The notes beneath the pieces are model-generated. The model was given only the letters and a program-made list of their open reading frames with translations. It was not told the DNA's origin and searched no databases. A DNA stretch of 64,000 nt from Leisingera sp. ANG-M7. GTDB lineage: Bacteria > Pseudomonadota > Alphaproteobacteria > Rhodobacterales > Rhodobacteraceae. The stretch covers positions 62,001-126,000 of the forward strand of contig NZ_JWLI01000006.1 in assembly GCF_000813965.1 (NCBI RefSeq). Direction: 5' to 3'. The position numbers were made by a program, and so were the translations under genes. Below are positions 1 to 64,000 of this stretch, in pieces; the first letter of the stretch is position 1, and every line of letters starts with the position of its first letter.

Positions 1-294
1 ATGGTGGGTTTCGTCGTTGCCCCAAGCAAGTTCGTCAAAGACGTAGCGGTCTTGCGCGCCTGAGACCGCCGCCGCAGCTTGCCGGGACCCGATGAAGGCG
101 GCAGAACCGAAGAGGGTGGCGGCGGCGGAAGTGCCAAGCAGCGCTTGCAGCACCTCGCGGCGGCCGTAGCGGGAGGCGATCACCTCCCCGATGGTACGCT
201 GAAGATTTGGGTTCGAAGGAAGATCATCCGCGGCTTCAAAGGCTTCCGCCTTATTGCCGGTTCGCGGGTCATTTATGATCTGCCTGCGGTTCAT
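1..294 (-). CDS. PhoX-family (DUF839) secreted phosphatase, 5' part only
   Basis: The reverse strand reads an uninterrupted frame from an ATG at 292-294 to the window edge, giving the first 98 residues; the remainder lies outside. The protein starts with a polar stretch of about 30 residues, then a PNLQRTIGEVIASRYGRRE-type block followed by an alanine-rich hydrophobic segment and an AxA-like cleavage region. This is the usual start of exported PhoX-like proteins, whose family enzymes are calcium-dependent phosphatases acting on phosphate esters in the periplasm. The sequence then continues into a WGNDETHH motif typical of the Rhodobacteraceae PhoX/DUF839 group. The RRE pair before the hydrophobic stretch is compatible with Tat export. 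It lies 81 bp downstream of the ArsR-type gene on the same strand. Substrate and catalytic residues cannot be checked because the catalytic part is missing. Confidence 0.72.
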   Translation of the reverse strand, partial: MNRRQIINDPRTGNKAEAFEAADDLPSNPNLQRTIGEVIASRYGRREVLQALLGTSAAATLFGSAAFIGSRQAAAAVSGAQDRYVFDELAWGNDETHH

Positions 295-375
295 TGATGC
301 GCTCCGGTTGATGTGCCGCGCGGGGCAGCTAGCGCGGTTTCGCCGGACTGCAGAGTATTGCGCGGCCCGGTGGCG

Positions 376-714
376 TCAATCGCCGTCGTTGCAGAAAATG
401 TCGTAAACTACTTCCAGAACGCGGCGGGCTTTATCGTCTGCCAGACGATAGTAGATCGCCTTGCCGTCGCGGCGCGGAATGACCAGCCCTTCCAGGCGCA
501 AGCGGGAGAGCTGCTGCGAGACGGCAGCCTGGCGGGCGGACAGCAGTTGCTCAAGTTCTGTCACGGATTTTTCGCCAGAGACCAGATGGCACAGGATCAT
601 CAGCCGTCCCTGGTGGCTGATCGCCTTTAGGAAACTGGAAGCTTTGATAGCGTTTGCGACCATTTGCTCCTTCTGTTCCGGATCCATTTCAGCTGAAAAC
701 TCGGGTAGTGGCAT
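376..714 (-). CDS. ArsR-family transcriptional regulator, SqrR/BigR-like persulfide sensor candidate
   Basis: This 112-residue protein is a full-length ArsR/SmtB winged-helix regulator. The N-terminal helices run into a KAISHQGRLMILC segment, the recognition helix is around residues 55-75 (RQAAVSQQLSRLR), and the wing contains RRDGKAIYYR. Two cysteines stand out: Cys42 at the end of the dimer/helix-2 segment and Cys108 near the C-terminus. In SqrR and BigR, two cysteines at equivalent places form a tetrasulfide or disulfide with reactive sulfur species and release DNA. The metal-binding cysteine-histidine box of classical ArsR is absent. Regulators of this type often control persulfide dioxygenase, YeeE and DUF442 genes, and such a set lies at 24.5-26.7 kb. 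That link is inference, since the genes are not adjacent. Confidence 0.85.
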   Translation of the reverse strand: MPLPEFSAEMDPEQKEQMVANAIKASSFLKAISHQGRLMILCHLVSGEKSVTELEQLLSARQAAVSQQLSRLRLEGLVIPRRDGKAIYYRLADDKARRVLEVVYDIFCNDGD

Positions 715-846
715 CTTGCGTCTCCAGGTGGCACCGGGGCGCCTTCCTCCCTTATTGAAACCGGCGCAGACAGCGGAATTGCGCAGTCCGTGCGTATTAT
801 CAACAGAATTTTTTAAGAGCGCTTAACAGAACTTCCCGGAACGGCC

Positions 847-870
847 AAAAGAAAAGTTACCAATTTGGTA
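847..870 (-). terminator. Weak intrinsic terminator candidate after the GlxA-type gene
   Basis: Read on the minus strand, the 6-bp inverted repeat TACCAA/TTGGTA with a 1-nt spacer (858-870) is followed by ACTTTTCTTTT. It begins about 40 nt downstream of the stop codon of the GlxA-type regulator. The loop is too tight for a strong hairpin unless the stem opens, so the call is tentative. Confidence 0.3.
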
Positions 871-909
871 CTTGTGAAATGAGCACCTGTCCATCCGGCA
901 GAGATCCGG

Positions 910-1917
910 TCAGCTCCAGCCTTTGCGGAAGAAATGCGGGGAGGCGCCGAATTTGCGCTTGAACTGGCGCGAGAAATGCGTTGCCGAGTTGAAGCCGGAG
1001 GCCAGCGCGATTTCGGTGACGCTCATCGAGGTTTCGTTCATCAGCGCAAAAGCATGGCTGAGGCGCATGTCGAAGTAGACGTGCATCGGGCTCTGGTTCA
1101 GATAACGCGAGAACAGCCGTTCCAGCTGGCGGCGGGAGATGTCCAGCCGGTCGCAGAGGTCGCCGATCGACAGCGGCTCCTCGATCGATTCCTGCATCAG
1201 TTGCAGGGCGTTCAGCAAGCGCTGGTTGCGGCTGCCGATGGCCACCGCATAGTTCGATTTCTGCGGTGCCGCCTGGCCGCCGGAGCGCACATGCAGGCAC
1301 ATGTCGGCGACGATGATCGCCAGCTGCTTGCCGTGGCGCTCCTCGATCAGGTGCAGCATCATGTCGGTTGCCGCGTTGCCGCCTCCGCAGGTCATCAGCG
1401 GCCCGGAGATCTCAAAGATATTGGGGGAGGGCTCCAGGCTCGGGTAGCTTTCCAGGAACCCCGGCTGGTTTTCCCAGTGCAGGGTGAACTTGTGGTTCTT
1501 GATCAGCCCGGCCTGGGCCAGCGCAAAGGCGCCGGTGCAGATGCCGCCGATGGAGCGGCCAAACCGGCTTTCCCGGCGCAGCCAGTTCAGGGTGACCTCG
1601 CTGGCAGCCGCGTGGGGCTCAACCCCGGCGCAGACAAATCCCATCGAATCCGAGGGCAGCGGCTGCAATTGGGTGTCCGGTGTCACCACCATGCCGTTGG
1701 AACAGCGCACCGGCTGGCCGTCCTCTGTCATGATGTACCAGCGGTACAGCCGGGTTCCGGTCACCTGGTTGGCAATGCGCAGGGGCTCGATGGCGGCGGC
1801 CACCGGCAGCATCGTCGCCTTCGGCAGCAGCAGGAAATAGAAATCCAGCGGCTCGCCCTCGAACGGAATGGCGAGATTGGCAGCGGCGCCTTTCTGAACG
1901 AAGCTGTCATCGGACAT
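910..1917 (-). CDS. GlxA-family AraC-type transcriptional regulator
   Basis: This 335-residue regulator has an N-terminal DJ-1/PfpI-like (class I glutamine amidotransferase-like) domain, roughly residues 20-190, and a C-terminal AraC-type double helix-turn-helix, roughly 225-325. The C-terminal pattern SVTEIALASGFNSATHFSR is the classic second HTH of AraC proteins. The GGICTGAFALAQAG segment marks the nucleophile-elbow region of the amidotransferase fold. GlxA/GbdR-type regulators in this architecture commonly control catabolism of quaternary amines such as glycine betaine, carnitine or choline; nothing beside it here shows which substrate. I chose the ATG at 1917 (MSDDSF) over one 7 codons upstream because the downstream start better matches the family's N-terminus. 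It is transcribed divergently from clpP. Confidence 0.85.
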   Translation of the reverse strand: MSDDSFVQKGAAANLAIPFEGEPLDFYFLLLPKATMLPVAAAIEPLRIANQVTGTRLYRWYIMTEDGQPVRCSNGMVVTPDTQLQPLPSDSMGFVCAGVEPHAAASEVTLNWLRRESRFGRSIGGICTGAFALAQAGLIKNHKFTLHWENQPGFLESYPSLEPSPNIFEISGPLMTCGGGNAATDMMLHLIEERHGKQLAIIVADMCLHVRSGGQAAPQKSNYAVAIGSRNQRLLNALQLMQESIEEPLSIGDLCDRLDISRRQLERLFSRYLNQSPMHVYFDMRLSHAFALMNETSMSVTEIALASGFNSATHFSRQFKRKFGASPHFFRKGWS

Positions 1918-2168
1918 AGCGGGACCCCAGCGCGGCACCCGGTGAAAACGCCGGGCGGAATTCGGACTTGATTTTGCTTCCTAAGGTGCTGGTGCCGTCG
2001 GCAGCCGGAAAATAGCGACAGCGCTCCAGCGGATTGCGACACCACATGCAGGTTTGCGTCACCGGGAAAATGCCCGCCGCCTCTTGCAGGTCAAAAGGGG
2101 CGATACTAAGACTCGGGTAACACACTGTCGGGTATGGTGCCGGACATAAACAACGCAGGCAGGTTGCA

Positions 2169-2801
2169 ATGATTGATCCCAGAGAAACATACATGAACAC
2201 CCTGGTCCCGATGGTGGTTGAGCAGACCAGCCGGGGCGAGCGGGCCTATGACATCTTTTCCCGCCTTCTGAAGGAACGGATCATCTTCCTGAACGGTCCG
2301 GTGCATGACGGGATGAGCTCGCTGATCGTGGCGCAGCTCTTGCACCTTGAGGCGGAAAACCCGTCCAAGGAAATCTCCATGTACATTAACAGCCCCGGCG
2401 GCGTGGTGACCTCCGGCCTGTCGATCTATGACACCATGCAGTACATCAAGCCCAAGGTCTCGACCCTGGTGATCGGCCAAGCGGCCTCGATGGGCTCGCT
2501 GCTGCTGACCGCTGGTGAGCCGGGCATGCGTTTCAGTCTGCCGAACTCCCGCGTGATGGTGCACCAGCCCTCCGGCGGCTTCCAGGGTCAGGCGACCGAC
2601 ATCATGATTCACGCCGAGGAAACCCTGAAGCTGAAGAAGCGCCTGAACGAGATCTACGTCAAGCACACCGGCCAGGATTACGACACCATCGTCGACGCAC
2701 TGGAGCGCGACAACTTCATGTCGCCGGAAGAGGCCAAGGAATTCGGTCTGATCGACGAAATCGTTGAGAACCGCGCCAAGGGTGATGACGAGCAGGCCTG
2801 A
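2169..2801 (+). CDS. clpP: ATP-dependent Clp protease proteolytic subunit ClpP
   Basis: This is the serine protease core of the cytoplasmic Clp machine, which degrades unfolded, SsrA-tagged and regulatory proteins handed over by ClpX or ClpA. The 210-residue length is normal. The catalytic triad is visible as Ser107 in GQAASMGS, His132 in MVHQPSGG and Asp181 in RDNFMS. The segment from residue 9 onward ([12 protein letters not shown]) is the usual mature start, so the first few residues are a short propeptide-like extension; an ATG at 2193 is an alternative start. clpX follows 150 bp downstream on the same strand, the standard order. No clear heat-shock promoter could be assigned upstream. 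Confidence 0.98.
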
Positions 2802-2951
2802 CGCCTGAGCTTGTGAACAGCCGTGTGCCCCGGCGGTTAAGATGGGGCGCACTTTCACATTGTGGCGGCCTAAGCACTGGCTTAAGCTGGCCAAAAGAGG
2901 AAATGCCCCGCAGTGCGGGCGCAGCGGACCGGGCGGACTGAAAGGTAGACC

Positions 2952-4220
2952 ATGGCGACGAATTCAGGCGGCGACAGCAAGAACACCCTCTACTGCAGCT
3001 TCTGCGGCAAGAGCCAGCACGAAGTGCGTAAGCTGATCGCAGGCCCCACCGTGTTCATTTGCGATGAATGCGTTGAACTGTGCATGGATATCATCCGTGA
3101 AGAGACAAAAGCATCCGGGCTGAAGGCCACCGACGGCGTGCCGACGCCCAAGGATATCTGCCAGGTGCTGGATGATTACGTGATCGGCCAGGCCACCGCC
3201 AAGCGGGTGCTGTCGGTTGCGGTGCATAACCACTACAAGCGTCTGAACCATGCTCAGAAGGCGGGCTCGGACATCGAACTGGCAAAATCCAACATCCTGC
3301 TGATCGGCCCCACCGGCTGCGGCAAGACATTGCTGGCGCAGACGCTGGCACGGATTCTGGATGTGCCCTTCACCATGGCGGATGCGACCACGCTGACCGA
3401 GGCTGGTTATGTGGGCGAGGATGTCGAGAATATTATCCTGAAGCTGCTGCAGGCGTCGGAATACAACGTCGAGCGCGCGCAGCGCGGCATCGTTTATATC
3501 GACGAGGTCGACAAGATCACCCGCAAGTCGGAAAACCCCTCGATCACCCGCGACGTGTCGGGCGAGGGCGTGCAGCAGGCACTGCTGAAGCTGATGGAAG
3601 GCACCGTGGCGAGTGTGCCGCCGCAGGGCGGGCGCAAGCATCCGCAGCAGGAATTCCTGCAGGTGGACACCACCAACATCCTGTTCATCTGCGGCGGCGC
3701 CTTTGCCGGCCTCGACAAGATCATTGCGCAGCGCGGCAAGGGTTCTGCGATGGGCTTTGGCGCCGATGTGCGCGACAATGATGAGCGCGGCGTTGGTGAG
3801 ATCTTCAAGGATCTGGAGCCGGAAGACCTGCTGAAATTCGGCCTGATCCCGGAATTCGTCGGCCGTCTGCCGGTTCTGGCTACGCTGGAAGATCTGGACG
3901 AGGATGCGCTGGTCACCATTCTGACCTTGCCGAAGAACGCTCTGGTCAAGCAGTACCAGCGTCTGTTCGAGCTGGAAGACACTGAGCTGGACTTCACCGA
4001 GGAAGCGCTGAGCGCGATTGCCAAGAAGGCAATCGAACGCAAGACCGGCGCCCGTGGCCTGCGCTCGATCATGGAGGACATCCTTCTGGATACCATGTTC
4101 GACCTGCCGGGCATGGACAGCGTCACCAAGGTGGTCGTGAACGAGGAGGCAGTGACCTCTGACGCGCAGCCGCTGATGATCCACGCGGATGCCGAGAAAG
4201 AGCCGGCGTCAGCGGGCTGA
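2952..4220 (+). CDS. clpX: ATP-dependent Clp protease ATP-binding subunit ClpX
   Basis: ClpX is the AAA+ unfoldase that recognises substrates and threads them into ClpP. The 422-residue protein has an N-terminal C4 zinc-binding domain (Cys15, Cys18, Cys37, Cys40), a Walker A GPTGCGKT at 119-126, a Walker B ending in IDEVDK around 183-188, and the RKH pore loop at 228-230 that contacts substrate and SsrA tags. The C-terminal small domain ends near residue 410 with a GARGLR sensor-2 motif. It lies 150 bp after clpP; a strong hairpin follows its stop codon, so the pair ends here. Confidence 0.98.
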
Positions 4221-4240
4221 TAGGCGGAAGGTTCTGATAG

Positions 4241-4268
4241 AGCGGCGCGGTCATTTCCGCGCCGCTTT
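4241..4268 (+). terminator. Intrinsic terminator after clpX
   Basis: A perfect 10-bp GC-rich stem (AGCGGCGCGG paired with CCGCGCCGCT) with a 6-nt loop is followed by a short T run. It starts about 20 nt after the clpX stop and ends before the ribosome-binding site of the next gene. Confidence 0.75.
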
Positions 4269-4286
4269 CATGTTGAGGAGAGAAAA

Positions 4287-4652
4287 ATGATCAAACGGAT
4301 TTCCTCGGGCGGTGAGTTCGAGGCGAAGATCGGATATTGCCGCGCTGTCGTTGCTGGCGGTTTCGTTCACGTGGCCGGAACGGTCGGGCAGGGGGACGAC
4401 GTGGTGGCCCAGTGCAAATCGGCGCTGGACACCATTAGCGCGGCTCTGGAAAAGGCTGGTGCCAGCTTTGCCGATGCGGTGCGGGTGAACTACTACCTGC
4501 CGGATGCGGCCGAGTTCGAGCCCTGCTGGCCCATTCTGGCAGAAACCTTTGGCGCCAACCCGCCAGCGGCCACAATGGTGGAATGCAATCTGATCGATCC
4601 CAAGTTCCGGATCGAGATCGAATTGACCGCGCTGGCGCCTGCTGAGGGCTGA
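4287..4652 (+). CDS. RidA/YjgF/TdcF-family protein (active-site Arg replaced)
   Basis: This 121-residue protein has the single-domain RidA fold pattern: a [10 protein letters not shown] strand early, a central [24 protein letters not shown] helix-strand, and a C-terminal FRIEIELTA strand. Archetypal RidA hydrolyses 2-aminoacrylate imines using an arginine in a P-A-R-S/T motif; here the same place reads PPAATM, so that arginine is absent. It may therefore belong to a Rid subfamily with another activity or a binding role. A GAGGAGAG ribosome-binding site precedes the ATG. It sits just after the clpX terminator and is probably its own short unit. Confidence 0.85.
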
Positions 4653-4786
4653 CGGGGCCGGCGCTGCAACCGCCGCTGAGGCAAATCTGCCAAATCCCGC
4701 CAAGTCACATGCAGCCCAAGGCGCAAGCCACTGGACCTTGGCGGGAAATTGGGCCATATCGAAGTCGGAAAAATCCGGAGGCACCC

Positions 4787-5173
4787 ATGGGAATCCTGAA
4801 CACTCTATTGCGCGCTGTGACCTGGTGGAACGGGTCCACCCTGAACACCCGGATCTTCACCGCCCGCAAAGGCATCAAGGTGGGTGAGGATGACCAGGGC
4901 AACGTGTTCTACCGCAATGCGGACGACAGCAAGCGCTGGGTGATGTTCAACGGCGAAGTGGAAGCCTCCCGCATCAGCCCCGATTGGCACGGCTGGCTGC
5001 ACCGCACCTTTGACGAGGTGCCGAGCGAAAAGCCGCTGAAGCACAAGGCCTGGGAAAAGCCGCATCAGGAAAACCTGACCGGCACCATGATGGCCTATGC
5101 CCCGGCGGGGTCGATCCGCGCAGGCGGCGAGCCGAAAGAGCGCCGCGATTACGAGGCCTGGGTGCCCGAATAA
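4787..5173 (+). CDS. NADH:ubiquinone oxidoreductase accessory subunit NDUFA12 family (B17.2)
   Basis: This 128-residue protein is a supernumerary complex I subunit that alphaproteobacteria share with mitochondria; it supports assembly and stability at the matrix/cytoplasmic arm. Visible hallmarks are [11 protein letters not shown] near the N-terminus, GNVFYRN, the [12 protein letters not shown] segment and a C-terminal YEAWVPE. A GGAGG sequence lies 7 nt before the ATG at 4787, which fixes the start; an in-frame ATG 26 codons upstream is not supported. It is not next to the nuo operon, which is common, and is followed by mlaD and a DUF2155 gene as in many Rhodobacteraceae. Confidence 0.95.
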
Positions 5174-5198
5174 ACACATCTGCCAAAAGGCTGATTTC

Positions 5199-5651
5199 AT
5201 GTCCCATAATCCTACTGAAGTATTTGCTGGCGGCATCGTGCTGGCGGCGGCCATCGGTTTTGCGGTTTATGCGGGTCAGGCGGCCGGCCTGTCGCGCGGC
5301 GGCTCTACCTATGATCTGACAGCGTCTTTCCGTTCGCTGGAAGGCGTCAGCGTTGGTACCGATGTGCGGCTGGCCGGAGTCAAGATCGGCACCGTCACCG
5401 GTGTTGACCTCAATCCGGAAACCTTCCGCGCCGATACTGTGTTCTCGGTCAAGGACGGCATTGAAGTTCCGGACGACAGCGCAGTGGTGATTTCCTCCGA
5501 AGGCCTGCTCGGCGGCAACTTCGTTGAGATCATGCCCGGCGGCTCTCCTTTTGCCTTTGAGCCGGGCGATGAGATCGAGGACACCCAAGGCGCGGTCAGC
5601 CTGATTTCGCTCTTGGTGAAATTCGTGGCAGGCGGCGGGGAAGAGTCTTGA
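5199..5651 (+). CDS. mlaD: MlaD-family lipid-transport MCE protein
   Basis: This is the inner-membrane-anchored, periplasmic MCE-domain subunit of the Mla phospholipid transport system, which keeps the outer leaflet of the outer membrane free of phospholipid. The 150 residues comprise one N-terminal transmembrane helix (about 9-30) and one MCE domain (about 38-120) with SVGTDVRLAGVKIGTV and the conserved SSEGLLGGNFVEI segment. The ATG at 5199 is preferred to an ATG 34 codons upstream, which would overlap the NDUFA12 gene. Its stop overlaps the start of the next gene by 4 bp, which indicates coupling. No mlaE/mlaF partner is in the window. Confidence 0.93.
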   Translation: MSHNPTEVFAGGIVLAAAIGFAVYAGQAAGLSRGGSTYDLTASFRSLEGVSVGTDVRLAGVKIGTVTGVDLNPETFRADTVFSVKDGIEVPDDSAVVISSEGLLGGNFVEIMPGGSPFAFEPGDEIEDTQGAVSLISLLVKFVAGGGEES

Positions 5652-6010
5652 GGCGTCTTGCAGCAGTATTGACGGCTGCCCTGCTGGCGCTCCCAGCCTT
5701 GGCGCAGGAGCAGGCCACCCAAGGGACGGCGGCGGTGCTGCGGGCGCTGGACAAGGTCAACGGGCATTCCTTGGATGCGGAGGTCGCCATTGGCGCCAGC
5801 ACCGAGATGTTCGGCCTTCTGGTGACCGTCCGGGACTGCCGCTATCCGGCGGATAACCCGACAGGGGACGCCTTTGCCTATTTGTCAGTGCAGGATCCCA
5901 AGAACGGTGCTGAGCATTTCCAGGGTTGGATGATCGCATCCAGCCCGGCGTTGAATGCGCTGGACCACAATCGTTACGATGTCTGGGTCATTCGCTGTAA
6001 AAGCAGCTGA
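5648..6010 (+). CDS. DUF2155-family exported protein
   Basis: The 120-residue product starts at a TTG whose last two bases are shared with the mlaD stop (4-bp overlap), typical of translational coupling. It has a Sec signal peptide (MRRLAAVLTAALLALPALA, cleavage after residue 19 or 20) and the DUF2155 core: VLRALDKVNGHSLDAE, a VRDCRYP segment, and C-terminal HNRYDVWVIRC. Function is unknown; the gene is widely kept beside NDUFA12, mlaD and aat in Rhodobacteraceae, and cell-envelope work is the obvious guess. Its last 37 bp overlap the convergent aat gene. Confidence 0.85.
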   Translation: MRRLAAVLTAALLALPALAQEQATQGTAAVLRALDKVNGHSLDAEVAIGASTEMFGLLVTVRDCRYPADNPTGDAFAYLSVQDPKNGAEHFQGWMIASSPALNALDHNRYDVWVIRCKSS

Positions 6011-6606
6011 GGCTCTGGTACCGGCGGAAATGCAAAATCAGCATCCTTGTCCAAGGCCTCGCGCAATAGCGCGCGGTAGCGAGCACGGGTGACCTCGACC
6101 CCGCCCAGCGACGCCAGATGCGGGGTCAGGAACTGGGTGTCGCATAAGGTGAAGCCCGCTTGCACCAGCCGGTCCGTCAGATAAGCCAGTGCCACCTTTG
6201 AGGCATCGCGGCGGCGGGAGAACATGCTTTCGCCGAAGAACGCACCACCTAGCGAAACGCCGTAGGTCCCGCCCGCCAGCGTTCCCTGATGCCAGACCTC
6301 CACTGAGTGGGCGTTGCCCATCAGGTGCAATTCCAGGTAGCGGTCGCGGATTTCACTGTTGATCCAGGTTTCAACCCGGTCGGCACAGCCGTCCACCACC
6401 CCAGCAAAATCGCGGTTCACAGTGATTTCGAAGCCGCCGTTGCGGATGCGCTTGGCCAAAGAGCGGGAGATACGGAAGCCGTCCAGGGGCAGAATTCCGC
6501 GCCGCTTGGGATCAACCCAGAACACTTCGGGGTCGTCGCGGTGCTCGGCCATCGGGAAAACACCGGCGGAATAGGCGTGCAGCAAGAGATCGGCAGTCAG
6601 GCTCAT
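5974..6606 (-). CDS. aat: Leucyl/phenylalanyl-tRNA--protein transferase
   Basis: Aat adds Leu or Phe from aminoacyl-tRNA to N-terminal Arg or Lys of proteins, marking them for ClpA/ClpS-ClpP degradation by the N-end rule. The 210-residue protein begins MSLTADLLLHAYSAGVFPMAE and carries WVDPKRRGILPLDGF, HSVEVW, GGTYGVSLGGAFFGESMFS and QFLTPHLASLGG, all family hallmarks. The ATG at 6606 matches the family N-terminus; the reading 17 codons upstream does not. The 3' end overlaps the convergent DUF2155 gene by 37 bp. Confidence 0.96.
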   Translation of the reverse strand: MSLTADLLLHAYSAGVFPMAEHRDDPEVFWVDPKRRGILPLDGFRISRSLAKRIRNGGFEITVNRDFAGVVDGCADRVETWINSEIRDRYLELHLMGNAHSVEVWHQGTLAGGTYGVSLGGAFFGESMFSRRRDASKVALAYLTDRLVQAGFTLCDTQFLTPHLASLGGVEVTRARYRALLREALDKDADFAFPPVPEPQLLLQRMTQTS

Positions 6607-6643
6607 GATGCCGCCAGTATAAAGGGGAAAGGCAGGGAAAAGT

Positions 6644-6674
6644 AAAACGGGGCGCAACCTGATGGTGCGCCCCG
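6644..6674 (-). terminator. Intrinsic terminator after accC
   Basis: On the minus strand a perfect 9-bp stem (CGGGGCGCA with TGCGCCCCG) with a 9-nt loop is followed by TTTTAC. It lies within 10 nt of the accC stop codon and before aat, so it separates accBC from aat. Confidence 0.75.
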
Positions 6675-6681
6675 CAGGATT

Positions 6682-8031
6682 TTAACCCGGTGTGTTCTCT
6701 TCCAGCCAGCGTTCCAGCCAGTGGATGCCGTAATCGCCGGTGTGGATGTCCTGCTCTTGCAGGAGCGCGTGGAAAAGCGGCACGGTGGTGTCGATGCCGT
6801 CGATGATCAGCTCGCCAAGCGCGCGGTTCAGGCGCGCCAGCGCCTCGGTCCGGTCGCGGCCGTGCACGATCAGCTTACCAATCAGCGAGTCGTAGTAGGG
6901 CGGGATTGAGTAGCCGTCATAAAGCGCCGAATCCATCCGCACACCCAGACCGCCGGGGGCGTGGTACTGGGTAATCTTGCCCGGGCAGGGCGAGAAGTTC
7001 GGCAGTTTCTCGGCGTTGATCCGCACCTCGATGGCGTGGCCGTTGATCTCCAGGTCTTCCTGGGTGAAAGACATCGGCAGGCCTTCGGCAACCCGGATCT
7101 GCTCGCGCACCAGGTCGACGCCGAAGATGGCCTCGGTAACCGGGTGCTCCACCTGCAGGCGGGTGTTCATCTCGATGAAGTAGAACTCGCCGTCTTCATA
7201 GAGGAACTCGACGGTGCCGGCGCCCGAATAGCCCATCTTGCCGATGGCGTCGGCGCAGATTTTGCCGATGCGGGCGCGTTCTTCCGGGGTGATGCAGGGG
7301 CCGGGGGCCTCCTCGAAGACCTTCTGGTGGCGGCGCTGCAGGGAGCAGTCGCGTTCGGCCAGATGGATGCCGGTACCCTTGCCGTCGCCAAAGACCTGAA
7401 CCTCGATATGACGCGGTTTCTGGAGGTACTTCTCCATATAGACTTCGTCATTGCCAAAGGCGGCCTTAGCCTCGGAGCGGGCGGTGGAGAAGGCCGAGAC
7501 CAGTTCTTTCTCGTCCTTGGCCACCTTCATGCCGCGGCCGCCGCCGCCGGCGGTGGCCTTGATGATCACCGGGTAGCCCATGTCCATGGCGGCCTTCTTG
7601 GCTGCCGCAATATCAGGCACGCCGCCTTCAGAACCGGGGACAACCGGGATGCCGAGGTTCTTGGCGGTTTCCTTGGCGGTGATCTTGTCGCCCATGATGC
7701 GGATATGCGCTGCCGACGGACCGATGAAGGTCAGGCCGTGGTCTTCGATGATCTGCACGAAATTGGCGTTTTCCGACAGGAAGCCGTAGCCCGGGTGAAT
7801 CGCCTGGGCGCCGGTGATCTCGCAAGCGGAGATGATGGCCGGGATCGACAGGTAGCTTTGGGTGCCGGAGGGCGGGCCGATGCAGACCGATTCATCGGCC
7901 ATGCGGACATGCATCGCGTCGGCATCAGCAGTGGAGTGCACCGCGACGGACTTGATGCCCATCTCGCGGCAGGCACGGATCACGCGCAGGGCGATCTCGC
8001 CGCGGTTGGCAATCAGGATCTTGTCAAACAT
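6682..8031 (-). CDS. accC: Biotin carboxylase subunit of acetyl-CoA carboxylase
   Basis: AccC uses ATP and bicarbonate to carboxylate the biotin of AccB, the first half-reaction of malonyl-CoA synthesis for fatty acids. At 449 residues it is full length. It shows the biotin carboxylase N-terminal domain ([19 protein letters not shown]), the ATP-grasp glycine loop GGGGRGMK near residue 165, and the active-site [14 protein letters not shown] segment near 288-301. It lies 9 bp downstream of accB on the same strand, the classic accBC operon. Confidence 0.98.
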
Positions 8032-8040
8032 GGCAGATCC

Positions 8041-8541
8041 TTACTCGATGATGGCCAGGGGGGTTCCGAATTCAACGGCGGCGCCGTCTTCGACCAGGAT
8101 GCGCTTCACGGTGCCGGATTTGGGCGCCGGGATGTGGTTCATGGTCTTCATGGCTTCGACGATCAGCAGGGTGTCGCCTTCGCTGATCTGCTGGCCGACG
8201 GAAATGAAGGCCGCTGCGCCGGGTTCCGGTGCCAGATAGACAGTGCCGACCATCGGCGAGGTCACGGCGCCAGGATGGCTGGCCGGATCGTCGCTTGCAG
8301 CTGCGGGGGCAGCAGTTGCAGGTGCGGCAGCGGCAGCAATCGGCGCGGGGGCGGCAGCGGCAGGCACTTGAACCTGCACCGGTGCGGCAGCCATTGCGGT
8401 CTGGCGCGAAACGCGCACGTTCAGGCTGTCGTCGTCGCCATAGTCGCGTTTGACCTGCAGCTCGGTCAGGTCGTTTTCGCGCAGCAACTCCGCCAGCGCC
8501 TTGATGAATGCCACGTCAGCTTCGTGAGATTTGTTTGTCAT
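8041..8541 (-). CDS. accB: Biotin carboxyl carrier protein of acetyl-CoA carboxylase
   Basis: AccB carries the biotin that shuttles carboxyl groups from AccC to the AccAD transferase. The 166-residue protein has an N-terminal dimer/helical part, an Ala/Pro-rich flexible linker (about residues 50-90), and a C-terminal biotinyl domain with the EAMKTMN motif, whose lysine is biotinylated. The ATG at 8541 ([12 protein letters not shown]) fits the family; an in-frame ATG 23 codons upstream is unsupported. The 156 bp upstream to the PAS-LuxR gene should carry the accBC promoter. Confidence 0.97.
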
Positions 8542-8697
8542 TTTGTCCTCAGCCAATTCCGACAGGCCCGCCGGATGGGCGGGCAGGAAATTAGGGCGCT
8601 TATAGGGCAAGGATTACCGCAAGGAAAGCACTCCTGAACTGCGGTGTAACATGAGGTCTATGGCACGGATTCGCAATTGCCTGCGGGAATTTCCTGG

Positions 8698-9234
8698 TCA
8701 GAGGGGCATCCCGGTCAGTTTGGCCACCAGCTCCGGCAGTTTGCGGGCGCCGAATTTTTGCAAGAGATGCGCGCGGTGGCTCTCCACAGTCCGGTAGGAT
8801 AGATCCAGCTGCTTGCCGATTTCTTTGGCCGACAGCCCCTTGCAGGTGAGGATCGCGACCTCCCGCTCGCGCGGGGTGAGGGAGACCACGGGCCGGTCGT
8901 CGGAGATATCGGCAAAGGACCAGATGCCGGTCTGAAACGGTGCCTCAGGCGTTACGGAACGGCCGCGCACCCGGCACCAGAACAAGCCGCCCGCCCGTCG
9001 GCGCATAATCCGTTCGTCGCTGTAGCTGCCGCTTTGCGCTTCGGGCTGCTGCAAAAGGGCACCAATGCGGTTGAAGTCTTCCTGGCTGGGGTAAAGCTCA
9101 GCAACCAGCATTCCGGTGTAGTCGACGGGAGCGCCGCCAAATGTCGCCGCGAATTGCAGATTGCACCGGATGATGACGCGGCGTTCCAGAACGGCAAGGC
9201 CCACAGGGGCATGGTCAAAGGCAAGATCGTTCAT
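8698..9234 (-). CDS. PAS domain-LuxR-type HTH transcriptional regulator
   Basis: The 178-residue protein combines an N-terminal PAS-like sensory domain (residues about 5-110) with a GerE/LuxR helix-turn-helix (about 118-175: LTPREREVAIL, GLSAKEIGKQLDLSYRTVESHR). There is no receiver domain, so it is probably a one-component regulator that senses a ligand or redox state in its PAS pocket. It is transcribed away from the acyl-CoA synthetase gene, with 97 bp between their starts. Control of that neighbour is a reasonable but unproven guess. Confidence 0.85.
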   Translation of the reverse strand: MNDLAFDHAPVGLAVLERRVIIRCNLQFAATFGGAPVDYTGMLVAELYPSQEDFNRIGALLQQPEAQSGSYSDERIMRRRAGGLFWCRVRGRSVTPEAPFQTGIWSFADISDDRPVVSLTPREREVAILTCKGLSAKEIGKQLDLSYRTVESHRAHLLQKFGARKLPELVAKLTGMPL

Positions 9235-9331
9235 ATGGTATTCTTACGCAGGTGTTTTTTTGCGGAATTGAAGGGCTTTGCCCTTGCGTGCCAGTTTCCG
9301 GCCGCAACGGCAAGCCGGGGAGGCAATTGAG

Positions 9332-10828
9332 ATGAACATAGCGGTGTGGCTGGCGAGGATGGCTGCGGCAGAGGGCGCGCAGCCGGCGTTGTTTCTGGGC
9401 CAGGAGCTTGTGGCGGATTATGCCGGATTCCATGCGCGTGCGGCATCACTTGCGGGCTGGCTGCGGTCGCAGGGCATTGTACAAGGCGACCGGGTTGGAA
9501 TCTTCATGAAGAACTGCCCGGACTACCTGATCGCGCTCTACGGCATCTGGTATGCCGGGGCGGCTGCGGTGCCGATCAATGCCAAGCTGCATGGCAAGGA
9601 AGCCGAGTTCATTCTGCAGAATTCCGGTGCAGGGCTGGTGTTTACCTCACCTGGCCTGACTGAGGCGGTTCAAGAGACCGAGGCCGTGGTGCGCTGCGTG
9701 GACATTATCGGCGCGGACTATGCCGCCGCGTTGCAGGCTGAACAGGTGGCGGAACCCGCGCAGCGCCTGCCGGAAGACCTGGCTTGGCTGTTCTACACCT
9801 CGGGCACGACCGGACGGCCCAAGGGGGTGATGATCACCCACCGGATGCTGATGAATATGGCCATCGCCTACTTCGCGGACGTGGATCAAGTGAGCGCGGA
9901 GGATCACGCGCTGTACGCGGCGCCGATGAGCCATGGCGCTGGAATCTATGCCATCCAGCATGTTCTGGCAGGTGCGCGGCATGTCTGCCCGGTGTCCGGC
10001 GGTTTTTACGAGGCGGAGATCTTTGATCTTGCCGCGCATTTCGGGCGGGTCCACATGTTTGCCGCACCAACGATGGTCACGCGCATGACCTCAGAAGCCA
10101 AGCGGCTGGGACGCAAGGGCGAGGGTTTGCGCACGGTCGTCTATGCCGGCGGGCCGATGTATGTGGCCGACATCATTGAGGCGGTGGAGCAATTCGGTCC
10201 GGTCTTTGTGCAGGTCTACGGGCAGGGTGAATGCCCGATGGCAATCACCGCGCTGCCGCGTAATGACGTGCAGGACCGTTCGCATCCGCGCTGGAAAGAG
10301 CGGCTGGCCAGCGTCGGCAAGGCGCAGAGCGCGGTGGAGGTGCGGATTGGTACGCCGGAGGGCGCGTTCCTGCCAGTCGGGAGCCATGGCGAGATCATGG
10401 TGCGCGGTGACGCGGTGATGCCCGGGTACTGGCAGAACGCAGACGCGACGGCCAAGACGCTGGTCAACGGCTGGCTGATGACAGGCGACATGGGGGTACT
10501 GGATGCGGACGGCTACCTGACCTTGCAGGACCGCTCCAAGGACATGATCATCACCGGCGGCTCCAACGTTTACCCGCGCGAGGTGGAGGAGGTGCTGCTG
10601 ATGCATCCGCAGGTGCGTGAGGTATCGGTGGTGGGACGTGCCCATACGGACTGGGGAGAGGAAGTGGTGGCCTTTGTTGTGGGCGACGCGCCGGATGCGG
10701 AACTGGACGATCTCTGCAACGGCCAGATTGCGCGGTTTAAACGCCCCAAGGCGTATTTGCGTATCGAAGCCTTGCCCAAGAACAACTATGGCAAGGTGCT
10801 GAAAACGGAACTCCGGAAGATGGTCTGA
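9332..10828 (+). CDS. AMP-dependent acyl-CoA synthetase/ligase
   Basis: The 498-residue enzyme belongs to the ANL superfamily, which activates a carboxylic acid as acyl-AMP and transfers it to CoA. Visible motifs are the P-loop YTSGTTGRPKG at 155-165, a YGQGECP motif in place of the usual YGxTE, the LMTGDMG hinge region, and C-terminal NNYGKVLKTELRK with the catalytic lysine. The YGQ variant is seen in aryl- or medium-chain-acid ligases, but the substrate cannot be read from the sequence. The ATG at 9332 follows GGGGAGG; an upstream frame extension is unlikely. It converges on the next gene with only 7 bp between stops. Confidence 0.88.
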   Translation: MNIAVWLARMAAAEGAQPALFLGQELVADYAGFHARAASLAGWLRSQGIVQGDRVGIFMKNCPDYLIALYGIWYAGAAAVPINAKLHGKEAEFILQNSGAGLVFTSPGLTEAVQETEAVVRCVDIIGADYAAALQAEQVAEPAQRLPEDLAWLFYTSGTTGRPKGVMITHRMLMNMAIAYFADVDQVSAEDHALYAAPMSHGAGIYAIQHVLAGARHVCPVSGGFYEAEIFDLAAHFGRVHMFAAPTMVTRMTSEAKRLGRKGEGLRTVVYAGGPMYVADIIEAVEQFGPVFVQVYGQGECPMAITALPRNDVQDRSHPRWKERLASVGKAQSAVEVRIGTPEGAFLPVGSHGEIMVRGDAVMPGYWQNADATAKTLVNGWLMTGDMGVLDADGYLTLQDRSKDMIITGGSNVYPREVEEVLLMHPQVREVSVVGRAHTDWGEEVVAFVVGDAPDAELDDLCNGQIARFKRPKAYLRIEALPKNNYGKVLKTELRKMV

Positions 10829-10835
10829 ATGCGGA

Positions 10836-11384
10836 TCAGGCCGGGCGGGCGGCAGCGACTTCGCGGCGGTCAGCCTGACGCTGTCCCATCATGGTGTCGA
10901 TCAGGAGGCTCATCAGTTCTGCACGGTTAGCAGTGCCGGACTTGCGGTAGATCGCATTCAATTGAGCCTTGATGGTGCCTTCGGCACTGCCGCGCATAGC
11001 GGCGATCTCAGCGGTGCTGAGCCCCTTGACCAGAAAGGTTGCGACGTCCAGCTCTGCCGGTGTCAGTCCCCAGACAGCAAATTCTGCGTCGATCACCTCC
11101 TGCACCGCAGCTTGCGCGGAGGTCAGGCTTTCCTCCAGATGCGCTTTGCGGCGCAGCAGCCACATCAGGATACGGGTCTCGATCACGATGGCTGCCGCCA
11201 GCGCCAGCGCCGCCAGCCCCTCGATATAGGCGTGCGGGCCTTCGCCTTGCTCAGCTTCTGCGGCTTCCATGCCGGAGAGATCAGCAATCATATCGCCCAG
11301 AAACACCGCCGCGCAGAGGGCCTGCACGGCGATGACGGCAATCAGGATCCAGGGTTTGGCCGGGTCTTGCCGGTTTGGGTTCAT
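10836..11384 (-). CDS. Membrane-anchored LuxR-type HTH regulator
   Basis: The 182-residue protein has two hydrophobic helices (about residues 12-34 and 54-76) and a C-terminal LuxR/GerE-type helix-turn-helix (about 103-165: GLTPAELDVATFLVKGLSTAEIA, GTIKAQLNAIYRKSG). This is an unusual layout: the DNA-binding domain would be tethered to the inner membrane, facing the cytoplasm. A short charged helix (about 78-100) links the two parts. The start codon overlaps the stop of the upstream cytochrome gene by 4 bp, so the two are translationally coupled. The function is not known; the coupling suggests it responds to the redox state of the membrane cytochrome. Confidence 0.75.
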   Translation of the reverse strand: MNPNRQDPAKPWILIAVIAVQALCAAVFLGDMIADLSGMEAAEAEQGEGPHAYIEGLAALALAAAIVIETRILMWLLRRKAHLEESLTSAQAAVQEVIDAEFAVWGLTPAELDVATFLVKGLSTAEIAAMRGSAEGTIKAQLNAIYRKSGTANRAELMSLLIDTMMGQRQADRREVAAARPA

Positions 11385-11923
11385 GGCGCAGGCTCCGCGT
11401 CGGTCTCAGGCAGTTCTTTGTAGCCAGTGACCATCGCACGCGCCAGATTGACTTTGGTCCGGCGGCTTTCGAACAGCACGGCGGCCACATGCAGGACAAC
11501 CGAGAGTTCCGCCCAGGAAACCAGCGCTTCATGCAGGTCTTCCGGCCAGCCGATACCCTGAAACGCAGGTGACGCCGCCATCCAGCCGGTGAGCGCCACC
11601 GCTAGCAGTGTCAGCAGCAGGTTGTAGATCATCAAGGCACCCAAGGGGCTGTGTCCTTTGTGATAGCGCACCCGCCCTGTGGCGATATCGGTCAGTTGAC
11701 CGGCTGCGGCACTGGGATCAGGCGGGAAGCTGGAGAAGCGGGCATAGCGGCTGCCGGCCAGTCCCCAGATCACTCGCAGCCCCACCAGTGCCGCGATGAA
11801 GTAGCCAAGGTAGTGGTGAAGGGAGCCGTCCGGATCGGTCAGCAGCGCGTTGGCGAGAAAACCGCCTGCCAGCAGCCAGTGAAACGACCGTACCAGCGGA
11901 TCCCAGATGTATGCTTTTTGCAT
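11381..11923 (-). CDS. Cytochrome b561-like membrane protein
   Basis: The 180-residue integral membrane protein has four to five hydrophobic segments and the histidines typical of bacterial cytochrome b561/Ni-Fe-hydrogenase-type b cytochromes: His17 in RSFHWLL, HH in the SLHHYLGYF segment, HKGHSPLG, and His in ELSVVLHVAAVLFESRR. The family carries electrons across the inner membrane between quinol and soluble partners. An AGGAGA site precedes the ATG at 11923, which supports this start over one 17 codons upstream. It lies between a PepSY protein gene and a membrane LuxR-type gene in one operon. Confidence 0.88.
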   Translation of the reverse strand: MQKAYIWDPLVRSFHWLLAGGFLANALLTDPDGSLHHYLGYFIAALVGLRVIWGLAGSRYARFSSFPPDPSAAAGQLTDIATGRVRYHKGHSPLGALMIYNLLLTLLAVALTGWMAASPAFQGIGWPEDLHEALVSWAELSVVLHVAAVLFESRRTKVNLARAMVTGYKELPETDAEPAP

Positions 11924-11988
11924 GTCAGTCTCCTGTTGATCCCGGATGCGGAGGCAGGTGCATCCGGGAACCATGTCTGTGTCGGCGA

Positions 11989-12255
11989 TTAGTCGTCTTC
12001 GCGGTCTTCTTCGGTCTTCAACACTTCGAACTGGTCATTCAGGTGGACCTCGTATTCCTTACCATCCTTGGTCGCTTCGGCCTCGTACATGCCGTCTTCG
12101 GCTTCAATTTCGGTGACCTCAAAGCCTTGGCCGGCCAGCAGGTCGCGGATTTTGGTTTCAGCTTCAGTGCTGATGGTGCCTTCAGAGGCAAAAGCCGCCG
12201 CCGCAGGAAGGGTAAGGGCAAGGGCAAGGGCGAGAAGCTTCAGGGAATTACGCAT
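11989..12255 (-). CDS. Small periplasmic PepSY-domain protein
   Basis: The 88-residue product has a Sec signal peptide (MRNSLKLLALALALTLPAAAAFA) and one PepSY-like domain with alternating acidic segments (RDLLAGQGFEVTEIEAEDG, YEAEATKDGKEYEVHL). PepSY domains are small periplasmic modules thought to bind or inhibit partners, and they often accompany b-type cytochromes in proteobacteria. The ATG at 12255 is preceded by AGGATC. It is the first gene of the operon with the cytochrome and membrane-LuxR genes. Confidence 0.82.
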   Translation of the reverse strand: MRNSLKLLALALALTLPAAAAFASEGTISTEAETKIRDLLAGQGFEVTEIEAEDGMYEAEATKDGKEYEVHLNDQFEVLKTEEDREDD

Positions 12256-12432
12256 GTCAGGATCCTTTCCGAGTTGTGTCAATTGCCGCACCGGACTGGC
12301 GCAGGCTGTGGCATCGACATCGGGAGCAGGGCGGACGTGCTGAATAGGCGGGAGGTTGGAAAGGGACGGAAAACCGCTGCCTATACCCGGAGTTTATGTG
12401 GCAAATGGGGATGTTTGGTTGCCTTGAAGCGC

Positions 12433-12469
12433 AAAAAAAAGGAGGCCAGCCCCAAACAGAGCCGGCCTC
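12433..12469 (-). terminator. Strong intrinsic terminator at the end of the liv-type operon
   Basis: On the minus strand a 9-bp stem (GAGGCCGGC with GCTGGCCTC, one G-U pair) with a 10-nt loop is followed, after one C, by a run of T's (A's at 12433-12440 on the plus strand). It lies about 60 nt after the livF stop. Confidence 0.9.
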
Positions 12470-12529
12470 AGTGACCCTGTGCCGGCATATGGTTGGCCGG
12501 CACGGCGGAGATGAATTCTTGGGTTCGGT

Positions 12530-13285
12530 TCAGATCGCCAGGTATTCGGCGCGCAGCTCCTCGTTTTCCAGGACCTCGGCGGCGGTGCCGTCAAAGACGA
12601 TGCCCCCGGTATCGAGGATCACCGCACGGTCCGCCAGTTCCAGGGCGCGGACCGCATTCTGCTCGACAATGATGGTTGTCATGCCCTGTTCCTTGATGTG
12701 GATGAGGGTCTTTTCAATCTCGTCCACGATTACCGGAGCGAGGCCTTCGTAGGGTTCGTCAAGGAGCAGCACCTTGATGTCGCGGGCCAGCGCGCGGGCA
12801 ATCGCCAGCATCTGCTGTTCGCCGCCCGAAAGCGTCACACCCTCCTGTTTGCGGCGCTCGCCAAGGCGCGGGAACAGGTCGTAGAGACGCTCCAGCGACC
12901 AGCCGATGGGTGGGGCGATCTGGGCCAGTTGCAGGTTTTCCTCGACCGTCAGGCCGGGGATGATACGGCGGTCTTCGGGTACCAAACCCAGCCCGGCTGC
13001 AGCGGCCTCGTGCGAGGCCATGTTGTGCAACGGTTTGTGGTCCAGCCAGATCTCGCCGCGGGTCACCATGGGTGAGCCGGTGCGGGCGATCGACCGCAGC
13101 GTTGACGTCTTGCCTGCACCGTTGCGGCCCAGAAGGGCAAGGATCTCGCCCTCATGAACGTTGAAGCTGATGCCTTGCACGATGTAGCTCTCGCCGTAAT
13201 AGGCGTGCACATCCCAGACCGACAGAAAAGCCGGTGCGGTGGTGGCCACATTGGCGTTCTTGGAGAAATCGGGTTTCACATTCAT
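12530..13285 (-). CDS. livF: Branched-chain amino acid-type ABC transporter ATP-binding protein LivF
   Basis: This 251-residue ATPase energises uptake together with LivG. It has Walker A GRNGAGKT near residues 53-60, an LSGGEQQM signature near 153-160, and Walker B VLLLDEPYEGLAP. The QGMTTIIVEQN H-loop region carries a Gln-Asn end, as is usual in LivF. It is the last gene of a five-gene operon running livK-livH-livM-livG-livF on the minus strand. Substrate specificity is set by the binding protein and may not be branched-chain amino acids. Confidence 0.95.
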   Translation of the reverse strand: MNVKPDFSKNANVATTAPAFLSVWDVHAYYGESYIVQGISFNVHEGEILALLGRNGAGKTSTLRSIARTGSPMVTRGEIWLDHKPLHNMASHEAAAAGLGLVPEDRRIIPGLTVEENLQLAQIAPPIGWSLERLYDLFPRLGERRKQEGVTLSGGEQQMLAIARALARDIKVLLLDEPYEGLAPVIVDEIEKTLIHIKEQGMTTIIVEQNAVRALELADRAVILDTGGIVFDGTAAEVLENEELRAEYLAI

Positions 13286-13297
13286 GGTGTTTCTCCT

Positions 13298-14053
13298 TTA
13301 CGCGCTTTCGCCCAGGTATGCTTCGCGCACCTTGGGGTTGCCGCGGATGTTCTGCGGATCGTCCTCGACCAGCGGGGTGCCTTGCGCCAGCACAGTGATC
13401 CGGTTGGCGAGGCTGAACACCACGTGCATGTCGTGCTCGATGATTGCGATGGTGATGTCGCGTTCATCCGAGATCTGTTTCAGAAGGTCGATCGTATTGT
13501 TGGTGTCGGCCCGCGCCATGCCCGCTGTCGGTTCATCCAGCAGCAGCAAACGGGGTTCCTGTGACAAGCACATGCCGATCTCCAGCCGCCGTTTGTCGCC
13601 GCGGGACATGGCAGCGGCGTGCATGTGCCGCTTGTCCGCCATGTTCATCTCTTCCAGCATGTGCTCTGCCTTTTGCAGGATGTCCTTCTGCCGCAGAACT
13701 GAGGACAGGGCGTTTAGTTCAAACGCGCCGTCGCGCTTGGCAAAGCAGGGGATCATCATGTTCTCCAGCACCGTCAGGTCGCCGAAAATCTCTGGCGTCT
13801 GGAACACGCGGGAAATGCCCATCTGGTTGATTTCATAAGGCGCGCGGCCCAGCACCGACTGGCCGTCGAACATGACCGAGCCTGTGTCGGGGATCAGCTT
13901 GCCCACCAAGCAGTTCAGAAGGGTGGACTTGCCTGCGCCGTTCGGGCCGATGATTGCATGGACCGAGTTTTCCTGAACGCTGAGGTTCACGTTCGAGAGC
14001 GCCTGCAGGCCGCCGAACCGCTTCCCCACGTCTTTGACTTCAAGGATACCCAT
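13298..14053 (-). CDS. livG: Branched-chain amino acid-type ABC transporter ATP-binding protein LivG
   Basis: This 251-residue ATPase pairs with LivF. Walker A is GPNGAGKST near residues 37-45, and Walker B is RLLLLDEPTAGMA. The ABC signature reads MSRGDKRRLEIG rather than the usual LSGGQ; this variant is found in one branch of Liv/Urt-like ATPases, so it is not evidence of inactivity. The gap to livF is 12 bp and to livM is also 12 bp. Confidence 0.94.
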   Translation of the reverse strand: MGILEVKDVGKRFGGLQALSNVNLSVQENSVHAIIGPNGAGKSTLLNCLVGKLIPDTGSVMFDGQSVLGRAPYEINQMGISRVFQTPEIFGDLTVLENMMIPCFAKRDGAFELNALSSVLRQKDILQKAEHMLEEMNMADKRHMHAAAMSRGDKRRLEIGMCLSQEPRLLLLDEPTAGMARADTNNTIDLLKQISDERDITIAIIEHDMHVVFSLANRITVLAQGTPLVEDDPQNIRGNPKVREAYLGESA

Positions 14054-14065
14054 TGTTTTGTCTCC

Positions 14066-15271
14066 TTATTCCGCGGGGTTGGTTTCGCCGGCAGCCTTGC
14101 CGCCGTCTTTCGACTTGCGGCGGCTGAGCCAGCCCTTGATCCGCTGGCCGCCTTCAACCAGGCCGCCGGGCAGGAAGATCACCACAAGCATGAACAGGAT
14201 GCCGAGGGTCAGGTGCCAGCCCTTGCCGATGAAGGGGTGGATGATGAAGACAACGGCATCCTCCATTCCGTCGGGCAGGAAGCTGAACCAGGTGTGCAGC
14301 ACGTTGTCGTTGATCTTGGAGAAGATGTTCTCAAAGTATTTGATGAAGCCGGCGCCTAGCACCGGGCCGATCAGCGTGCCGGCACCGCCGAGGATGGTCA
14401 TCAGAACCACCTCGCCGGAGGCGGTCCACTGCATCCGCTCAGCGCCCGCCAGCGGGTCCATGGAGGCCATCAGCCCGCCTGCAAGCCCCGCATACATGCC
14501 GGAGATCACGAAAGCAGCCAGGGTGTAGGGACGGGTATTGAGGCCGGTGTAGTTCATCCGCTGCTGGTTCGACTTCACCGCCCGCAGCATCATGCCGAAG
14601 GGAGAGCGGAAGATGCGGATCGACAGGTAGAAGGCAGCCAGCATGATCAAAGCACACAGGTAGTAGCCCGCATTGAACTGGAAGGCCCAGGGGCCGACGG
14701 CCATCTCGAAGGTGGAGCGCATTTCCAGGCCGAACAGGTTGGTTACCGGGATCGAGCCGTCCGCAGTGGCAGAGACGCCCAGGATGCGGGGGTCTTCCAG
14801 CGTCAGCTGCAGGCCGGTTTCGCCATTTGTGATCGGCGTCAGCACCGAATAGGCGAGGTTGAAGGACATCTGCGCAAAGGCCAGCGTCAGGATCGAGAAG
14901 TAGATGCCCGAGCGGCGCAGGGATACGAAGCCGATGAGCAGCGCAAACAGGCCCGCAACGATGACCGACAGCACAATTGCCGGGATCACGTTCATGCCGA
15001 TCAGCTTGAACATCCAGACTGCGGAGTAGGAGCCGACCCCCAGGAAGGCCGCATGGCCGAAGGACAGGTAGCCGGTGAGGCCGAAGAGGATATTAAATCC
15101 GATGGCAAAAATCCCGAAAATCACGAACCGCTGCATCAGGTCCGGATAGCCCGCGTTGAACTGCGCCAGGGCGCTGTCTGTCGGGAACGGATTCAGGATG
15201 AAGGGCGCAAGCAGCGCAAGGCAGGCGACGATGATCAGCTTTGAAGTGTCTTTTTTGTCCAGTCCGAACAT
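14066..15271 (-). CDS. livM: Branched-chain amino acid-type ABC transporter permease LivM
   Basis: This 401-residue integral membrane protein has about ten hydrophobic segments and the LivM signature [16 protein letters not shown] near residues 67-82. The conserved loop [23 protein letters not shown] is the cytoplasmic coupling region, and a [13 protein letters not shown] segment follows. A charged tail ([13 protein letters not shown]) closes the protein. It is longer than E. coli-type cores because of an extra periplasmic insertion around residues 130-190. It lies 3 bp after livH. Confidence 0.94.
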
Positions 15272-15274
15272 GTC

Positions 15275-16297
15275 TTATTCCTCCATCACGCCTTTGCGGC
15301 CCATCAGGCCCCGCGGCCGGGTCAGCAGAATGATGATTGCGACCACATAGATGATGATCTGGTCGATGCCGGGCAGCAGTGATTTGACCTCGTTCATTGA
15401 GGCAAAGCTTTCGAGAACGCCCAGCAGGAAACCCGCCAGCACCGCGCCGGGCAGCGAGCCCATGCCGCCGACAACCACCACCACAAAGCTGAGAACCAGG
15501 AAGTCCATACCCATATGGTAGTTGGGAGAGTTGATCGGCGTGTACATAACCCCCGCAAGGCCCGCGACAGCGGCCGCAATGCCGAACATGATGGTGAAAC
15601 GGCGGTCAATGTTGATGCCCAGCAGTCCCACGGTTTCACGGTCTGCCATTCCGGCCCGCACCACCATCCCGAAGGTGGTGAATTGCAGGAAGCTGAAGAT
15701 GCCGCCGATGATCAGAACCGCAAAGAAGAAATAGACCACGCGCCAGACCGGATAGACGATGTCCATGCCGATGGCTGCACCCAGGTTCACCACGCCGTTC
15801 AGTGCATCCGGAGCCGGGGTCTGGATCGGGTTGGCGCCGTAGAAGTATTTCACCACTTCCTGCAGAACGATGGCGAGGCCGAAGGTCACCAGGATCTGGT
15901 CGGCGTGGGGGCGTTTGTAGAAATGCTTGATCAGCCCGCGCTCCATCACATAGCCGACTCCGATCATGATCGGGATCGCAAAAAGGATCGCCAGAGGCAC
16001 CGCCCAGTCGATGATGCTGCCGCCGATGTCGGGGCCGAACCAGGCCTCCACATAGGGGGTCTTCACCTTGAGCGGGTTGCCCAGAAAATCTTTCTGGGTT
16101 TCGTCCACAAGCTCAAAGCTGAGGTTCAGGATGCGCTGCAGGGTGACGGCGCAGAAGGCGCCGATCATGAACAGCGCCCCGTGGGCGAAGTTCACCACGC
16201 CCAGCGTGCCGAAGATAAGTGTCAAACCCAGCGCGATCAGCGCATAGGCCGAGCCCTTGTCGAGCCCGTTCAGAATTTGCAGGAGAATGGCGTCCAT
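15275..16297 (-). CDS. livH: Branched-chain amino acid-type ABC transporter permease LivH
   Basis: This 340-residue permease has about eight membrane segments. The LivH hallmarks are NGLDKGSAYALIALGLTLIFG, NFAHGALFMIGAF and, near the C-terminus, GGMGSLPGAVLAGFLLG. The start at 16297 (MDAILLQ) fits the family better than the ATG three codons upstream. An insertion around residues 55-80 (FELVDETQKDFLGNPLKVKT) is typical of a marine alphaproteobacterial subgroup. It is separated from the binding-protein gene by 130 bp containing two stem-loops. Confidence 0.94.
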   Translation of the reverse strand: MDAILLQILNGLDKGSAYALIALGLTLIFGTLGVVNFAHGALFMIGAFCAVTLQRILNLSFELVDETQKDFLGNPLKVKTPYVEAWFGPDIGGSIIDWAVPLAILFAIPIMIGVGYVMERGLIKHFYKRPHADQILVTFGLAIVLQEVVKYFYGANPIQTPAPDALNGVVNLGAAIGMDIVYPVWRVVYFFFAVLIIGGIFSFLQFTTFGMVVRAGMADRETVGLLGINIDRRFTIMFGIAAAVAGLAGVMYTPINSPNYHMGMDFLVLSFVVVVVGGMGSLPGAVLAGFLLGVLESFASMNEVKSLLPGIDQIIIYVVAIIILLTRPRGLMGRKGVMEE

Positions 16298-16365
16298 GGG
16301 TCCCACCGTGCGTCAGGTTGGGGAAGGCCCGCCCGGCGGGGGAGCGGACGGGCCGGTTGGGGCAG

Positions 16366-16411
16366 CCGGAGCCCGGTACGGGCTCCGGCACGGAATTTTC
16401 CAAAAATTCCG
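16366..16411 (-). other. Two tandem perfect stem-loops between binding-protein and permease genes
   Basis: Two adjacent 9-bp perfect inverted repeats lie in the 130-bp gap: CGGAATTTT/AAAATTCCG at 16391-16411 (3-nt loop) and CCGGAGCCC/GGGCTCCGG at 16366-16388 (5-nt loop). On the minus-strand transcript the AU-rich one comes first. Such hairpins after a binding-protein gene often protect its message from 3' decay or attenuate read-through, keeping the binding protein in excess. That role is inferred from position. Confidence 0.7.
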
Positions 16412-16427
16412 GCGCCCTGCGGCTGGC

Positions 16428-17774
16428 TTATGCGCCCGGGTTGCAGGAGCCCAAGTTGCCGCCTGCGAACATCGGGTGGTCCGGTGCGTATTCCACCTGC
16501 GCCCGCGGGGTAACTTCGACCACTTCCAGAAGGTCGAATTCCGAGGTCGGGTTCTCCTTGCCGCGCACCACCAGAACGTCCTTGAAACACTGGTGATCTT
16601 CAGCGCGGTAAAGGGTCGGGCCGTTGCCCATGCCGTCGAACTCAAACCCTTCCAGTGCTTCGGCCACGGCACAGGGGTTGAAGCTGCCGGCACGTTCGAC
16701 CGCATCTGCATACAGAAGCGTCTGCACATAGCAGGTGTGCGCGGCCTGGCTCGGCGGGAAGCCGTATTTGGTGCCGAAGGACTTCACAAAGGCCATGGAG
16801 CCTTCATCCTGCAGCGTCCAGTGCCAGTTGGTGGAGCCGTGGATGCCCTTCACGTTCTCGCCTGCGCCCTTGGCCATCAGGCGGGAATACAGCGGCACGA
16901 CGATCTCGAAGTTTTTACCGTTCACCACTTTCTCGCGCAGGCCGAACTGCACCGCATTGGTCAGCGAGTTCACCATGTTGCCGCCATAGTGGTTCAGTAC
17001 CAGCACGTCGGCGCCCGAGTTCAGAACCGGCGCGATGTAGGAGGAGAAGTCGGTGGCTGCCAGCGGGGTGCGGACCTTGTTCACGGTCTGCCAGCCAAGG
17101 GCTTCGGTGGCGGCGGCGATCGACTCTTCCTGGGTCCAGCCCCAAGTGTAGTCGGCGGTCAGGTGATAGGCGACGCGGTCGGTGCCATAAAGATTCTTCA
17201 GCACAGGCGCCAGCGCTGCGCCGGACATATAGCCGTTGAAGAAATGGCGGAAGCCGTTGGCCTTCTTGTCCTTGCCGGTGGTGTCGTTGGAGTGGGTGAG
17301 GCCTGCCATGAAGATCACGCCTGCTTCCTGGCAGAGGCCCTGTACGGCAATCGCCACACCGGAGGAGGAGCCGCCGGTGATCATCACCGCGCCATCCTTC
17401 TCGATCATCGATTTGGCAGAGGCGCGGGCTGCGTCAGACTTGGTCTGGGTGTCGCCGGTCACATACTCGACCTTCTTGCCGAGGATGCCGTTCCCTTGCA
17501 GCGCTTTGGAGCTGAAAGTGTTCATCATGCCGCCGTCGCCACCGCCGTTCAGGTGCTCGACTGCCAGCTCATAGGCGCGCAGTTCGTCAGCGCCTTCGTC
17601 CGCATAGGGACCGGTTTGCGGCACGTTGAAGCCCAGGGTGACGCTGCTGCCGGTCGGCTCATTGGTAAAGGCCGCGGCGGACGAGGCGGTAAAGATGGTC
17701 GGCAGCGCCACACCGGCGCCAGCAATTGCGCCGGTCTTAAGGACTCTGCGGCGCGAAGCATTAAAATTGGACAT
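16428..17774 (-). CDS. Liv-type ABC transporter periplasmic substrate-binding protein (Tat-exported)
   Basis: This 448-residue type-I periplasmic binding protein has an N-terminal twin-arginine signal (SRRRVLK at residues 7-13) followed by a hydrophobic stretch ending ASSAAAF. The mature part has GFNVPQTGPYADEG, GGSSSGVAIAVQ, and DFSSYIAPVLNSGADVLVLN, the two-lobe pattern of the LivK/AmiC family. Its length exceeds classical LivK (about 370), as in amide- or urea-type binding proteins. It is the first gene of the liv-type operon and is divergent from a ScfR-type regulator. The ligand is unknown; amino acids, amides or short organic acids are possible. Confidence 0.9.
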   Translation of the reverse strand: MSNFNASRRRVLKTGAIAGAGVALPTIFTASSAAAFTNEPTGSSVTLGFNVPQTGPYADEGADELRAYELAVEHLNGGGDGGMMNTFSSKALQGNGILGKKVEYVTGDTQTKSDAARASAKSMIEKDGAVMITGGSSSGVAIAVQGLCQEAGVIFMAGLTHSNDTTGKDKKANGFRHFFNGYMSGAALAPVLKNLYGTDRVAYHLTADYTWGWTQEESIAAATEALGWQTVNKVRTPLAATDFSSYIAPVLNSGADVLVLNHYGGNMVNSLTNAVQFGLREKVVNGKNFEIVVPLYSRLMAKGAGENVKGIHGSTNWHWTLQDEGSMAFVKSFGTKYGFPPSQAAHTCYVQTLLYADAVERAGSFNPCAVAEALEGFEFDGMGNGPTLYRAEDHQCFKDVLVVRGKENPTSEFDLLEVVEVTPRAQVEYAPDHPMFAGGNLGSCNPGA

Positions 17775-17833
17775 GTATTCCTCCCTATATGATTGGTGCC
17801 TTGCAGCTCCTCACTTCTGCGCGGTACCAGCAC

Positions 17834-17895
17834 TTTGCGTGCAAAATCAGTATGAGAGGCCTATGTAAACTCAGGCAATAAAACCTTTTTATTGC
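17834..17895. promoter_or_regulatory. Palindromes in the divergent liv-type / ScfR-type promoter region
   Basis: Two palindromes lie in the 230-bp AT-rich divergent gap. TTTGC-GT-GCAAA is at 17834-17845. GCAATAAAA-CCT-TTTTATTGC is at 17875-17895 (9-bp perfect arms). ScfR-type regulators such as PccR bind TTTGCAAA-type sites, so the first is a candidate operator for the neighbouring regulator; the spacing differs from the published tandem form. The second may be an operator or an RNA hairpin. Confidence 0.45.
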
Positions 17896-18004
17896 TTGAA
17901 AATTCTGTAAATAACTGAACAGTATTTTTGAGAACTCTGTAAAGAATGTTATTTCGCACTGCAGAAAGCCGTTGAAAAGGAAGTGTTTTGGGAGGCCCGC
18001 TATC

Positions 18005-19303
18005 ATGGCACGCGACACCCTAACCGGAAGCCGGATCCGCGAACGCAGGCTGATCCTTGGCATGCGCCAGGCTGAACTGGCACGGGAGGCAGGGATTTCC
18101 GCCTCTTACCTCAACTTGATTGAGCACAACCGGCGCAGAATCGGCGGCAAGCTGCTGGTAGGCATAGCCGGGGTGCTCGGGGTCGAGCCGTCGATGCTCA
18201 GCGAAGGGGCAGAGGCGGCGCTGATCTCTACCCTGAGGGAGGCGGCAGCAGACAGCGGCGTGCCGGTGGCGGAACTGGACCGGGTCGATGAATTTGCGGG
18301 CCGCTTTCCGGGCTGGGCAGAGGTTCTGGCAGCAGGGCACCGCCGCATCGCCACACTGGAGCGCACAGTGGAAACCCTGTCGGACCGGCTGACCCATGAC
18401 CCCAATCTGGCCGCCTCGGTGCATGAGGTGCTGTCAACTGCTGCCGCGATCCGCTCCACCGCCTCAATCCTAGCGGAAACCGGTGAATTGGAACCGGAAT
18501 GGCGGGACCGTTTCCACAAGAACCTGAACCAAGACTCGCTGCGCTTGTCCGAAAGCAGCCGGGAACTGGTGAGTTTTCTGGACGAGGACGGCATGGGTGC
18601 CGACCGCCGCGGCATGCCGCAGGAGGAGGCCGAGGCGTTTTTCCAAGGCAACGGTTTTCATTTCCCCGCCCTTGAAGATGGCTCTGCCACGCCCGAGGAT
18701 TTGGTGCGGGAAGCGCGGGACCTGACCGGCGGAGCGGCCCGCAGCCTCGCCCAGGCAGCGCTAGCGCAATACCAGACCGACGCGCGTGCGATGCCTCAGA
18801 AAGCACTGGAGCAAGAGATTTCCGCAAGCGGTATTAACCCGGTCATTTTGGCGGGCCGGTTCAATTGCGGGCTGCCTACGGTGTTGCGCCGCCTCGCGGC
18901 GCTGCCGGAGGAGATGCTGGGCCAGGAGGCTGGGCTGGTGATTTGCGATGCCTCGGGCACGCTGTTGTTTCGCAAGCCGGTCACCGGCTTTGCGATGCCA
19001 CGCTTTGGCGCCTCATGCCCGCTCTGGCCGCTGTACACTGCCTTGGTAAACCCTCATGTGCCGGTCCGGCGCAATGTGGTACAGCATGGGCGCAATGCCG
19101 CGGCGTTTGACTGCATGGCCACGGCCTGGATGCAGAAACAGCCGGACTTTGGCGAAGATCCCTTGTACCGCGCCGTGATGCTGATCCTGCCCGGGGCAAA
19201 GGATGCAGAGGATCCGCAGCCGGTGGGTGCCAGCTGCCGGATCTGTCCGCGCCAGGCCTGTCCGGCGCGGCGTGAACCGTCGATCCTGAAGGAAGAGTTT
19301 TGA
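18005..19303 (+). CDS. ScfR-type XRE-family transcriptional regulator (HTH + DUF2083)
   Basis: This 432-residue regulator has an N-terminal XRE/Cro helix-turn-helix (residues about 8-62, RQAELAREAGISASYLNLIEHNRR) and a C-terminal DUF2083-type domain found in short-chain fatty acyl-CoA responsive regulators (ScfR: PccR, MccR, RamB relatives). The C-terminus carries a cysteine cluster, CRICPRQAC, also typical. Family members sense acyl-CoA or acetate status and control carbon-assimilation genes. The ATG at 18005 is chosen over one 11 codons upstream because MARDTLTGSRIRERR is the family start. It is divergent from the liv-type operon, the likeliest target along with itself. Confidence 0.88.
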   Translation: MARDTLTGSRIRERRLILGMRQAELAREAGISASYLNLIEHNRRRIGGKLLVGIAGVLGVEPSMLSEGAEAALISTLREAAADSGVPVAELDRVDEFAGRFPGWAEVLAAGHRRIATLERTVETLSDRLTHDPNLAASVHEVLSTAAAIRSTASILAETGELEPEWRDRFHKNLNQDSLRLSESSRELVSFLDEDGMGADRRGMPQEEAEAFFQGNGFHFPALEDGSATPEDLVREARDLTGGAARSLAQAALAQYQTDARAMPQKALEQEISASGINPVILAGRFNCGLPTVLRRLAALPEEMLGQEAGLVICDASGTLLFRKPVTGFAMPRFGASCPLWPLYTALVNPHVPVRRNVVQHGRNAAAFDCMATAWMQKQPDFGEDPLYRAVMLILPGAKDAEDPQPVGASCRICPRQACPARREPSILKEEF

Positions 19304-19395
19304 CACTCATGCGGGCAGGGGGCTAACCTGCGGAAAAATAACTGCGTGTCCGGGATGTATAGGCTGCTGGACCGCGCCGGGAGGAAAGACTGCTG

Positions 19396-19776
19396 ATGGG
19401 CAGGCATGTTGTTCTGATTGAAGACGAACCGAACATCACCGAGGCAATCCGGTTTCTGCTGATGCGCGACGGCTGGAGCGTGGATGCCCACACCGATGGA
19501 GCCACCGCGGTGGAGGTAATCCGTGACGCGGGGCCGGATCTGGTGATTCTGGATTTGATGCTGCCTGGCAAGAGCGGGCTGGAAATCGTGCGGGAGCTGC
19601 GGGCTGAACAAGGCATGCAGGGGCTGCCTGTTCTGATGCTGACTGCACGGGGCCAGATGCGCGACCGCGAAATGGCGGAAAAGGCCGGGGTCACCCGTTT
19701 CATGACCAAGCCGTTTTCCAACGCCGAGGTTCTGACTGCAGTGCGCGACTTGCACGCTCAGGCCGGGCAGGGATAA
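19396..19776 (+). CDS. CheY-like single-domain response regulator
   Basis: The 126-residue protein is a bare receiver domain with no output domain. The acidic pocket is Asp10/Glu11, the phospho-acceptor is Asp53 in VILDLMLP, with Thr83 and Lys105 (TKPF) completing the switch residues. It is followed 7 bp later by a small membrane protein gene and then by a symporter-histidine kinase fusion, so it is most likely the phosphorylation partner of that kinase. How it passes the signal on is not visible. Confidence 0.92.
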   Translation: MGRHVVLIEDEPNITEAIRFLLMRDGWSVDAHTDGATAVEVIRDAGPDLVILDLMLPGKSGLEIVRELRAEQGMQGLPVLMLTARGQMRDREMAEKAGVTRFMTKPFSNAEVLTAVRDLHAQAGQG

Positions 19777-19783
19777 CGCCGAG

Positions 19784-20125
19784 ATGGCGCTGGGGAGCGG
19801 TGAAGAGCAGGCAGGCACCCGAACGGAGCGCCAGACCTACCGCCGCCGCCGGCTGATGGACATCTCCCGGCTGCTGCCGGTTCTGGGCGCCTTGCTTTTG
19901 GCGCTGCCGCTGCTGTGGCCTGAGGCCTCGGCCCATCCGGCGGCTCGGGAAGGCGTCAGCATGTCAACGGCCATCATCTATATATTTGCGGTCTGGATCG
20001 GGCTGATTGCTGCCTGTTTCGTGTTCAGCCTGGCGGTGCAGCGGTGGGCCGACCATTGGACCGGCGGCGGAGCAGACAGGAGCAGCGCCGGAGACCAGCC
20101 TTCCGGCAGGGCGGAGGATAGTTGA
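19784..20125 (+). CDS. Small membrane protein of the sensor-kinase operon
   Basis: I do not recognise a named family. The 113-residue product has a basic N-terminus (RQTYRRRRLMD), a hydrophobic segment at about 27-47 ending in ASAHPAAREG, and a second transmembrane helix at about 61-83 (AIIYIFAVWIGLIAACFVFSL), then a polar tail. An alternative ATG at residue 25 would give a Sec-like start. Its stop overlaps the start of the symporter-kinase gene by one base, so the genes are coupled. It is probably an accessory subunit of that sensor. Confidence 0.7.
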   Translation: MALGSGEEQAGTRTERQTYRRRRLMDISRLLPVLGALLLALPLLWPEASAHPAAREGVSMSTAIIYIFAVWIGLIAACFVFSLAVQRWADHWTGGGADRSSAGDQPSGRAEDS

Positions 20126-22803
20126 TGGCCTCCCTGAATGTTCTTGCCTTCGTCTGTCTGGCTTATGTGGCCTTTCTGTTTTTCATCGCTTTCTGGGCCG
20201 ACCGCATGGCGACGCGGGGCAAAAGCGCGGCCTGGATGCGCTCGCCGCTGATCTACACGCTTTCATTGTCGATCTACTGCACCGCCTGGACTTTTTACGG
20301 TGCTGTTGGTTATGCGGCGCGCTCAGGACTGGAATTCGTGACCATCTACCTTGGTCCGTCCCTGGTGATGATCTGCTGGTGGTGGGGCCTGCGCAAACTT
20401 GTGCGGATCGGGCGCAGCCAGCGGATCACCTCGATTGCCGACCTGTTGTCCTCGCGCTATGGCAAGTCGAACCTGCTGGCGGCAGGCGTGACCATTCTGG
20501 CGGTGATCGGCGTGACGCCGTACATTTCCTTGCAGCTGCAGTCCGTTACCCTGTCTTTTGCAATCTTTGCCGAGGCCGATCCGCTGCGCGGTTACAATGA
20601 AACTTCGATCGTGTTCTGGGTTGCTGCGGGGCTGGCAGTCTTTGCGATCCTGTTCGGAACCCGCAACCTCAACGCTAATGAGCGCCACCACGGTGTGGTG
20701 ACCGCCGTTGCACTCGAGGCGATTGTCAAACTGGCGGCCTTGCTGGCGGTTGGAGTATTCGTGGTCTGGGGGATTGCCGGCGGCGTCGGCGAAACGCTGG
20801 CCCGCATCGATGCGTCGCGGATCGGGCAGTGGAATGTCGATGGCAGCCGCTGGGCCACGATCACCTTCCTGGCTGCTGCGGCTTTCATCTGCCTGCCGCG
20901 CATGTTCCAGGTGATGGTGGTGGAGAACGAGGACGAGCGCCATCTTCGGATCGCCTCCTGGGCGTTTCCGCTGTACCTGCTGCTGATCTCGATGTTTGTG
21001 GTGCCAATTGCCGTGGTCGGGCTGGACCTGCTGCCGGTCGGCTCTAACCCTGACATGTTCGTCTTGACGGTTCCGCTGCAGCAAGGTCAGCAGGGGCTGG
21101 CGATGCTGTCTTTCCTGGGCGGGTTTTCGTCGGCTACCTCAATGGTGATTGTGGCAGCGATGGCGCTGTCCACGATGGTGTCAAACCACATCGTGATGCC
21201 GGTCTGGCTGCGGCTGCAAAACCGGCAGGCGTCAGTGTCTGGGGACGTGCGCGACGTGGTGCTGCTGTCGCGGCGGGTGTCGATCGCTGTGATCATGGCG
21301 TTGGGGTATTTCTATTACCACCTCTCCGGCGGGGCCGCGGCGCTGGCGGCCATTGGCCTCATCTCCTTTGCAGGGGTGGCGCAGCTGCTGCCCGCTCTGG
21401 TGGGCGGGCTTTTCTGGCGCGGTGCCACCCGCAGCGGTGCCCTGGCGGGGCTGACAGTTGGTTTCGGGATCTGGCTTTACACCATGCTGCTGCCGGCCTT
21501 GGGCGGCGGGCTACTGCCGGAGCATATCCTGCGCCACGGTTTGTTCGGTCTCAGCTGGCTGCGGCCCGAGGCGCTGTTCGGAATCGAAGGCCTAGATCCG
21601 ACGGTTCACGCGGTGATGTGGTCGATGAGCCTGAATGCGTTGGTGTTCTGCCTGGTTTCTCTGATGAGCTTTCCCAGCCCGCTGGAACGTCTGCAGGGGG
21701 CGCAGTTCGTCAATGTGTTCGACCATTCTGCGGGTCCCCGCGGCTGGACCGGATCGGTGGCGCAGTGCGAGGATCTGATGATCATGTCGCAACGGATCCT
21801 GGGGGCGACAGAAGCGCAGGCATTCTTCCAGCGTGAGCGGATGCGGCAAGGCGGCCGCGGCCCGCTTCCGGAGCCGACACCAGCTTTCCTTGAGCGGCTG
21901 GAGCGGGAACTCAGCGCCTCCATCGGGGCGGCGGCGGCCCATGCGATGATCGGACAGATCGCTGGCGGCTCGTCGGTTTCGGTTGCTGACCTGTTGGCCG
22001 TGGCGGATGAAACCGCGCAGATGCTGGAATACTCCAGCCGCCTGGAGACGCAATCGGCGGAACTGTCAGCAACGGCGCGCAAGTTGCGGGAAACAAATGA
22101 GAAGCTCACTCAGATCTCTGAGCAGAAGGATGCCTTCCTGAGCCAGGTCAGTCATGAATTGCGGACACCGATGACGTCAATCCGGGCGTTTTCCGAAATT
22201 CTCCGCGATGCCGGGCAGCTTAGCCTGCAGGAGCAACGCCGCTACGCAGGAATAATCCATGACGAAACACTGCGGCTGACCCGGCTGCTGAACGATCTGC
22301 TGGACCTCAGCGTGCTTGAAAGCGGTCAGGTCAGCCTGAACATCACTGCGGGCACACTGTCCGAGGTGCTGGATCACGCCGTCGCTACCGCGCTTGCCGG
22401 CTCAGAAACGCCGCTGACGGTCCGGCGCAGCCCGGAGGCGGAAGGGTTCCGTCTGTCGTCTGATCTGGACCGGCTGGCGCAGGTGTTCATCAACCTGATC
22501 GCCAACGCCCAGAAATATTGCGATGCGGAGCAGCCTGAACTGACGGTCTCCGCCTCGGTGTCCGGGGGGCGGCTGCATGTCGATTTCACCGACAACGGCA
22601 GCGGGGTTCCTGCAGACGCCCAGCAGATGATTTTTGAAAAATTCGCGCGCGTTAGCCCGGAGCGGGCCGGTGGCGCCGGCCTGGGTTTGGCGATCTGCCG
22701 CGAGGTCATGCAGCGGTTGGGCGGTGATGTGTCCTATCTGCAGGAACACGGCGGTGGTGCCTTCCGGGTATCCTTACCTGCTGCGGGCGAAAAGGCTGCA
22801 TAA
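20125..22803 (+). CDS. Sodium:solute symporter-histidine kinase fusion (CbrA/CrbS-type)
   Basis: The 892-residue protein fuses an SLC5/PutP-like transporter domain of about 13 transmembrane helices (residues 1 to about 530) to a cytoplasmic kinase. After a linker region (about 560-660), the HisKA dimerisation box carries the phospho-accepting His677 in SQVSHELRTP. HATPase motifs follow: NLIANAQKYC (N box), DNGSGVP (G1) and GGAGLGLAI (G2). Relatives CbrA and CrbS sense or transport histidine, acetate or other carbon sources and control catabolic genes, including acs in some bacteria. This one lacks a C-terminal receiver; the separate CheY-like gene upstream may replace it. The ATG at 20125 is chosen over a TTG one codon before. 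Confidence 0.92.
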   Translation: MASLNVLAFVCLAYVAFLFFIAFWADRMATRGKSAAWMRSPLIYTLSLSIYCTAWTFYGAVGYAARSGLEFVTIYLGPSLVMICWWWGLRKLVRIGRSQRITSIADLLSSRYGKSNLLAAGVTILAVIGVTPYISLQLQSVTLSFAIFAEADPLRGYNETSIVFWVAAGLAVFAILFGTRNLNANERHHGVVTAVALEAIVKLAALLAVGVFVVWGIAGGVGETLARIDASRIGQWNVDGSRWATITFLAAAAFICLPRMFQVMVVENEDERHLRIASWAFPLYLLLISMFVVPIAVVGLDLLPVGSNPDMFVLTVPLQQGQQGLAMLSFLGGFSSATSMVIVAAMALSTMVSNHIVMPVWLRLQNRQASVSGDVRDVVLLSRRVSIAVIMALGYFYYHLSGGAAALAAIGLISFAGVAQLLPALVGGLFWRGATRSGALAGLTVGFGIWLYTMLLPALGGGLLPEHILRHGLFGLSWLRPEALFGIEGLDPTVHAVMWSMSLNALVFCLVSLMSFPSPLERLQGAQFVNVFDHSAGPRGWTGSVAQCEDLMIMSQRILGATEAQAFFQRERMRQGGRGPLPEPTPAFLERLERELSASIGAAAAHAMIGQIAGGSSVSVADLLAVADETAQMLEYSSRLETQSAELSATARKLRETNEKLTQISEQKDAFLSQVSHELRTPMTSIRAFSEILRDAGQLSLQEQRRYAGIIHDETLRLTRLLNDLLDLSVLESGQVSLNITAGTLSEVLDHAVATALAGSETPLTVRRSPEAEGFRLSSDLDRLAQVFINLIANAQKYCDAEQPELTVSASVSGGRLHVDFTDNGSGVPADAQQMIFEKFARVSPERAGGAGLGLAICREVMQRLGGDVSYLQEHGGGAFRVSLPAAGEKAA

Positions 22804-22887
22804 GACTTACCGGAATACAGAAGTTGTTAACCCCCTTTCGGTTAAAACCGGGGAAACGGGACGCGCAAGGGGCAGGTTAAACAGCCT

Positions 22888-24243
22888 ATGTCTGAAACAG
22901 AAGCAGCAGAGGCAGGCGGCGGCAGGCAAAGTGTGCTTGCACGCAAGCTGGCAGCGACGAAGGAAGGGGCTGGGGCGCTGACCAGTTCCCTGACCCTGAA
23001 GGCGTTGCGCCGTTCAGTCGCGCGCGCTGCCGCGGATCTGTGCAATCTGCCGATGGCGGTTTTGGCGGCTCGTCAGTCCAACCGGGCTTCCGAAGATCTG
23101 GCTGACCAGCTGTCGGATAAGGATCTTCTGGTGGTGCTTGACTGTCCGCAGGGGCGGTTGGGGGCTGCCAGCATGGATGCCGCCACTGTCACGGCGCTGA
23201 TTCAGCAGCAGACCATCGGGGCAGTCATCGGCAAGGCACCGTCTGAGCGCCATTACACCCCTACAGATGCCGCTATGACCGCGGACTTCCTGGAACGCAG
23301 CTTTGCCAAGGTTGTGGCAATGCTGGACGGCCAAGCGGACCAATCCCTGTTCTCCGGCTACAGATTCGGCGCTCAGGTTGAAAACGTGCGCAGCCTGGTG
23401 CTGGGCATGGAAGCGGATGACTATCGGGTGATCGAGCTGAACTTGGATCTGTCCTGCGGTGCCATGCAGGGGGTGATGAAGCTGATCCTGCCTGAACCCA
23501 CGGCGGAGGAATTACAAGGCGGCCAGAACAGCACCAATGGCCCGTCTCTTGGGGCCAGTCTCGATTCGATCCGGGCGGAACTGACAGCAGTCCTGTGTAA
23601 GATGCGGGTGCCGGTGCAGAAATTCGCCAGCCTGAAGATCGGCGATACCATTCCGCTGGATTCCGCGTTCCTCTATGAAACCGATCTGCTGACGATTGGC
23701 GGCAAGCCGGTGGCGCAAGGGCGTCTTGGCCAGATGAACGGATCGCGCGCGGTGCGCCTGAACCCGCCCAGGAACAGGCGGCCTGCAGACAGTAGCGCGG
23801 ATGCAGCGGCGTTCTCCGAAGGCGGCGGTATGCAGGCGTTGCCGGACGCGCCGCCTGCGCTGGATCTGGATATGGGAATCGCCGCGCAAGGGTTGCAGGA
23901 TCCTATGGATGACATGGGTCTCCCCGCGCTGGATTCTGGGCCAGCACTGGACGCCGGGGCGCTGGACGCAGGCGCCGGCGACGGGTTGCCCGCGCTTGGG
24001 GGCGAGGGAATGGATGACGCGCTTGGCGGTGGTCTCGGCGGGGAGATGGATCCAATGGGCCTGCCTGCGCTTGATGGAGACGGCGGGCTGAGCATGGATG
24101 GACTGGAGGGCGGCTTGCCGGATCTTCCTGATCTGTCCGACCTGCCAGACCTCCCTGCGGGGGATTTGGGTGACTTCCCGGCTGGCGGTGCAGACGAAAT
24201 ATCCCAGCTGGCAGGCTTGGAAAGCGCGTTGCCGGAAGGCTGA
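22888..24243 (+). CDS. FliM/FliN (SpoA)-family flagellar motor C-ring-like protein with acidic tail
   Basis: The 451-residue protein has a helical N-terminal part, a FliM-like middle region (about 50-200), and a SpoA/FliN C-terminal-type domain at about 225-290 (LTAVLCKMRVPVQKFASLKIGDTIPL, GGKPVAQGRLG). FliM/FliN proteins form the cytoplasmic C-ring that sets rotation direction. Unlike FliM it continues into a long tail (about 310-451) of low complexity, rich in Gly, Asp, Leu and Pro, with repeats of LPALD/LPDL. No other flagellar genes are near, so it could be a second C-ring protein or serve another secretion-like apparatus. It is preceded by a purine-rich site and sits 84 bp after the sensor kinase. 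Confidence 0.75.
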   Translation: MSETEAAEAGGGRQSVLARKLAATKEGAGALTSSLTLKALRRSVARAAADLCNLPMAVLAARQSNRASEDLADQLSDKDLLVVLDCPQGRLGAASMDAATVTALIQQQTIGAVIGKAPSERHYTPTDAAMTADFLERSFAKVVAMLDGQADQSLFSGYRFGAQVENVRSLVLGMEADDYRVIELNLDLSCGAMQGVMKLILPEPTAEELQGGQNSTNGPSLGASLDSIRAELTAVLCKMRVPVQKFASLKIGDTIPLDSAFLYETDLLTIGGKPVAQGRLGQMNGSRAVRLNPPRNRRPADSSADAAAFSEGGGMQALPDAPPALDLDMGIAAQGLQDPMDDMGLPALDSGPALDAGALDAGAGDGLPALGGEGMDDALGGGLGGEMDPMGLPALDGDGGLSMDGLEGGLPDLPDLSDLPDLPAGDLGDFPAGGADEISQLAGLESALPEG

Positions 24244-24513
24244 GGCTGCCTCCAGAGACACCGCCGATCCTGAACAGCACATTTCTGTTTCCTGCCGGGC
24301 TTGTCAGTCCGGCTTGGCTTCTCACCCTGACTTTGCGGTGACACAGGTGATGGTTGTGCCCGGTTACTATAAGCGTCAGCCTAGCCGGTGATGACGTAAA
24401 GTGCGGCCGGGAACCGATGCGAAGAATTGGCCGGTAAACGGCCGATATCAGTTGTTTCCAAGGGGAAGCTGTACCGCATCGCGGTCCGTCCTTCTGCTCC
24501 TGGACTTCCCCAA
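24244..24513. other. Intergenic region between convergent genes; one small hairpin
   Basis: I see no gene in these 270 bases. The only clear structure is GGCCG-GTAAA-CGGCC around 24433-24447, with no T run on either side. It lies between the convergent FliM/FliN-like and DUF442 genes. Confidence 0.4.
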
Positions 24514-24939
24514 TTAGTTGCCCGCCAGAGAAACAAGGGCCGGGCGCAGGCCGTCCAGCTGATACCCCGCGGCTTGTGTTTTCTGCAGGATCTCGTCGGG
24601 TGCCATGTCGCAAGCCTGACCCAACGCCCAAACCACAGAACAGCGCGTGCCTGAGGCGCAGTAGGCAAGCACGGGGCCTTCGCAGCCCTCGTACAGTTCC
24701 CGCTGCAGGGCGACGTTATCCGGGGTCATGGTCTGATGGGTCAGCGGCAGTACCTCGAACCGCAGACCCGCTGCCTCGGTGGCGGCTCGGATGGCTTCCG
24801 CCTGATGGCTGGGCGGGACTTCCTCGTCCGGGCGGTTGCAGATCACAGTTTTGTAACCGGCATCAGCAATGGCGGGCAGGTCCTCGGCAGAGATCTGCGG
24901 CGAGACCGAATAGCGGGGGGTGATTACGCGTGCATCCAT
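24514..24939 (-). CDS. TIGR01244/DUF442-family sulfur transferase (phosphatase-like fold)
   Basis: The 141-residue protein is the DUF442 domain often fused or linked to persulfide dioxygenases. It shows the protein-tyrosine-phosphatase-like active loop C-A-S-G-T-R (Cys94 to Arg99) and the start VITPRYSVSPQISAEDLPAIADAGYKTVI-type strand-helix. Family members act in sulfide detoxification, probably as thiosulfate- or persulfide-handling sulfurtransferases. It is the last gene of an operon with two YeeE/YedE membrane proteins and an MBL hydrolase; 11 bp separate it from the preceding gene. Confidence 0.9.
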   Translation of the reverse strand: MDARVITPRYSVSPQISAEDLPAIADAGYKTVICNRPDEEVPPSHQAEAIRAATEAAGLRFEVLPLTHQTMTPDNVALQRELYEGCEGPVLAYCASGTRCSVVWALGQACDMAPDEILQKTQAAGYQLDGLRPALVSLAGN

Positions 24940-24950
24940 GGCCTGAGTCT

Positions 24951-25385
24951 TTACGCGTTTGCTGCCGCACGGTCCAGATGCCGGCTGAACCAGGGCGCGG
25001 CCATCATGCCGCAGGCCATTGCGGTAAAGAACAGCAAGCCCTGCCAGCCGTTGTAGCTTAGCGAAGCCATGGCAGGACCGGGGCAGAGGCCCGCAAGGCC
25101 CCAGCCGGCGCCGAACAGCACAGACCCCAGAACCAGCCGCCGGTCCAGTTCCTGGTGCGGCGCGGCAGGGAAGCTGCCGCCTGCCGCAGGCCTGCGCCCG
25201 GCAGTCAGCCGCCAAGCCACGGCCATCGGTATGAGCGCGCCACCCATCACGAAGGCCAGCGTGGGATCCCAATTTCCGAAGATATCCAGCCAGCCTTGCA
25301 CCTTGGCGGTGTCGGTCATCCCCGACAGCATAAGGCCGGTGCCGAACAGCCCGCCAGCGCAAAGTGCCGAAAGAATACGCAGCAT
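24951..25385 (-). CDS. YeeE/YedE-family membrane protein, second half-unit
   Basis: The 144-residue integral membrane protein has four hydrophobic segments and the GAGWGLAGLCPGPA motif near residues 92-105, whose cysteine is conserved in YeeE/YedE sulfur-compound transporters. Full-length YeeE carries two such halves in one chain; here they are encoded by two genes whose stop and start overlap by one base (TGATG). The pair presumably forms one transporter for thiosulfate or another sulfur species. Confidence 0.9.
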   Translation of the reverse strand: MLRILSALCAGGLFGTGLMLSGMTDTAKVQGWLDIFGNWDPTLAFVMGGALIPMAVAWRLTAGRRPAAGGSFPAAPHQELDRRLVLGSVLFGAGWGLAGLCPGPAMASLSYNGWQGLLFFTAMACGMMAAPWFSRHLDRAAANA

Positions 25386-25816
25386 CAGATTACTCCCATA
25401 AGCTGGCGCAGAACCGCCAGCGTCAGAATTCCGGCCAGCATGAAGACGCCAGTTGCCGCGATGCCACGCAGGGAGAGCCGGGAAATGCCGCAGACGCCGT
25501 GGCCGGAGGTGCAGCCATTGGCAATGCGTGTGCCGATGCCCACCAGAAGCCCCGCGCCAATCAGCACCGCTGCATTGTTCGTTACATGGGTATCCGGTGC
25601 GTGTCCCGTAGAAAATGCGATCAGAAGCGGTACCAGTACGACGCCGCCAATGAAGGCGATGCGCTCTGCTGCATTGGACCGCCCGCTGCCATCCAGCAAC
25701 CCGCCCAGGATACCGCTGGCTCCCATGATGCGGCCATTGCCCAGAAGGAACACCGCACCGCCGAGGCCAATCAGCAGCCCGCCGCCCAGGCCCCAGATCC
25801 AATCCACTTCCATCAT
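25385..25816 (-). CDS. YeeE/YedE-family membrane protein, first half-unit
   Basis: The 143-residue protein has four hydrophobic segments and the GTRIANGCTSGHGVCGISRLS motif with two cysteines, the N-terminal-half signature of YeeE/YedE. These proteins move thiosulfate or sulfur equivalents across the inner membrane. It overlaps the second half gene by one base and follows the MBL gene by 19 bp. An ATG one codon inside is an equal start candidate. Confidence 0.9.
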   Translation of the reverse strand: MMEVDWIWGLGGGLLIGLGGAVFLLGNGRIMGASGILGGLLDGSGRSNAAERIAFIGGVVLVPLLIAFSTGHAPDTHVTNNAAVLIGAGLLVGIGTRIANGCTSGHGVCGISRLSLRGIAATGVFMLAGILTLAVLRQLMGVI

Positions 25817-25835
25817 GCTGCTCTGCCTTGTCTGT

Positions 25836-26699
25836 CTAAATTTTGTTGACCGGAATCTTGAGGAACACGTCGCCCTGTTCGTCTGGCTCGGGCATCTGGC
25901 CCGCCCGCATGTTGACCTGCAGCGACGGCAGGATCAGGCGCGGCATGCCCAGCGTCGCGTCCCGGGCGTCGCGCATCTTGACAAACTCCTCGATGCTGCG
26001 GCCCGCGCCTACATGCACATTCAGTGCTTTCTGTTCGCCAACAGTGGTCTCCCAAGCGAATTCATCGCGCCCCGGGGCCTTGTAGTCGTGGCCGACAAAC
26101 ACACGGGTTTCATCTGGCAGCGTCAGGATCTTCTGGATCGAGTTAAAAAGATCCGAAGAGGAACCGCCGGGGAAATCACATCGGGCCGTGCCAAAGTCCG
26201 GCATGAACAGCGTGTCGCCGACAAAGGCCGCATCCCCGATCACATAAGTGAGGCAGGCCGGCGTATGGCCGGGCGTGTGCAGAACCTCGCCGCGCATCTG
26301 CCCGATCATGAAACTGTCGCCCTCGCGGAACAGCCGGTCGAATTGGCTGCCATCGCGCTGAAACGCGGTACCTTCGTTGAACACTTTGCCGAAAGTGTCC
26401 TGCACCACGGTGATCTGCTCGCCTATGCCTATCTTACCGCCCAGCTGTTCCTGCAAATAGGGTGCCGCAGACAGGTGATCGGCATGCACATGGCTCTCCA
26501 GGATCCACTCAGCACGCAGGTTCTCAGACTTGATCCAAGCGATGACCGCATCTGCAGATGCGGTGCAGGTGCGCCCCGCAGCCTGATCGAAGTCCAGGAC
26601 CGAATCGATGATGGCGCAGGCGGATCCCTCCGGTTCACGCACCACATACGAGACGGTGTTGGTGGCTTCGTCGAAAAAGGCTTTGACGGCGGGGGTCAT
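25836..26699 (-). CDS. Persulfide dioxygenase-like MBL-fold hydrolase (ETHE1/Blh type)
   Basis: The 287-residue protein has the metallo-beta-lactamase metal motif HVHADH (His70, His72, Asp74, His75), then HTPGHTPACLTY and VFVGHDY with further metal ligands. The GTARCDFPGG segment is typical of the persulfide dioxygenase/Blh group, whose iron enzymes oxidise glutathione persulfide to sulfite. GGGAG lies 8 nt before the ATG at 26699; the ATG 10 codons upstream has no such site. It heads the sulfide operon with YeeE/YedE and DUF442. Confidence 0.92.
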   Translation of the reverse strand: MTPAVKAFFDEATNTVSYVVREPEGSACAIIDSVLDFDQAAGRTCTASADAVIAWIKSENLRAEWILESHVHADHLSAAPYLQEQLGGKIGIGEQITVVQDTFGKVFNEGTAFQRDGSQFDRLFREGDSFMIGQMRGEVLHTPGHTPACLTYVIGDAAFVGDTLFMPDFGTARCDFPGGSSSDLFNSIQKILTLPDETRVFVGHDYKAPGRDEFAWETTVGEQKALNVHVGAGRSIEEFVKMRDARDATLGMPRLILPSLQVNMRAGQMPEPDEQGDVFLKIPVNKI

Positions 26700-26726
26700 C
26701 AGGTGCTCTCCCTTGGGTTTGCAATT

Positions 26727-26748
26727 CATATAACGATTTAAGAATATG
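26727..26748. promoter_or_regulatory. AT-rich imperfect dyad upstream of the sulfide operon
   Basis: The dyad CATAT-N12-ATATG sits in a short AT-rich block inside GC-rich DNA, just upstream of the persulfide dioxygenase-like gene. BigR/SqrR-type repressors bind AT-rich dyads in front of such operons, so it is a candidate operator. The arms are short and the assignment is positional. Confidence 0.3.
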
Positions 26749-26801
26749 TTTCAAGCCTGCCTGCGGGCGGGATTGAAAGGCTGCTGAATCATCGCTTGCA
26801 T

Positions 26802-26815
26802 CTGATTCAAGTCAA
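26802..26815. promoter_or_regulatory. FnrL/Crp-type box candidate
   Basis: CTGATTCAAGTCAA differs from the FNR consensus TTGAT-N4-ATCAA at one position in each half. Such degenerate boxes are common FnrL or Dnr sites in Rhodobacteraceae. It lies 170-190 bp before the small gene at 26989, and about 110 bp upstream of the divergent sulfide operon start. Confidence 0.35.
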
Positions 26816-26988
26816 GGCGCCGGGATGCTGCGCTGCGGTAGGCTGGCTTCGCTGCCATGTGGCCGTAAAACCACCCGAGGACCGGTAAATCTGCGCAAAT
26901 AAGCGGCAGCACGCTCAAATGGCACGGGTATTCATATGCCTGTTGTGAAATACCGGGATAACCTCATCATGACACAGGGAGGACTGCT

Positions 26989-27204
26989 ATGACACGTGAA
27001 GATCTGCTCAGCACCGTCGAAAGCCTGGAAACCCGCATCCGCAAGGAAAGCGGCGCTGCCCGACTGGCCATGCGGCCGGAATTCATCCGTCTATTGGATT
27101 ATATGCGCAAGACCGGCGCAGATGTTCCCGGCCGCCTGCGCCGCCTGGAGGCAACTCTGTGCGAGGAAGCGGTCGAGGATATGTTCGACAACGTCCCGGT
27201 CTGA
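26989..27204 (+). CDS. Small conserved-looking protein, function unknown
   Basis: I do not recognise this 71-residue protein. It is predicted helical and charged (MTREDLLSTVESLETRIRKE, GADVPGRLRRLEATL), soluble, without signal or membrane segment; the first 20 residues could form a short coiled coil. A GGGAGGA ribosome-binding site 7 nt before the ATG supports real translation. It stands alone, convergent with a small membrane protein gene, with a hairpin between them. Confidence 0.65.
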   Translation: MTREDLLSTVESLETRIRKESGAARLAMRPEFIRLLDYMRKTGADVPGRLRRLEATLCEEAVEDMFDNVPV

Positions 27205-27219
27205 CCGGGCAAAACAGCA

Positions 27220-27238
27220 GGGCCGCCTAGGGCGGCCC
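27220..27238. terminator. GC hairpin between convergent small genes
   Basis: GGGCCGCC-TAG-GGCGGCCC is a perfect 8-bp stem with a 3-nt loop, placed between two convergent stop codons. No T run follows on either strand, so it may stop transcription only weakly in both directions. Confidence 0.45.
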
Positions 27239-27243
27239 GGGCG

Positions 27244-27462
27244 TCACCCGAAAAAGATGCCCACCATCACCAGCATCAGCCCCAGAACAGACAACAGCAG
27301 TGCACCCAGATTGTAGGGCAGCACAGATTGCACTACGGCGCGCAGCGCTTCGTCATCCAGTTTCTGGCGGCGTGCGCGTGCAACCTTGATGATGCACCAA
27401 ATCAGACCCAGCAGGCCTGCAACGGATACGGCGGCTCCGGTCCAGACGATCAGATCGAACAT
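27244..27462 (-). CDS. Small two-helix membrane protein, function unknown
   Basis: The 72-residue protein has two transmembrane helices (about 5-27 and 50-71) joined by a basic, cytoplasmic loop (KVARARRQKLDDE). It resembles small conserved membrane proteins of Rhodobacteraceae with no assigned role. It is monocistronic and convergent with the 71-residue protein gene. Confidence 0.7.
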   Translation of the reverse strand: MFDLIVWTGAAVSVAGLLGLIWCIIKVARARRQKLDDEALRAVVQSVLPYNLGALLLSVLGLMLVMVGIFFG

Positions 27463-27669
27463 ATTTGTGCTCCTGCGGGGTTGCGTGCTGCGATGCGCCT
27501 AGCCGATGCGATTTGCACGTGCAAGCGTTTCGGCTCTGATTGAACGGGACCGTTGCCGGTTTTTGCCGCTCTGTGCATCTCTGCCGCTTTCCCGTCTTGC
27601 GGCGCGGCGGGCTGGGCGCTATCCCCTTGCTCCGACAGCAACTGACAGCCTTTGCCGACGGAGCCGCAG

Positions 27670-27933
27670 ATGGACATCACAGAAGACGAAAAGAGCGAAA
27701 ACTACCGCGTGACCGCTGGCGAGCTGCGCCAGTTCATCGAGCGGTTTGAGCGGCTCGACGAAGAAAAGAAAACCATCGCCGAGCAGCAGAAAGAGGTGAT
27801 GGCCGAAGCCAAGGGCCGCGGCTACGACACCAAGGTGATGCGCAAGATCATCGCTCTGCGCAAACGCGACGAGAACGACATCGCCGAAGAAGAGGCGGTA
27901 CTGGAAATGTACAAGGAAGCGCTTGGCATGTAA
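27670..27933 (+). CDS. DUF2312 (UPF0335)-family protein
   Basis: The 87-residue protein matches DUF2312 across its length: YRVTAGELRQFIERFERLDEEKK, then EVMAEAKGRGYDTKVMRKIIALRKRD and a C-terminal EEEAVLEMYKEAL. The family is small, helical and nearly universal in alphaproteobacteria; the function is unknown, though it resembles GapR, a DNA-binding chromosome-structure protein. The ATG at 27670 (MDITEDEKSE) fits family length better than one six codons earlier. A strong terminator follows. Confidence 0.92.
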   Translation: MDITEDEKSENYRVTAGELRQFIERFERLDEEKKTIAEQQKEVMAEAKGRGYDTKVMRKIIALRKRDENDIAEEEAVLEMYKEALGM

Positions 27934-27956
27934 GCCGCTCCGACGTTTCGAAATGC

Positions 27957-27996
27957 AAAGCCGCGCAGGTCCCGGGCCCGCGCGGCTTTTGTTTTT
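27957..27996 (+). terminator. Strong intrinsic terminator after the DUF2312 gene
   Basis: A perfect 10-bp stem (AAAGCCGCGC with GCGCGGCTTT), 13-nt loop, is followed by TGTTTTT. It lies 24 nt after the stop codon. Confidence 0.9.
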
Positions 27997-28088
27997 GCTG
28001 CGCCGGTGCTGAGAAACTTTAAGCTTGAAATAAATGCTGCGGCGGCGCTAAGGTCGGCCTAGGCAGTGATCAGAAAAGGAGTACCGCC

Positions 28089-28487
28089 ATGCCGGCCATC
28101 AGGGTGCATCCCGAAGGGTGGAAGCCCGCAAAAGGCTATGCCAACGGCATAGTGGCGGAGGGCCGGCAGCTGTTTGTCGGTGGCCAAATCGGATGGACTG
28201 CAGATCAGGTGTTTGAGGCGCAGGACTTCATCGGCCAGATGAGGCAGGCGCTGCGCAACATTCTGGACGTCGTCGAAACGGCAGGCGGGACAGCCGAAGA
28301 TATTACCAGGCTCACTTGGTATGTGACGGAAAAGGCAGAGTACTTGGCCCACCAGTCGGAGGTCGGGAAAGCCTACCGCGCGGTGATGGGCTATCACTTC
28401 CCGGCCATGACCATGGTGGTGGTTTCCGCCTTGGTCGAAGATGAGGCCAAAGTGGAAATCGAAGCCACTGCAGTGTTGCCATCGTGA
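28089..28487 (+). CDS. RidA-family protein, second copy (active-site Arg replaced)
   Basis: The 132-residue protein shows the Rid fold: RQLFVGGQIGWTADQ, a central QALRNILDVVETAGGTAEDITRLTWYV segment, and C-terminal KVEIEATAVLPS. As in the copy at 4.3 kb, the place of the RidA arginine reads PAMTM, so it is not archetypal RidA. RutC, a Rid relative, acts in pyrimidine breakdown, and this gene lies just upstream of preT; a link is possible but the spacing (about 290 bp) argues for a separate unit. AAAAGGAG precedes the ATG. Confidence 0.85.
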   Translation: MPAIRVHPEGWKPAKGYANGIVAEGRQLFVGGQIGWTADQVFEAQDFIGQMRQALRNILDVVETAGGTAEDITRLTWYVTEKAEYLAHQSEVGKAYRAVMGYHFPAMTMVVVSALVEDEAKVEIEATAVLPS

Positions 28488-28704
28488 GATTTCGCGGGGA
28501 GCCGGAGCGATGCTTTCAAGGGTCTGCACGGCTGCCGGAAGGCCTGACCAAAGACGCTTTTGAGGCGGGAAACCGCAGTTTCGGTATGTCTGGGTGAGGC
28601 TTCAGGCGCAATTTGGCCGAATTACTTCCAGGCAAAAACACGCTTTTCCAATCTGTTGCAGGCCGTTCCTCCAGGGGCGGCAATTTTTTTGCCCGCGGAA
28701 AAAT

Positions 28705-28720
28705 TTTACCAGTTGATAAA
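28705..28720. promoter_or_regulatory. RutR-like operator upstream of preTA
   Basis: TTTACCAGTTGATAAA matches the RutR consensus TTGACCA-NN-TGGTCAA at 11 of 14 fixed positions and has the same dyad layout. It lies about 57-72 bp before the preT start. The weaker match suggests partial repression or coincidence. Confidence 0.45.
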
Positions 28721-28776
28721 AAATCAGACTGTGGCACTCTGATAGCAAGAACAACAGAAAATCAGGGAGACACCCA

Positions 28777-30111
28777 ATGGCAACCAGCCATCAGGCATCC
28801 GGCATTCAGGCAGCGCGGCTTGACGCTGCCGGCATTGCCGAGAATTTCTCGGACCTGCATCCAGCCTATGACGCGCATGAAGCAGCCGTGGCGGCGGACC
28901 GTTGCTATTTCTGCTATGACGCGCCCTGCATGACCGCCTGTCCGACCAGCATCGATATCCCCCAGTTCATCCGGGAGATTCAGGCAGGCCATGCCGAAAG
29001 CGCGGCCAAGACCATTCTGGAGCAGAATATCCTCGGCGGCATGTGCGCCCGGGTCTGCCCGACAGAAACCTTGTGCGAAGAGGCCTGCGTGCGCGAAACC
29101 GCGGAGGGCAAGCCCGTCGAAATCGGCCGCCTGCAGCGTTACGCAACTGACACGCTAATGGAAAAGGGAGAGCATCCCTTCAAGCGCGCGGCCTCCACCG
29201 GCAAGAAGGTCGCTGTGGTTGGCGCTGGTCCGGCGGGTCTTGCCGCCGCGCACCGGCTTGCAATGCTGGGCCACGACGTTGTGGTTTACGATGCCAAGTC
29301 CAAAGCGGGCGGCCTCAATGAATTCGGCATCGCGGCCTATAAATCCACCAATGACTTTGCCGCGCGTGAGGTCGACTGGCTGCTGCAGATCGGCGGTATT
29401 ACAATGGACTACGGCAAGAAGCTGGGCGGGGAACTGTCGTTGGACGGTCTGACCTCTGCTTATGACGCGGTGTTCCTGTCCATCGGCCTTGCCGGGGTCA
29501 ATGCCCTGCGTGCGCCGGGAGAAGACAAGGACGGCGTGCGCGACGCGGTCGAGTTCATTGCTGAGCTGCGCCAGGCCGAGGATCTGACCGCGCTGCCGGT
29601 GGGCCGCAATGTGGTGGTGATCGGCGGCGGCATGACTGCAGTGGACGCCGCGGTGCAATCCAAGCTGCTGGGCGCTGAAAACGTGACCATCGCTTACCGC
29701 CGCAGCCGCGAGGACATGGGCGCCAGCCGGTTCGAGCAGGATCTGGCCGCTTCCAAGGGTGTGAAGCTGATGTTCAACGTCATGCCCAAGGCCGTATTCG
29801 GAAATGGCGCAGCGGCAGAGATCGAGCTGGAGTATACTCAGGTCGCGGACGGCAAGGTCGCCGGCACCGGCGAGACCGAGCGCCTGGCAGCCGATCAGGT
29901 GTTCAAGGCCATCGGCCAGACGCTGGAAGGCCAGCCCGGTGCGCTGGAGCTTGAGGGCCGCAAGATCAAGGTCAGTGACACGGGCCGCACCTCGATGGCC
30001 GGAGTCTGGGCAGGGGGCGACTGCGCCTCCGGCGGTGAGGACCTTACCGTGACCGCCGTGGCCGAGGGCCGCGACGCTGCAATGGACATTCACTCCAGCC
30101 TGATGGGCTGA
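28777..30111 (+). CDS. preT: NAD(P)-dependent dihydropyrimidine dehydrogenase subunit PreT
   Basis: PreT is the flavin and iron-sulfur subunit that passes electrons from NAD(P)H to PreA for reduction of uracil and thymine. The 444 residues carry an N-terminal cysteine-rich domain (CYFCYDAPCMTACP about 46-59; CARVCPTETLCEEACVR about 90-106), an FAD Rossmann motif VVGAGPAGLAAAHRL near 148-162, and a second nucleotide motif VVIGGGMTAVDAA near 286-298. AGGGAGA precedes the ATG. preA follows after 55 bp, the standard pair. A RutR-like box lies upstream. Confidence 0.95.
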   Translation: MATSHQASGIQAARLDAAGIAENFSDLHPAYDAHEAAVAADRCYFCYDAPCMTACPTSIDIPQFIREIQAGHAESAAKTILEQNILGGMCARVCPTETLCEEACVRETAEGKPVEIGRLQRYATDTLMEKGEHPFKRAASTGKKVAVVGAGPAGLAAAHRLAMLGHDVVVYDAKSKAGGLNEFGIAAYKSTNDFAAREVDWLLQIGGITMDYGKKLGGELSLDGLTSAYDAVFLSIGLAGVNALRAPGEDKDGVRDAVEFIAELRQAEDLTALPVGRNVVVIGGGMTAVDAAVQSKLLGAENVTIAYRRSREDMGASRFEQDLAASKGVKLMFNVMPKAVFGNGAAAEIELEYTQVADGKVAGTGETERLAADQVFKAIGQTLEGQPGALELEGRKIKVSDTGRTSMAGVWAGGDCASGGEDLTVTAVAEGRDAAMDIHSSLMG

Positions 30112-30166
30112 GCCAGTTCGGGTGCAGGTTTACTGCCCCCAAGCTAGCCTTAAGAGGAGAGATCAA

Positions 30167-31471
30167 ATGGCTGATCTGACAACAGAATTTTTGGGAATCA
30201 AATCCCCCAACCCGTTCTGGCTGGCCTCCGCGCCGCCGACCGACAAGGAATACAACGTCCGCCGTGCCTTTGAGGCCGGCTGGGGTGGTGTGGTCTGGAA
30301 GACCCTGGGCTCCGAAGGCCCGCCGGTGGTCAATGTGAACGGCCCGCGCTATGGTGCGATCTGGGGTGCTGACCGCCGCCTGCTGGGCCTCAACAACATC
30401 GAGCTGATCACCGACCGGCCGCTGCAAACCAACCTGGAGGAGATCACCCGGGTCAAGAAGGACTACCCGGACCGCGCCGTGATCGTGTCGATCATGGTGC
30501 CCTGCGAGGAGCAGGCCTGGAAAGATATCCTTCCGCAGGTGGAGGCCACCGGCGCAGACGGGATCGAGCTGAACTTCGGCTGCCCGCATGGCATGGCCGA
30601 ACGCGGCATGGGCTCTGCCGTGGGGCAGGTGCCGGAATACATCCAGATGGTCACCGAGTGGTGCAAGAAATACTATTCCAAGCCGGTGATTGTGAAGCTG
30701 ACGCCGAACATTACCGATATCCGCAACCCCGCCCGCGCGGCAAATGCGGGCAATGCGGATGCAGTCAGCCTGATCAACACCATCAACTCGATCACCTCGG
30801 TGGACCTCGACAGCATGGCGCCTGAGCCGACCATCGGTGGCAAGGGCACCCATGGCGGCTACTGCGGGCCGGCGGTGAAACCGATTGCGCTGAACATGGT
30901 GGCGGAAATCGCCCGCGACCCGCAGACACGCGGCCTGCCGATTTCTGCCATCGGCGGTGTCACCACCTGGCGCGATGCGGCGGAGTTCATGGCGCTGGGG
31001 GCGGGCAACGTGCAGGTCTGCACCGCGGCGATGACCTATGGCTTCAACGTGGTGAAGGAGATGATTTCCGGCCTGTCGAACTGGATGGACGAGAAGGGCT
31101 ATACCTCCACCCAGGATTTCATCGGTATGGCGGTGCCGAATGTGACCGACTGGCAGTATCTGGATCTGAACTATGTTACCAAGGCCAAGATCAGCCAGGA
31201 CGACTGCATCAAATGCGGCCGCTGCTTTGCGGCTTGTGAGGACACCTCGCACCAGGCGATTGCGATGAGCGAGGACCGGGTGTTCACGGTGAAGGACGAC
31301 GAATGCGTCGCCTGCAACCTTTGCGTGAACGTCTGCCCCGTGGAAAACTGCATCACTATGGTCGAAGTTCCCGCGGGCCAGATTGATGAGCGCACGGGGG
31401 AAGTTGTTTCCGGCGACTACGCAAACTGGACCACGCATCCGAACAACCCGTCGGCAACAGCTGCGGAATAA
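30167..31471 (+). CDS. preA: NAD-dependent dihydropyrimidine dehydrogenase subunit PreA
   Basis: PreA is the FMN-containing catalytic subunit that reduces uracil/thymine to the dihydro forms. The 434-residue protein has a dihydroorotate-dehydrogenase-like barrel (NPFWLASAPPTDKEYNV at the start, IELNFGCPHGM near 141-151, GGVTTWRDAAEFM near 264-276) followed by a C-terminal two-cluster ferredoxin domain (CIKCGRCFAAC about 346-356; CVACNLCVNVCP about 379-390). The ATG at 30167 with an AGGAGA site is chosen over an upstream frame extension. An intrinsic terminator closes the preTA operon. Confidence 0.96.
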   Translation: MADLTTEFLGIKSPNPFWLASAPPTDKEYNVRRAFEAGWGGVVWKTLGSEGPPVVNVNGPRYGAIWGADRRLLGLNNIELITDRPLQTNLEEITRVKKDYPDRAVIVSIMVPCEEQAWKDILPQVEATGADGIELNFGCPHGMAERGMGSAVGQVPEYIQMVTEWCKKYYSKPVIVKLTPNITDIRNPARAANAGNADAVSLINTINSITSVDLDSMAPEPTIGGKGTHGGYCGPAVKPIALNMVAEIARDPQTRGLPISAIGGVTTWRDAAEFMALGAGNVQVCTAAMTYGFNVVKEMISGLSNWMDEKGYTSTQDFIGMAVPNVTDWQYLDLNYVTKAKISQDDCIKCGRCFAACEDTSHQAIAMSEDRVFTVKDDECVACNLCVNVCPVENCITMVEVPAGQIDERTGEVVSGDYANWTTHPNNPSATAAE

Positions 31472-31516
31472 CTGAAACGCGTCCAAGCGGGCGCGCTGTC
31501 TCCCCGTTGACTTTGC

Positions 31517-31545
31517 GCCCCGGCTTTATGGCCGGGGCTTTTTTT
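31517..31545 (+). terminator. Intrinsic terminator after preTA
   Basis: A perfect 8-bp stem (GCCCCGGC with GCCGGGGC), 6-nt loop, is followed by a run of seven T's. Confidence 0.92.
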
Positions 31546-31607
31546 GTCGGATTTGGCTCTGGCACAGGCTGGTTAGCTGTCCAGCAGAATTGCTAAGGTC
31601 GGCTGCT

Positions 31608-32222
31608 TCAGCTTATCGGCGTAAGCATTCGCCGGTACAGGGTTTCCAGGTACTGCGGCGCGGCGTCAAAGGGGTCTTCGTCCCCCATCAGCGTCCGGAC
31701 CTGGGCGTCAAAATCCGCATAATGCTGGGTCAGCGACCAAATCGAAAACAAGAGATGCTTGGGGTGTGCGCGGTTGATCCTGCCGGCATCCATCCAGACC
31801 TGCAGCAACTGCGCCTTTTCCTCGACCAGAACATTCAGATCCGCCGCGATCACGTCATGCAAACGCGGCGCGCCCTGAACGATTTCATTGGCATACAGTC
31901 GGCTTTCCCGCGGAAAATCGCGGCTCATCTGCAGCTTGCGCTGCACATAGGCGAGAATCTCATCCAGTGGCTCCCCCTCCGGGTCCAGCGCCCGCAGCGG
32001 GTCCAGCCAAGTGTCCAGCAGCCCTGCCATCAGCTCGTTGAAAATCGCCTCCTTGGAGGGGAAGTAATAGAGCAGGTTCGGCTTGCTGAGCCCTGCGGCC
32101 TTGGCGATCTGATCCACGGTGGAGCCGCGGAAGCCGTGGCTGGAGAAAACATCCAGCGCGGCCTCCAGAATGGCGGCGCGATTCTTTCTCTGAATGCGGG
32201 TGGGCGCACGGTCTGCGGGCAT
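31608..32222 (-). CDS. rutR: RutR-type TetR-family transcriptional regulator
   Basis: The 204-residue TetR-family regulator has an N-terminal helix-turn-helix (about 12-58: AAILEAALDVFSSHGFRGSTVDQIA, GLSKPNLLYYFPSKEAIF) and a RutR-like C-terminal ligand domain (RDFPRESRLYANEIVQGAP, SIWSLTQHYADF). In E. coli RutR is released from DNA by uracil and thymine. The divergent gap contains an exact RutR consensus palindrome, and the surrounding genes degrade pyrimidines, which makes the assignment firm. The ATG at 32222 is used; a long in-frame upstream extension has no family support. Confidence 0.92.
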   Translation of the reverse strand: MPADRAPTRIQRKNRAAILEAALDVFSSHGFRGSTVDQIAKAAGLSKPNLLYYFPSKEAIFNELMAGLLDTWLDPLRALDPEGEPLDEILAYVQRKLQMSRDFPRESRLYANEIVQGAPRLHDVIAADLNVLVEEKAQLLQVWMDAGRINRAHPKHLLFSIWSLTQHYADFDAQVRTLMGDEDPFDAAPQYLETLYRRMLTPIS

Positions 32223-32356
32223 GTCCGTCCTTGTCTGTTTTTGCCGCAGCCGCCAGCGGAAGCGCGGAATTTCACCTATTTCCGGCAAAAGCACCGATTT
32301 TTTCAAGAGCCACGCGGCAATTTCTTGACTGGTGGTGAACCCGTGATAGCGTGAGT

Positions 32357-32372
32357 TTGACCAGTTGGTCAA
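32357..32372. promoter_or_regulatory. RutR operator (exact consensus palindrome)
   Basis: TTGACCAGTTGGTCAA is a perfect match to the RutR consensus TTGACCA-NN-TGGTCAA, with perfect 7-bp arms. It lies between the divergent rutR-type gene and the amidohydrolase-dihydropyrimidinase operon, 135 bp from the former start and 119 bp from the latter, and can repress both. Confidence 0.9.
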
Positions 32373-32490
32373 ATCAAGGCTCTGCACGCAACAGAGTGAG
32401 CGTTGATGGGACCAGCACGCATAAGCCACCTAACACGGCGCCAAGCCGGAAACGCCTGCACAGACGGGCGCACAGGGAAGGAAGCTCTTG

Positions 32491-33741
32491 ATGACGTCGC
32501 TTGGACAGAATCTGAAAATTGACGGTGACAGGCTGTGGGACAGTCTGATGGAGATGGCCAGGATCGGCCCCGGCGTGGCGGGCGGCAATAACCGTCAGAC
32601 GCTGACCGACGAAGACGGCGAAGGTCGCGCTCTTTTCCAGAAATGGTGCGAGGAGGCGGGCTGCACCATGGGGCTCGATCAGATGGGCAACATGTTTGCG
32701 ATGCGGGCAGGTGCCGACCCGGACGCGCTGCCGGTCTATGTTGGCTCGCATCTGGATACCCAGCCGACCGGCGGCAAATATGACGGCGTTCTGGGGGTTC
32801 TTGCCGGGCTGGAGCTGATCCGCTCGCTGAACGATATGAACATCAAGACCAAGCACCCAATCGTGGCCACCAACTTCACCAATGAGGAAGGCACCCGCTA
32901 TGCGCCGGCAATGCTGTCGTCGGGGGTGTTTGCCGGCGTGCATACGCAGGACTGGGCCTACGACCGGGAAGACGCTGAGGGCAAGAAATTCGGCGATGAA
33001 CTGAAGCGCATCGGCTGGCGCGGCGAGGAGGAGACCGGCGCCCGCAAGATGCATGCCTTTTTCGAACTGCACATCGAGCAGGGACCGATCCTGGAGGCCG
33101 AAGGCAAGGACATTGGCGTCGTGACCCACGGCCAGGGCCTCAGCTGGACCCAGGTCACGATCACAGGCAAGGATGCGCATACCGGCTCAACTCCGATGCC
33201 GATGCGCCGCAATGCTGGCCTGGCGATGGCGCGGATCCTGGAAGCGGTGGACGAGATTGCTTGGAGTCACGCGCCCCATGCTGTGGGTGCAGCGGGCCAT
33301 ATCGACGTCTATCCGAACTCGCGCAACGTAATCCCGGGCAAGGTTGTGTTTACCGTCGATTTCCGCAGCCCGGAACTCGACGTGATCACCGACATGGAAA
33401 ACCGCCTGCGCGAGCAGGGCTCCAAGATCGCTGAGACGATGGGGGTGGAGATCGAATTCGAAAAGGTCGGCGGCTTTGACCCGGTGGCCTTTGATGAGGG
33501 CTGTGTCAGCGCAGTGCGCAGCGCGGCAGACCGGCTGGGCTATTCGCATCTCGATATCATCTCCGGCGCGGGCCACGATGCCTGCTGGATCAACCGGGTG
33601 GCGCCCACGGCGATGGTGATGTGCCCTTGCGTCGACGGGCTCAGCCACAACGAGGCCGAGGAGATCAGCAAGGAATGGGCCGAGGCGGGCGCCAATGTTC
33701 TGTTCCACGCAGTGGTCGAGACAGCGGAGATTGTTGAATAG
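32491..33741 (+). CDS. M20-family Zn-dependent amidohydrolase (beta-ureidopropionase / N-carbamoyl amino acid hydrolase type)
   Basis: The 416-residue enzyme belongs to the AllC/HyuC/AmaB group. Metal-binding motifs are visible: SHLDTQPTGGKYDG (His87, Asp98), NEEG at 131-134, the IEQGP segment near 200, and C-terminal SGAGHDA. In the reductive pyrimidine pathway the third step hydrolyses N-carbamoyl-beta-alanine to beta-alanine, CO2 and ammonia, which fits the neighbouring dihydropyrimidinase. Relatives also cleave N-carbamoyl amino acids or allantoate. The ATG at 32491 is preceded by GGAAGGAAGC; a TTG one codon earlier is possible. Confidence 0.93.
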   Translation: MTSLGQNLKIDGDRLWDSLMEMARIGPGVAGGNNRQTLTDEDGEGRALFQKWCEEAGCTMGLDQMGNMFAMRAGADPDALPVYVGSHLDTQPTGGKYDGVLGVLAGLELIRSLNDMNIKTKHPIVATNFTNEEGTRYAPAMLSSGVFAGVHTQDWAYDREDAEGKKFGDELKRIGWRGEEETGARKMHAFFELHIEQGPILEAEGKDIGVVTHGQGLSWTQVTITGKDAHTGSTPMPMRRNAGLAMARILEAVDEIAWSHAPHAVGAAGHIDVYPNSRNVIPGKVVFTVDFRSPELDVITDMENRLREQGSKIAETMGVEIEFEKVGGFDPVAFDEGCVSAVRSAADRLGYSHLDIISGAGHDACWINRVAPTAMVMCPCVDGLSHNEAEEISKEWAEAGANVLFHAVVETAEIVE

Positions 33742-33872
33742 GGGACGCTGCCCCCGCGGCCCCTTGGGCCACTGCCCCGGAGTATTTCCGGCAAGATGAA
33801 TGAAGCTGCGCCAAACAGCGGAAGAGACAAGTGGAGGCGTGAAAATGCGCCCCGATTCAGGGAGTTGAAATC

Positions 33873-35327
33873 ATGAGTAAAGTCATTCGGAACGGGACCA
33901 TCGTGACCGCCGATCTGACCTACAAGGCCGATGTGCTGATTGAGAACGGTGTGATTACCCAGATCGGCCCGAACCTGAAAGGTGATGAGGAACTGGACGC
34001 CACCGGCTGCTATGTGATGCCGGGCGGGATCGACCCGCATACCCATCTGGAAATGCCCTTTATGGGCACCTACAGTTCGGACGATTTTGAAAGCGGCACC
34101 CGCGCCGGACTGGCGGGCGGCACCACCATGGTGGTGGATTTTGCGCTGCCGAACCCGGGCGAAAGCCTGCTGGACGCGCTGAAACGCTGGGACAACAAGT
34201 CAACCCGCGCCAATTGCGACTATTCTTTCCACATGGCGGTGACCTGGTGGGGCGAGCAGGTTTTTGACGACATCAAGACCGTGATCCAGGAGCGTGGCAT
34301 CAACACCTTCAAGCATTTCATGGCCTACAAGGGCGCGCTGATGGTGAATGATGACGAGCTTTATGCATCGTTCCAGCGGCTGGCAGAACTGGGCGGGATC
34401 GCCATGGTGCATGCCGAGAACGGCGATGTGGTGGCGGAACTTTCGGCTAAGCTCTTGGCTGAAGGCAATAATGGACCCGAGGCGCATGCCTATTCCCGGC
34501 CGCCGCAGGTGGAGGGCGAAGCGACCAACCGCGCCATCATGATTGCCGATATGGCGGGTGTTCCACTGTATGTCGTTCACACCTCCTGCGAGGACAGCCA
34601 CGAGGCCATCCGCCGCGCCCGGATGCAGGGCAAGCGGGTCTGGGGCGAGCCGCTGATCCAGCATTTGACGCTGGATGAGAGCGAGTATTTCAACAAGGAT
34701 TGGGACCACGCCGCCCGCCGGGTGATGTCGCCGCCGTTCCGCAACAAGCAGCATCAGGACAGCTTGTGGGCCGGTCTGCAGTCGGGCTCGCTGTCGGTTG
34801 TGGCAACAGACCATTGCGCCTTTACCACCGAGCAGAAGCGCTATGGGGTTGGCGATTTCACCAAGATCCCGAACGGCACCGGCGGTCTGGAGGACCGGAT
34901 GCCGATGCTTTGGACACATGGTGTGGAAACTGGCCGGATCACACCGAATGAATTTGTTGCCGTCACCTCGACCAATATCGCCAAGATCCTGAACTGCTAT
35001 CCGAAAAAGGGTGCGGTTCTGGTCGGTGCCGATGCCGATCTGGTGGTCTGGGACCCGAAGAAGACCAAGACGATTTCGGCCGGAACCCAGCAGTCCTCGA
35101 TTGATTACAATGTGTTTGAGGGCCATGAGGTGAAGGGACTGCCGCGCTTTACACTGACCCGCGGCCATGTGGCGGTGCATGACGGCGAGATCAAGTGCCA
35201 GGAGGGCCATGGCAAGTTCGTCTCGCGGGAGGCCAACACCACGGTGAACAAGGCGCTGTCGACCTGGAAGGAACTGACGGCGCCGCGCCCGGTGGAACGC
35301 ACCGGCATCCCGGTGACAGGCGTGTAA
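33873..35327 (+). CDS. hydA: Dihydropyrimidinase (D-hydantoinase family)
   Basis: This 484-residue amidohydrolase opens the ring of dihydrouracil or dihydrothymine (and hydantoins) to N-carbamoyl products. The binuclear metal site is visible: His57 and His59 in GIDPHTHLE, the carbamylated lysine in FMAYKG (about Lys153), His in VVHTSC, and Asp in ATDHCAF. Length is normal for the family. It follows the amidohydrolase by 131 bp in the same direction; a hairpin lies after its stop. Confidence 0.96.
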   Translation: MSKVIRNGTIVTADLTYKADVLIENGVITQIGPNLKGDEELDATGCYVMPGGIDPHTHLEMPFMGTYSSDDFESGTRAGLAGGTTMVVDFALPNPGESLLDALKRWDNKSTRANCDYSFHMAVTWWGEQVFDDIKTVIQERGINTFKHFMAYKGALMVNDDELYASFQRLAELGGIAMVHAENGDVVAELSAKLLAEGNNGPEAHAYSRPPQVEGEATNRAIMIADMAGVPLYVVHTSCEDSHEAIRRARMQGKRVWGEPLIQHLTLDESEYFNKDWDHAARRVMSPPFRNKQHQDSLWAGLQSGSLSVVATDHCAFTTEQKRYGVGDFTKIPNGTGGLEDRMPMLWTHGVETGRITPNEFVAVTSTNIAKILNCYPKKGAVLVGADADLVVWDPKKTKTISAGTQQSSIDYNVFEGHEVKGLPRFTLTRGHVAVHDGEIKCQEGHGKFVSREANTTVNKALSTWKELTAPRPVERTGIPVTGV

Positions 35328-35334
35328 ATCAGGA

Positions 35335-35364
35335 ACGGGCTGCCAGTAGTGGCGGCCCGTTTTC
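35335..35364 (+). terminator. Hairpin with T run between hydA and the ABC genes
   Basis: A stem of about 10 bp with one bulged base (ACGGGC-TGCC / TGGC-G-GCCCGT) is followed by TTTT. It may attenuate transcription from hydA into the importer genes 24 bp further on. Confidence 0.65.
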
Positions 35365-35387
35365 CTGTGTGAAATCAAGGCGAAGAT

Positions 35388-36227
35388 ATGAATATGGAAA
35401 CGACCACCCAGGCAATCCAACCCGAGGCCGCCGCTTCCGCTCCAGCTCCTGCGAACTGCGTGATCGAGGCCCGGAACCTGGACCTGACATTCCAGACAAA
35501 TGACGGCCCGGTCCACGCGTTGAAGGATGTGAGCCTGGAGATTAACAAGGGTGACTTTGTCTCCTTCATCGGCCCGTCGGGCTGCGGCAAGACCACATTT
35601 CTGCGCTGTATTGCGGCGCTGGAAACACCGACCGGAGGCAGCCTCTCTGTCAACGGCATGACGCCGGACGAGGCGCGGCGCAACCGCGCCTATGGCTATG
35701 TGTTTCAGGCCGCGGGACTGTATCCGTGGAGGACCATTGCCAAGAACATCAAGCTGCCGCTGGAGATCATGGGGTACTCCAAGGCCGAGCAGGAAAAGCG
35801 CGTTAACCAAGTCCTGGAACTTGTTGAATTGTCAGGCTTTGGCGGCAAGTTTCCCTGGCAGCTGTCAGGCGGCATGCAGCAGCGTGCCTCCATCGCGCGA
35901 GCGCTGGCTTTTGACGCTGACATCCTGTTGATGGACGAACCCTTTGGGGCGTTGGATGAGATCGTGCGTGACCATCTGAACGAACAGCTCTTGAAGCTGT
36001 GGGCACGGACAAACAAGACCATCGGCTTTGTCACCCACTCGATCCCCGAGGCGGTGTATCTCTCCACCAAGATCGTGGTGATGTCGCCGCGGCCCGGTCG
36101 CATCCACGACGTGATCGACAGCACCTTGCCCAAGGAACGGCCGCTGGACATCCGCGACAGCCCGGAATTCATCGAGATTGCCCACCGGGTGCGTGAGGGG
36201 CTGCGGGCGGGACATGGCGATGACTGA
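35388..36227 (+). CDS. ABC transporter ATP-binding protein, nitrate/taurine/NMT1 (TauB/SsuB/ThiZ) type
   Basis: The 279-residue ATPase has Walker A GPSGCGKTT near residues 63-71, an LSGGMQQRASIARAL signature near 160-174, and Walker B ILLMDEPFGALDE near 180-192. It is closest to importers of pyrimidine precursors, taurine or sulfonates. It opens a cluster of ATPase, two permeases and a binding protein directly after hydA, which points to uptake of pyrimidines, dihydropyrimidines or hydantoins. An Ala/Pro-rich N-terminus of about 25 residues precedes the core. Confidence 0.92.
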   Translation: MNMETTTQAIQPEAAASAPAPANCVIEARNLDLTFQTNDGPVHALKDVSLEINKGDFVSFIGPSGCGKTTFLRCIAALETPTGGSLSVNGMTPDEARRNRAYGYVFQAAGLYPWRTIAKNIKLPLEIMGYSKAEQEKRVNQVLELVELSGFGGKFPWQLSGGMQQRASIARALAFDADILLMDEPFGALDEIVRDHLNEQLLKLWARTNKTIGFVTHSIPEAVYLSTKIVVMSPRPGRIHDVIDSTLPKERPLDIRDSPEFIEIAHRVREGLRAGHGDD

Positions 36228-36269
36228 ATTTGCCAGCCGGACCCGCCGGAATTGGGGGGTGGCATCTGT

Positions 36270-36296
36270 GCACCCCCTGTACACCCCCTGTGCACC
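36270..36296 (+). repeat. Short tandem repeat, CACCCCCTGT(A/G) unit
   Basis: Two 11-bp units (CACCCCCTGTA, CACCCCCTGTG) plus a partial third occur in the gap between the ATPase and first permease genes. It is too short to be more than a slippage repeat. Confidence 0.6.
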
Positions 36297-36326
36297 GGGT
36301 GGCTGCCGATCATGGAGGGCGGGATC

Positions 36327-37244
36327 ATGAAGAGCCTTGTTGCCGTCCTGACCGTGCTCGCTGCCATCATCGCCTTCTGGTATGCAGCCTGCGTGCCGAT
36401 GAACATCAAGGGCGTGCTGGATCAGGCGGAGCGGGCAGGGGTAGAAGTCACCCCCGCCACCGCCAAGGAACGCCGGGACAGGGGTGAGATCGGGCTGGTG
36501 CTAAAGAACACATTTGCCATCGGCGACACCTGGGTGCAGGAACGCCCGCGTCTGCCCGCGCCGCATCAGGTGGCGGTGGAGCTGTGGGAGACCACGGTGG
36601 AGAAGAAAATCACCTCCAAGCGCAGCCTGATCTATCACGCGCAGGTGACGCTGAGCGCCACTTTGCTGGGGTTTGCCATCGGCACCGGGCTGGGCATTCT
36701 TCTGGCGGTCGGAATTGTTCATAGCCGCGTCATGGATATGTCGGTGATGCCCTGGGCGATTGTCAGCCAGACCATCCCGATCATCGCGCTGGCGCCGATG
36801 ATCATCGTGGTGCTCTATTCCATCGGGGTGCAGGGGATCATCCCCAAGGCGGTGATCTCAGCCTATCTCAGCTTCTTCCCGGTGGTGGTCGGCATGGTGA
36901 AGGGGCTGCGGGCGCCGGATGCAATGCAGCTGGATCTGCTGAAAACCTACAATGCCAACACCAACCAGGGGTTCTGGAAACTGCGGCTGCCGTCCTCGAT
37001 GCCTTATCTGTTTGCGTCGCTGAAGATCGGCATCGCCGCCTCGCTGGTAGGGGCCATCGTGGGTGAGCTGCCGACCGGGGCGGTTGCAGGCCTTGGCGCG
37101 CGGCTCTTGGCGGGCAGCTATTACGGGCAGACCGTGCAGATCTGGTCGGCGCTGTTTGCCGCGGCCATTCTGGCTGCGGCGCTGGTGGCGCTGCTGGGTC
37201 TGATTGAAAAGCTGGTGCTGAACCGGATGGGGGTGCAGGCATGA
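36327..37244 (+). CDS. ABC transporter permease, TauC/SsuC/ThiX type (1)
   Basis: The 305-residue permease has an N-terminal transmembrane anchor (about 2-22), a periplasmic stretch, then six helices with the EAA-type loop in KLRLPSSMPYLFASLKIG (about 237-254). A GGAGGGCGGG site precedes the ATG at 36327, so earlier in-frame ATGs are rejected. The periplasmic stretch (about 25-105) between anchor and core is longer than in TauC. It overlaps the next permease gene by 4 bp (ATGA). Confidence 0.9.
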   Translation: MKSLVAVLTVLAAIIAFWYAACVPMNIKGVLDQAERAGVEVTPATAKERRDRGEIGLVLKNTFAIGDTWVQERPRLPAPHQVAVELWETTVEKKITSKRSLIYHAQVTLSATLLGFAIGTGLGILLAVGIVHSRVMDMSVMPWAIVSQTIPIIALAPMIIVVLYSIGVQGIIPKAVISAYLSFFPVVVGMVKGLRAPDAMQLDLLKTYNANTNQGFWKLRLPSSMPYLFASLKIGIAASLVGAIVGELPTGAVAGLGARLLAGSYYGQTVQIWSALFAAAILAAALVALLGLIEKLVLNRMGVQA

Positions 37245-38086
37245 TACTGGTGATCCTTGCAATCCTTGTCTGGTGTCTGGGCTGGTGGCTGAACAGCCGG
37301 CTGGCAAACAGCCCGGCCTCTCAAACCCGCGCGGTGCAACTGCTGGTGCCTGCGATCTTCGGCATCACCGTGCTGGTGGTCTGGGAGCTGCTGGTGCGCG
37401 GGCTGGCGGTGTCGCTGGTGATCCTGCCTGCGCCCACGGTCATTGCGGCGCGCTTTGCCTCCAGCCTGCCGATCCTGTGGGAGGACTTTGCCCAAACCAT
37501 CCTGAAAGGCGCGCTTGGCGGCTATGTGATCGGCTGCGGCGCGGCATTTCTGACCGCGATCCTAGTGGACCGCAGCGATTTCCTGCGGCGCGGCCTGCTG
37601 CCGGTCGGGAACTTCGTGGCGGCGCTGCCGATTGTCGGCACCGCGCCGATCCTGGTGATGTGGTTCGGGTTCGACTGGCATTCCAAGGCCGCCGTGGTCG
37701 TGGTCATGGTGTTCTTTCCGATGCTGGTGAACACCGTGGCAGGGCTGCGCGAGACCTCGGCCATGCAGCGCGATCTGATGCAGACCTATGCTGCGACATA
37801 CTGGCAGGCGTTTTTCAAGCTGCGGCTGCCGGCGGCGCTGCCCTTTGTCTTCAATGGATTGAAGATCTCGACCACCCTGGCGCTGATCGGAGCGATTGTT
37901 GCGGAGTTCTTTGGCTCGCCCACCGTCGGCATGGGCTTTCGCATCTCCACCAGCGTCGGCCAGCTGGCGCTGGACATGGTCTGGGCGGAGATCGTGGTGG
38001 CCGCGCTGGCCGGATCGGCCTTCTACGGGCTGGTGGCGCTGATCGAGAAGAGCTTTACCTTCTGGCATCCGTCGCAGCGGGGCTGA
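37241..38086 (+). CDS. ABC transporter permease, TauC/SsuC/ThiX type (2)
   Basis: The 281-residue permease has six to seven membrane segments and the conserved loop FFKLRLPAALPFVFNGLKIS (about 189-208). The two permeases share the same EAA-loop pattern and probably form a heterodimer. The 4-bp overlap with the upstream gene implies coupling. A terminator-like hairpin follows before the binding-protein gene. Confidence 0.92.
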   Translation: MILVILAILVWCLGWWLNSRLANSPASQTRAVQLLVPAIFGITVLVVWELLVRGLAVSLVILPAPTVIAARFASSLPILWEDFAQTILKGALGGYVIGCGAAFLTAILVDRSDFLRRGLLPVGNFVAALPIVGTAPILVMWFGFDWHSKAAVVVVMVFFPMLVNTVAGLRETSAMQRDLMQTYAATYWQAFFKLRLPAALPFVFNGLKISTTLALIGAIVAEFFGSPTVGMGFRISTSVGQLALDMVWAEIVVAALAGSAFYGLVALIEKSFTFWHPSQRG

Positions 38087-38092
38087 GAGTTG

Positions 38093-38122
38093 AACCGTCC
38101 CGCTGGCTGCGGGGCGGTTTTT
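38093..38122 (+). terminator. Terminator-like hairpin after the permease genes
   Basis: ACCGTCCCGC and GCGGGGCGGT form a stem with one mismatch and a 5-nt loop, followed by TTTT. It separates the permeases from the binding-protein gene, which has its own RutR-like box. Confidence 0.75.
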
Positions 38123-38175
38123 GCGGAAATCTTGCGCGGGGTGCCGGCAAAGGCTGGCCTCATAAAGAAAAAACT

Positions 38176-38191
38176 TTGAACGAATGGTCAA
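38176..38191. promoter_or_regulatory. RutR-like operator upstream of the binding-protein gene
   Basis: TTGAACGAATGGTCAA matches RutR consensus TTGACCA-NN-TGGTCAA at 12 of 14 fixed positions, with the right half perfect. It lies 44 bp before the ATG of the ABC binding protein, suggesting separate pyrimidine-responsive control of that gene. Confidence 0.6.
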
Positions 38192-38234
38192 ACCCGGGCA
38201 AGCTTCACATCATAATCAATAGGGAGAACGAGAC

Positions 38235-39221
38235 ATGAAACATCTGATGACGGCGGCAGCGCTGATGATGGGGGCCGCAGGGGCGGCGCAGGCTGCGGAT
38301 GACGTGACGCTGCAGCTGAAATGGGTGACCCAGGCGCAGTTCGCGGGTTATTACGTGGCGCTGGACAAGGGGTTCTATGAGGAAGAGGACCTGAATGTCA
38401 CCATCCTGCCGGGCGGCCCCGATATCGCGCCGACCCAGGTGATTGCCGGCGGTGGCGCCGATGTGACGGTGGAATGGATGCCTGCTGCACTGGCTGCGCG
38501 GGAAAAGGGCCTGCCGCTGGTCAATATCGCGCAGCCGTTCAAGTCCTCCGGCATGATGCTGACCTGCTGGAAGGACACGGGTATCGCCGCGCCTGCCGAT
38601 CTGGCGAACCGCACCCTGGGTGTCTGGTTCTTCGGCAACGAGTTTCCCTTCATGAGCTGGATGAGCCAGCTGGGTATCTCCACCGAGGGCAAGAGCGAGA
38701 GCGGTGTGGAGGTGCTGAAACAGGGTTTCAACGTCGATCCGCTGCTGCAGCGGCAGGCGGACTGCATCTCGACAATGACCTATAATGAATACTGGCAGGT
38801 CATCGATGCGGGCGTGTCCCCGGATGAACTGATCACCTTCAAGTATGAGGACCAGGGTGTCGCGACGCTGGAAGACGGCCTGTATGTGCTGGAAGAGAAC
38901 CTGAGCGATGAAGCCTTTGCCGGCAAGATGGAGCGCTTCGTGCGGGCCTCAATGAAGGGCTGGAAATACGCTGAGGAAAACCCGGACGAGGCGGCGGAGA
39001 TCGTGCTCGACAATGATGCTTCCGGTGCCCAGACCGAGACCCACCAGAAACGGATGATGGGTGAAATTGCCAAGCTGACTGCTGGCAGCAACGGCGCACT
39101 GGATGAAGCAGACTACCAGCGGACCGTGTCGACCCTGATGGGCGGCGGTTCGGATCCGGTGATCACCAAGGAGCCGGAAGGCGCCTGGACCCATGCCATC
39201 ACTGACGCTGCACTGAAGTAA
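38235..39221 (+). CDS. ABC transporter substrate-binding protein, NMT1/THI5-like
   Basis: The 328-residue protein has a Sec signal (MKHLMTAAALMMGAAGAAQA) and a type-II periplasmic binding fold of the NMT1/THI5 group: LKWVTQAQFAGYYVALDKGFYEEEDL-type N-terminus, GADVTVEW, and a C-terminal helical region. Relatives bind pyrimidine precursors of thiamine or other heteroaromatic rings. With the RutR-like box and the hydA/preTA context, uptake of pyrimidines or hydantoins is the best inference. It follows its permeases by about 150 bp; a strong terminator closes the locus. Confidence 0.92.
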   Translation: MKHLMTAAALMMGAAGAAQAADDVTLQLKWVTQAQFAGYYVALDKGFYEEEDLNVTILPGGPDIAPTQVIAGGGADVTVEWMPAALAAREKGLPLVNIAQPFKSSGMMLTCWKDTGIAAPADLANRTLGVWFFGNEFPFMSWMSQLGISTEGKSESGVEVLKQGFNVDPLLQRQADCISTMTYNEYWQVIDAGVSPDELITFKYEDQGVATLEDGLYVLEENLSDEAFAGKMERFVRASMKGWKYAEENPDEAAEIVLDNDASGAQTETHQKRMMGEIAKLTAGSNGALDEADYQRTVSTLMGGGSDPVITKEPEGAWTHAITDAALK

Positions 39222-39247
39222 GCCGCAGCGCCGGATTACCCTTCACA

Positions 39248-39277
39248 GCCCCGCCGGATGTGTTCCGGCGGGGCTTT
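39248..39277 (+). terminator. Strong intrinsic terminator after the importer locus
   Basis: A perfect 11-bp stem (GCCCCGCCGGA with TCCGGCGGGGC), 5-nt loop, followed by TTT. Confidence 0.88.
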
Positions 39278-39373
39278 GCATTCATTGCCTCATAATTGGT
39301 TAAATTTGCAACAAAATTGCACGACTGGCAAAATACACCCTGGAGTTGTTCAAATTTGTGTTAGCGTGACCTC

Positions 39374-40393
39374 ATGGGAGAGATGTGCGGACGTATCTCT
39401 GAACGGGGGAGGCCTGCTGGCAAGGCTCAGCAGCACTTGTGTCTTTGTTCCCCGGCTGATGCCGCCGAATGCCGGTCCAAGTATTCAGTCAAGGGGCGGT
39501 TTGCCCTGCTGGATGTGGGTTGCCGGAGCACTGCCTTGCCGCTGATGACGCTGTGCCAGGAGGCGCATGGGCGGAAACTGGCGACTGGACGGGCGCAGAT
39601 CCTGGTTCTCTATGAACTGGAGCCGCCGGGGCTGGCGGAGGCTGGCGAAGAGCACAGCGATGTCGTGCCGGTTTCTGTCTGCAAGCTGGAAAAGATTACC
39701 CATGCCGATCTGCTGCATGCTCTGGCCTCGGGCTTTGATGTGATTTACCTGCAGGCCTGTTCGGCGCTGCAGGGGCGGGAACCGCAGCGGCTGGAAGTGG
39801 ATCTGGTGCGGGCCTTGGGCGGCTTAGGCCGGACCCTGTTGTTCAACGGTGCGGCGGGGCTGGACCGGCGGCTGGCGGCGCGGCTTCTGCCGTTTCCGTC
39901 GGTTGCGCCTGAGGTGCTTGCGGTGGGCAGCAGGCGGGATACGGCGCGGGCCAGTGCCGCCGCGCTGCTGCCTGCCAGCACCGGCCACGCAGAGCTGCCG
40001 GATCAGGCGCCCTACGGCTCTGTCAGCTTGGATGAGGACCTGTGCAACAGCTGCAACAGCTGTGTCTGGGTTTGTCCGTCAGATGCTCTGAGCCTGACGG
40101 AGAACGGTGGCGCGCTGAGTTTTGTGGAATCGCTGTGCACGCAATGCGGATTGTGCGTGTCGATCTGCCCGCAGCGGGCGCTGAGCATGGCGCCGGGCAT
40201 GGACCTGACGGCTTATGCCGTGCTGCCGCATCTGCTGACGGGAGGCGGCGGGCAAATGGGCGCCTCTGACGCAGGCGGGGGGACGGCTGAGGACTCCTCG
40301 GCCGTGCGGCATCAGCCTGCGGAGACAGGTTTGCCATTTGCTGAGGTGTCAATCACCCCTGTTCCAGAAACCCGCCATACAGGCCGCGTTTGA
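39374..40393 (+). CDS. 4Fe-4S dicluster ferredoxin-type protein
   Basis: The 339-residue protein has a C-terminal two-cluster ferredoxin domain: CNSCNSCVWVCP near 221-232 and CTQCGLCVSICP near 253-264. The N-terminal 200 residues have an alpha/beta character (RAQILVLYEL, GFDVIYLQACSAL, GRTLLFNGAAGLD), and the first 45 residues contain six further cysteines; I do not recognise a named domain. A cytoplasmic electron-transfer role is likely. An ATG three codons on is an alternative start. The last 41 bp overlap the convergent flavin reductase gene. No FNR box was found upstream. Confidence 0.78.
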   Translation: MGEMCGRISERGRPAGKAQQHLCLCSPADAAECRSKYSVKGRFALLDVGCRSTALPLMTLCQEAHGRKLATGRAQILVLYELEPPGLAEAGEEHSDVVPVSVCKLEKITHADLLHALASGFDVIYLQACSALQGREPQRLEVDLVRALGGLGRTLLFNGAAGLDRRLAARLLPFPSVAPEVLAVGSRRDTARASAAALLPASTGHAELPDQAPYGSVSLDEDLCNSCNSCVWVCPSDALSLTENGGALSFVESLCTQCGLCVSICPQRALSMAPGMDLTAYAVLPHLLTGGGGQMGASDAGGGTAEDSSAVRHQPAETGLPFAEVSITPVPETRHTGRV

Positions 40394-40853
40394 AGATCAG
40401 CCCCTTGCCTGGGCGGGTGGTCACGCGGGCCACTTCACCGATGACAATGGTGTGGTCGCCTGCCGGGTGGGCGGCATGGCGGCGGCAATCGAAGCGGGCA
40501 ATTACCCCCTCCAGCGCGGGCGCGCCCAGTTCGTTGGGCTGCCAGTCCGCTGCGGAGAAATCCTCGCCAAAGGCGGCAAAGTGCTTGGCCAGCGGCAGCT
40601 GATCCTCTGCCATCACGTGTATCGCAAAGTTTTCTGCTGCGACAAAGGCATCATGGCGCAGCGAGGCCTTGGCCGGGCACCACAGCATCAGGGGCGGCTC
40701 CAGCGAGACAGAGGTGAAGCTGTTGACGGTGATGGCCAGCGGGCCGCGGGGGGTCTGGGTGGTGACAACCGTCACCCCGGTGCCGAAGCAGCCGAGCGCA
40801 TCGCGGTAGGCCCGGGCGGTGTCCGGCCCGGGAATGAAGCTGGTGTTGGCCAT
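40353..40853 (-). CDS. Flavin reductase family protein (FMN-binding split barrel)
   Basis: The 166-residue protein matches the flavin reductase-like domain: GCFGTGVTVVTT, TVNSFTSVSLEPPLMLW, and a C-terminal GDHTIVIGEVARV. Such proteins reduce FMN or FAD with NAD(P)H for two-component monooxygenases (RutF, HpaC types). No oxygenase partner is adjacent. The 3' end overlaps the convergent ferredoxin-type gene by 41 bp. Confidence 0.92.
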   Translation of the reverse strand: MANTSFIPGPDTARAYRDALGCFGTGVTVVTTQTPRGPLAITVNSFTSVSLEPPLMLWCPAKASLRHDAFVAAENFAIHVMAEDQLPLAKHFAAFGEDFSAADWQPNELGAPALEGVIARFDCRRHAAHPAGDHTIVIGEVARVTTRPGKGLIFKRGLYGGFLEQG

Positions 40854-40913
40854 CTCGCGCGCCTTTTGTTCGTTCCGGGCAGTGACCTGCCACGCATGGC
40901 ACAGATTGTCTAC

Positions 40914-42323
40914 CTAGTTCATGTCTTCAATGAGGCGGCTGTGTTTGCGGGTTTCCTCCAGCACCGCGCCAAAGGTATTGAGCCCGCGTGCCTCCAGCAT
41001 CGGCAGCATCTTGCAGAGCACTTCGGCGGTGGCGCGGGCATCCCCCATGGCTGTGTGGCGCAGGGCTGGCGGGATGGTGACATCGAGGCGGTCGCACAAG
41101 GCGTCGAGCGTATGTTTCTGGGACGCGCCGAACAGCACCGCGCTCAGCAGCACCGTGTCCAGCACCGGCTGGTCCCAGGTGACACCGGTGCGTTTGGCGT
41201 GGCGGTGCAGGAACGCCATATCAAAGGGCGCATTGTGGGCCACGATCACCGCGTCGGAGGCAAAACGGTGGAAATGGCGGGCGGCGCTGGCGATGCCCGG
41301 GCGTCCCCGCACCATGGTATCGGTGATGCCATGCACCTTGGTCGAGGAGGCCGGAATGGGACAGCCCGGATTCACCAGGGTTTCAAAGGCCTCGCTTTCG
41401 ATGATCCGGCCCCGCACGACGCGCAGGGCGCCGATCTGCACGATCTCATCCTTATGCGGCAACAGGCCGGTTGTTTCAGTGTCGAACACCACGTAGCTCA
41501 GGTTGCCGAGCTTGCGCCCGTTCAGCTCTGCATGCTCGGCGTCCAGCAGTGCAAAGTCATAAACCAGCGGGCGGGCATCCTCGGGCGCCAGGCCTGCATG
41601 GGCGCCCTCGAACAGGATGATATAGCCCGGTGCGCCGCCCAGCGGCTTCAGGCGCAGGTCGAACACCTGGGCACCGCTGGCGCTTTTGACTTCGGCCTGC
41701 ACCTCCATTCCGCTGCGCACCAGCCGCCCATAGGCCGCCTCCAGCCCGGTCAGATCCAGATAATCGGACAGCGGCGCATTCAGGCGCGGCGGTGCTTCCT
41801 GCGCCAGCACGGCAGCGGCCTGGCCGTCATAGAGCACGATCTGATGCGCCGGGCTGGCCATCACGGTGGCGACGGGGATGTCGGTCAGCAGCGCTGCCAG
41901 CCGGGTCTTCTCAGCTTCCAGATGCTCGGTCTCGCGGGCGATGGCCTCTGCGGCGTTCATGGCAGAGGCGCCGAGCTGGCCTGCCAGGCCCTGGGCCGCT
42001 GCGGCAAGATCGCCCAGGTAGCGGGCGCCGTGGGTATCAAGCTCTTTGCTCACCCCGGCATGGGCGCGGGCGCGCATGCCCGCAGCCAGGCGTTCGATCG
42101 GCTTGGCGACGTTTTCGTCGAACAGCAGCCAGACCCCGGCACAGAGGCCGAGAATGGCAAAAGTGCTGAGCAGGCCGGAGAAGATGAAGGCATCTGACAG
42201 CTCTGGCTGCTCTGCGCGGCTGTAGCCGGCCCAAAGCGCGCCTGCGGTCACGGCGATGCCGCCAAGCGCCAGCAGGCAGAAGAACAGGAAGATCCGCAGC
42301 CGAAGTGACAGGCGTTTGTGCAT
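40914..42323 (-). CDS. Membrane-anchored DEDDh 3'-5' exonuclease with HAMP/PAS-like sensor part
   Basis: The 469-residue protein starts with two transmembrane helices (about 9-31 and 44-67), a HAMP-like and coiled-coil stretch (about 70-145), a PAS-like region (about 145-245), and a C-terminal DnaQ-type exonuclease (about 275-450). DEDDh residues are visible: FDTETTG, HNAPFDMAFL, and HTAMGDARAT. The layout is that of a sensor protein whose output is a nuclease, possibly acting on small RNAs or DNA at the membrane. It forms an operon with a small membrane protein and a DUF294 protein, a set often found near acetate symporters. Confidence 0.88.
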   Translation of the reverse strand: MHKRLSLRLRIFLFFCLLALGGIAVTAGALWAGYSRAEQPELSDAFIFSGLLSTFAILGLCAGVWLLFDENVAKPIERLAAGMRARAHAGVSKELDTHGARYLGDLAAAAQGLAGQLGASAMNAAEAIARETEHLEAEKTRLAALLTDIPVATVMASPAHQIVLYDGQAAAVLAQEAPPRLNAPLSDYLDLTGLEAAYGRLVRSGMEVQAEVKSASGAQVFDLRLKPLGGAPGYIILFEGAHAGLAPEDARPLVYDFALLDAEHAELNGRKLGNLSYVVFDTETTGLLPHKDEIVQIGALRVVRGRIIESEAFETLVNPGCPIPASSTKVHGITDTMVRGRPGIASAARHFHRFASDAVIVAHNAPFDMAFLHRHAKRTGVTWDQPVLDTVLLSAVLFGASQKHTLDALCDRLDVTIPPALRHTAMGDARATAEVLCKMLPMLEARGLNTFGAVLEETRKHSRLIEDMN

Positions 42324-42325
42324 GG

Positions 42326-42844
42326 CTATCCTCCGCAGGCGGTGGTCAGGATGGCATCATCCGCATCGGCTGCAACCCAGTCCAGCCCCTTGGGCAGGCC
42401 GTCACCGGAAAAGGCGGCTGTGCCGCCGGCCAGCGCCCGCCGCCACTTGCCGCAATCCAGCACCGCGGCCTGTTTGCTGACCGGCGCCCAGCGGCCGAAG
42501 AAATAGAGATCCGCCAGGAAAACCTGCGGGTGCGCGGTGTGGCTTTTCATCGTTGCGGTGTCGACCGCGGCGAAGCGGTCCACATAGGGCACCACCTGGG
42601 TCCAGGGGCGGTAGAGGCTGCGGTTCTCGATGGTTTCAGCCACTGCCAATCCTCGGGGCAGGGCGGCCTTGGTGCGGCTGTACCAGCCGTATTCGGACGC
42701 GATGGTAACCCCGATCATCGCCAGCCCCGCCGCCACCGGCGCGAACCAGCGCGGCAGCCGGCCTTTCAATGTCCGGTTCAAGAGCATCACCACGCCGGCG
42801 GCGGCAATGCCCGCAAAGATTACCGCAATCAGTTCCAGAAACAT
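42326..42844 (-). CDS. Membrane protein of the exonuclease operon, function unknown
   Basis: The 172-residue protein has two hydrophobic helices near the N-terminus (about 3-22 and 32-48) and a periplasmic or soluble part of about 120 residues containing two cysteines. I do not recognise a named domain. GGAG lies 5 nt before the ATG at 42844. It is followed by the exonuclease gene after only 2 bp, so the two are co-translated. Confidence 0.75.
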   Translation of the reverse strand: MFLELIAVIFAGIAAAGVVMLLNRTLKGRLPRWFAPVAAGLAMIGVTIASEYGWYSRTKAALPRGLAVAETIENRSLYRPWTQVVPYVDRFAAVDTATMKSHTAHPQVFLADLYFFGRWAPVSKQAAVLDCGKWRRALAGGTAAFSGDGLPKGLDWVAADADDAILTTACGG

Positions 42845-42930
42845 CCGATCTCCTCGTAGGCCCAAGGCCTCTTCTTCTTTGTTCAAGTACTCGCGCCGCA
42901 GGCTCCGGCGCTAGCGGCCGGACTCTGGTG

Positions 42931-44754
42931 TCAGCTTAACATGCCTTTGCCGTGCCCGGCTGCCGATTGCATTGTCTTTACGACAACAAATGCGTCGCGC
43001 AGATGACTTCGCTCAAAGTCCGACAGATCCGAAGGCGCCAGATAATTGTCCGGCGCCTGGCTGCCTCGGATCTGTGCCGCCTGATGCTCCAGCCGGGTCT
43101 GGGCGACCAGGTCGTAGGCGTCCAGCAGGTCGCGGGCGCCGGAGGGGCTGAGCACGCCTGCGGCCTCTGCCGCCTCCAGCCGGGCGCGGGTGTTCACCTC
43201 CGCCAGTTGCCCTTGCAGCGCGTAGATGCGGCCCAGATCCACCACCGGCACCACGCCGTTGTGTTTCATGTCCAGCGTATTGCGATGTTCGCCCGAGCGG
43301 ATGGTGGCGAGCCCGCGCAGCAGCCCCAAGGGCGGCGTGTGTTTCAGCGAGTTGGCGGTCATGTGGGCGGTGAAGATCGAATTGGCACTGGCGGCCTTCA
43401 GGGTTTCGTGGTGCAGATGCGCAAACAAGGCGGCATCGCCGCCGATCGGGCGCAGGTCGAACATCACCGAGGCCAGCATCTGCGCCTCAGGATTCGGCTT
43501 GGCGATCCAGCCGCGGAAATAGTCGCGCCAGACGCGCAGCGGCTGCCGCCAGCGCGGGTTGGAGGCCATCATGTCGCCGGGGCAATAGACGTAGCCGCAG
43601 GTATTCAGCCCGTCGCAGACAAACGCCGCAAGCTGTTCGAAATAGGCGTTGTCTTCCGGCTTCAGGTCATCGGACAGGGTCAGGCAGTTGTCCTGGTCGG
43701 AGACGCCGGTCTGCTCGCGCCTGCCTTGAGAACCGCAGGCCAGCCACAGGTAGGGCACCGGCGGGGCGCCCAGTTGCTCCTCGGCCAGTGCCAGCAGGCG
43801 GCGGGTGACGGTGTCGGCGATGTCTGTGATCAGCCGTGTCACAACCTCATGCCGGTTGCCGCCCGCCACCAGCTGCACCAGCAAGCGGGGGATCTCGGCG
43901 GTGACTTTTGCCATCTCCTCAGCTGACCCGGCGCGGGCGATGCTGGAGACCATCTCGCCGGAGCTGACGGCCTGAAACCGGGTGAGGTCGGTTTGGGTGA
44001 CGATGCCCGCGAGCTTGCCTGCCTCAACCACCGGGATATGGCCGATGCCGTGCTCCATCATCATGTGCAGCACGTCGGAGCCGATGGCGGAGGGCGCCAG
44101 TGTCAGCGGGTTCGGGGTCATCACCGTGCTGACCGGGGTCGAAATGGGTTTTCCGGCGGCGAGGATCTTGGCCGTGAGGTCGCGGGTGGTGAGGATACCT
44201 TGCAAGCTGTCCCCGTCGGTTACGCAGATGGAGGAGATGCGGCGGTCGCGCATCAGCTGCGCCGCACCTTGGCAGGTGAGGCCGCTGGAGCAGGTGACCG
44301 GGTCGCGCGCCATGATGGTTGCCACACGGGTGGTGGCAAGGCTGGTGCTCTCCCGGCTTCCGGGGCGGCGGCGGTCGAAGAACTTGGCTACTTTGGGCTG
44401 GCTTGCCATCAGGGCGTGGAAGTCCGCCTTGGGCAGCAGCAGCAGGATTGTGTCCGTGGTGGTTCGCGCCGATGTCACCGCCCGGCCGCTGCGGGTCAGG
44501 CCGCGCTCGCCAAAGGAGTTACGGGGGCCGAGGATGGAAACGGGGATGCCGTTTTCGTCGGTCACTTCCACCTCGCCGGTGTGGACCAGGTAGAGGCCCT
44601 GCAGCTCCTCGTTCAGCGCATAGATTGGATTGCCGGCAGCGGCCTCGATCTGGCGGAACTTGGGTGCCAGCTCCTGCAGCAGCGCGGGTTCCAGGCTGTC
44701 GTAAGGGTGGACCGATGTCAGGAAGCGGAGCAGCGCGGCTTCAGAGAGGGGCAT
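42931..44754 (-). CDS. DUF294 putative nucleotidyltransferase with cyclic-nucleotide-binding and CBS domains
   Basis: The 607-residue protein has, in order, a cNMP-binding domain (about 20-120), two CBS motifs (about 140-265), a DUF294 nucleotidyltransferase domain (GSQGRREQTGVSDQDNCL near 345-362, with the Gly-Ser and Asp-x-Asp pattern) and a DUF294 C-terminal domain. This matches signal-transduction proteins that sense nucleotides and modify a protein, by analogy with GlnD. It sits downstream of a sodium:solute symporter pair, separated from it by a strong terminator, and upstream of the exonuclease operon. Confidence 0.9.
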   Translation of the reverse strand: MPLSEAALLRFLTSVHPYDSLEPALLQELAPKFRQIEAAAGNPIYALNEELQGLYLVHTGEVEVTDENGIPVSILGPRNSFGERGLTRSGRAVTSARTTTDTILLLLPKADFHALMASQPKVAKFFDRRRPGSRESTSLATTRVATIMARDPVTCSSGLTCQGAAQLMRDRRISSICVTDGDSLQGILTTRDLTAKILAAGKPISTPVSTVMTPNPLTLAPSAIGSDVLHMMMEHGIGHIPVVEAGKLAGIVTQTDLTRFQAVSSGEMVSSIARAGSAEEMAKVTAEIPRLLVQLVAGGNRHEVVTRLITDIADTVTRRLLALAEEQLGAPPVPYLWLACGSQGRREQTGVSDQDNCLTLSDDLKPEDNAYFEQLAAFVCDGLNTCGYVYCPGDMMASNPRWRQPLRVWRDYFRGWIAKPNPEAQMLASVMFDLRPIGGDAALFAHLHHETLKAASANSIFTAHMTANSLKHTPPLGLLRGLATIRSGEHRNTLDMKHNGVVPVVDLGRIYALQGQLAEVNTRARLEAAEAAGVLSPSGARDLLDAYDLVAQTRLEHQAAQIRGSQAPDNYLAPSDLSDFERSHLRDAFVVVKTMQSAAGHGKGMLS

Positions 44755-44777
44755 GGGGATACCTGCATGAGATCAGG

Positions 44778-44815
44778 AAAAAATGGCCCCGTCAGTGAAA
44801 CACCGGACGGGACCA
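44778..44815 (-). terminator. Strong intrinsic terminator after the symporter operon
   Basis: On the minus strand a 10-bp stem (TGGTCCCGTC with GACGGGGCCA, one G-U pair) with a 12-nt loop is followed by TTTTTT. It lies 45 nt after the symporter stop. A further GGCGGGC...GCCCGCC dyad lies nearer the stop. Confidence 0.92.
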
Positions 44816-44860
44816 TGAGGGAAGAGGCGGGCCGCTGGGAGGCAGCCCGCCCAGGGGAGG

Positions 44861-46645
44861 TCAGTGGTCCTGTGCAGCACCTGCGCCGCGCGGGATGCGG
44901 ACGCTTTCCACCAGCTCCTCGATCTCGGCCGGGATGGCCTCGCTCGACTTGGAGACGATGAAAGCAACTGCAAAGTTCACCATCGCGCCAACCGCACCGA
45001 AGGAGGTGGATTTGATAGTGCCCAGCAGCGGATCCGCATCGGTGAAGGAGTTGGTGCCCGGGATGAACAGCCAGCCCTTGTGCAGGAAGATGTAGACCAG
45101 GGTCACGATCAGGCCTGCCAGCATGCCGGCCACGGCGCCCTTGTTGTTCACCTTGGTGAAGATGCCCATCATCAGCGCCGGGAAGATCGAGGCGGCTGCC
45201 AGGCCAAAGGCCAGCGCCACGGTCTGCGCGGCAAAGCCCGGCGGGTTCAGACCCAGGTAGGTTGCCACCGCGATGGCTACGGCCATGGCGATACGGGCTG
45301 ACAGCAGCTCGCCTTTTTCCGAGATGTTCGGGTTGATCGAGCCCTTGATCAGGTCGTGCGACACAGCCGAGGAGATCGCCAGCAGCAGGCCCGCAGCGGT
45401 GGACAGCGCAGCCGCCAGGCCGCCTGCGGCCACCAGACCGATCACCCAGCCCGGCAGGTTGGCAATCTCAGGATTGGCCAGAACCAGGATGTCGCGGTTG
45501 AAGTTGGTCAGCTCATTGCCGGCCCAGCCGTTGGCTTCGGCGGCGGCCTGCAGATCGGCGTTCTTGTCGTTGTAGTACTGGATCGCACCGTCGCCGTTCT
45601 TGTCTTCCCAGCCCAGGAGGCCGGTTTGCTGCCAGGTCGCCATCCAGTCGTACTTGGGATCTTCTTCGATCTGCTGCACGGTGACGGCGCCGCCTTCGAT
45701 GCCGCCGTTCGGCCACATCATTTCAGTGATGTTCAGGCGGGCCATGGCACCAACTGCCGGAGCGGTCAGGTACAGGAGCGCGATGAACACCAGCGCCCAG
45801 CCGGCCGACCAGCGGGCATCAGCCACTTTCGGAACGGTGAAGAAGCGCATGATCACGTGCGGCAGACCCGCGGTGCCGATCATCAGCGACAGGGTGAAGA
45901 GCACCATGTTGAAGGTATCGGCGTGATGCGCGGTGTACTCGTTGAAGCCGAGCTCGGTCACGATGGCGTCCAGCTTGGCCAGCAGCGGCTCGCCGCTCGC
46001 GGCGTGGTCGCCGAACAGGCCGAGCGCCGGGATCGGGTTGCCGGTCAGCTGCAGCGAGATGAAGATGGCCGGGATGGTGTAGGCCATGATCAGAACGCAG
46101 TACTGGGCCACCTGGGTGTAGGTCACGCCCTTCATGCCGCCGAACACGGCGTAGGCGAACACCACACAGGCGCCGATCAGCAGGCCTGCGGTGTTGGAAA
46201 CCTCCAGGAAGCGGCCGAAGGCCACGCCGACGCCGGTCATCTGGCCGATCACGTAAGTGGTCGAGGCGACGATCAGGCAGATCACAGCCACCACGCGTGC
46301 GGTCGGGGAGTAGAACCGGTCGCCGATGAATTCGGAGACGGTGAACTTGCCGAACTTGCGCAGGTAGGGCGCAAGCAGCAGCGCCAGCAGCACGTAGCCG
46401 CCGGTCCAGCCCATCAGGAAGGTGGAGTTGTCATAGCCGGTGAAGGCAATCAGGCCCGCCATCGAAATGAAAGACGCCGCCGACATCCAGTCGGCTGCGG
46501 TTGCCATGCCGTTGGTGACAGGGTGAACACCCCGGCCCGCGGCATAGAATTCAGATGTGGAACCCGCGCGGGCCCAAATCGCGATGCCGATGTAGAGCGC
46601 GAAAGAAGCGCCCACAAACAGCAGGTTGATGGTAAACTGGTCCAT
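44861..46645 (-). CDS. Sodium:solute symporter, acetate/monocarboxylate type (VC_2705 subfamily)
   Basis: The 594-residue protein has about 13 membrane helices and an SLC5 core (GRGVHPVTNGMATAADWMSAASFI near 38-61). The large insertion around residues 305-365 with a DKNGDGAIQYYNDKN acidic, EF-hand-like stretch is typical of the VC_2705 subfamily. It is related to ActP-type acetate permeases. It is preceded by a DUF4212 gene with one base between stop and start, its usual partner, and lies near acs, so acetate or another short carboxylate is the likely substrate. Confidence 0.93.
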   Translation of the reverse strand: MDQFTINLLFVGASFALYIGIAIWARAGSTSEFYAAGRGVHPVTNGMATAADWMSAASFISMAGLIAFTGYDNSTFLMGWTGGYVLLALLLAPYLRKFGKFTVSEFIGDRFYSPTARVVAVICLIVASTTYVIGQMTGVGVAFGRFLEVSNTAGLLIGACVVFAYAVFGGMKGVTYTQVAQYCVLIMAYTIPAIFISLQLTGNPIPALGLFGDHAASGEPLLAKLDAIVTELGFNEYTAHHADTFNMVLFTLSLMIGTAGLPHVIMRFFTVPKVADARWSAGWALVFIALLYLTAPAVGAMARLNITEMMWPNGGIEGGAVTVQQIEEDPKYDWMATWQQTGLLGWEDKNGDGAIQYYNDKNADLQAAAEANGWAGNELTNFNRDILVLANPEIANLPGWVIGLVAAGGLAAALSTAAGLLLAISSAVSHDLIKGSINPNISEKGELLSARIAMAVAIAVATYLGLNPPGFAAQTVALAFGLAAASIFPALMMGIFTKVNNKGAVAGMLAGLIVTLVYIFLHKGWLFIPGTNSFTDADPLLGTIKSTSFGAVGAMVNFAVAFIVSKSSEAIPAEIEELVESVRIPRGAGAAQDH

Positions 46646-46646
46646 C

Positions 46647-46931
46647 TTATTCTTCCTCCACGCCGTATTCGCGGTCCAGCTTGTTCATCCGGAACGCGTA
46701 GAAAAAGATCAGCCCCAGGAACACCAGGATTGAGCCTTGCTGGGCGAACCAGAAGCCCAGATCGCTGCCGCCTACCTTGATGCCCGCAAGCATCGGGCGC
46801 AGCAGGATGCCGAAGCCGAATGAAACAACAGCCCAGATGATCAGGCTGACGATGATGATGCGCACGTTGGCCGCCCAATAGCCTTTGTCGGCTTCGGCGG
46901 TGCTTGCCGCATTTGTGGTATGGTCCGCCAT
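46647..46931 (-). CDS. DUF4212 small symporter subunit
   Basis: The 94-residue protein has two transmembrane helices (about 22-45 and 60-82) and the DUF4212 pattern GYWAANVRIIIVSLIIWA with FWFAQQGSILVFLGLIFFYAF. Family members occur next to VC_2705-type symporters and probably form part of the complex. AGGAGG precedes the ATG. Confidence 0.93.
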   Translation of the reverse strand: MADHTTNAASTAEADKGYWAANVRIIIVSLIIWAVVSFGFGILLRPMLAGIKVGGSDLGFWFAQQGSILVFLGLIFFYAFRMNKLDREYGVEEE

Positions 46932-47128
46932 AGCGGCTCCTCCTTCTCCTCCATGTCTGCCCGGCAGTAGCGCAAGGCAGACTCTCTCTGTTTGCCTGCC
47001 GCCGGGTCAGGGCGTGCAGGCATGACTCCTCCGGTCCGGCAGATGCGTGCATCCGGCGGTGCCGATGGGTATTCCAATGTCCGGGGACGGGGTCCTGCCG
47101 GGTCAGGGCAGGCCCCGTTTCTTGGTTG

Positions 47129-47812
47129 TTAGCTGGTGGCCTCGGTCACGATGGCCGCCATGTCCTGGGCGATGTCGTCGATACCGCCCATGGCATCTGT
47201 GGTCTTCAGAACGTCCTTGCCGCCGTAGTAGGCAATCAGCGGCGCGGTTTGCGCGTGATAAGCCACCAGCCGGCTGGCAACGGTTTCTGCATTGTCATCG
47301 GCGCGGCGCTTCATTTCGGTGCCGCCGCATTTGTCGCATTTGCCGGCCTCGGCGGGCTGTTTGAAGCTGTCGTGGTAGCCCTCGCCGCAGCCGCCGCAGG
47401 TGTAGCGGCCTGAAATCCGCTCGACCATGGCGGCGTCGTCTACTTCGAGGCTGATCGCGGCGTTGATCTTTTGGTTGGTTTCCGCCAGCAGCCCGTCCAG
47501 CGCCTCGGCCTGAACGGTGGTGCGGGGGAAGCCGTCAAGGATCACGCCCTTGGTGCAATCGGGCTCTGCCAGGCGGTCGCGCAGGATGTTGATCACGATC
47601 TCGTCGCTGACCAGCTGGCCTGCCTCCATCACCGCCTTGGCGGCGAGGCCTGCAGGGGTGCCCGCGGCAACTGCTTCGCGCAGCAGGTCGCCGGTCGACA
47701 GCTGCACATAGCCGAATTTTTCCTCAAGCATCCGCGCCTGGGTGCCCTTGCCGGCGCCCGGAGGCCCCAGCAGGATCAGAACGGCGGGACGGGTCATGAC
47801 TGCCATATTCAT
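47129..47812 (-). CDS. adk: Adenylate kinase (long, zinc-binding LID form)
   Basis: The 227-residue enzyme interconverts ATP + AMP and 2 ADP. The P-loop GPPGAGKG is near residues 16-23, DGFPRT near 93-98, and the LID carries two cysteine pairs (CGGC, CDKC) that would bind zinc. It starts 7 bp after acs and is likely co-transcribed; Acs produces AMP, which this kinase would recycle. An ATG five codons in (MTRPAVLI) is an alternative start. Whether another adk exists in the ribosomal protein operon cannot be seen here. Confidence 0.93.
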   Translation of the reverse strand: MNMAVMTRPAVLILLGPPGAGKGTQARMLEEKFGYVQLSTGDLLREAVAAGTPAGLAAKAVMEAGQLVSDEIVINILRDRLAEPDCTKGVILDGFPRTTVQAEALDGLLAETNQKINAAISLEVDDAAMVERISGRYTCGGCGEGYHDSFKQPAEAGKCDKCGGTEMKRRADDNAETVASRLVAYHAQTAPLIAYYGGKDVLKTTDAMGGIDDIAQDMAAIVTEATS

Positions 47813-47819
47813 TGTTCAA

Positions 47820-49781
47820 TCACCCCTTGTTCGCACGGTTTTCGATAAGGTCTTCGACCACCGACGGATCGGCGAGGGTCGAGGTGTCGCCCAAGCTGCC
47901 GAAGTCGTTCTCGGCGATCTTACGCAGGATACGGCGCATGATCTTGCCAGAGCGGGTTTTCGGCAGGCCCGGCGCCCATTGGATCACGTCCGGGCTGGCA
48001 ATCGGGCCGATTTCAGTGCGGACCCAGGTGCGCAGTTCCTTCAGCAGGTCGTCCGACGGCTCGCGGTCGTTCATCAGGGTCACATAGCAGTAGATGCCCT
48101 GGCCCTTGATCTCATGCGGGTAGCCGACCACGGCGGCCTCGGCCACGGCAGCGTGGGCCACCAGTGCGCTTTCAACCTCAGCCGTGCCCATGCGGTGGCC
48201 GGAGACGTTGATCACGTCGTCGACGCGGCCGGTGATCCAGTAATCGCCATCCTCGTCGCGGCGGCAGCCGTCGCCGGTGAAGTAGTAGCCCTTGTAGTCG
48301 GAGAAATAGGTTTTCTCGAAGCGCTCATGGTCGCCCCAGACGGTGCGCATCTGGCCCGGCCAGCTGTCCTTGATGCAGAGCACGCCTTCGACGCCGTTGC
48401 CCTCGATCTCGACGCCCGACTGCGGGTCCAGCACCACTGGCTGGATGCCGAAGAAGGGCTTCATCGCCGCACCCGGTTTCATCGCATGCGCACCCGGCAG
48501 CGGGGTCATCAGATGGCCGCCGGTTTCGGTCTGCCACCAGGTGTCGACGATCGGGCATTTGCCCTTGCCGACAACCTCGTTGTACCAGGTCCAGGCTTCC
48601 GGGTTGATCGGCTCACCCACGGTGCCGAGAGTGCGCAAAGACGACAAGTCGCATTTTTCAACGAACTCAGGACCCTGGCCCATCAGCGCACGGATCGCGG
48701 TGGGGGCGGTGTAGAACTGGTTCACCTTGTGCTTTTCGCAGACCTGCCAGAAGCGGCTGGCATCCGGGAAGGTCGGCACGCCCTCGAACATCAGCGTGGT
48801 GGCGCCATTGGCCAGCGGGCCGTAGACGATATAGCTGTGGCCGGTCACCCAGCCCACGTCGGCGGTGCACCAGTAGATGTCACCGTCATGGTAATCAAAG
48901 GTGATCTCATGGGTCATCGCGGCATAAGTCAGGTAGCCGCCAGTGGTGTGGACCACGCCCTTGGGCTGGCCGGTGGAGCCGGAGGTGTAGAGGATGAACA
49001 GCGGGTCTTCGGCATTCATCTCGGCGGGCGCGCAATAGTCATCCGCTTCCAGCGCCATTTCGTTGTAGTCGTGGTCGCGCCCGTCGACCCAGGTGGTCTG
49101 GCCGCCGGTGCGCTTAACCACCAGGCATTTCACGGTGTCCTTGGTGTGCAGAAGGGCTGCATCGGCGTTCGACTTCAGAGGTGTGTTGCGGCCGCCGCGC
49201 GGCGCCTCATCAGCGGTGATCAGAACTTTGGCGTCGCAGCCGTTGATGCGGGCTGCCAGCGCGTCGGGGGAGAAGCCGGCAAAGACGATGGAATGAATGG
49301 CGCCGATGCGGGCGCAGGCCAGCATGGCATAGGCCGCTTCAGGGATCATCGGCAGGTAGATCACCACCCGGTCTCCCTTGCGGACGCCCATAGACTCTAG
49401 GATGTTGGCCATCCGGCAGGTGCGGCGGTGCAGCTCCTTATAGGAGATATGCTGGGCCTCGTCCTCGGGGCTGTCCGGCTCCCAGATGATCGCAGTCTGA
49501 TCGCCGCGGGTTTCCAGGTGGCGGTCGATGCAGTTGGCGGACACGTTCAGGGTGCCGTCCGCGTACCAGTTGATCGAGACGTTGCCGAAGCTGTAGTTCA
49601 CGTCCTTCACCTGGGTGAAGGGCTTGATCCAGTCGATGCGTTTGCCTTGCTCACCCCAGAACCCTTCGGGATCGGACAGCGAGGCCTCGTACATTTCCTG
49701 ATATTTGGCGGCATTCACATGCGCGCGGGCAACGGTTTCGTCGGACGGCGGATAGACAGCGTCTGCGTGCAGCGCGTTCAT
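47820..49781 (-). CDS. acs: Acetyl-coenzyme A synthetase
   Basis: The 653-residue enzyme makes acetyl-CoA from acetate, ATP and CoA, releasing AMP and PPi. Motifs: [11 protein letters not shown] (P-loop, near 265-275), WWQTETGG near 413-420, [18 protein letters not shown] hinge, and C-terminal RSGKIMRR with the acetylation-controlled lysine. GGAGGAAACCG precedes the ATG at 49781, so the 14-codon upstream extension is not used. Adenylate kinase follows; the acetate symporter operon lies next downstream. Acetate sensing by the symporter-kinase at 20 kb is possible. Confidence 0.97.
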
Positions 49782-49823
49782 TCGGTTTCCTCCCAGAATT
49801 TTTATTGGCAAGACAAACGACAA

Positions 49824-50275
49824 CGCTGTGCCGTGGCTGTCAAACCGTTTCCTCCTGGGGCCAGATAATACCGCAGTCTGAAAATTTGTGAATAAAATGC
49901 CGGTATCAAAGGATTTATCTGTAAACGAATTTCAAGATTTGGGGCGTGTTTGAAAAGTAATTTGCATGCCGGCGCATACCAGCGCTTGTTTTAAGGGTTT
50001 TTTCTGTAAATTCCCGGGCGCGCTGATAGGTGCCTGCGGGGCCGCTATTGCCCCGGCAGCGGCGTCCTGCCGCAGGCTGGGGCGGCCCGAAGCCTGCGGC
50101 AAATTGTGCCGGCGGGGTGGAGAAGGCGCCAGACGCCCGGTGCGAGTCGCTGCGTCACCTTTGCCGCCGGGGGGCTTGGCAGGGCGCATCCCTGCCGCTA
50201 GCCTGAATGCCAAGCGTCCAGGCCGGATTTCCTTTTGCCGGCAGTCACAAGGGCGCAATTCGGGAGAGTTACATT
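49824..50275. other. Divergent intergenic region between acs and the TRAP operon
   Basis: This stretch of about 450 bases has no convincing gene. Its left third (49830-49990) is AT-rich and should hold the acs promoter. A perfect 10-bp inverted repeat GCCGCAGGCT/AGCCTGCGGC with a 12-nt loop lies at 50069-50100, with no T run after it. The rest is GC-rich and featureless. Confidence 0.5.
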
Positions 50276-51292
50276 ATGAACAGATTTCTGACTGCCGCCG
50301 TGGCGGCTGCTGCGGGTTTTGCCATTGCAGGGGAGGCTGCGGCCACTGAGTGGAACGTGTCCCTGTGGGGTAAGCGCCGCGCCTTTACCGAGCATGTGGA
50401 GAAGTTGGCGGAGCTGGTCTCCGAGAAAACTGGCGGCGAGTTCACACTGAACATCAGCTATGGTGGTCTCAGCAAGAACAAGGAGAACCTCGACGGCATC
50501 TCCATCGGCGCCTTTGAGATGGCGCAGTTCTGCGCCGGCTACCACCGCGACAAGAACCCGACCATCACCGTGCTGGAACTGCCGTTCCTGGGCGTGAACA
50601 CGCTGGAAGAAGAGGTCGCGGTCAGCCACGCGGTCTATGGCCACCCGGCGGTACAGGCGGATCTGGCGCGCTGGAACGCCAAGCTGCTGATGACTTCACC
50701 GATGCCGCAGTACAATATCGTCGGCACCGGAGAACCGCGTGATGAGCTGGCGGAGTTCAAGGACATGCGGGTGCGCGCCACCGGCGGCATCGGTCAGGCC
50801 TTCTCTGCCGTGGGTGCCGTGCCGACATCTGTGACCGCAACCGAGGCCTATAACGCGATGGAATCCGGTGTCGTCGACACTGTCGCCTTTGCCCAGCATG
50901 CGCATCTGAGCTTTGGCACTATCAACAAGGCCGACTGGTGGACCGCGAACCTGAACCCTGGCACAGTGAACTGCCCGGTGGTGGTGAACACCGATGCCTA
51001 TGACGCCCTGAGCGACGCCGAGCGCGAAGCGCTGGACAGCTCGGTCGAGGAGGCGATTGCCCACTACCTGGAGAACTACGGCGCGCTCTTGACCAAATGG
51101 GACGGTGTTCTGGCCGAGAAGGGCGTCGAAAAGGTGATGATCTCCGATGATCAGCTGGCCGAGTTCCGCAAGGTGGCCGCCGACCCGATCCGCGCCAAGT
51201 GGATCGAGGATATGAGCGCCCAAGGCCTGCCTGCGCAGGAGCTCTATGATCTGGTGCAGAAAACCCTGAGCGACGTGCGCTCGGGCAGCTGA
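50276..51292 (+). CDS. TRAP transporter substrate-binding protein (DctP family)
   Basis: The 338-residue periplasmic protein has a Sec signal (MNRFLTAAVAAAAGFAIAGEAAA) and the DctP fold: ISYGGLSKNKENLDGISIGAFEM, then KDMRVRATGGIGQAFSAVGA with the conserved arginine that binds the substrate carboxylate. It feeds a secondary, sodium-driven TRAP carrier made by the next two genes. The substrate is some organic acid; its identity is not visible. A GGGAGAG site precedes the ATG. Confidence 0.92.
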   Translation: MNRFLTAAVAAAAGFAIAGEAAATEWNVSLWGKRRAFTEHVEKLAELVSEKTGGEFTLNISYGGLSKNKENLDGISIGAFEMAQFCAGYHRDKNPTITVLELPFLGVNTLEEEVAVSHAVYGHPAVQADLARWNAKLLMTSPMPQYNIVGTGEPRDELAEFKDMRVRATGGIGQAFSAVGAVPTSVTATEAYNAMESGVVDTVAFAQHAHLSFGTINKADWWTANLNPGTVNCPVVVNTDAYDALSDAEREALDSSVEEAIAHYLENYGALLTKWDGVLAEKGVEKVMISDDQLAEFRKVAADPIRAKWIEDMSAQGLPAQELYDLVQKTLSDVRSGS

Positions 51293-51307
51293 GCCTGACA
51301 GAACGGG

Positions 51308-51339
51308 AAAGGGGCCGGGCAGAACAGCACCGGCCCTTT
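51308..51339 (+). other. Stem-loop between TRAP binding-protein and permease genes
   Basis: AAAGGGGCCGG and CCGGCCCTTT pair with one bulged base over an 11-nt loop, followed by CTGTCTTTG. It could attenuate read-through into the permeases or protect the binding-protein message. Confidence 0.6.
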
Positions 51340-51375
51340 CTGTCTTTGACGATACGGAAATGATGGGGGCAAGGC

Positions 51376-52026
51376 ATGGCAGGCAGCGCGGCGGTGCTGG
51401 AGGATGGCAGCCTGATCAGCAGGCTGGACCGAAGATTGCTGAAAGCAGAGCAGCTGCTGGCACTGCTGAGCGGCTTGGCGGTGTTCTCCCTGATGATCCT
51501 GGCGGTGGTTTCGGTCGGCGGGCGCAACGCAGCCAATGCGCCCTTGCCCGGCTATGTCGACTGGATCGAGCAGATCATGCCGCTGATTGCCTTCATGGGC
51601 ATCGCCTATGTGCAGCGCCAGGGCGGCCATATCCGCATGGACATCTTCATCGGCGCCCTGCGGGGCCGCGCGCTTTGGCTGTTTGAACTGGTCTCGGTTG
51701 TTCTGATCCTGCTGCTGATCCTGGCGCTGGTCTGGGGCAGCTGGTCGCATTTCCTGCGCTCCTTCGATTTCGCCGCGCCGCTGTGGAGCCGCGACAGTTC
51801 CATCGACATCGGCCTGCCGATCTGGCCCGCCAAGCTGCTGGCGCCGGTGGCGTTTGCGGTGCTCAGCTTGCGGCTGCTGCTGCAGGTCTGGGGTTACGGG
51901 CGGGCGCTGGTGCTGGGGCTGGAGGCGCCGGTAGCGGTGCCGCTGATCCAGAGCGCGGCAGAGCAGGCGGCGGCTGAAGCAGACCAGATGCAAGGCCATG
52001 ACACAAATGGCAGCGGGCAGGGGTAA
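51376..52026 (+). CDS. TRAP transporter small permease (DctQ family)
   Basis: The 216-residue membrane protein has four helices and the DctQ features AYVQRQGGHIRMDIFIGAL and a SIDIGLPIWPAKLLAP segment near 140-155. It bridges the binding protein and the large permease. The C-terminal tail after about residue 180 is soluble. The large permease starts 5 bp downstream. Confidence 0.92.
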   Translation: MAGSAAVLEDGSLISRLDRRLLKAEQLLALLSGLAVFSLMILAVVSVGGRNAANAPLPGYVDWIEQIMPLIAFMGIAYVQRQGGHIRMDIFIGALRGRALWLFELVSVVLILLLILALVWGSWSHFLRSFDFAAPLWSRDSSIDIGLPIWPAKLLAPVAFAVLSLRLLLQVWGYGRALVLGLEAPVAVPLIQSAAEQAAAEADQMQGHDTNGSGQG

Positions 52027-52031
52027 GGCGG

Positions 52032-53435
52032 ATGGAACCGATTGAAATCGGCCTGTGGGTTACGGGCGGCCTGCTGGCCATGGTGGTCTTGGGGATGCGG
52101 GTGGCCTTTGCTGCCGGCCTCGCAGGGCTTGCGGGCCTCATTTGGATCTTCTGGGCCAAGTTCGGCTACGACCCGGCCCGGTTCGGAAAGGCGCTGACCA
52201 TTGCGGTCAAGACCGCGGGCCAGGTGCCGCATTCCAAGGTCTCCAGCCAGGCGCTGTCACTGATCCCCACGTTCATTCTGATCGGTTATCTCGCCTATTA
52301 CGCAGGCCTGACCCGCGCCCTGTTCGTGGCCGCCAAACGCTGGATTGCCTGGCTGCCGGGCGGGCTGGCGGTCTCCACCGTATTTGCCACTGCCGGCTTT
52401 GCCGCGGTGTCGGGGGCGAGCGTGGCGACCTCCGCTGTCTTTGCCCGCATCGCCATCCCGGAAATGCTGGCGATCGGCTATGACAAGCGCTTTGCCGCGG
52501 GTGTAGTCGCCGCTGGCGGCACGCTGGCGTCGCTGATCCCGCCCTCCGCCATTCTGGTGATCTATGCGATCATCGTTGAACAGGATGTGGGCAAGCTGCT
52601 GCTGGCAGGCTTCATCCCGGGCGCATTTTCGGCGGTGATCTATGGTCTGCTGATTGTGGGCATCGCAGTGGTCTTCAAATCCGTCGGCCCGCCGGTCAAG
52701 GGATTCACCTGGGGCCAGCGTTTTGCAGCGCTGCCCGGTGCGCTGCCCATCGTGCTGGTGGTCGTGATCATCATCTGCTTTGTCTACAACCCCTTTGGCG
52801 GCGACGCATGGGGCACCCCGACCGAAGGCGGTGCCATCGGCGCCTTCATCGTGTTTCTTTATGCGCTGAAGGAAGGGATGAAATGGGCTGAGCTGAAATC
52901 GGCGCTCTTGGAGACCGCCAAGCTGACGGTGATGATCTTCACCATCATCTGGGGGGTGCTGATCTATGTCCGGTTTCTGGGCTTTGCCGATCTGCCGGGG
53001 GCGTTTTCGGACTGGATCACCACGCTGGAGATGAGCCCGATGGTGATCCTGATCTGTATCCTGCTGGCCTATGCGGTGCTGGGCATGTTCATGGACGCGA
53101 TTGGAATGCTGCTCTTGACCCTGCCGGTGGTCTATCCGGCTGTGATGGCGCTCAATGGCGGTGAAAGCGTTGCCGCGGCGGACAGCGCCTTTGGCATGAG
53201 CGGCACCATGTGCGCGATCTGGTTCGGTATCTTGGTGGTGAAAATGGCCGAGTTTTGCCTGATCACCCCGCCCATCGGCCTCAACTGCTTTGTGGTGGCG
53301 GGCGTGCGCGAGGATCTGAGCGTGCAGGACGTGTTCCGGGGGGTGACGCCTTTCTTCATTGCGGATGCGGTAACAATTGCGCTGTTGGTCGCCTTTCCGG
53401 GGATTGTGCTCTACCTGCCATCCTTGGCCGGGTAG
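52032..53435 (+). CDS. TRAP transporter large permease (DctM family)
   Basis: The 467-residue protein is the ion-transport subunit, with about 12 helices. Conserved segments include VSGASVATSAVFARIAIPEM near 126-145, GGTLASLIPPSAILVIYAII near 162-181, and FMDAIGMLLLTLPVVYP near 353-369. The set binding protein / small / large permease is complete. No regulator is next to it. Confidence 0.94.
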   Translation: MEPIEIGLWVTGGLLAMVVLGMRVAFAAGLAGLAGLIWIFWAKFGYDPARFGKALTIAVKTAGQVPHSKVSSQALSLIPTFILIGYLAYYAGLTRALFVAAKRWIAWLPGGLAVSTVFATAGFAAVSGASVATSAVFARIAIPEMLAIGYDKRFAAGVVAAGGTLASLIPPSAILVIYAIIVEQDVGKLLLAGFIPGAFSAVIYGLLIVGIAVVFKSVGPPVKGFTWGQRFAALPGALPIVLVVVIIICFVYNPFGGDAWGTPTEGGAIGAFIVFLYALKEGMKWAELKSALLETAKLTVMIFTIIWGVLIYVRFLGFADLPGAFSDWITTLEMSPMVILICILLAYAVLGMFMDAIGMLLLTLPVVYPAVMALNGGESVAAADSAFGMSGTMCAIWFGILVVKMAEFCLITPPIGLNCFVVAGVREDLSVQDVFRGVTPFFIADAVTIALLVAFPGIVLYLPSLAG

Positions 53436-53691
53436 GAAAGGGTGTGACAGGGATCGGCGCTCAGGGCTCACCAAAGCAGATACGCGCTTCAAACCCGCCT
53501 TCACATGATCCCTGCCTGCCAGTTCCAGCTGCCGGCCCCAAGCAAAACAGCCGTATCCCCGCCTTGGGGCGGGGCCCCGCGGCGGTTTCCCTTGATCCCG
53601 TCCCCTGGCCCCGGCTGTCTGTGCTCACGCGAAGGCGGCTCCGAAGCAGATCGGCTTGGCAGCGGGCTGCACAGCGCCTATATGGCGCGGC
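53436..53691. other. Intergenic region before the dusA remnant
   Basis: No gene is supported in these 256 bases. They presumably carry the promoter of the interrupted dusA. Confidence 0.4.
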
Positions 53692-53763
53692 ATGAGAGAT
53701 TTTGCCCCCCTGCACCAGGCCGCGCGGTTGAGCGTGGCGCCGATGATGGATTTGTGCGACTGA
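53692..53763 (+). pseudogene. dusA: 5' remnant of dusA (tRNA-dihydrouridine synthase A), interrupted by an integrated element
   Basis: The ATG at 53692 reads MRDFAPLHQAARLSVAPMMD and then LCD and a TGA at 53761. RLSVAPMMD is the conserved start of DusA, which continues WTDRHCR in intact enzymes; here the match stops after MMD. The 5' end of dusA is a known target of a family of prophage and island integrases. So this fragment marks the left end (att side) of an inserted element, with the crossover within about 53734-53755. The displaced remainder of dusA should lie past the right edge of the window. Only 24 codons survive, so no function remains. Confidence 0.85.
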
Positions 53764-53946
53764 TTGTAGTGTGCTGATTTTGTTTGGTTTTTCAGTTCTG
53801 AATTTTGCGTGTAGCACATACGTAGCAACCGTCCCTACCTGGGCGTGAAGCTGGGCCTCACTTGTTCGAGGATGCAACATTTCTGTTTGGTCTCCAAATG
53901 AATGTGCCAGGACAGCGCGAAATGTCCCGGCCATTCTGCTAACATC

Positions 53947-54363
53947 TCACAGGATCTTGGCCAGAAGGACATCTGCGTCGCGGATGGCGGCCAGTTTGTC
54001 ATCCAGTGCGAACTTGGCGGCTTTGAATTGTTTCCAGCGGTAGGCCAGGTTCACGTACTCGATGACCTTTTGATCCTGTTCCCAATCCAGATCCACATCT
54101 TGCGAAATCGCGGCATCGCCTTTGCCGTTGCGGATTTCATTCAGCGTTTTGCGGATTTGCTCTCCCATGAGCTCGATCAGATCTTGGTCGATGCCCACGA
54201 GGCCCTCACGCTCCCGGAGAGACCGTAAGGCTTCCAAGATGATCAGCCGAGTCGACCCTTTTGTAGTCAGACTTCCTTCGAGCCATTCTTCTGCGAGCAA
54301 CCGGCCCAAAATGATCGCTTCCAACGTCAGCTTGTGAACGGCGCGTTCATTTTCGATGTCCAT
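53947..54363 (-). CDS. Island protein of unknown function (138 residues)
   Basis: I do not recognise a family. The protein is predicted largely helical and soluble, rich in Leu, Ile, Asp and Glu (LTLEAIILGRLLAEEWLEG, EYVNLAYRWKQFKAAKFALDDKL). GGAG lies 7 nt before the ATG at 54363, behind an A8 tract, which fixes the start over an upstream ATG. It is the second of two same-strand genes at the left end of the dusA island, with two stem-loops between them. Confidence 0.65.
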   Translation of the reverse strand: MDIENERAVHKLTLEAIILGRLLAEEWLEGSLTTKGSTRLIILEALRSLREREGLVGIDQDLIELMGEQIRKTLNEIRNGKGDAAISQDVDLDWEQDQKVIEYVNLAYRWKQFKAAKFALDDKLAAIRDADVLLAKIL

Positions 54364-54381
54364 AGATGTCTCCTTTTTTTT

Positions 54382-54436
54382 GAGTTGGCGCCGCGCCAAC
54401 TCTCAAGACACCAGCCCCAAAGGAGAGAGGGGCTGG
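54382..54436 (-). other. Two stem-loops between small island genes
   Basis: GAGTTGGCG-CCG-CGCCAACTC (54382-54402) is a perfect 9-bp dyad, and CCAGCCCC/GGGGCTGG (54411-54436) is a perfect 8-bp stem with a 10-nt loop. On the minus strand the second follows the stop of the 125-residue gene, and the first abuts an A8 tract and the ribosome-binding site of the 138-residue gene. One may be a weak terminator, the other a translation-control element. Confidence 0.6.
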
Positions 54437-54446
54437 CAGTGCGCCT

Positions 54447-54824
54447 TCAGGTTGCAAGATCGGCCTCGATCAATTTGGTCAGATCACAGTCCTGTTGCCG
54501 ATAGATCGCGTCTTTCAGAGCATCGCTCAGAATGCAAAGCTCCTCGACGATGGGCGAGGCTGGGTCGATCTCGGCGAAACAGGCCGCCTCGAGCGTCTCG
54601 AAATCGTGTACGTTTTTAAGGGTTAGAAGATCGTGGAGCGCGGAAATCCCGCGTTTCATTCTTCGTGTTAGCCTTTGAGCCAACTTGATTTCGTCCAGAA
54701 GCGCCTGGGTCCGGCGCAGAGCGGGTTGGCCACCCAGGAGGACGGACGCATTTTGAAGCGCCTCGTCGTGTGAGCACATGAAATCACGCAGCTCTTTCAA
54801 TGTGTAATGACTAAGGTCGAACAT
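54447..54824 (-). CDS. Island protein of unknown function (125 residues)
   Basis: I do not recognise a family. The protein is helical, with a heptad-like stretch (TQALLDEIKLAQRLTRRMKRGISALHDL-type, about 39-66) and an acidic C-terminus (IEADLAT). AGGAGAACACC precedes the ATG. It lies upstream of the 138-residue gene on the same strand and is probably co-regulated with it. Confidence 0.65.
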   Translation of the reverse strand: MFDLSHYTLKELRDFMCSHDEALQNASVLLGGQPALRRTQALLDEIKLAQRLTRRMKRGISALHDLLTLKNVHDFETLEAACFAEIDPASPIVEELCILSDALKDAIYRQQDCDLTKLIEADLAT

Positions 54825-55162
54825 GGTGTTCTCCTATGCAGCGCCGCGGCGGGGTTGCTAACGGCTTCAAGAGCGGCTGTTTTTCCTTTCGACTGCGCGG
54901 TTTTCGTTTTGAGAGGCTGCTTTCTCTCAGTTCACTGCGGGGCAGGGCGTTTTTTTCGGGGTTCATACCGAAATCCCGAAAAAACAACTGCGACCGCAAG
55001 CTCAGGCAAATTGTTCAATGGAGGGCCATGTGAGCTCGGTAACTCCGCCTCGGCTTCGGATGGGTCGGCATTGCAATCCAAACCGAGCCGACCTTCGCAA
55101 ACTAAATGAACCTCAATCGTGCACGGTGATTTGAAGACACCGCGCCAAACGGAGAGGATTAC
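54825..55162. other. Intergenic stretch in the island with an inverted repeat
   Basis: No gene is supported in these 338 bases. The main feature is a 10-bp inverted repeat TTTTTTCGGG/CCCGAAAAAA (54951-54960 and 54975-54984, 14-nt spacer), which resembles a bidirectional terminator. A GGAGAGG site just before 55163 belongs to the broken DCC-family gene. Confidence 0.5.
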
Positions 55163-55324
55163 ATGTCAGACTCTATTTGTGAAATCCTTCATGAGCATTC
55201 GCGTTTGACCGTCTACTATGACGGAGCATGCCCCTTGTGCTGATCCGAGATAGGGTTCTACTCCACGCGTCGTGGTGCCGAGGCGTTCCTGTTCGTGGAT
55301 GTCTCGGACATGAGGTCCACCTGA
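55163..55324 (+). pseudogene. Broken DCC-family (DUF393) thiol-disulfide oxidoreductase gene
   Basis: The frame from ATG 55163 reads 26 residues ending in the family motif VYYDGACPLC, then TGA at 55241. It then continues in the same frame as SEIGFYSTRRGAEAFLFVDVSDM before a stop at 55322. Intact DCC proteins have an arginine or similar residue right after CPLC, so the TGA most simply arose from CGA by one transition. The frame is also truncated: DCC proteins run to about 120-150 residues, but here the match ends a few bases before the convergent acyl-CoA dehydrogenase stop. It is a dead fragment that probably marks a junction inside the island. Confidence 0.75.
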
Positions 55325-55327
55325 AAG

Positions 55328-56464
55328 CTAACTCAGAAGTTCGCGGGCGATGATGGTTCGCTGGATCTCCGAGGATCCTTCGTAAATCCGGAAGATCCGC
55401 AAGTCGCGCAGGTAGCGTTCCAGCGGAAAGTCGCGGGTGTAGCCGTACCCGCCGTGAATCTGCAACGCCCGGTCTGCGATGCGCCAGGCCGCCTCGCTGG
55501 CGTATAGCTTGGCAAAGGCCGAGTCTGAGGAATACCGCCCACCGGTGCCGCGCTTGCGGGCGGCTTGAAGCCCCAACGCCCGCGCCGCGGCCAGTTCGGT
55601 GGCGCTGTCGGCCAGCATCCACTGCAGCCCCTGGAAACTGCCGATCGGCCGGCCGCCAACCTCGCGTTCCTTGGCATAGGACACAGCCGCACCCAGCGCG
55701 GCGCGCGCAATGCCGGTGGCTTGCGCGGCCACTTCGATACGGCCGTTGTCCAGCACCTTCATCGCGGTGCGGAACCCGGTGCCCTCGCCGCCCAGCCGGT
55801 TTTCCGCGGGCACGCGGCAGTCAAACGAGATCGGGAACACATGCCCGCCGCGCAGGCCCATGGTTTCCTCGTGTTTGCCGATTTCCACACCATCAGTCTT
55901 GCCCGGTTCCACCACAAAGGCGCTGACCCCGCGGGCGCCGACTGCGCTGTCGGTCTTGGCATAGACCACGATGAAATCGGCCTCGCCCGCGTTGGAGATG
56001 AAGCATTTGGAGCCCTTCAGCCGGTAGCCTTCGCCGTCCCGGGTGGCGGTGCTGCGCATGTCCGCAGGGTTGGAGCCAGCCATCGGTTCTGTCAGGGCGA
56101 AGGCCCCCAGCGCCTGGCCCGCCGCCGCGGCGGGCAGAACGCGCTGTTTCATCGCCTCATCCGCACCCAGAAGCAGCGAATCCGTGGCCAGGAAATGCGC
56201 CGTTAGCATCGAGGCGGTAGAGCCGCAGGCCCCCGCAATGGCCTCCACCGCGCAATAGAGCGCCGGCCCGCTGAGGCCAATGCCGCCATACGCTTCGGGC
56301 AGGTTCATCCCCATGATGCCCATCTCAGCAAGAGCCGGACGGTGCAGTGTTGCAAATGCCCCCTCGGCATCGATCGCGGCAGCGGCAGGCGCCAGCACCT
56401 CGTTTGAAAACCGCTCGATCTGGCCGATGACGGCCTGTTCTTCGCTGTTCAGATCAACGCTCAT
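55328..56464 (-). CDS. Acyl-CoA dehydrogenase
   Basis: The 378-residue flavoenzyme makes a 2,3-double bond in an acyl-CoA thioester and passes electrons to ETF. Motifs: LTEPMAGSNPADMRSTA (FAD/substrate region near 127-143), GSKCFISNA, and C-terminal QIHGGYGYTRDFPLERYLRD and RIYEGSSEIQR with the usual catalytic glutamate position. The ATG at 56464 overlaps the end of the CoA-transferase gene by 11 bp. The pair probably processes one CoA-activated acid; the identity is unknown. Confidence 0.93.
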   Translation of the reverse strand: MSVDLNSEEQAVIGQIERFSNEVLAPAAAAIDAEGAFATLHRPALAEMGIMGMNLPEAYGGIGLSGPALYCAVEAIAGACGSTASMLTAHFLATDSLLLGADEAMKQRVLPAAAAGQALGAFALTEPMAGSNPADMRSTATRDGEGYRLKGSKCFISNAGEADFIVVYAKTDSAVGARGVSAFVVEPGKTDGVEIGKHEETMGLRGGHVFPISFDCRVPAENRLGGEGTGFRTAMKVLDNGRIEVAAQATGIARAALGAAVSYAKEREVGGRPIGSFQGLQWMLADSATELAAARALGLQAARKRGTGGRYSSDSAFAKLYASEAAWRIADRALQIHGGYGYTRDFPLERYLRDLRIFRIYEGSSEIQRTIIARELLS

Positions 56465-57641
56465 CGGGGCTCTCCCTGTTTTGCCAAAGTTGTTGCAGAA
56501 TGTCCTGAGTGTGGGCGCCCAAGGCGGGCGCTGACTGGCGCCCGCCCCGCGGCGCACCGCTGAAATGCACCGGCTGCTCCGGCACCGTGACGGTGCCAAG
56601 GGCGGGGTGCTCCACCGCCGAGGCCAGCCCGCGCGCCTGCGCCTGCGGCGAGCCCCAGGCCTCGGGCACCGAACACAGGGCCGCGGCCGGAATGCTTGCT
56701 TGGGATAGAACCGCCACTGCGTCCTGCGCGCTGCGGGCCGCGGCCCAGCTTTCGATATGCTGCGCCAGCGCAGGTTCATTCTGCCGCCGCAAGGCATCGC
56801 TGGCAAAACGCGGATCCTCCGCCAGCTCCGGCGCGCCGATGGCTGCTGCGAAGCGCGCAAACAGCCGGTCGTTCAGCACTGCGACGGTGAAACTGCCATC
56901 CTCGGCCGGATAGGTGCCGAAGGGTGCCGACAGCGCGTGTTTGCTGCCCGTCCGCTTTGGCGTCTCGCCCGCCATCAGCGCCCGGCAGGCCGCCACCGGC
57001 ATCATCGACACCAGCGAGTCATAAAGCGCCAGATCAACATGCCGCCCCCTGCCGCTGCGTTCCCGGTCAAACAGCGCCACCATCGCTCCGAATGCCGCGA
57101 ACATGCCGCCTGCAACGTCGGCAAAGGCATCTCCTGCCATCATCGGCGGGCCGTCCTCGGCGCCGGTCATGTCCATCAGCCCGCTCATCGCCTGGATGAT
57201 GATGTCATAGGCCGGCAGCATCCGGTTCGGGCCTGTCTGGCCGAACCCGGACACAGACACATAGACCAGCCGGGGACAAGCCGAGCACATTTCCTCCGCA
57301 CCCAGCCCGAACCGCTCCATCACGCCGGGGCGGAAGTTTTCGACCAGCACGTCGCACTCTGCCGCCAGCGCCCGCGCCGCCGCCGCGCCGTCCTCGGATT
57401 TCAGATCCAGAACGATGGATTTCTTGCCGCGGTTCACCGATTGGAACAGCAGGCTTTCGCCGTCCCTGAATGGGCCGATGTGGCGGTAGTCATCGCCAGC
57501 GGGGGGTTCAACCTTGATCACCTCCGCGCCCAGATCGGCCATCAGCGCCGTGCAATAGGGCCCGGCCAGAACCCGGGAAAAGTCCAGAACCCGGACCCCC
57601 TCCAGCGGCCTGCGGTCTACCATTTTGTCATCTTCGTACAT
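56454..57641 (-). CDS. CaiB/BaiF-family CoA transferase (family III)
   Basis: The 395-residue protein has the family III CoA-transferase start LEGVRVLDFSRVLAGPYCTALMADLGAEVIKVE, the catalytic aspartate near residue 170 in the PAYDIIIQAMSG-MDMTG area, and the GHPALG-like C-terminal part VEHPALGTVTVPEQPVHFS. It transfers CoA between carboxylic acids, preparing the substrate for the coupled dehydrogenase. An ATG six codons inside is an equal start candidate. It is divergent from a LysR-type gene, which should regulate it. Confidence 0.92.
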   Translation of the reverse strand: MYEDDKMVDRRPLEGVRVLDFSRVLAGPYCTALMADLGAEVIKVEPPAGDDYRHIGPFRDGESLLFQSVNRGKKSIVLDLKSEDGAAAARALAAECDVLVENFRPGVMERFGLGAEEMCSACPRLVYVSVSGFGQTGPNRMLPAYDIIIQAMSGLMDMTGAEDGPPMMAGDAFADVAGGMFAAFGAMVALFDRERSGRGRHVDLALYDSLVSMMPVAACRALMAGETPKRTGSKHALSAPFGTYPAEDGSFTVAVLNDRLFARFAAAIGAPELAEDPRFASDALRRQNEPALAQHIESWAAARSAQDAVAVLSQASIPAAALCSVPEAWGSPQAQARGLASAVEHPALGTVTVPEQPVHFSGAPRGGRQSAPALGAHTQDILQQLWQNRESPDER

Positions 57642-57726
57642 GAACCCACCATCAATTGCTTGCTGGAGAATAGTGGTCGGATGGATATATTCAGAAATAT
57701 GGGATGCATATGGAGGGTATAGTTTT

Positions 57727-58653
57727 TTGAATATACCATTGAACTTTCGCCAGGTTGAGATCCTGCTGGCGGTCGCAGACACCGGAAGTACCGCCGCGGC
57801 GAGCCGCGCGCTGAACACCTCTCAGCCCTCTATTTCACTTGCGATCGCTCGCTGCGAGGAAGTGTTCGGGCAGAAGCTGTTTATCCGCATCCCCGGACGC
57901 GGGATGGAGCTGACCCCAATTGGGCAGCACAAGGTTGCCCAGCTGCGCGAATTGGAGAAACAGGCGCGCTGGGTGCTGAGCGGTGGTGAGAGCACGCCGG
58001 AGTTCCTGAATCTCGGCGTGTTTTCGACGCTCGGCCCACGCTATGCACCGCAGCTGGTGCGCCGTTTTCTGGACACCCGACCGGATGCCGAAGTGCGCAT
58101 CCTCGAAGCCGATCTGGAAACGCTTTTCGATTGGCTCAGCGATGGCCGTATTGACCTTGCGCTTCTGTACGATTTCGGAATTCCGTCGGATTTTGTCATC
58201 ACGCTTCTCATGACGGCGAAGCCCTACGCCCTGCTGCCGCAGGGGCACAGGCTGGCACGCCAGCCCAGCGTTTGCGCCGAGGACCTGGCGCAGGAGCCGA
58301 TCATCCTGATGAACCTGCCCCGCAGCCGCGGCTATTTCCTGTCTCTGTTGCAGAATGCAAGTGTCCCGGTGCGAGTGGCCCACGAAACCAGCTCGATCGA
58401 AATGCTGCGGTCTATGGTGGCCAACGGGTTTGGCGTCGGCCTGCTGGCGACCGACCTGCCAGACGGCACGTGCTATGATGGCAGTCCGGTTATACGGGTG
58501 CCCCTCGCCGGCCGCCCGCCGCAGCATCAGATCGCCCTTGCCCATCGCGGCGCGGCGCTGAAGCGGCCAATCACCCAAGCTTTTACTGCCTTTGCCGAAG
58601 CCTATTTTAGCCCAACGCCTGCCAAGCAGAGCCCCTATCGCGGAGCGACTTAG
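57727..58653 (+). CDS. LysR-family transcriptional regulator
   Basis: The 308-residue protein has an N-terminal winged HTH (FRQVEILLAVADTGSTAAASRALNTSQPSISLAIARCE about 5-42) and a LysR substrate-binding domain. A TTG at 57727 preceded by GGAGGG at 57711 fits the LysR N-terminus; upstream ATGs would add about 30 unrelated residues. It is divergent from the CoA-transferase and acyl-CoA dehydrogenase genes and most likely activates them with their substrate as inducer. Confidence 0.88.
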   Translation: MNIPLNFRQVEILLAVADTGSTAAASRALNTSQPSISLAIARCEEVFGQKLFIRIPGRGMELTPIGQHKVAQLRELEKQARWVLSGGESTPEFLNLGVFSTLGPRYAPQLVRRFLDTRPDAEVRILEADLETLFDWLSDGRIDLALLYDFGIPSDFVITLLMTAKPYALLPQGHRLARQPSVCAEDLAQEPIILMNLPRSRGYFLSLLQNASVPVRVAHETSSIEMLRSMVANGFGVGLLATDLPDGTCYDGSPVIRVPLAGRPPQHQIALAHRGAALKRPITQAFTAFAEAYFSPTPAKQSPYRGAT

Positions 58654-58680
58654 CGCTTGTGCCTGAGACCGTTTGCGAAC

Positions 58681-59358
58681 TCACGCTGACTCAAAAAAGC
58701 CTTCGGGACGGAAACGCACCATCGCTTCAGGGCCACGCGGGTCCAGTTCATAGAGCAACGGTCGGGCGCCCAGGTAGGCGCGCCAGCTTCGCTCAGGGTA
58801 AGTGCTGATCCGAACGCGATGTTTACTGTGCATTCTGGGGGCGAGTTCCGCGATACGCATACCGCCGCCCTTCTTGCTGTGGGCCGCAATCATTGCCCGT
58901 ATCTTCAGATCAAGCGAAGTGGCAATCGTCTCTGGTTCTGGCGCACTGCTTGTGGACTTGGTCGTGGCTATTTCCACAAACCTACTGCAACATGCTCGGT
59001 AGGCACCCGGCGCCTTTGCTTCACCAATTCCGATGACCATTGCCCCGTGCTCGCGCAACCTGGTAGCGAGGTGGGTAAAATCACGGTCAGAACTCGCGAT
59101 TACGAAAAACCGCATATCCCTGGAGAGAAGCAACTCCATCGCATCCAGTGCAAGCAGGATGTCCGCAGCGTTCTTGCCGGTTCCCGCATGCAGCATTCTG
59201 TAGCCGAACACATCATGCCACTTAGAAGGCTGCTGCGCATCAGAATATACTCGGACCACGGCGGGCTCTCCGTGCTCAGCGGCGATAGAAAGAATTTTTC
59301 CAGCGTGCTTTCCGCTAATATTATCTCCATCAACAAGCACCGACACTGACTGCGTCAT
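58681..59358 (-). CDS. NYN-domain protein (LabA/DUF88-like) with likely OST-HTH/LOTUS domain
   Basis: The 225-residue protein starts with an NYN nuclease-like domain (about 4-125). The acidic active-site set is visible: Asp10 in VLVDGDNIS, Asp66 in KNAADILLAL, and Asp91/Asp93 in ASSDRDF. The C-terminal part (about 150-222: LDLKIRAMIAAHSKKGGGMRIAELA, YPERSWRAYL, LYELDP) looks like an OST-HTH (LOTUS) domain, which binds RNA. NYN enzymes are metal-dependent ribonucleases. TTGGAG precedes the ATG at 59358. It lies next to the RADAR region of the island, convergent with the LysR gene, so an RNA-directed defence role is plausible. Confidence 0.85.
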   Translation of the reverse strand: MTQSVSVLVDGDNISGKHAGKILSIAAEHGEPAVVRVYSDAQQPSKWHDVFGYRMLHAGTGKNAADILLALDAMELLLSRDMRFFVIASSDRDFTHLATRLREHGAMVIGIGEAKAPGAYRACCSRFVEIATTKSTSSAPEPETIATSLDLKIRAMIAAHSKKGGGMRIAELAPRMHSKHRVRISTYPERSWRAYLGARPLLYELDPRGPEAMVRFRPEGFFESA

Positions 59359-59701
59359 CGCAAACTCCAAACCCAAGATAAATGAAGATAGTATAGGAAG
59401 CTAAGCGAAAAACTTGTCAACTCAAAGGAATGCTCGGCGTTGCGGGAAAATTTGATACGTGGAGGTGCTTCTCTTTCGGCCTTTTGTGCACCTTCGAGCC
59501 AGGCGCTGCGAGGGTTCGAAAGCAGCTATGAGAGGACGGACGACCAAGGCAAGAAATCCGCGCGGTTTCAACTTTGTCGATCTGCCACGTTGGTCGAATT
59601 CCATATCTGCTCTTACAGCAACATTCTTGCGGGCAAACAAGGATCAGGATAGGTAGACTTCTACCTCAAACTATTTTCAAGTAGAATAAGCAGGTTAGGC
59701 G
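59359..59701. other. AT-richer intergenic stretch in the island
   Basis: These 343 bases have no supported gene. A plus-strand frame of 65 codons (59459-59656) and a minus-strand frame of 72 codons overlap each other; neither has a recognisable domain or a good ribosome-binding site. Confidence 0.4.
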
Positions 59702-60217
59702 ATGGATCTTCTGGAAAGGCTTGCCGAGATAGAATGGAGGTTCTATGCAACTGTAGTCGCAGCCTTCTTGACGTTCGCACTTACGCAAATCTCTCTTTTT
59801 CTCGTCCGACGGAGTGACGCAAGGCGTCAAGTCCGCAGTCTTCAGGTAGCTTTGGCAGCTGAGCTCAGGTCCGCCGTTCAACAGAACGGAGAAGCGCAAG
59901 ACCCAGAGGAGTTCAAAAAAATCATAAATATGGAGATTGCAAAGATAAACGCTTACACTTTTCCGTCGATGAGAAGAGAGATATTCGAAAAGAACTGCGA
60001 TAAGATTGGCAGCCTGCCTATTAGAGTAGCCGACGCGGTAGTAGAGGCGTATGGAGCCATTGATTTATGGAACAGGTTTGCCAATCACTTGAAAACTGAA
60101 GAATTCAAATCCGCAGACGATGCTACTCAAATGGTGATGATCAAATATTTCGTTCAGGTTAACAGTGACGTTCACAGGACATCGAACATAGCTTTAGAGC
60201 AGTTAGTTCCGAACTGA
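59702..60217 (+). CDS. Small single-span membrane protein upstream of RADAR, function unknown
   Basis: The 171-residue protein has one transmembrane helix near the N-terminus (about 13-35, FYATVVAAFLTFALTQISLFLV) followed by a basic stop-transfer stretch (RRSDARRQ) and a helical cytoplasmic domain. It has no match I can name; SLATT and Csx27-type accessory proteins of RADAR loci are also small helical membrane proteins, but the single span here differs from SLATT. It reads in the same direction as rdrA and ends about 340 bp before it. An accessory role in defence is inferred from position only. Confidence 0.7.
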   Translation: MDLLERLAEIEWRFYATVVAAFLTFALTQISLFLVRRSDARRQVRSLQVALAAELRSAVQQNGEAQDPEEFKKIINMEIAKINAYTFPSMRREIFEKNCDKIGSLPIRVADAVVEAYGAIDLWNRFANHLKTEEFKSADDATQMVMIKYFVQVNSDVHRTSNIALEQLVPN

Positions 60218-60554
60218 CGAATACGGCCATTTTCACGGGCCAATATGTTACTCGGGCGCTTCGGAAGAATTTTCGGGATGAACGGCTCCCAAACTCGAAT
60301 TTCCAAAGGCAGCTTCATGTGCCTTGCAACCGTTCGTGCCCTGAGCAGCAAACTTCTGGATTCCGTCTTGTTTACCAAATGTGTTGAACGGCCCAAGGGC
60401 GCCGCTCTTGGATTGCGCGGCGGATGGCCGGTAACTGCCCGAAGTGTATAAGCAGACCAGATGCAGTGAGGCGTAGTTGGGTAGTAGCCTCTTGATTTTC
60501 CTTAACCATTGGTATCTCAAGGATTGCAAAGCTCTTGATTTAATCAAGGCATGG
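60218..60554 (+). promoter_or_regulatory. Upstream region of the RADAR operon with operator-like repeats
   Basis: No gene is supported in these 337 bases. Just before rdrA lies a perfect 15-bp palindrome CTTGATT-T-AATCAAG (60534-60548), overlapping the AAGG ribosome-binding site. A direct copy of its left side, CTCTTGATTT, is at 60489-60498 and again at 60532-60541, 43 bp apart (about four helical turns). This is the arrangement expected of an operator for a repressor that keeps the operon low, but no such regulator is identified. Confidence 0.45.
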
Positions 60555-63335
60555 ATGACCAAAGGGGATGATGTGCGTATTATTGATCTTAATCGCAGCG
60601 GGGCAGAGCGTTTCGAGGATGCCAACAAGGTGCTTCAGAACGAGGCCTTTGACCATTTACGTAAAATAATAACCGGGCAGCTCGATCGTTTGGAGGACAG
60701 CAGCTTCACAACCCAGTCGGGAACAGAGCTGAATTACCCCCGTCCCCACGAAGGGATTTTGATCGAAGGCGGGCGCGGAAGCGGGAAAACGACTTTTCTC
60801 TTGAACGCTTTGCATGACCTCAACAGCGCCAAGGATGGATGGGCTGCAGACCTACATAAACGGCTCCATGTGTTGCCGGTAATCGATCCAACTCTGATCG
60901 AAACCAAGGAACACATCATAATCGTCATCATTTCGCTTATCGACGCAGCGTTGGACAAGTTGACCCTGGATGCGGATCAGCAGAGTGTGGACCAAGCACG
61001 GTCTGAAATGGCAGAGGGACTGGGGCTGCTTGATGGGATCGGAAAATCTTCCCCCTATGGCGATGAATGGGAAGACCCCGCATGGATCATGAGCCGTGGG
61101 TTGCGCAAGGCGGCCAAGGGGCGAACATTCGAGATCAAGCTGCGAAAATATATCGACGAAGCTCTGAAAATTTTGAATAAGAAGGCCTTCGTTCTGGCAT
61201 TCGACGATGTCGACACGAACTTTCAACACGGTCACTCCATTCTGGAAACAATTCGAAAGTACCTCGCCTCTCCGCAGCTCATTCTCATGATTTCGGGCGA
61301 TCTCGAGCTTTATGGCCGCTTGGTTCGACGCAACATCTACGAGACGTTTGGCGAAGGGGTGATGAAGCATGATCCCAAGGTGATCGGCGAAGACAAGACC
61401 GGGCTCTCCGACGCCGTTCGCGAGTTGGAAGAACAATATCTGCTAAAGATCGTGCCGCCGCAGAACCGCATCGCGATGCTTCCACTTAGCGGGATCTTGC
61501 AGGCAGTCGACACCTCAGAAATGCTTGTCGACCCAATTGGGAACGAAGACCTGCAAGAACTCGTACCTTGGGCCAGCAAGAAAATTCGCCAGCAACTTCT
61601 TGAAGCCGATTCCATGGACGGCAGAGCCCAGCCGCCTCATCCGTTCTTCAACGTGATGTCGCGCGAGCACTTGCGCCTGCTCATCGGGTATCTCCGCGCG
61701 TTGGGAGACCCCGACCAAGGCGCCAGCCGCCGCGGCGTCTTTACGGTCTTCGAAACCCGGCTGCGCGCCGCAGGTTTGCAATCCGAACTGTTTTCCCATG
61801 CCACATTGGACGACTCTCTCCAAAGGGCCTTTCGGTGGCTGGTTGCTCAGGACAAGCCCACGTCGCTAATCCGGTTCGGCGTTCCGAGCGATACGGAAAA
61901 GGCGATCATACTGCACTGTTTCGCCCTGTCCATCGCCCCCAAATTGCACAAATCGCCTTCGGGATGTCTGCGCGCGCTGTTTGCACTCAACCTGCCCATT
62001 TCCATGATGCAGCGCGAGCGCTACGCGATGCCGGATGTGCGCAAGTCCATCTTCGACTTCATTTGGGAAGACGCGAGCCCAGATCTTTTGGAGGTGGCTG
62101 GACGCATCGGCTCCATCAGCCGGTCTGGAAAGGATGAGGAGGGCGCGAACATTGGCAACTTGCGGGCAAGCTCTTTCGGGTCTGTTGGCACGATGCGGGA
62201 CGTGCGTGGAAATCGCCTTTCCCGATTGTTCGATTTCACATCTGAGGAGATCCAAAGAGGAGCCAAAAAGATAAAGGACGTTGAAGAGGTTGTAAAAAAC
62301 CAGACCTCCGACTTCTCGAATTCGAAATGGGTTCAGAGTTTGGCAAGTCAAGAAGACAGAGCCGAGTTAAGTGCTGAAAAGGGAATCCTCTGGTTCCCGC
62401 TCGAAGACCTCGAAGCGCGCAGCGGTCAATTCAAGAACGTGCTTGGCTTGGCCACATTTGACCGTTTCAGCAGTCGAGGAGAGCAGTTCCGCTCGATTTC
62501 TGCGCTCTCACTATTCGCGGCAATCGGCGAGCTTCTGGCGCGAGATGACGTCAGCGATCTTGGCGCAATGGCACCGACCTCGACTATGCCTGCCTTTATG
62601 CCAGACGCGAAAGTGGCCCGCGAAGGGGCGATCGATGTCTCATCCACTTCTGCAAATGAGGAAGACGACAATAACGACGAGATCGAGACAGAAGACGAAA
62701 GCTCCGGATATGCCGCGTTCCTGGAAAGCTTGCAGGCTTGGCATGAATTTGCGCGGGCGAACTCGGAACATGCAGCTTTGTCGCCGGCGATGCTGGCGCG
62801 CGTTTCCGAACGAATTCACGACCAACTGATCGCGTTGGATGAAGCCGTGAAGGTGGACTGGAAGACGGGCCACATTCTTCATCGCCAGATCACAAACATT
62901 TTGCATGCTTTGCTCGCAGTCTCGTCTGGTTGGTCCGGGCGTTTCGACTCGCCGAAAACCTCTGATCGCCCCCTTGTCGAGGGCCTACAACGTGCCGCCG
63001 CAGATGATGCGCGCAGGTTCCATTCGCTGGCCGCAATTGTGATTTCCTGCCCGCTTGTCTGGGCGTTCCTCAATCCAGAAGAAACCTACAAGCAAAGTGG
63101 GACCAACCTTCAGGTTCTGCGCGTTGAGGTCGAGAAAGCCCTGACGACTTGGCAGGAGGCGCGCGGGTCCAAAGAGGCGACATTCGATCCGGAGTGGTTA
63201 AAAGCTCCGGAAATAGAAATCGCAATCGGGCGCAGCAACAAAAGCAAGTCTCAACGAACGTTAAGGCAAAATGGCTTTTTCGATGTTCTGAACGTAGTGC
63301 CTTGCTATTCACCGAAATCCGGCACCTCAAAATGA
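60555..63335 (+). CDS. rdrA: RADAR anti-phage system ATPase RdrA
   Basis: The protein of 926 residues is a large P-loop ATPase. Walker A is GGRGSGKT at 72-79, Walker B is FVLAFDDVD at 212-220, with a following NFQHGHSIL sensor-like segment, as in KAP/STAND-type NTPases. In RADAR, RdrA forms rings that bind ATP and work with the RdrB deaminase to arrest phage growth. Size, motifs, gene order and 4-bp overlap with the deaminase gene support the call. The ATG at 60555 has AAGG 5 nt upstream; a TTG at 60477 would add 26 residues. A central acidic stretch (about 695-725: NEEDDNNDEIETEDE) is probably disordered. Confidence 0.85.
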   Translation: MTKGDDVRIIDLNRSGAERFEDANKVLQNEAFDHLRKIITGQLDRLEDSSFTTQSGTELNYPRPHEGILIEGGRGSGKTTFLLNALHDLNSAKDGWAADLHKRLHVLPVIDPTLIETKEHIIIVIISLIDAALDKLTLDADQQSVDQARSEMAEGLGLLDGIGKSSPYGDEWEDPAWIMSRGLRKAAKGRTFEIKLRKYIDEALKILNKKAFVLAFDDVDTNFQHGHSILETIRKYLASPQLILMISGDLELYGRLVRRNIYETFGEGVMKHDPKVIGEDKTGLSDAVRELEEQYLLKIVPPQNRIAMLPLSGILQAVDTSEMLVDPIGNEDLQELVPWASKKIRQQLLEADSMDGRAQPPHPFFNVMSREHLRLLIGYLRALGDPDQGASRRGVFTVFETRLRAAGLQSELFSHATLDDSLQRAFRWLVAQDKPTSLIRFGVPSDTEKAIILHCFALSIAPKLHKSPSGCLRALFALNLPISMMQRERYAMPDVRKSIFDFIWEDASPDLLEVAGRIGSISRSGKDEEGANIGNLRASSFGSVGTMRDVRGNRLSRLFDFTSEEIQRGAKKIKDVEEVVKNQTSDFSNSKWVQSLASQEDRAELSAEKGILWFPLEDLEARSGQFKNVLGLATFDRFSSRGEQFRSISALSLFAAIGELLARDDVSDLGAMAPTSTMPAFMPDAKVAREGAIDVSSTSANEEDDNNDEIETEDESSGYAAFLESLQAWHEFARANSEHAALSPAMLARVSERIHDQLIALDEAVKVDWKTGHILHRQITNILHALLAVSSGWSGRFDSPKTSDRPLVEGLQRAAADDARRFHSLAAIVISCPLVWAFLNPEETYKQSGTNLQVLRVEVEKALTTWQEARGSKEATFDPEWLKAPEIEIAIGRSNKSKSQRTLRQNGFFDVLNVVPCYSPKSGTSK

Positions 63336-64000
63336 TCGACGACGAGCCCGAGCAAAAAGCCCGGCTTCGCGGGTTGATTGATATTGCCAAGGCAACGCTC
63401 TCGAACGTGCATCTTGCCCAATTTCTCGAGCACGAGGCGCCGGAACGCCGGACCGCGGACCAGCTTCAATCACTATGGGGACAGCATAAAAAGCGCGATG
63501 CGCTGAAGGCGGCTCATGCAAGCGGGCGCTTTCTTCACTACCGTAAGTTGAAGCCAAAGCTGACGGACGAAGCCATCGAGAACCGCATTGCCTTGACCGC
63601 GGCGGAATTGGATCGTGAGACGCGCACAAGCCGTCGCAATATTCTTGATGACCCGTCCAAATGCCTGGTCCCGGTCCTCACCCGTCTGGGCGAAACGTTC
63701 CTTTGCGAAGGGCGCGACGGGTCTTTGCGTGTGCATACGCGGCTATTGGCCGAATGGCAGGACTTGATCCTTGTTGTTCCTCCAATGTTGATCACGGCGG
63801 CTTGGATGGCGGCGCGCCGACCAACATCATGCGAAGACCGCCAATCTCTCTCGGCAGTGAAGAGCTTTCAGAAGCGGGTACAGGGATGGCTGTGCGACAG
63901 CACTCTACCCGTGGATGACGACCCTTTCTTGGATCAGCTCTGCCGGTCGGAAGGGCTTGACGAGACGCACATGCACCTGAATGGCACCACTGAAGCGGAC
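63332..64000 (+). CDS. rdrB: RADAR adenosine deaminase RdrB (5' part)
   Basis: The first 223 residues are present; the frame is open at the window edge. The ATG at 63332 overlaps the rdrA stop by 4 bp (ATGA), typical coupling. The N-terminal 200 residues are a charged helical region; then the sequence reaches ETHMHLNGTTEAD, with His213 and His215 in the HxHLNG pattern that forms the first zinc ligands of adenosine deaminase-type enzymes, as in RdrB. RdrB converts adenosine nucleotides to inosine forms and assembles with RdrA. The later zinc ligands and catalytic glutamate lie outside the window. Confidence 0.85.
   Translation, partial: MIDDEPEQKARLRGLIDIAKATLSNVHLAQFLEHEAPERRTADQLQSLWGQHKKRDALKAAHASGRFLHYRKLKPKLTDEAIENRIALTAAELDRETRTSRRNILDDPSKCLVPVLTRLGETFLCEGRDGSLRVHTRLLAEWQDLILVVPPMLITAAWMAARRPTSCEDRQSLSAVKSFQKRVQGWLCDSTLPVDDDPFLDQLCRSEGLDETHMHLNGTTEAD

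Follow-up and report, generated by a model that had tools for sequence, protein, structure and literature searches.

A RADAR operon carried by a genomic island at dusA in Leisingera sp. ANG-M7

Two overlapping genes stand at the right edge of a stretch of 64,000 nucleotides of the Leisingera sp. ANG-M7 genome (the window; positions 62001-126000 of contig C55, which has 554,182 bases), and the second of them is cut off by that edge. Do they make up a whole anti-phage operon of the RADAR type, and if so, would it be expected to work in the same way as the characterised Escherichia coli system? A first-pass annotation had proposed a complete or near-complete RADAR locus from the letters of the window, and reading on along the contig shows that the operon is complete:

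60555..63335, + strand: rdrA, the AAA+ ATPase of RADAR (926 aa)
63332..64000, + strand: first 223 codons of rdrB, the adenosine-deaminase-fold protein of RADAR
rdrB at its full extent: to C55:127950 (window-equivalent 65950), 872 aa in all

The rdrA frame begins with the ATG at 60555 and its stop ends at 63335; the ATG of rdrB, on the same strand, lies at 63332-63334, so that 4 bp (ATGA) are common to the two genes, as first described. The rdrB frame is open up to the end of the window and continues without an internal stop through C55:127950. Adjacency on one strand is the rule for the pair: it was found in all 17 loci with listed open reading frames (the window and 16 others), a count that includes one locus with rdrB in two frames (L005) and one in which rdrB runs off the contig (L025).

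The truncated gene had been recognised by an HxHLNG motif, which is present as HMHLNG at residues 213-218 of RdrB, and the remaining zinc ligands of the deaminase, which were to be sought past 64,000, are indeed there. By alignment, H213, H215, H584 and H616 and the catalytic E587 correspond to H152, H154, H498, H530 and E501 of the E. coli protein, given as its zinc ligands and catalytic residue in the portion of PMC9994260 drawn on here; a second alignment places H616 likewise. All five are invariant among 11 of 11 aligned RdrB proteins (a set that leaves out the frame-split L005, the contig-end-cut L025 and the viral loci L033-L036). Residues 198-858 matched the solved E. coli RADAR deaminase (PDB 8fnv/8fnw) at E=2.2e-80, aligned to 137-779 of its 799 aa, and identity to a near-copy of the E. 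coli protein (L034) is 29%. Matches to the RdrB models of PADLOC (6.1e-25) and NCBIfam (6.2e-46) agree with this, as do a Pfam A_deaminase match above its cut-off (47 vs 27 bits) and a length of 872 aa, in the size class of RdrB (a protein of some 90 kDa whose deaminase core has insertions). In a 13-row RdrB tree (L005, L025, L033 and L035 left out), the window protein grouped with L034, apart from the Aliivibrio RdrB, with 99/99 support; the tree carries a long-branch warning, and three long branches (L026, L027 and L021) meet in it, so that their joint placing is unsure.

RdrA is divergent in its C-terminal part. The P-loop ATPase of about 926 residues that had been reported is borne out by a frame of exactly that length, with GGRGSGKT at residues 72-79 and FVLAFDDVD at 212-220. 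Its N-terminal third matches the RdrA proteins of PADLOC and NCBIfam and the RADAR ATPase in the PDB (8fnt/8hr7; E=1.7e-27), and in the ATPase domain 77 of 234 aligned residues (33%) are identical to E. coli RdrA. Pairwise alignment places Walker A at G77-K78-T79 (E. coli G81, K82, T83), Walker B at D217/D218 (D221, D222) and sensor 1 at D249 (D253), and sensor 2 is R374, corresponding to E. coli R377 when counted along a profile alignment; K78/T79, D217/D218 and R374 are invariant in 13 of 13 aligned RdrA proteins. The C-terminal two thirds went unmatched in every single-sequence search (PADLOC, NCBIfam and PDB), and in the same portion of PMC9994260 significant sequence similarity between the published RADAR systems is confined to the ATPase domain of RdrA. 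A profile of nine RdrA relatives, whose members share about 22-31% local identity with the E. coli type in their main stretches (>60 residues), nevertheless aligned to E. coli RdrA over 8-557 and 618-861 (E=7.9e-81), and it is by this match that the helical, divergent C-terminal lobe of RdrA can be recognised. The first such profile (A1) was dropped as circular, because one of its members (L020) shares 64% identity with the E. coli type, and was replaced by A6. The predicted structure of RdrA is poor (mean pLDDT 43.5), with a C-terminal part that is mostly helical at low confidence; all 20 PDB matches of this model at E<=0.001 are RdrA, which weighs little given the quality of the model. For both proteins, as had been supposed, the best PADLOC, NCBIfam and PDB matches are RADAR proteins.

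Neither protein reaches the NCBIfam equivalog cut-off (RdrA 172 of 600 bits, RdrB 157 of 800 bits). The L034 pair, nearly a copy of the E. coli pair of solved structure and scoring 1978 and 1770 bits against 8hr7/8fnw, obtains only 134 and 116 bits on the same models, below the window pair, so the cut-off omits proven RADAR proteins and we did not count it as defining. An Aliivibrio pair annotated as rdrA and rdrB scores 781 and 970 bits; taken together, these scores indicate that the NCBIfam models describe one branch of the family. The present cut-offs can thus leave such RADAR pairs unnamed, as with the Rhizobium and Pantoea pairs, which are recorded as 'hypothetical protein'.

How might the operon act? 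By homology to the E. coli system, a ring of the RdrA ATPase would dock on a shell of RdrB, and phage infection would be sensed, probably via the helical C-terminal half of RdrA; RdrB would then deaminate ATP and dATP to ITP and dITP, which would spoil the nucleotide pool, and phage replication would stop. The deamination chemistry is supported by the conservation of the residues concerned, and by analogy we infer that ring and shell assembly, substrate, trigger and protection against phage would be those of the E. coli type in the window copy also. The likeness to the E. coli P0304799.3 system (8fnt, 8fnv, 8fnw; 8hr7 series) extends to two genes in the same order, to the catalytic residues of both ATPase and deaminase, and to homology across most of both proteins. 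The differences are the level of identity already given and the published crown and triple-glutamate residues, which do not align to residues of like kind in the window pair: the crown contacts K150/E151/R162 of E. coli RdrA align to V145, D146 and a gap, and the triple glutamate E595-E597 of E. coli RdrB to P681, a gap and A682, both in places where the alignment is judged weak.

We consider it very likely that these two genes make up a complete RADAR operon for defence against phage, acting like its characterised E. coli counterpart. A decayed or non-functional remnant would be conceivable in view of an 89%-identical relative in Tropicibacter alexandrii, the rdrB of which is split over two reading frames, so that either loss does occur or there is an assembly error in that genome; both frames are intact in the window's genome, however, and the catalytic residues are kept, which makes decay extremely improbable here. 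It is equally hard to credit that the pair has the same folds and another job, such as acting on another nucleotide substrate or on RNA. Such a reading could draw on the match of the RdrA C-terminal part through a family profile only, and on the interface residues that differ (within those weak stretches of alignment), but the locus sits in a defence island, and the distance from the E. coli type is unexceptional: published RADAR systems with a protective effect in E. coli are mutually 22-25% identical in the RdrA ATPase domain and 24-28% in the C-terminal portion of RdrB (from the part of PMC9994260 used above), against 33% (RdrA ATPase domain) and 29% (RdrB) between the window pair and the E. 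coli type by other alignment methods. There is a small chance that the alphaproteobacterial clade of this operon (the window, L005, L006, L022 and L023) differs from E. coli RADAR in its contact surfaces and in the sensor lobe at the C terminus of RdrA, far enough for another assembly or phage trigger, with the same chemistry.

Two genes that lie directly upstream were considered as possible added parts of the operon:

58681-59376, - strand: NYN-domain gene, near the RADAR operon
59702-60217, same strand as rdrA: gene for a small membrane-type protein, with a single hydrophobic segment close to the N terminus (judged by eye)

The second of these ends 337 bp upstream of rdrA, and its strand and hydrophobic stretch would suit a three-gene variant with a membrane-type component. 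Against this, all 16 other RADAR loci lacked a match to it below E=1.2 (the rdrA-upstream flank covered 1.0 kb for L022, 1.9 kb for L025 and at least 2.8 kb for each of the other 14), no match occurred in 72,556 plasmids, and among 394 genomes of the family there were five matches, its own and four weak ones, none of them in the other two rdrB-bearing genomes. A three-gene variant therefore seems very unlikely, and the gene was rejected as an accessory of RADAR for want of support from the other loci, the plasmids and the family genomes. The NYN-domain gene was set aside as a partner likewise, having no match below E=0.34 beside the 16 other loci. Since neither neighbour recurs there (flanks are short for this comparison in L022, L025, L034 and L035), the window operon is probably the plain two-gene form of RADAR. 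As to the suggestion that further genes of the system might follow rdrB, none was found; the Zac, Zorya and restriction genes beyond it belong to other systems.

RADAR occurs in few genomes, 270 of some 38,000 by the count in the portion of PMC9994260 cited, and it appears rare among the relatives of the window's genome too: at E<=1e-10, rdrB was found in 3 of 394 genomes of the family, 6 of 385 of the class and 1 of 21 of the genus, the window's own genome being counted in each. Pleomorphomonas sp. JP5 (L006) has the same two-gene operon, with RdrA 62% and RdrB 67% identical to those of the window. In Tropicibacter alexandrii (L005; a member of the Rhodobacterales, filed by NCBI under Roseobacteraceae), RdrA is 92% identical and rdrB 89% in its best segment. 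The genes next to the operon differ from the window's in both organisms, and the two sets of flanks are also unlike each other. The rdrB of T. alexandrii (L005:7001-9620) consists of two overlapping frames of 832 and 124 aa, by a frameshift or an assembly error. No RdrB was found in 50,697 phage records; viral contigs gave four loci by RdrB, and three of the same contigs by RdrA. L034, L035 and L036 are RADAR pairs in viral contigs, L034 being the E. coli near-copy already mentioned; those of L034 and L035 come after a run of small lysis-like genes (by eye) and are therefore probably prophage cargo. Three plasmid matches (H4, H6 and H7) were left out of the locus set. The RADAR copy in the window is an ordinary one of known kind, with nothing about the locus that looks new, and it leaves knowledge of the system unchanged; as a divergent alphaproteobacterial member, it is of use for finding conserved surfaces of RdrA.

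How did the operon come to be where it is? The genomic island postulated at the outset could be bounded as an insertion of about 59.7 kb in the 5' end of dusA, and the RADAR operon is part of its cargo:

53652..53695 (C55:115652-115695), + strand: at the outer edge of the island, a match to the region upstream of dusA, with its start codon, in two sister genomes
53696..64000, no strand: left part of the island (about C55:115696-175394 overall; the remaining ~49 kb lie beyond the window)

The matches at the dusA start comprise 44 and 51 columns at 84% identity, and the body of dusA runs from near C55:175395 onward (NCBIfam DusA, 499 bits vs 269), adjoining a gene for a recombinase of the Phage_integrase family. 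In two sister genomes (L047 and L048), sequence corresponding to C55:115431-115435 is separated from that of C55:175416-175430 by about 90 and 120 bp, and dusA is present in that place, from which it follows that about 59.7 kb have been inserted in the window's genome. The empty site was seen in these two of three sister-genome stretches; the third (L049, genome G786) matched in the left flank only, its other 12.7 kb being unmatched in C55:62001-241400 and without dusA, which implies other DNA at that place, through another insertion or a rearrangement. The position in the 5' end of dusA and the Phage_integrase-family recombinase beside it recall the dusA-associated genomic islands of PMC4482086. 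That paper names an integrase family for such islands, to which the recombinase beside dusA here may or may not belong; a difference is that no direct repeat of at least 12 bases was found between the two ends of the present island. The GC content of the island is 0.580 (rdrA 0.546, rdrB 0.564), against 0.621 for window positions 1-53435.

Beyond rdrB, the island carries ZacA, ZacB and ZacC (PADLOC; a literature search on these three names found nothing on a Zac system), a UvrD/AddA-like helicase with a PD-(D/E)XK domain and a second PD-(D/E)XK protein, a WYL protein, type I Zorya A-D, a second Phage_integrase-family gene, and the type I restriction genes hsdM, hsdS and hsdR (Pfam). Near its left edge there is a frame of 125 aa (window 54447-54824, - strand), of which a 71%-identical partial copy (L002:6891-7172, - strand) occurs just downstream of rdrB, so that related pieces flank the RADAR-bearing stretch. 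Finally, we draw attention to window positions 55300-58613, which hold genes resembling (by eye) those for a CoA transferase, an acyl-CoA dehydrogenase and a LysR regulator; a second copy of these, 83% identical, is present elsewhere in the same genome (C34), and there are copies in several sister genomes.
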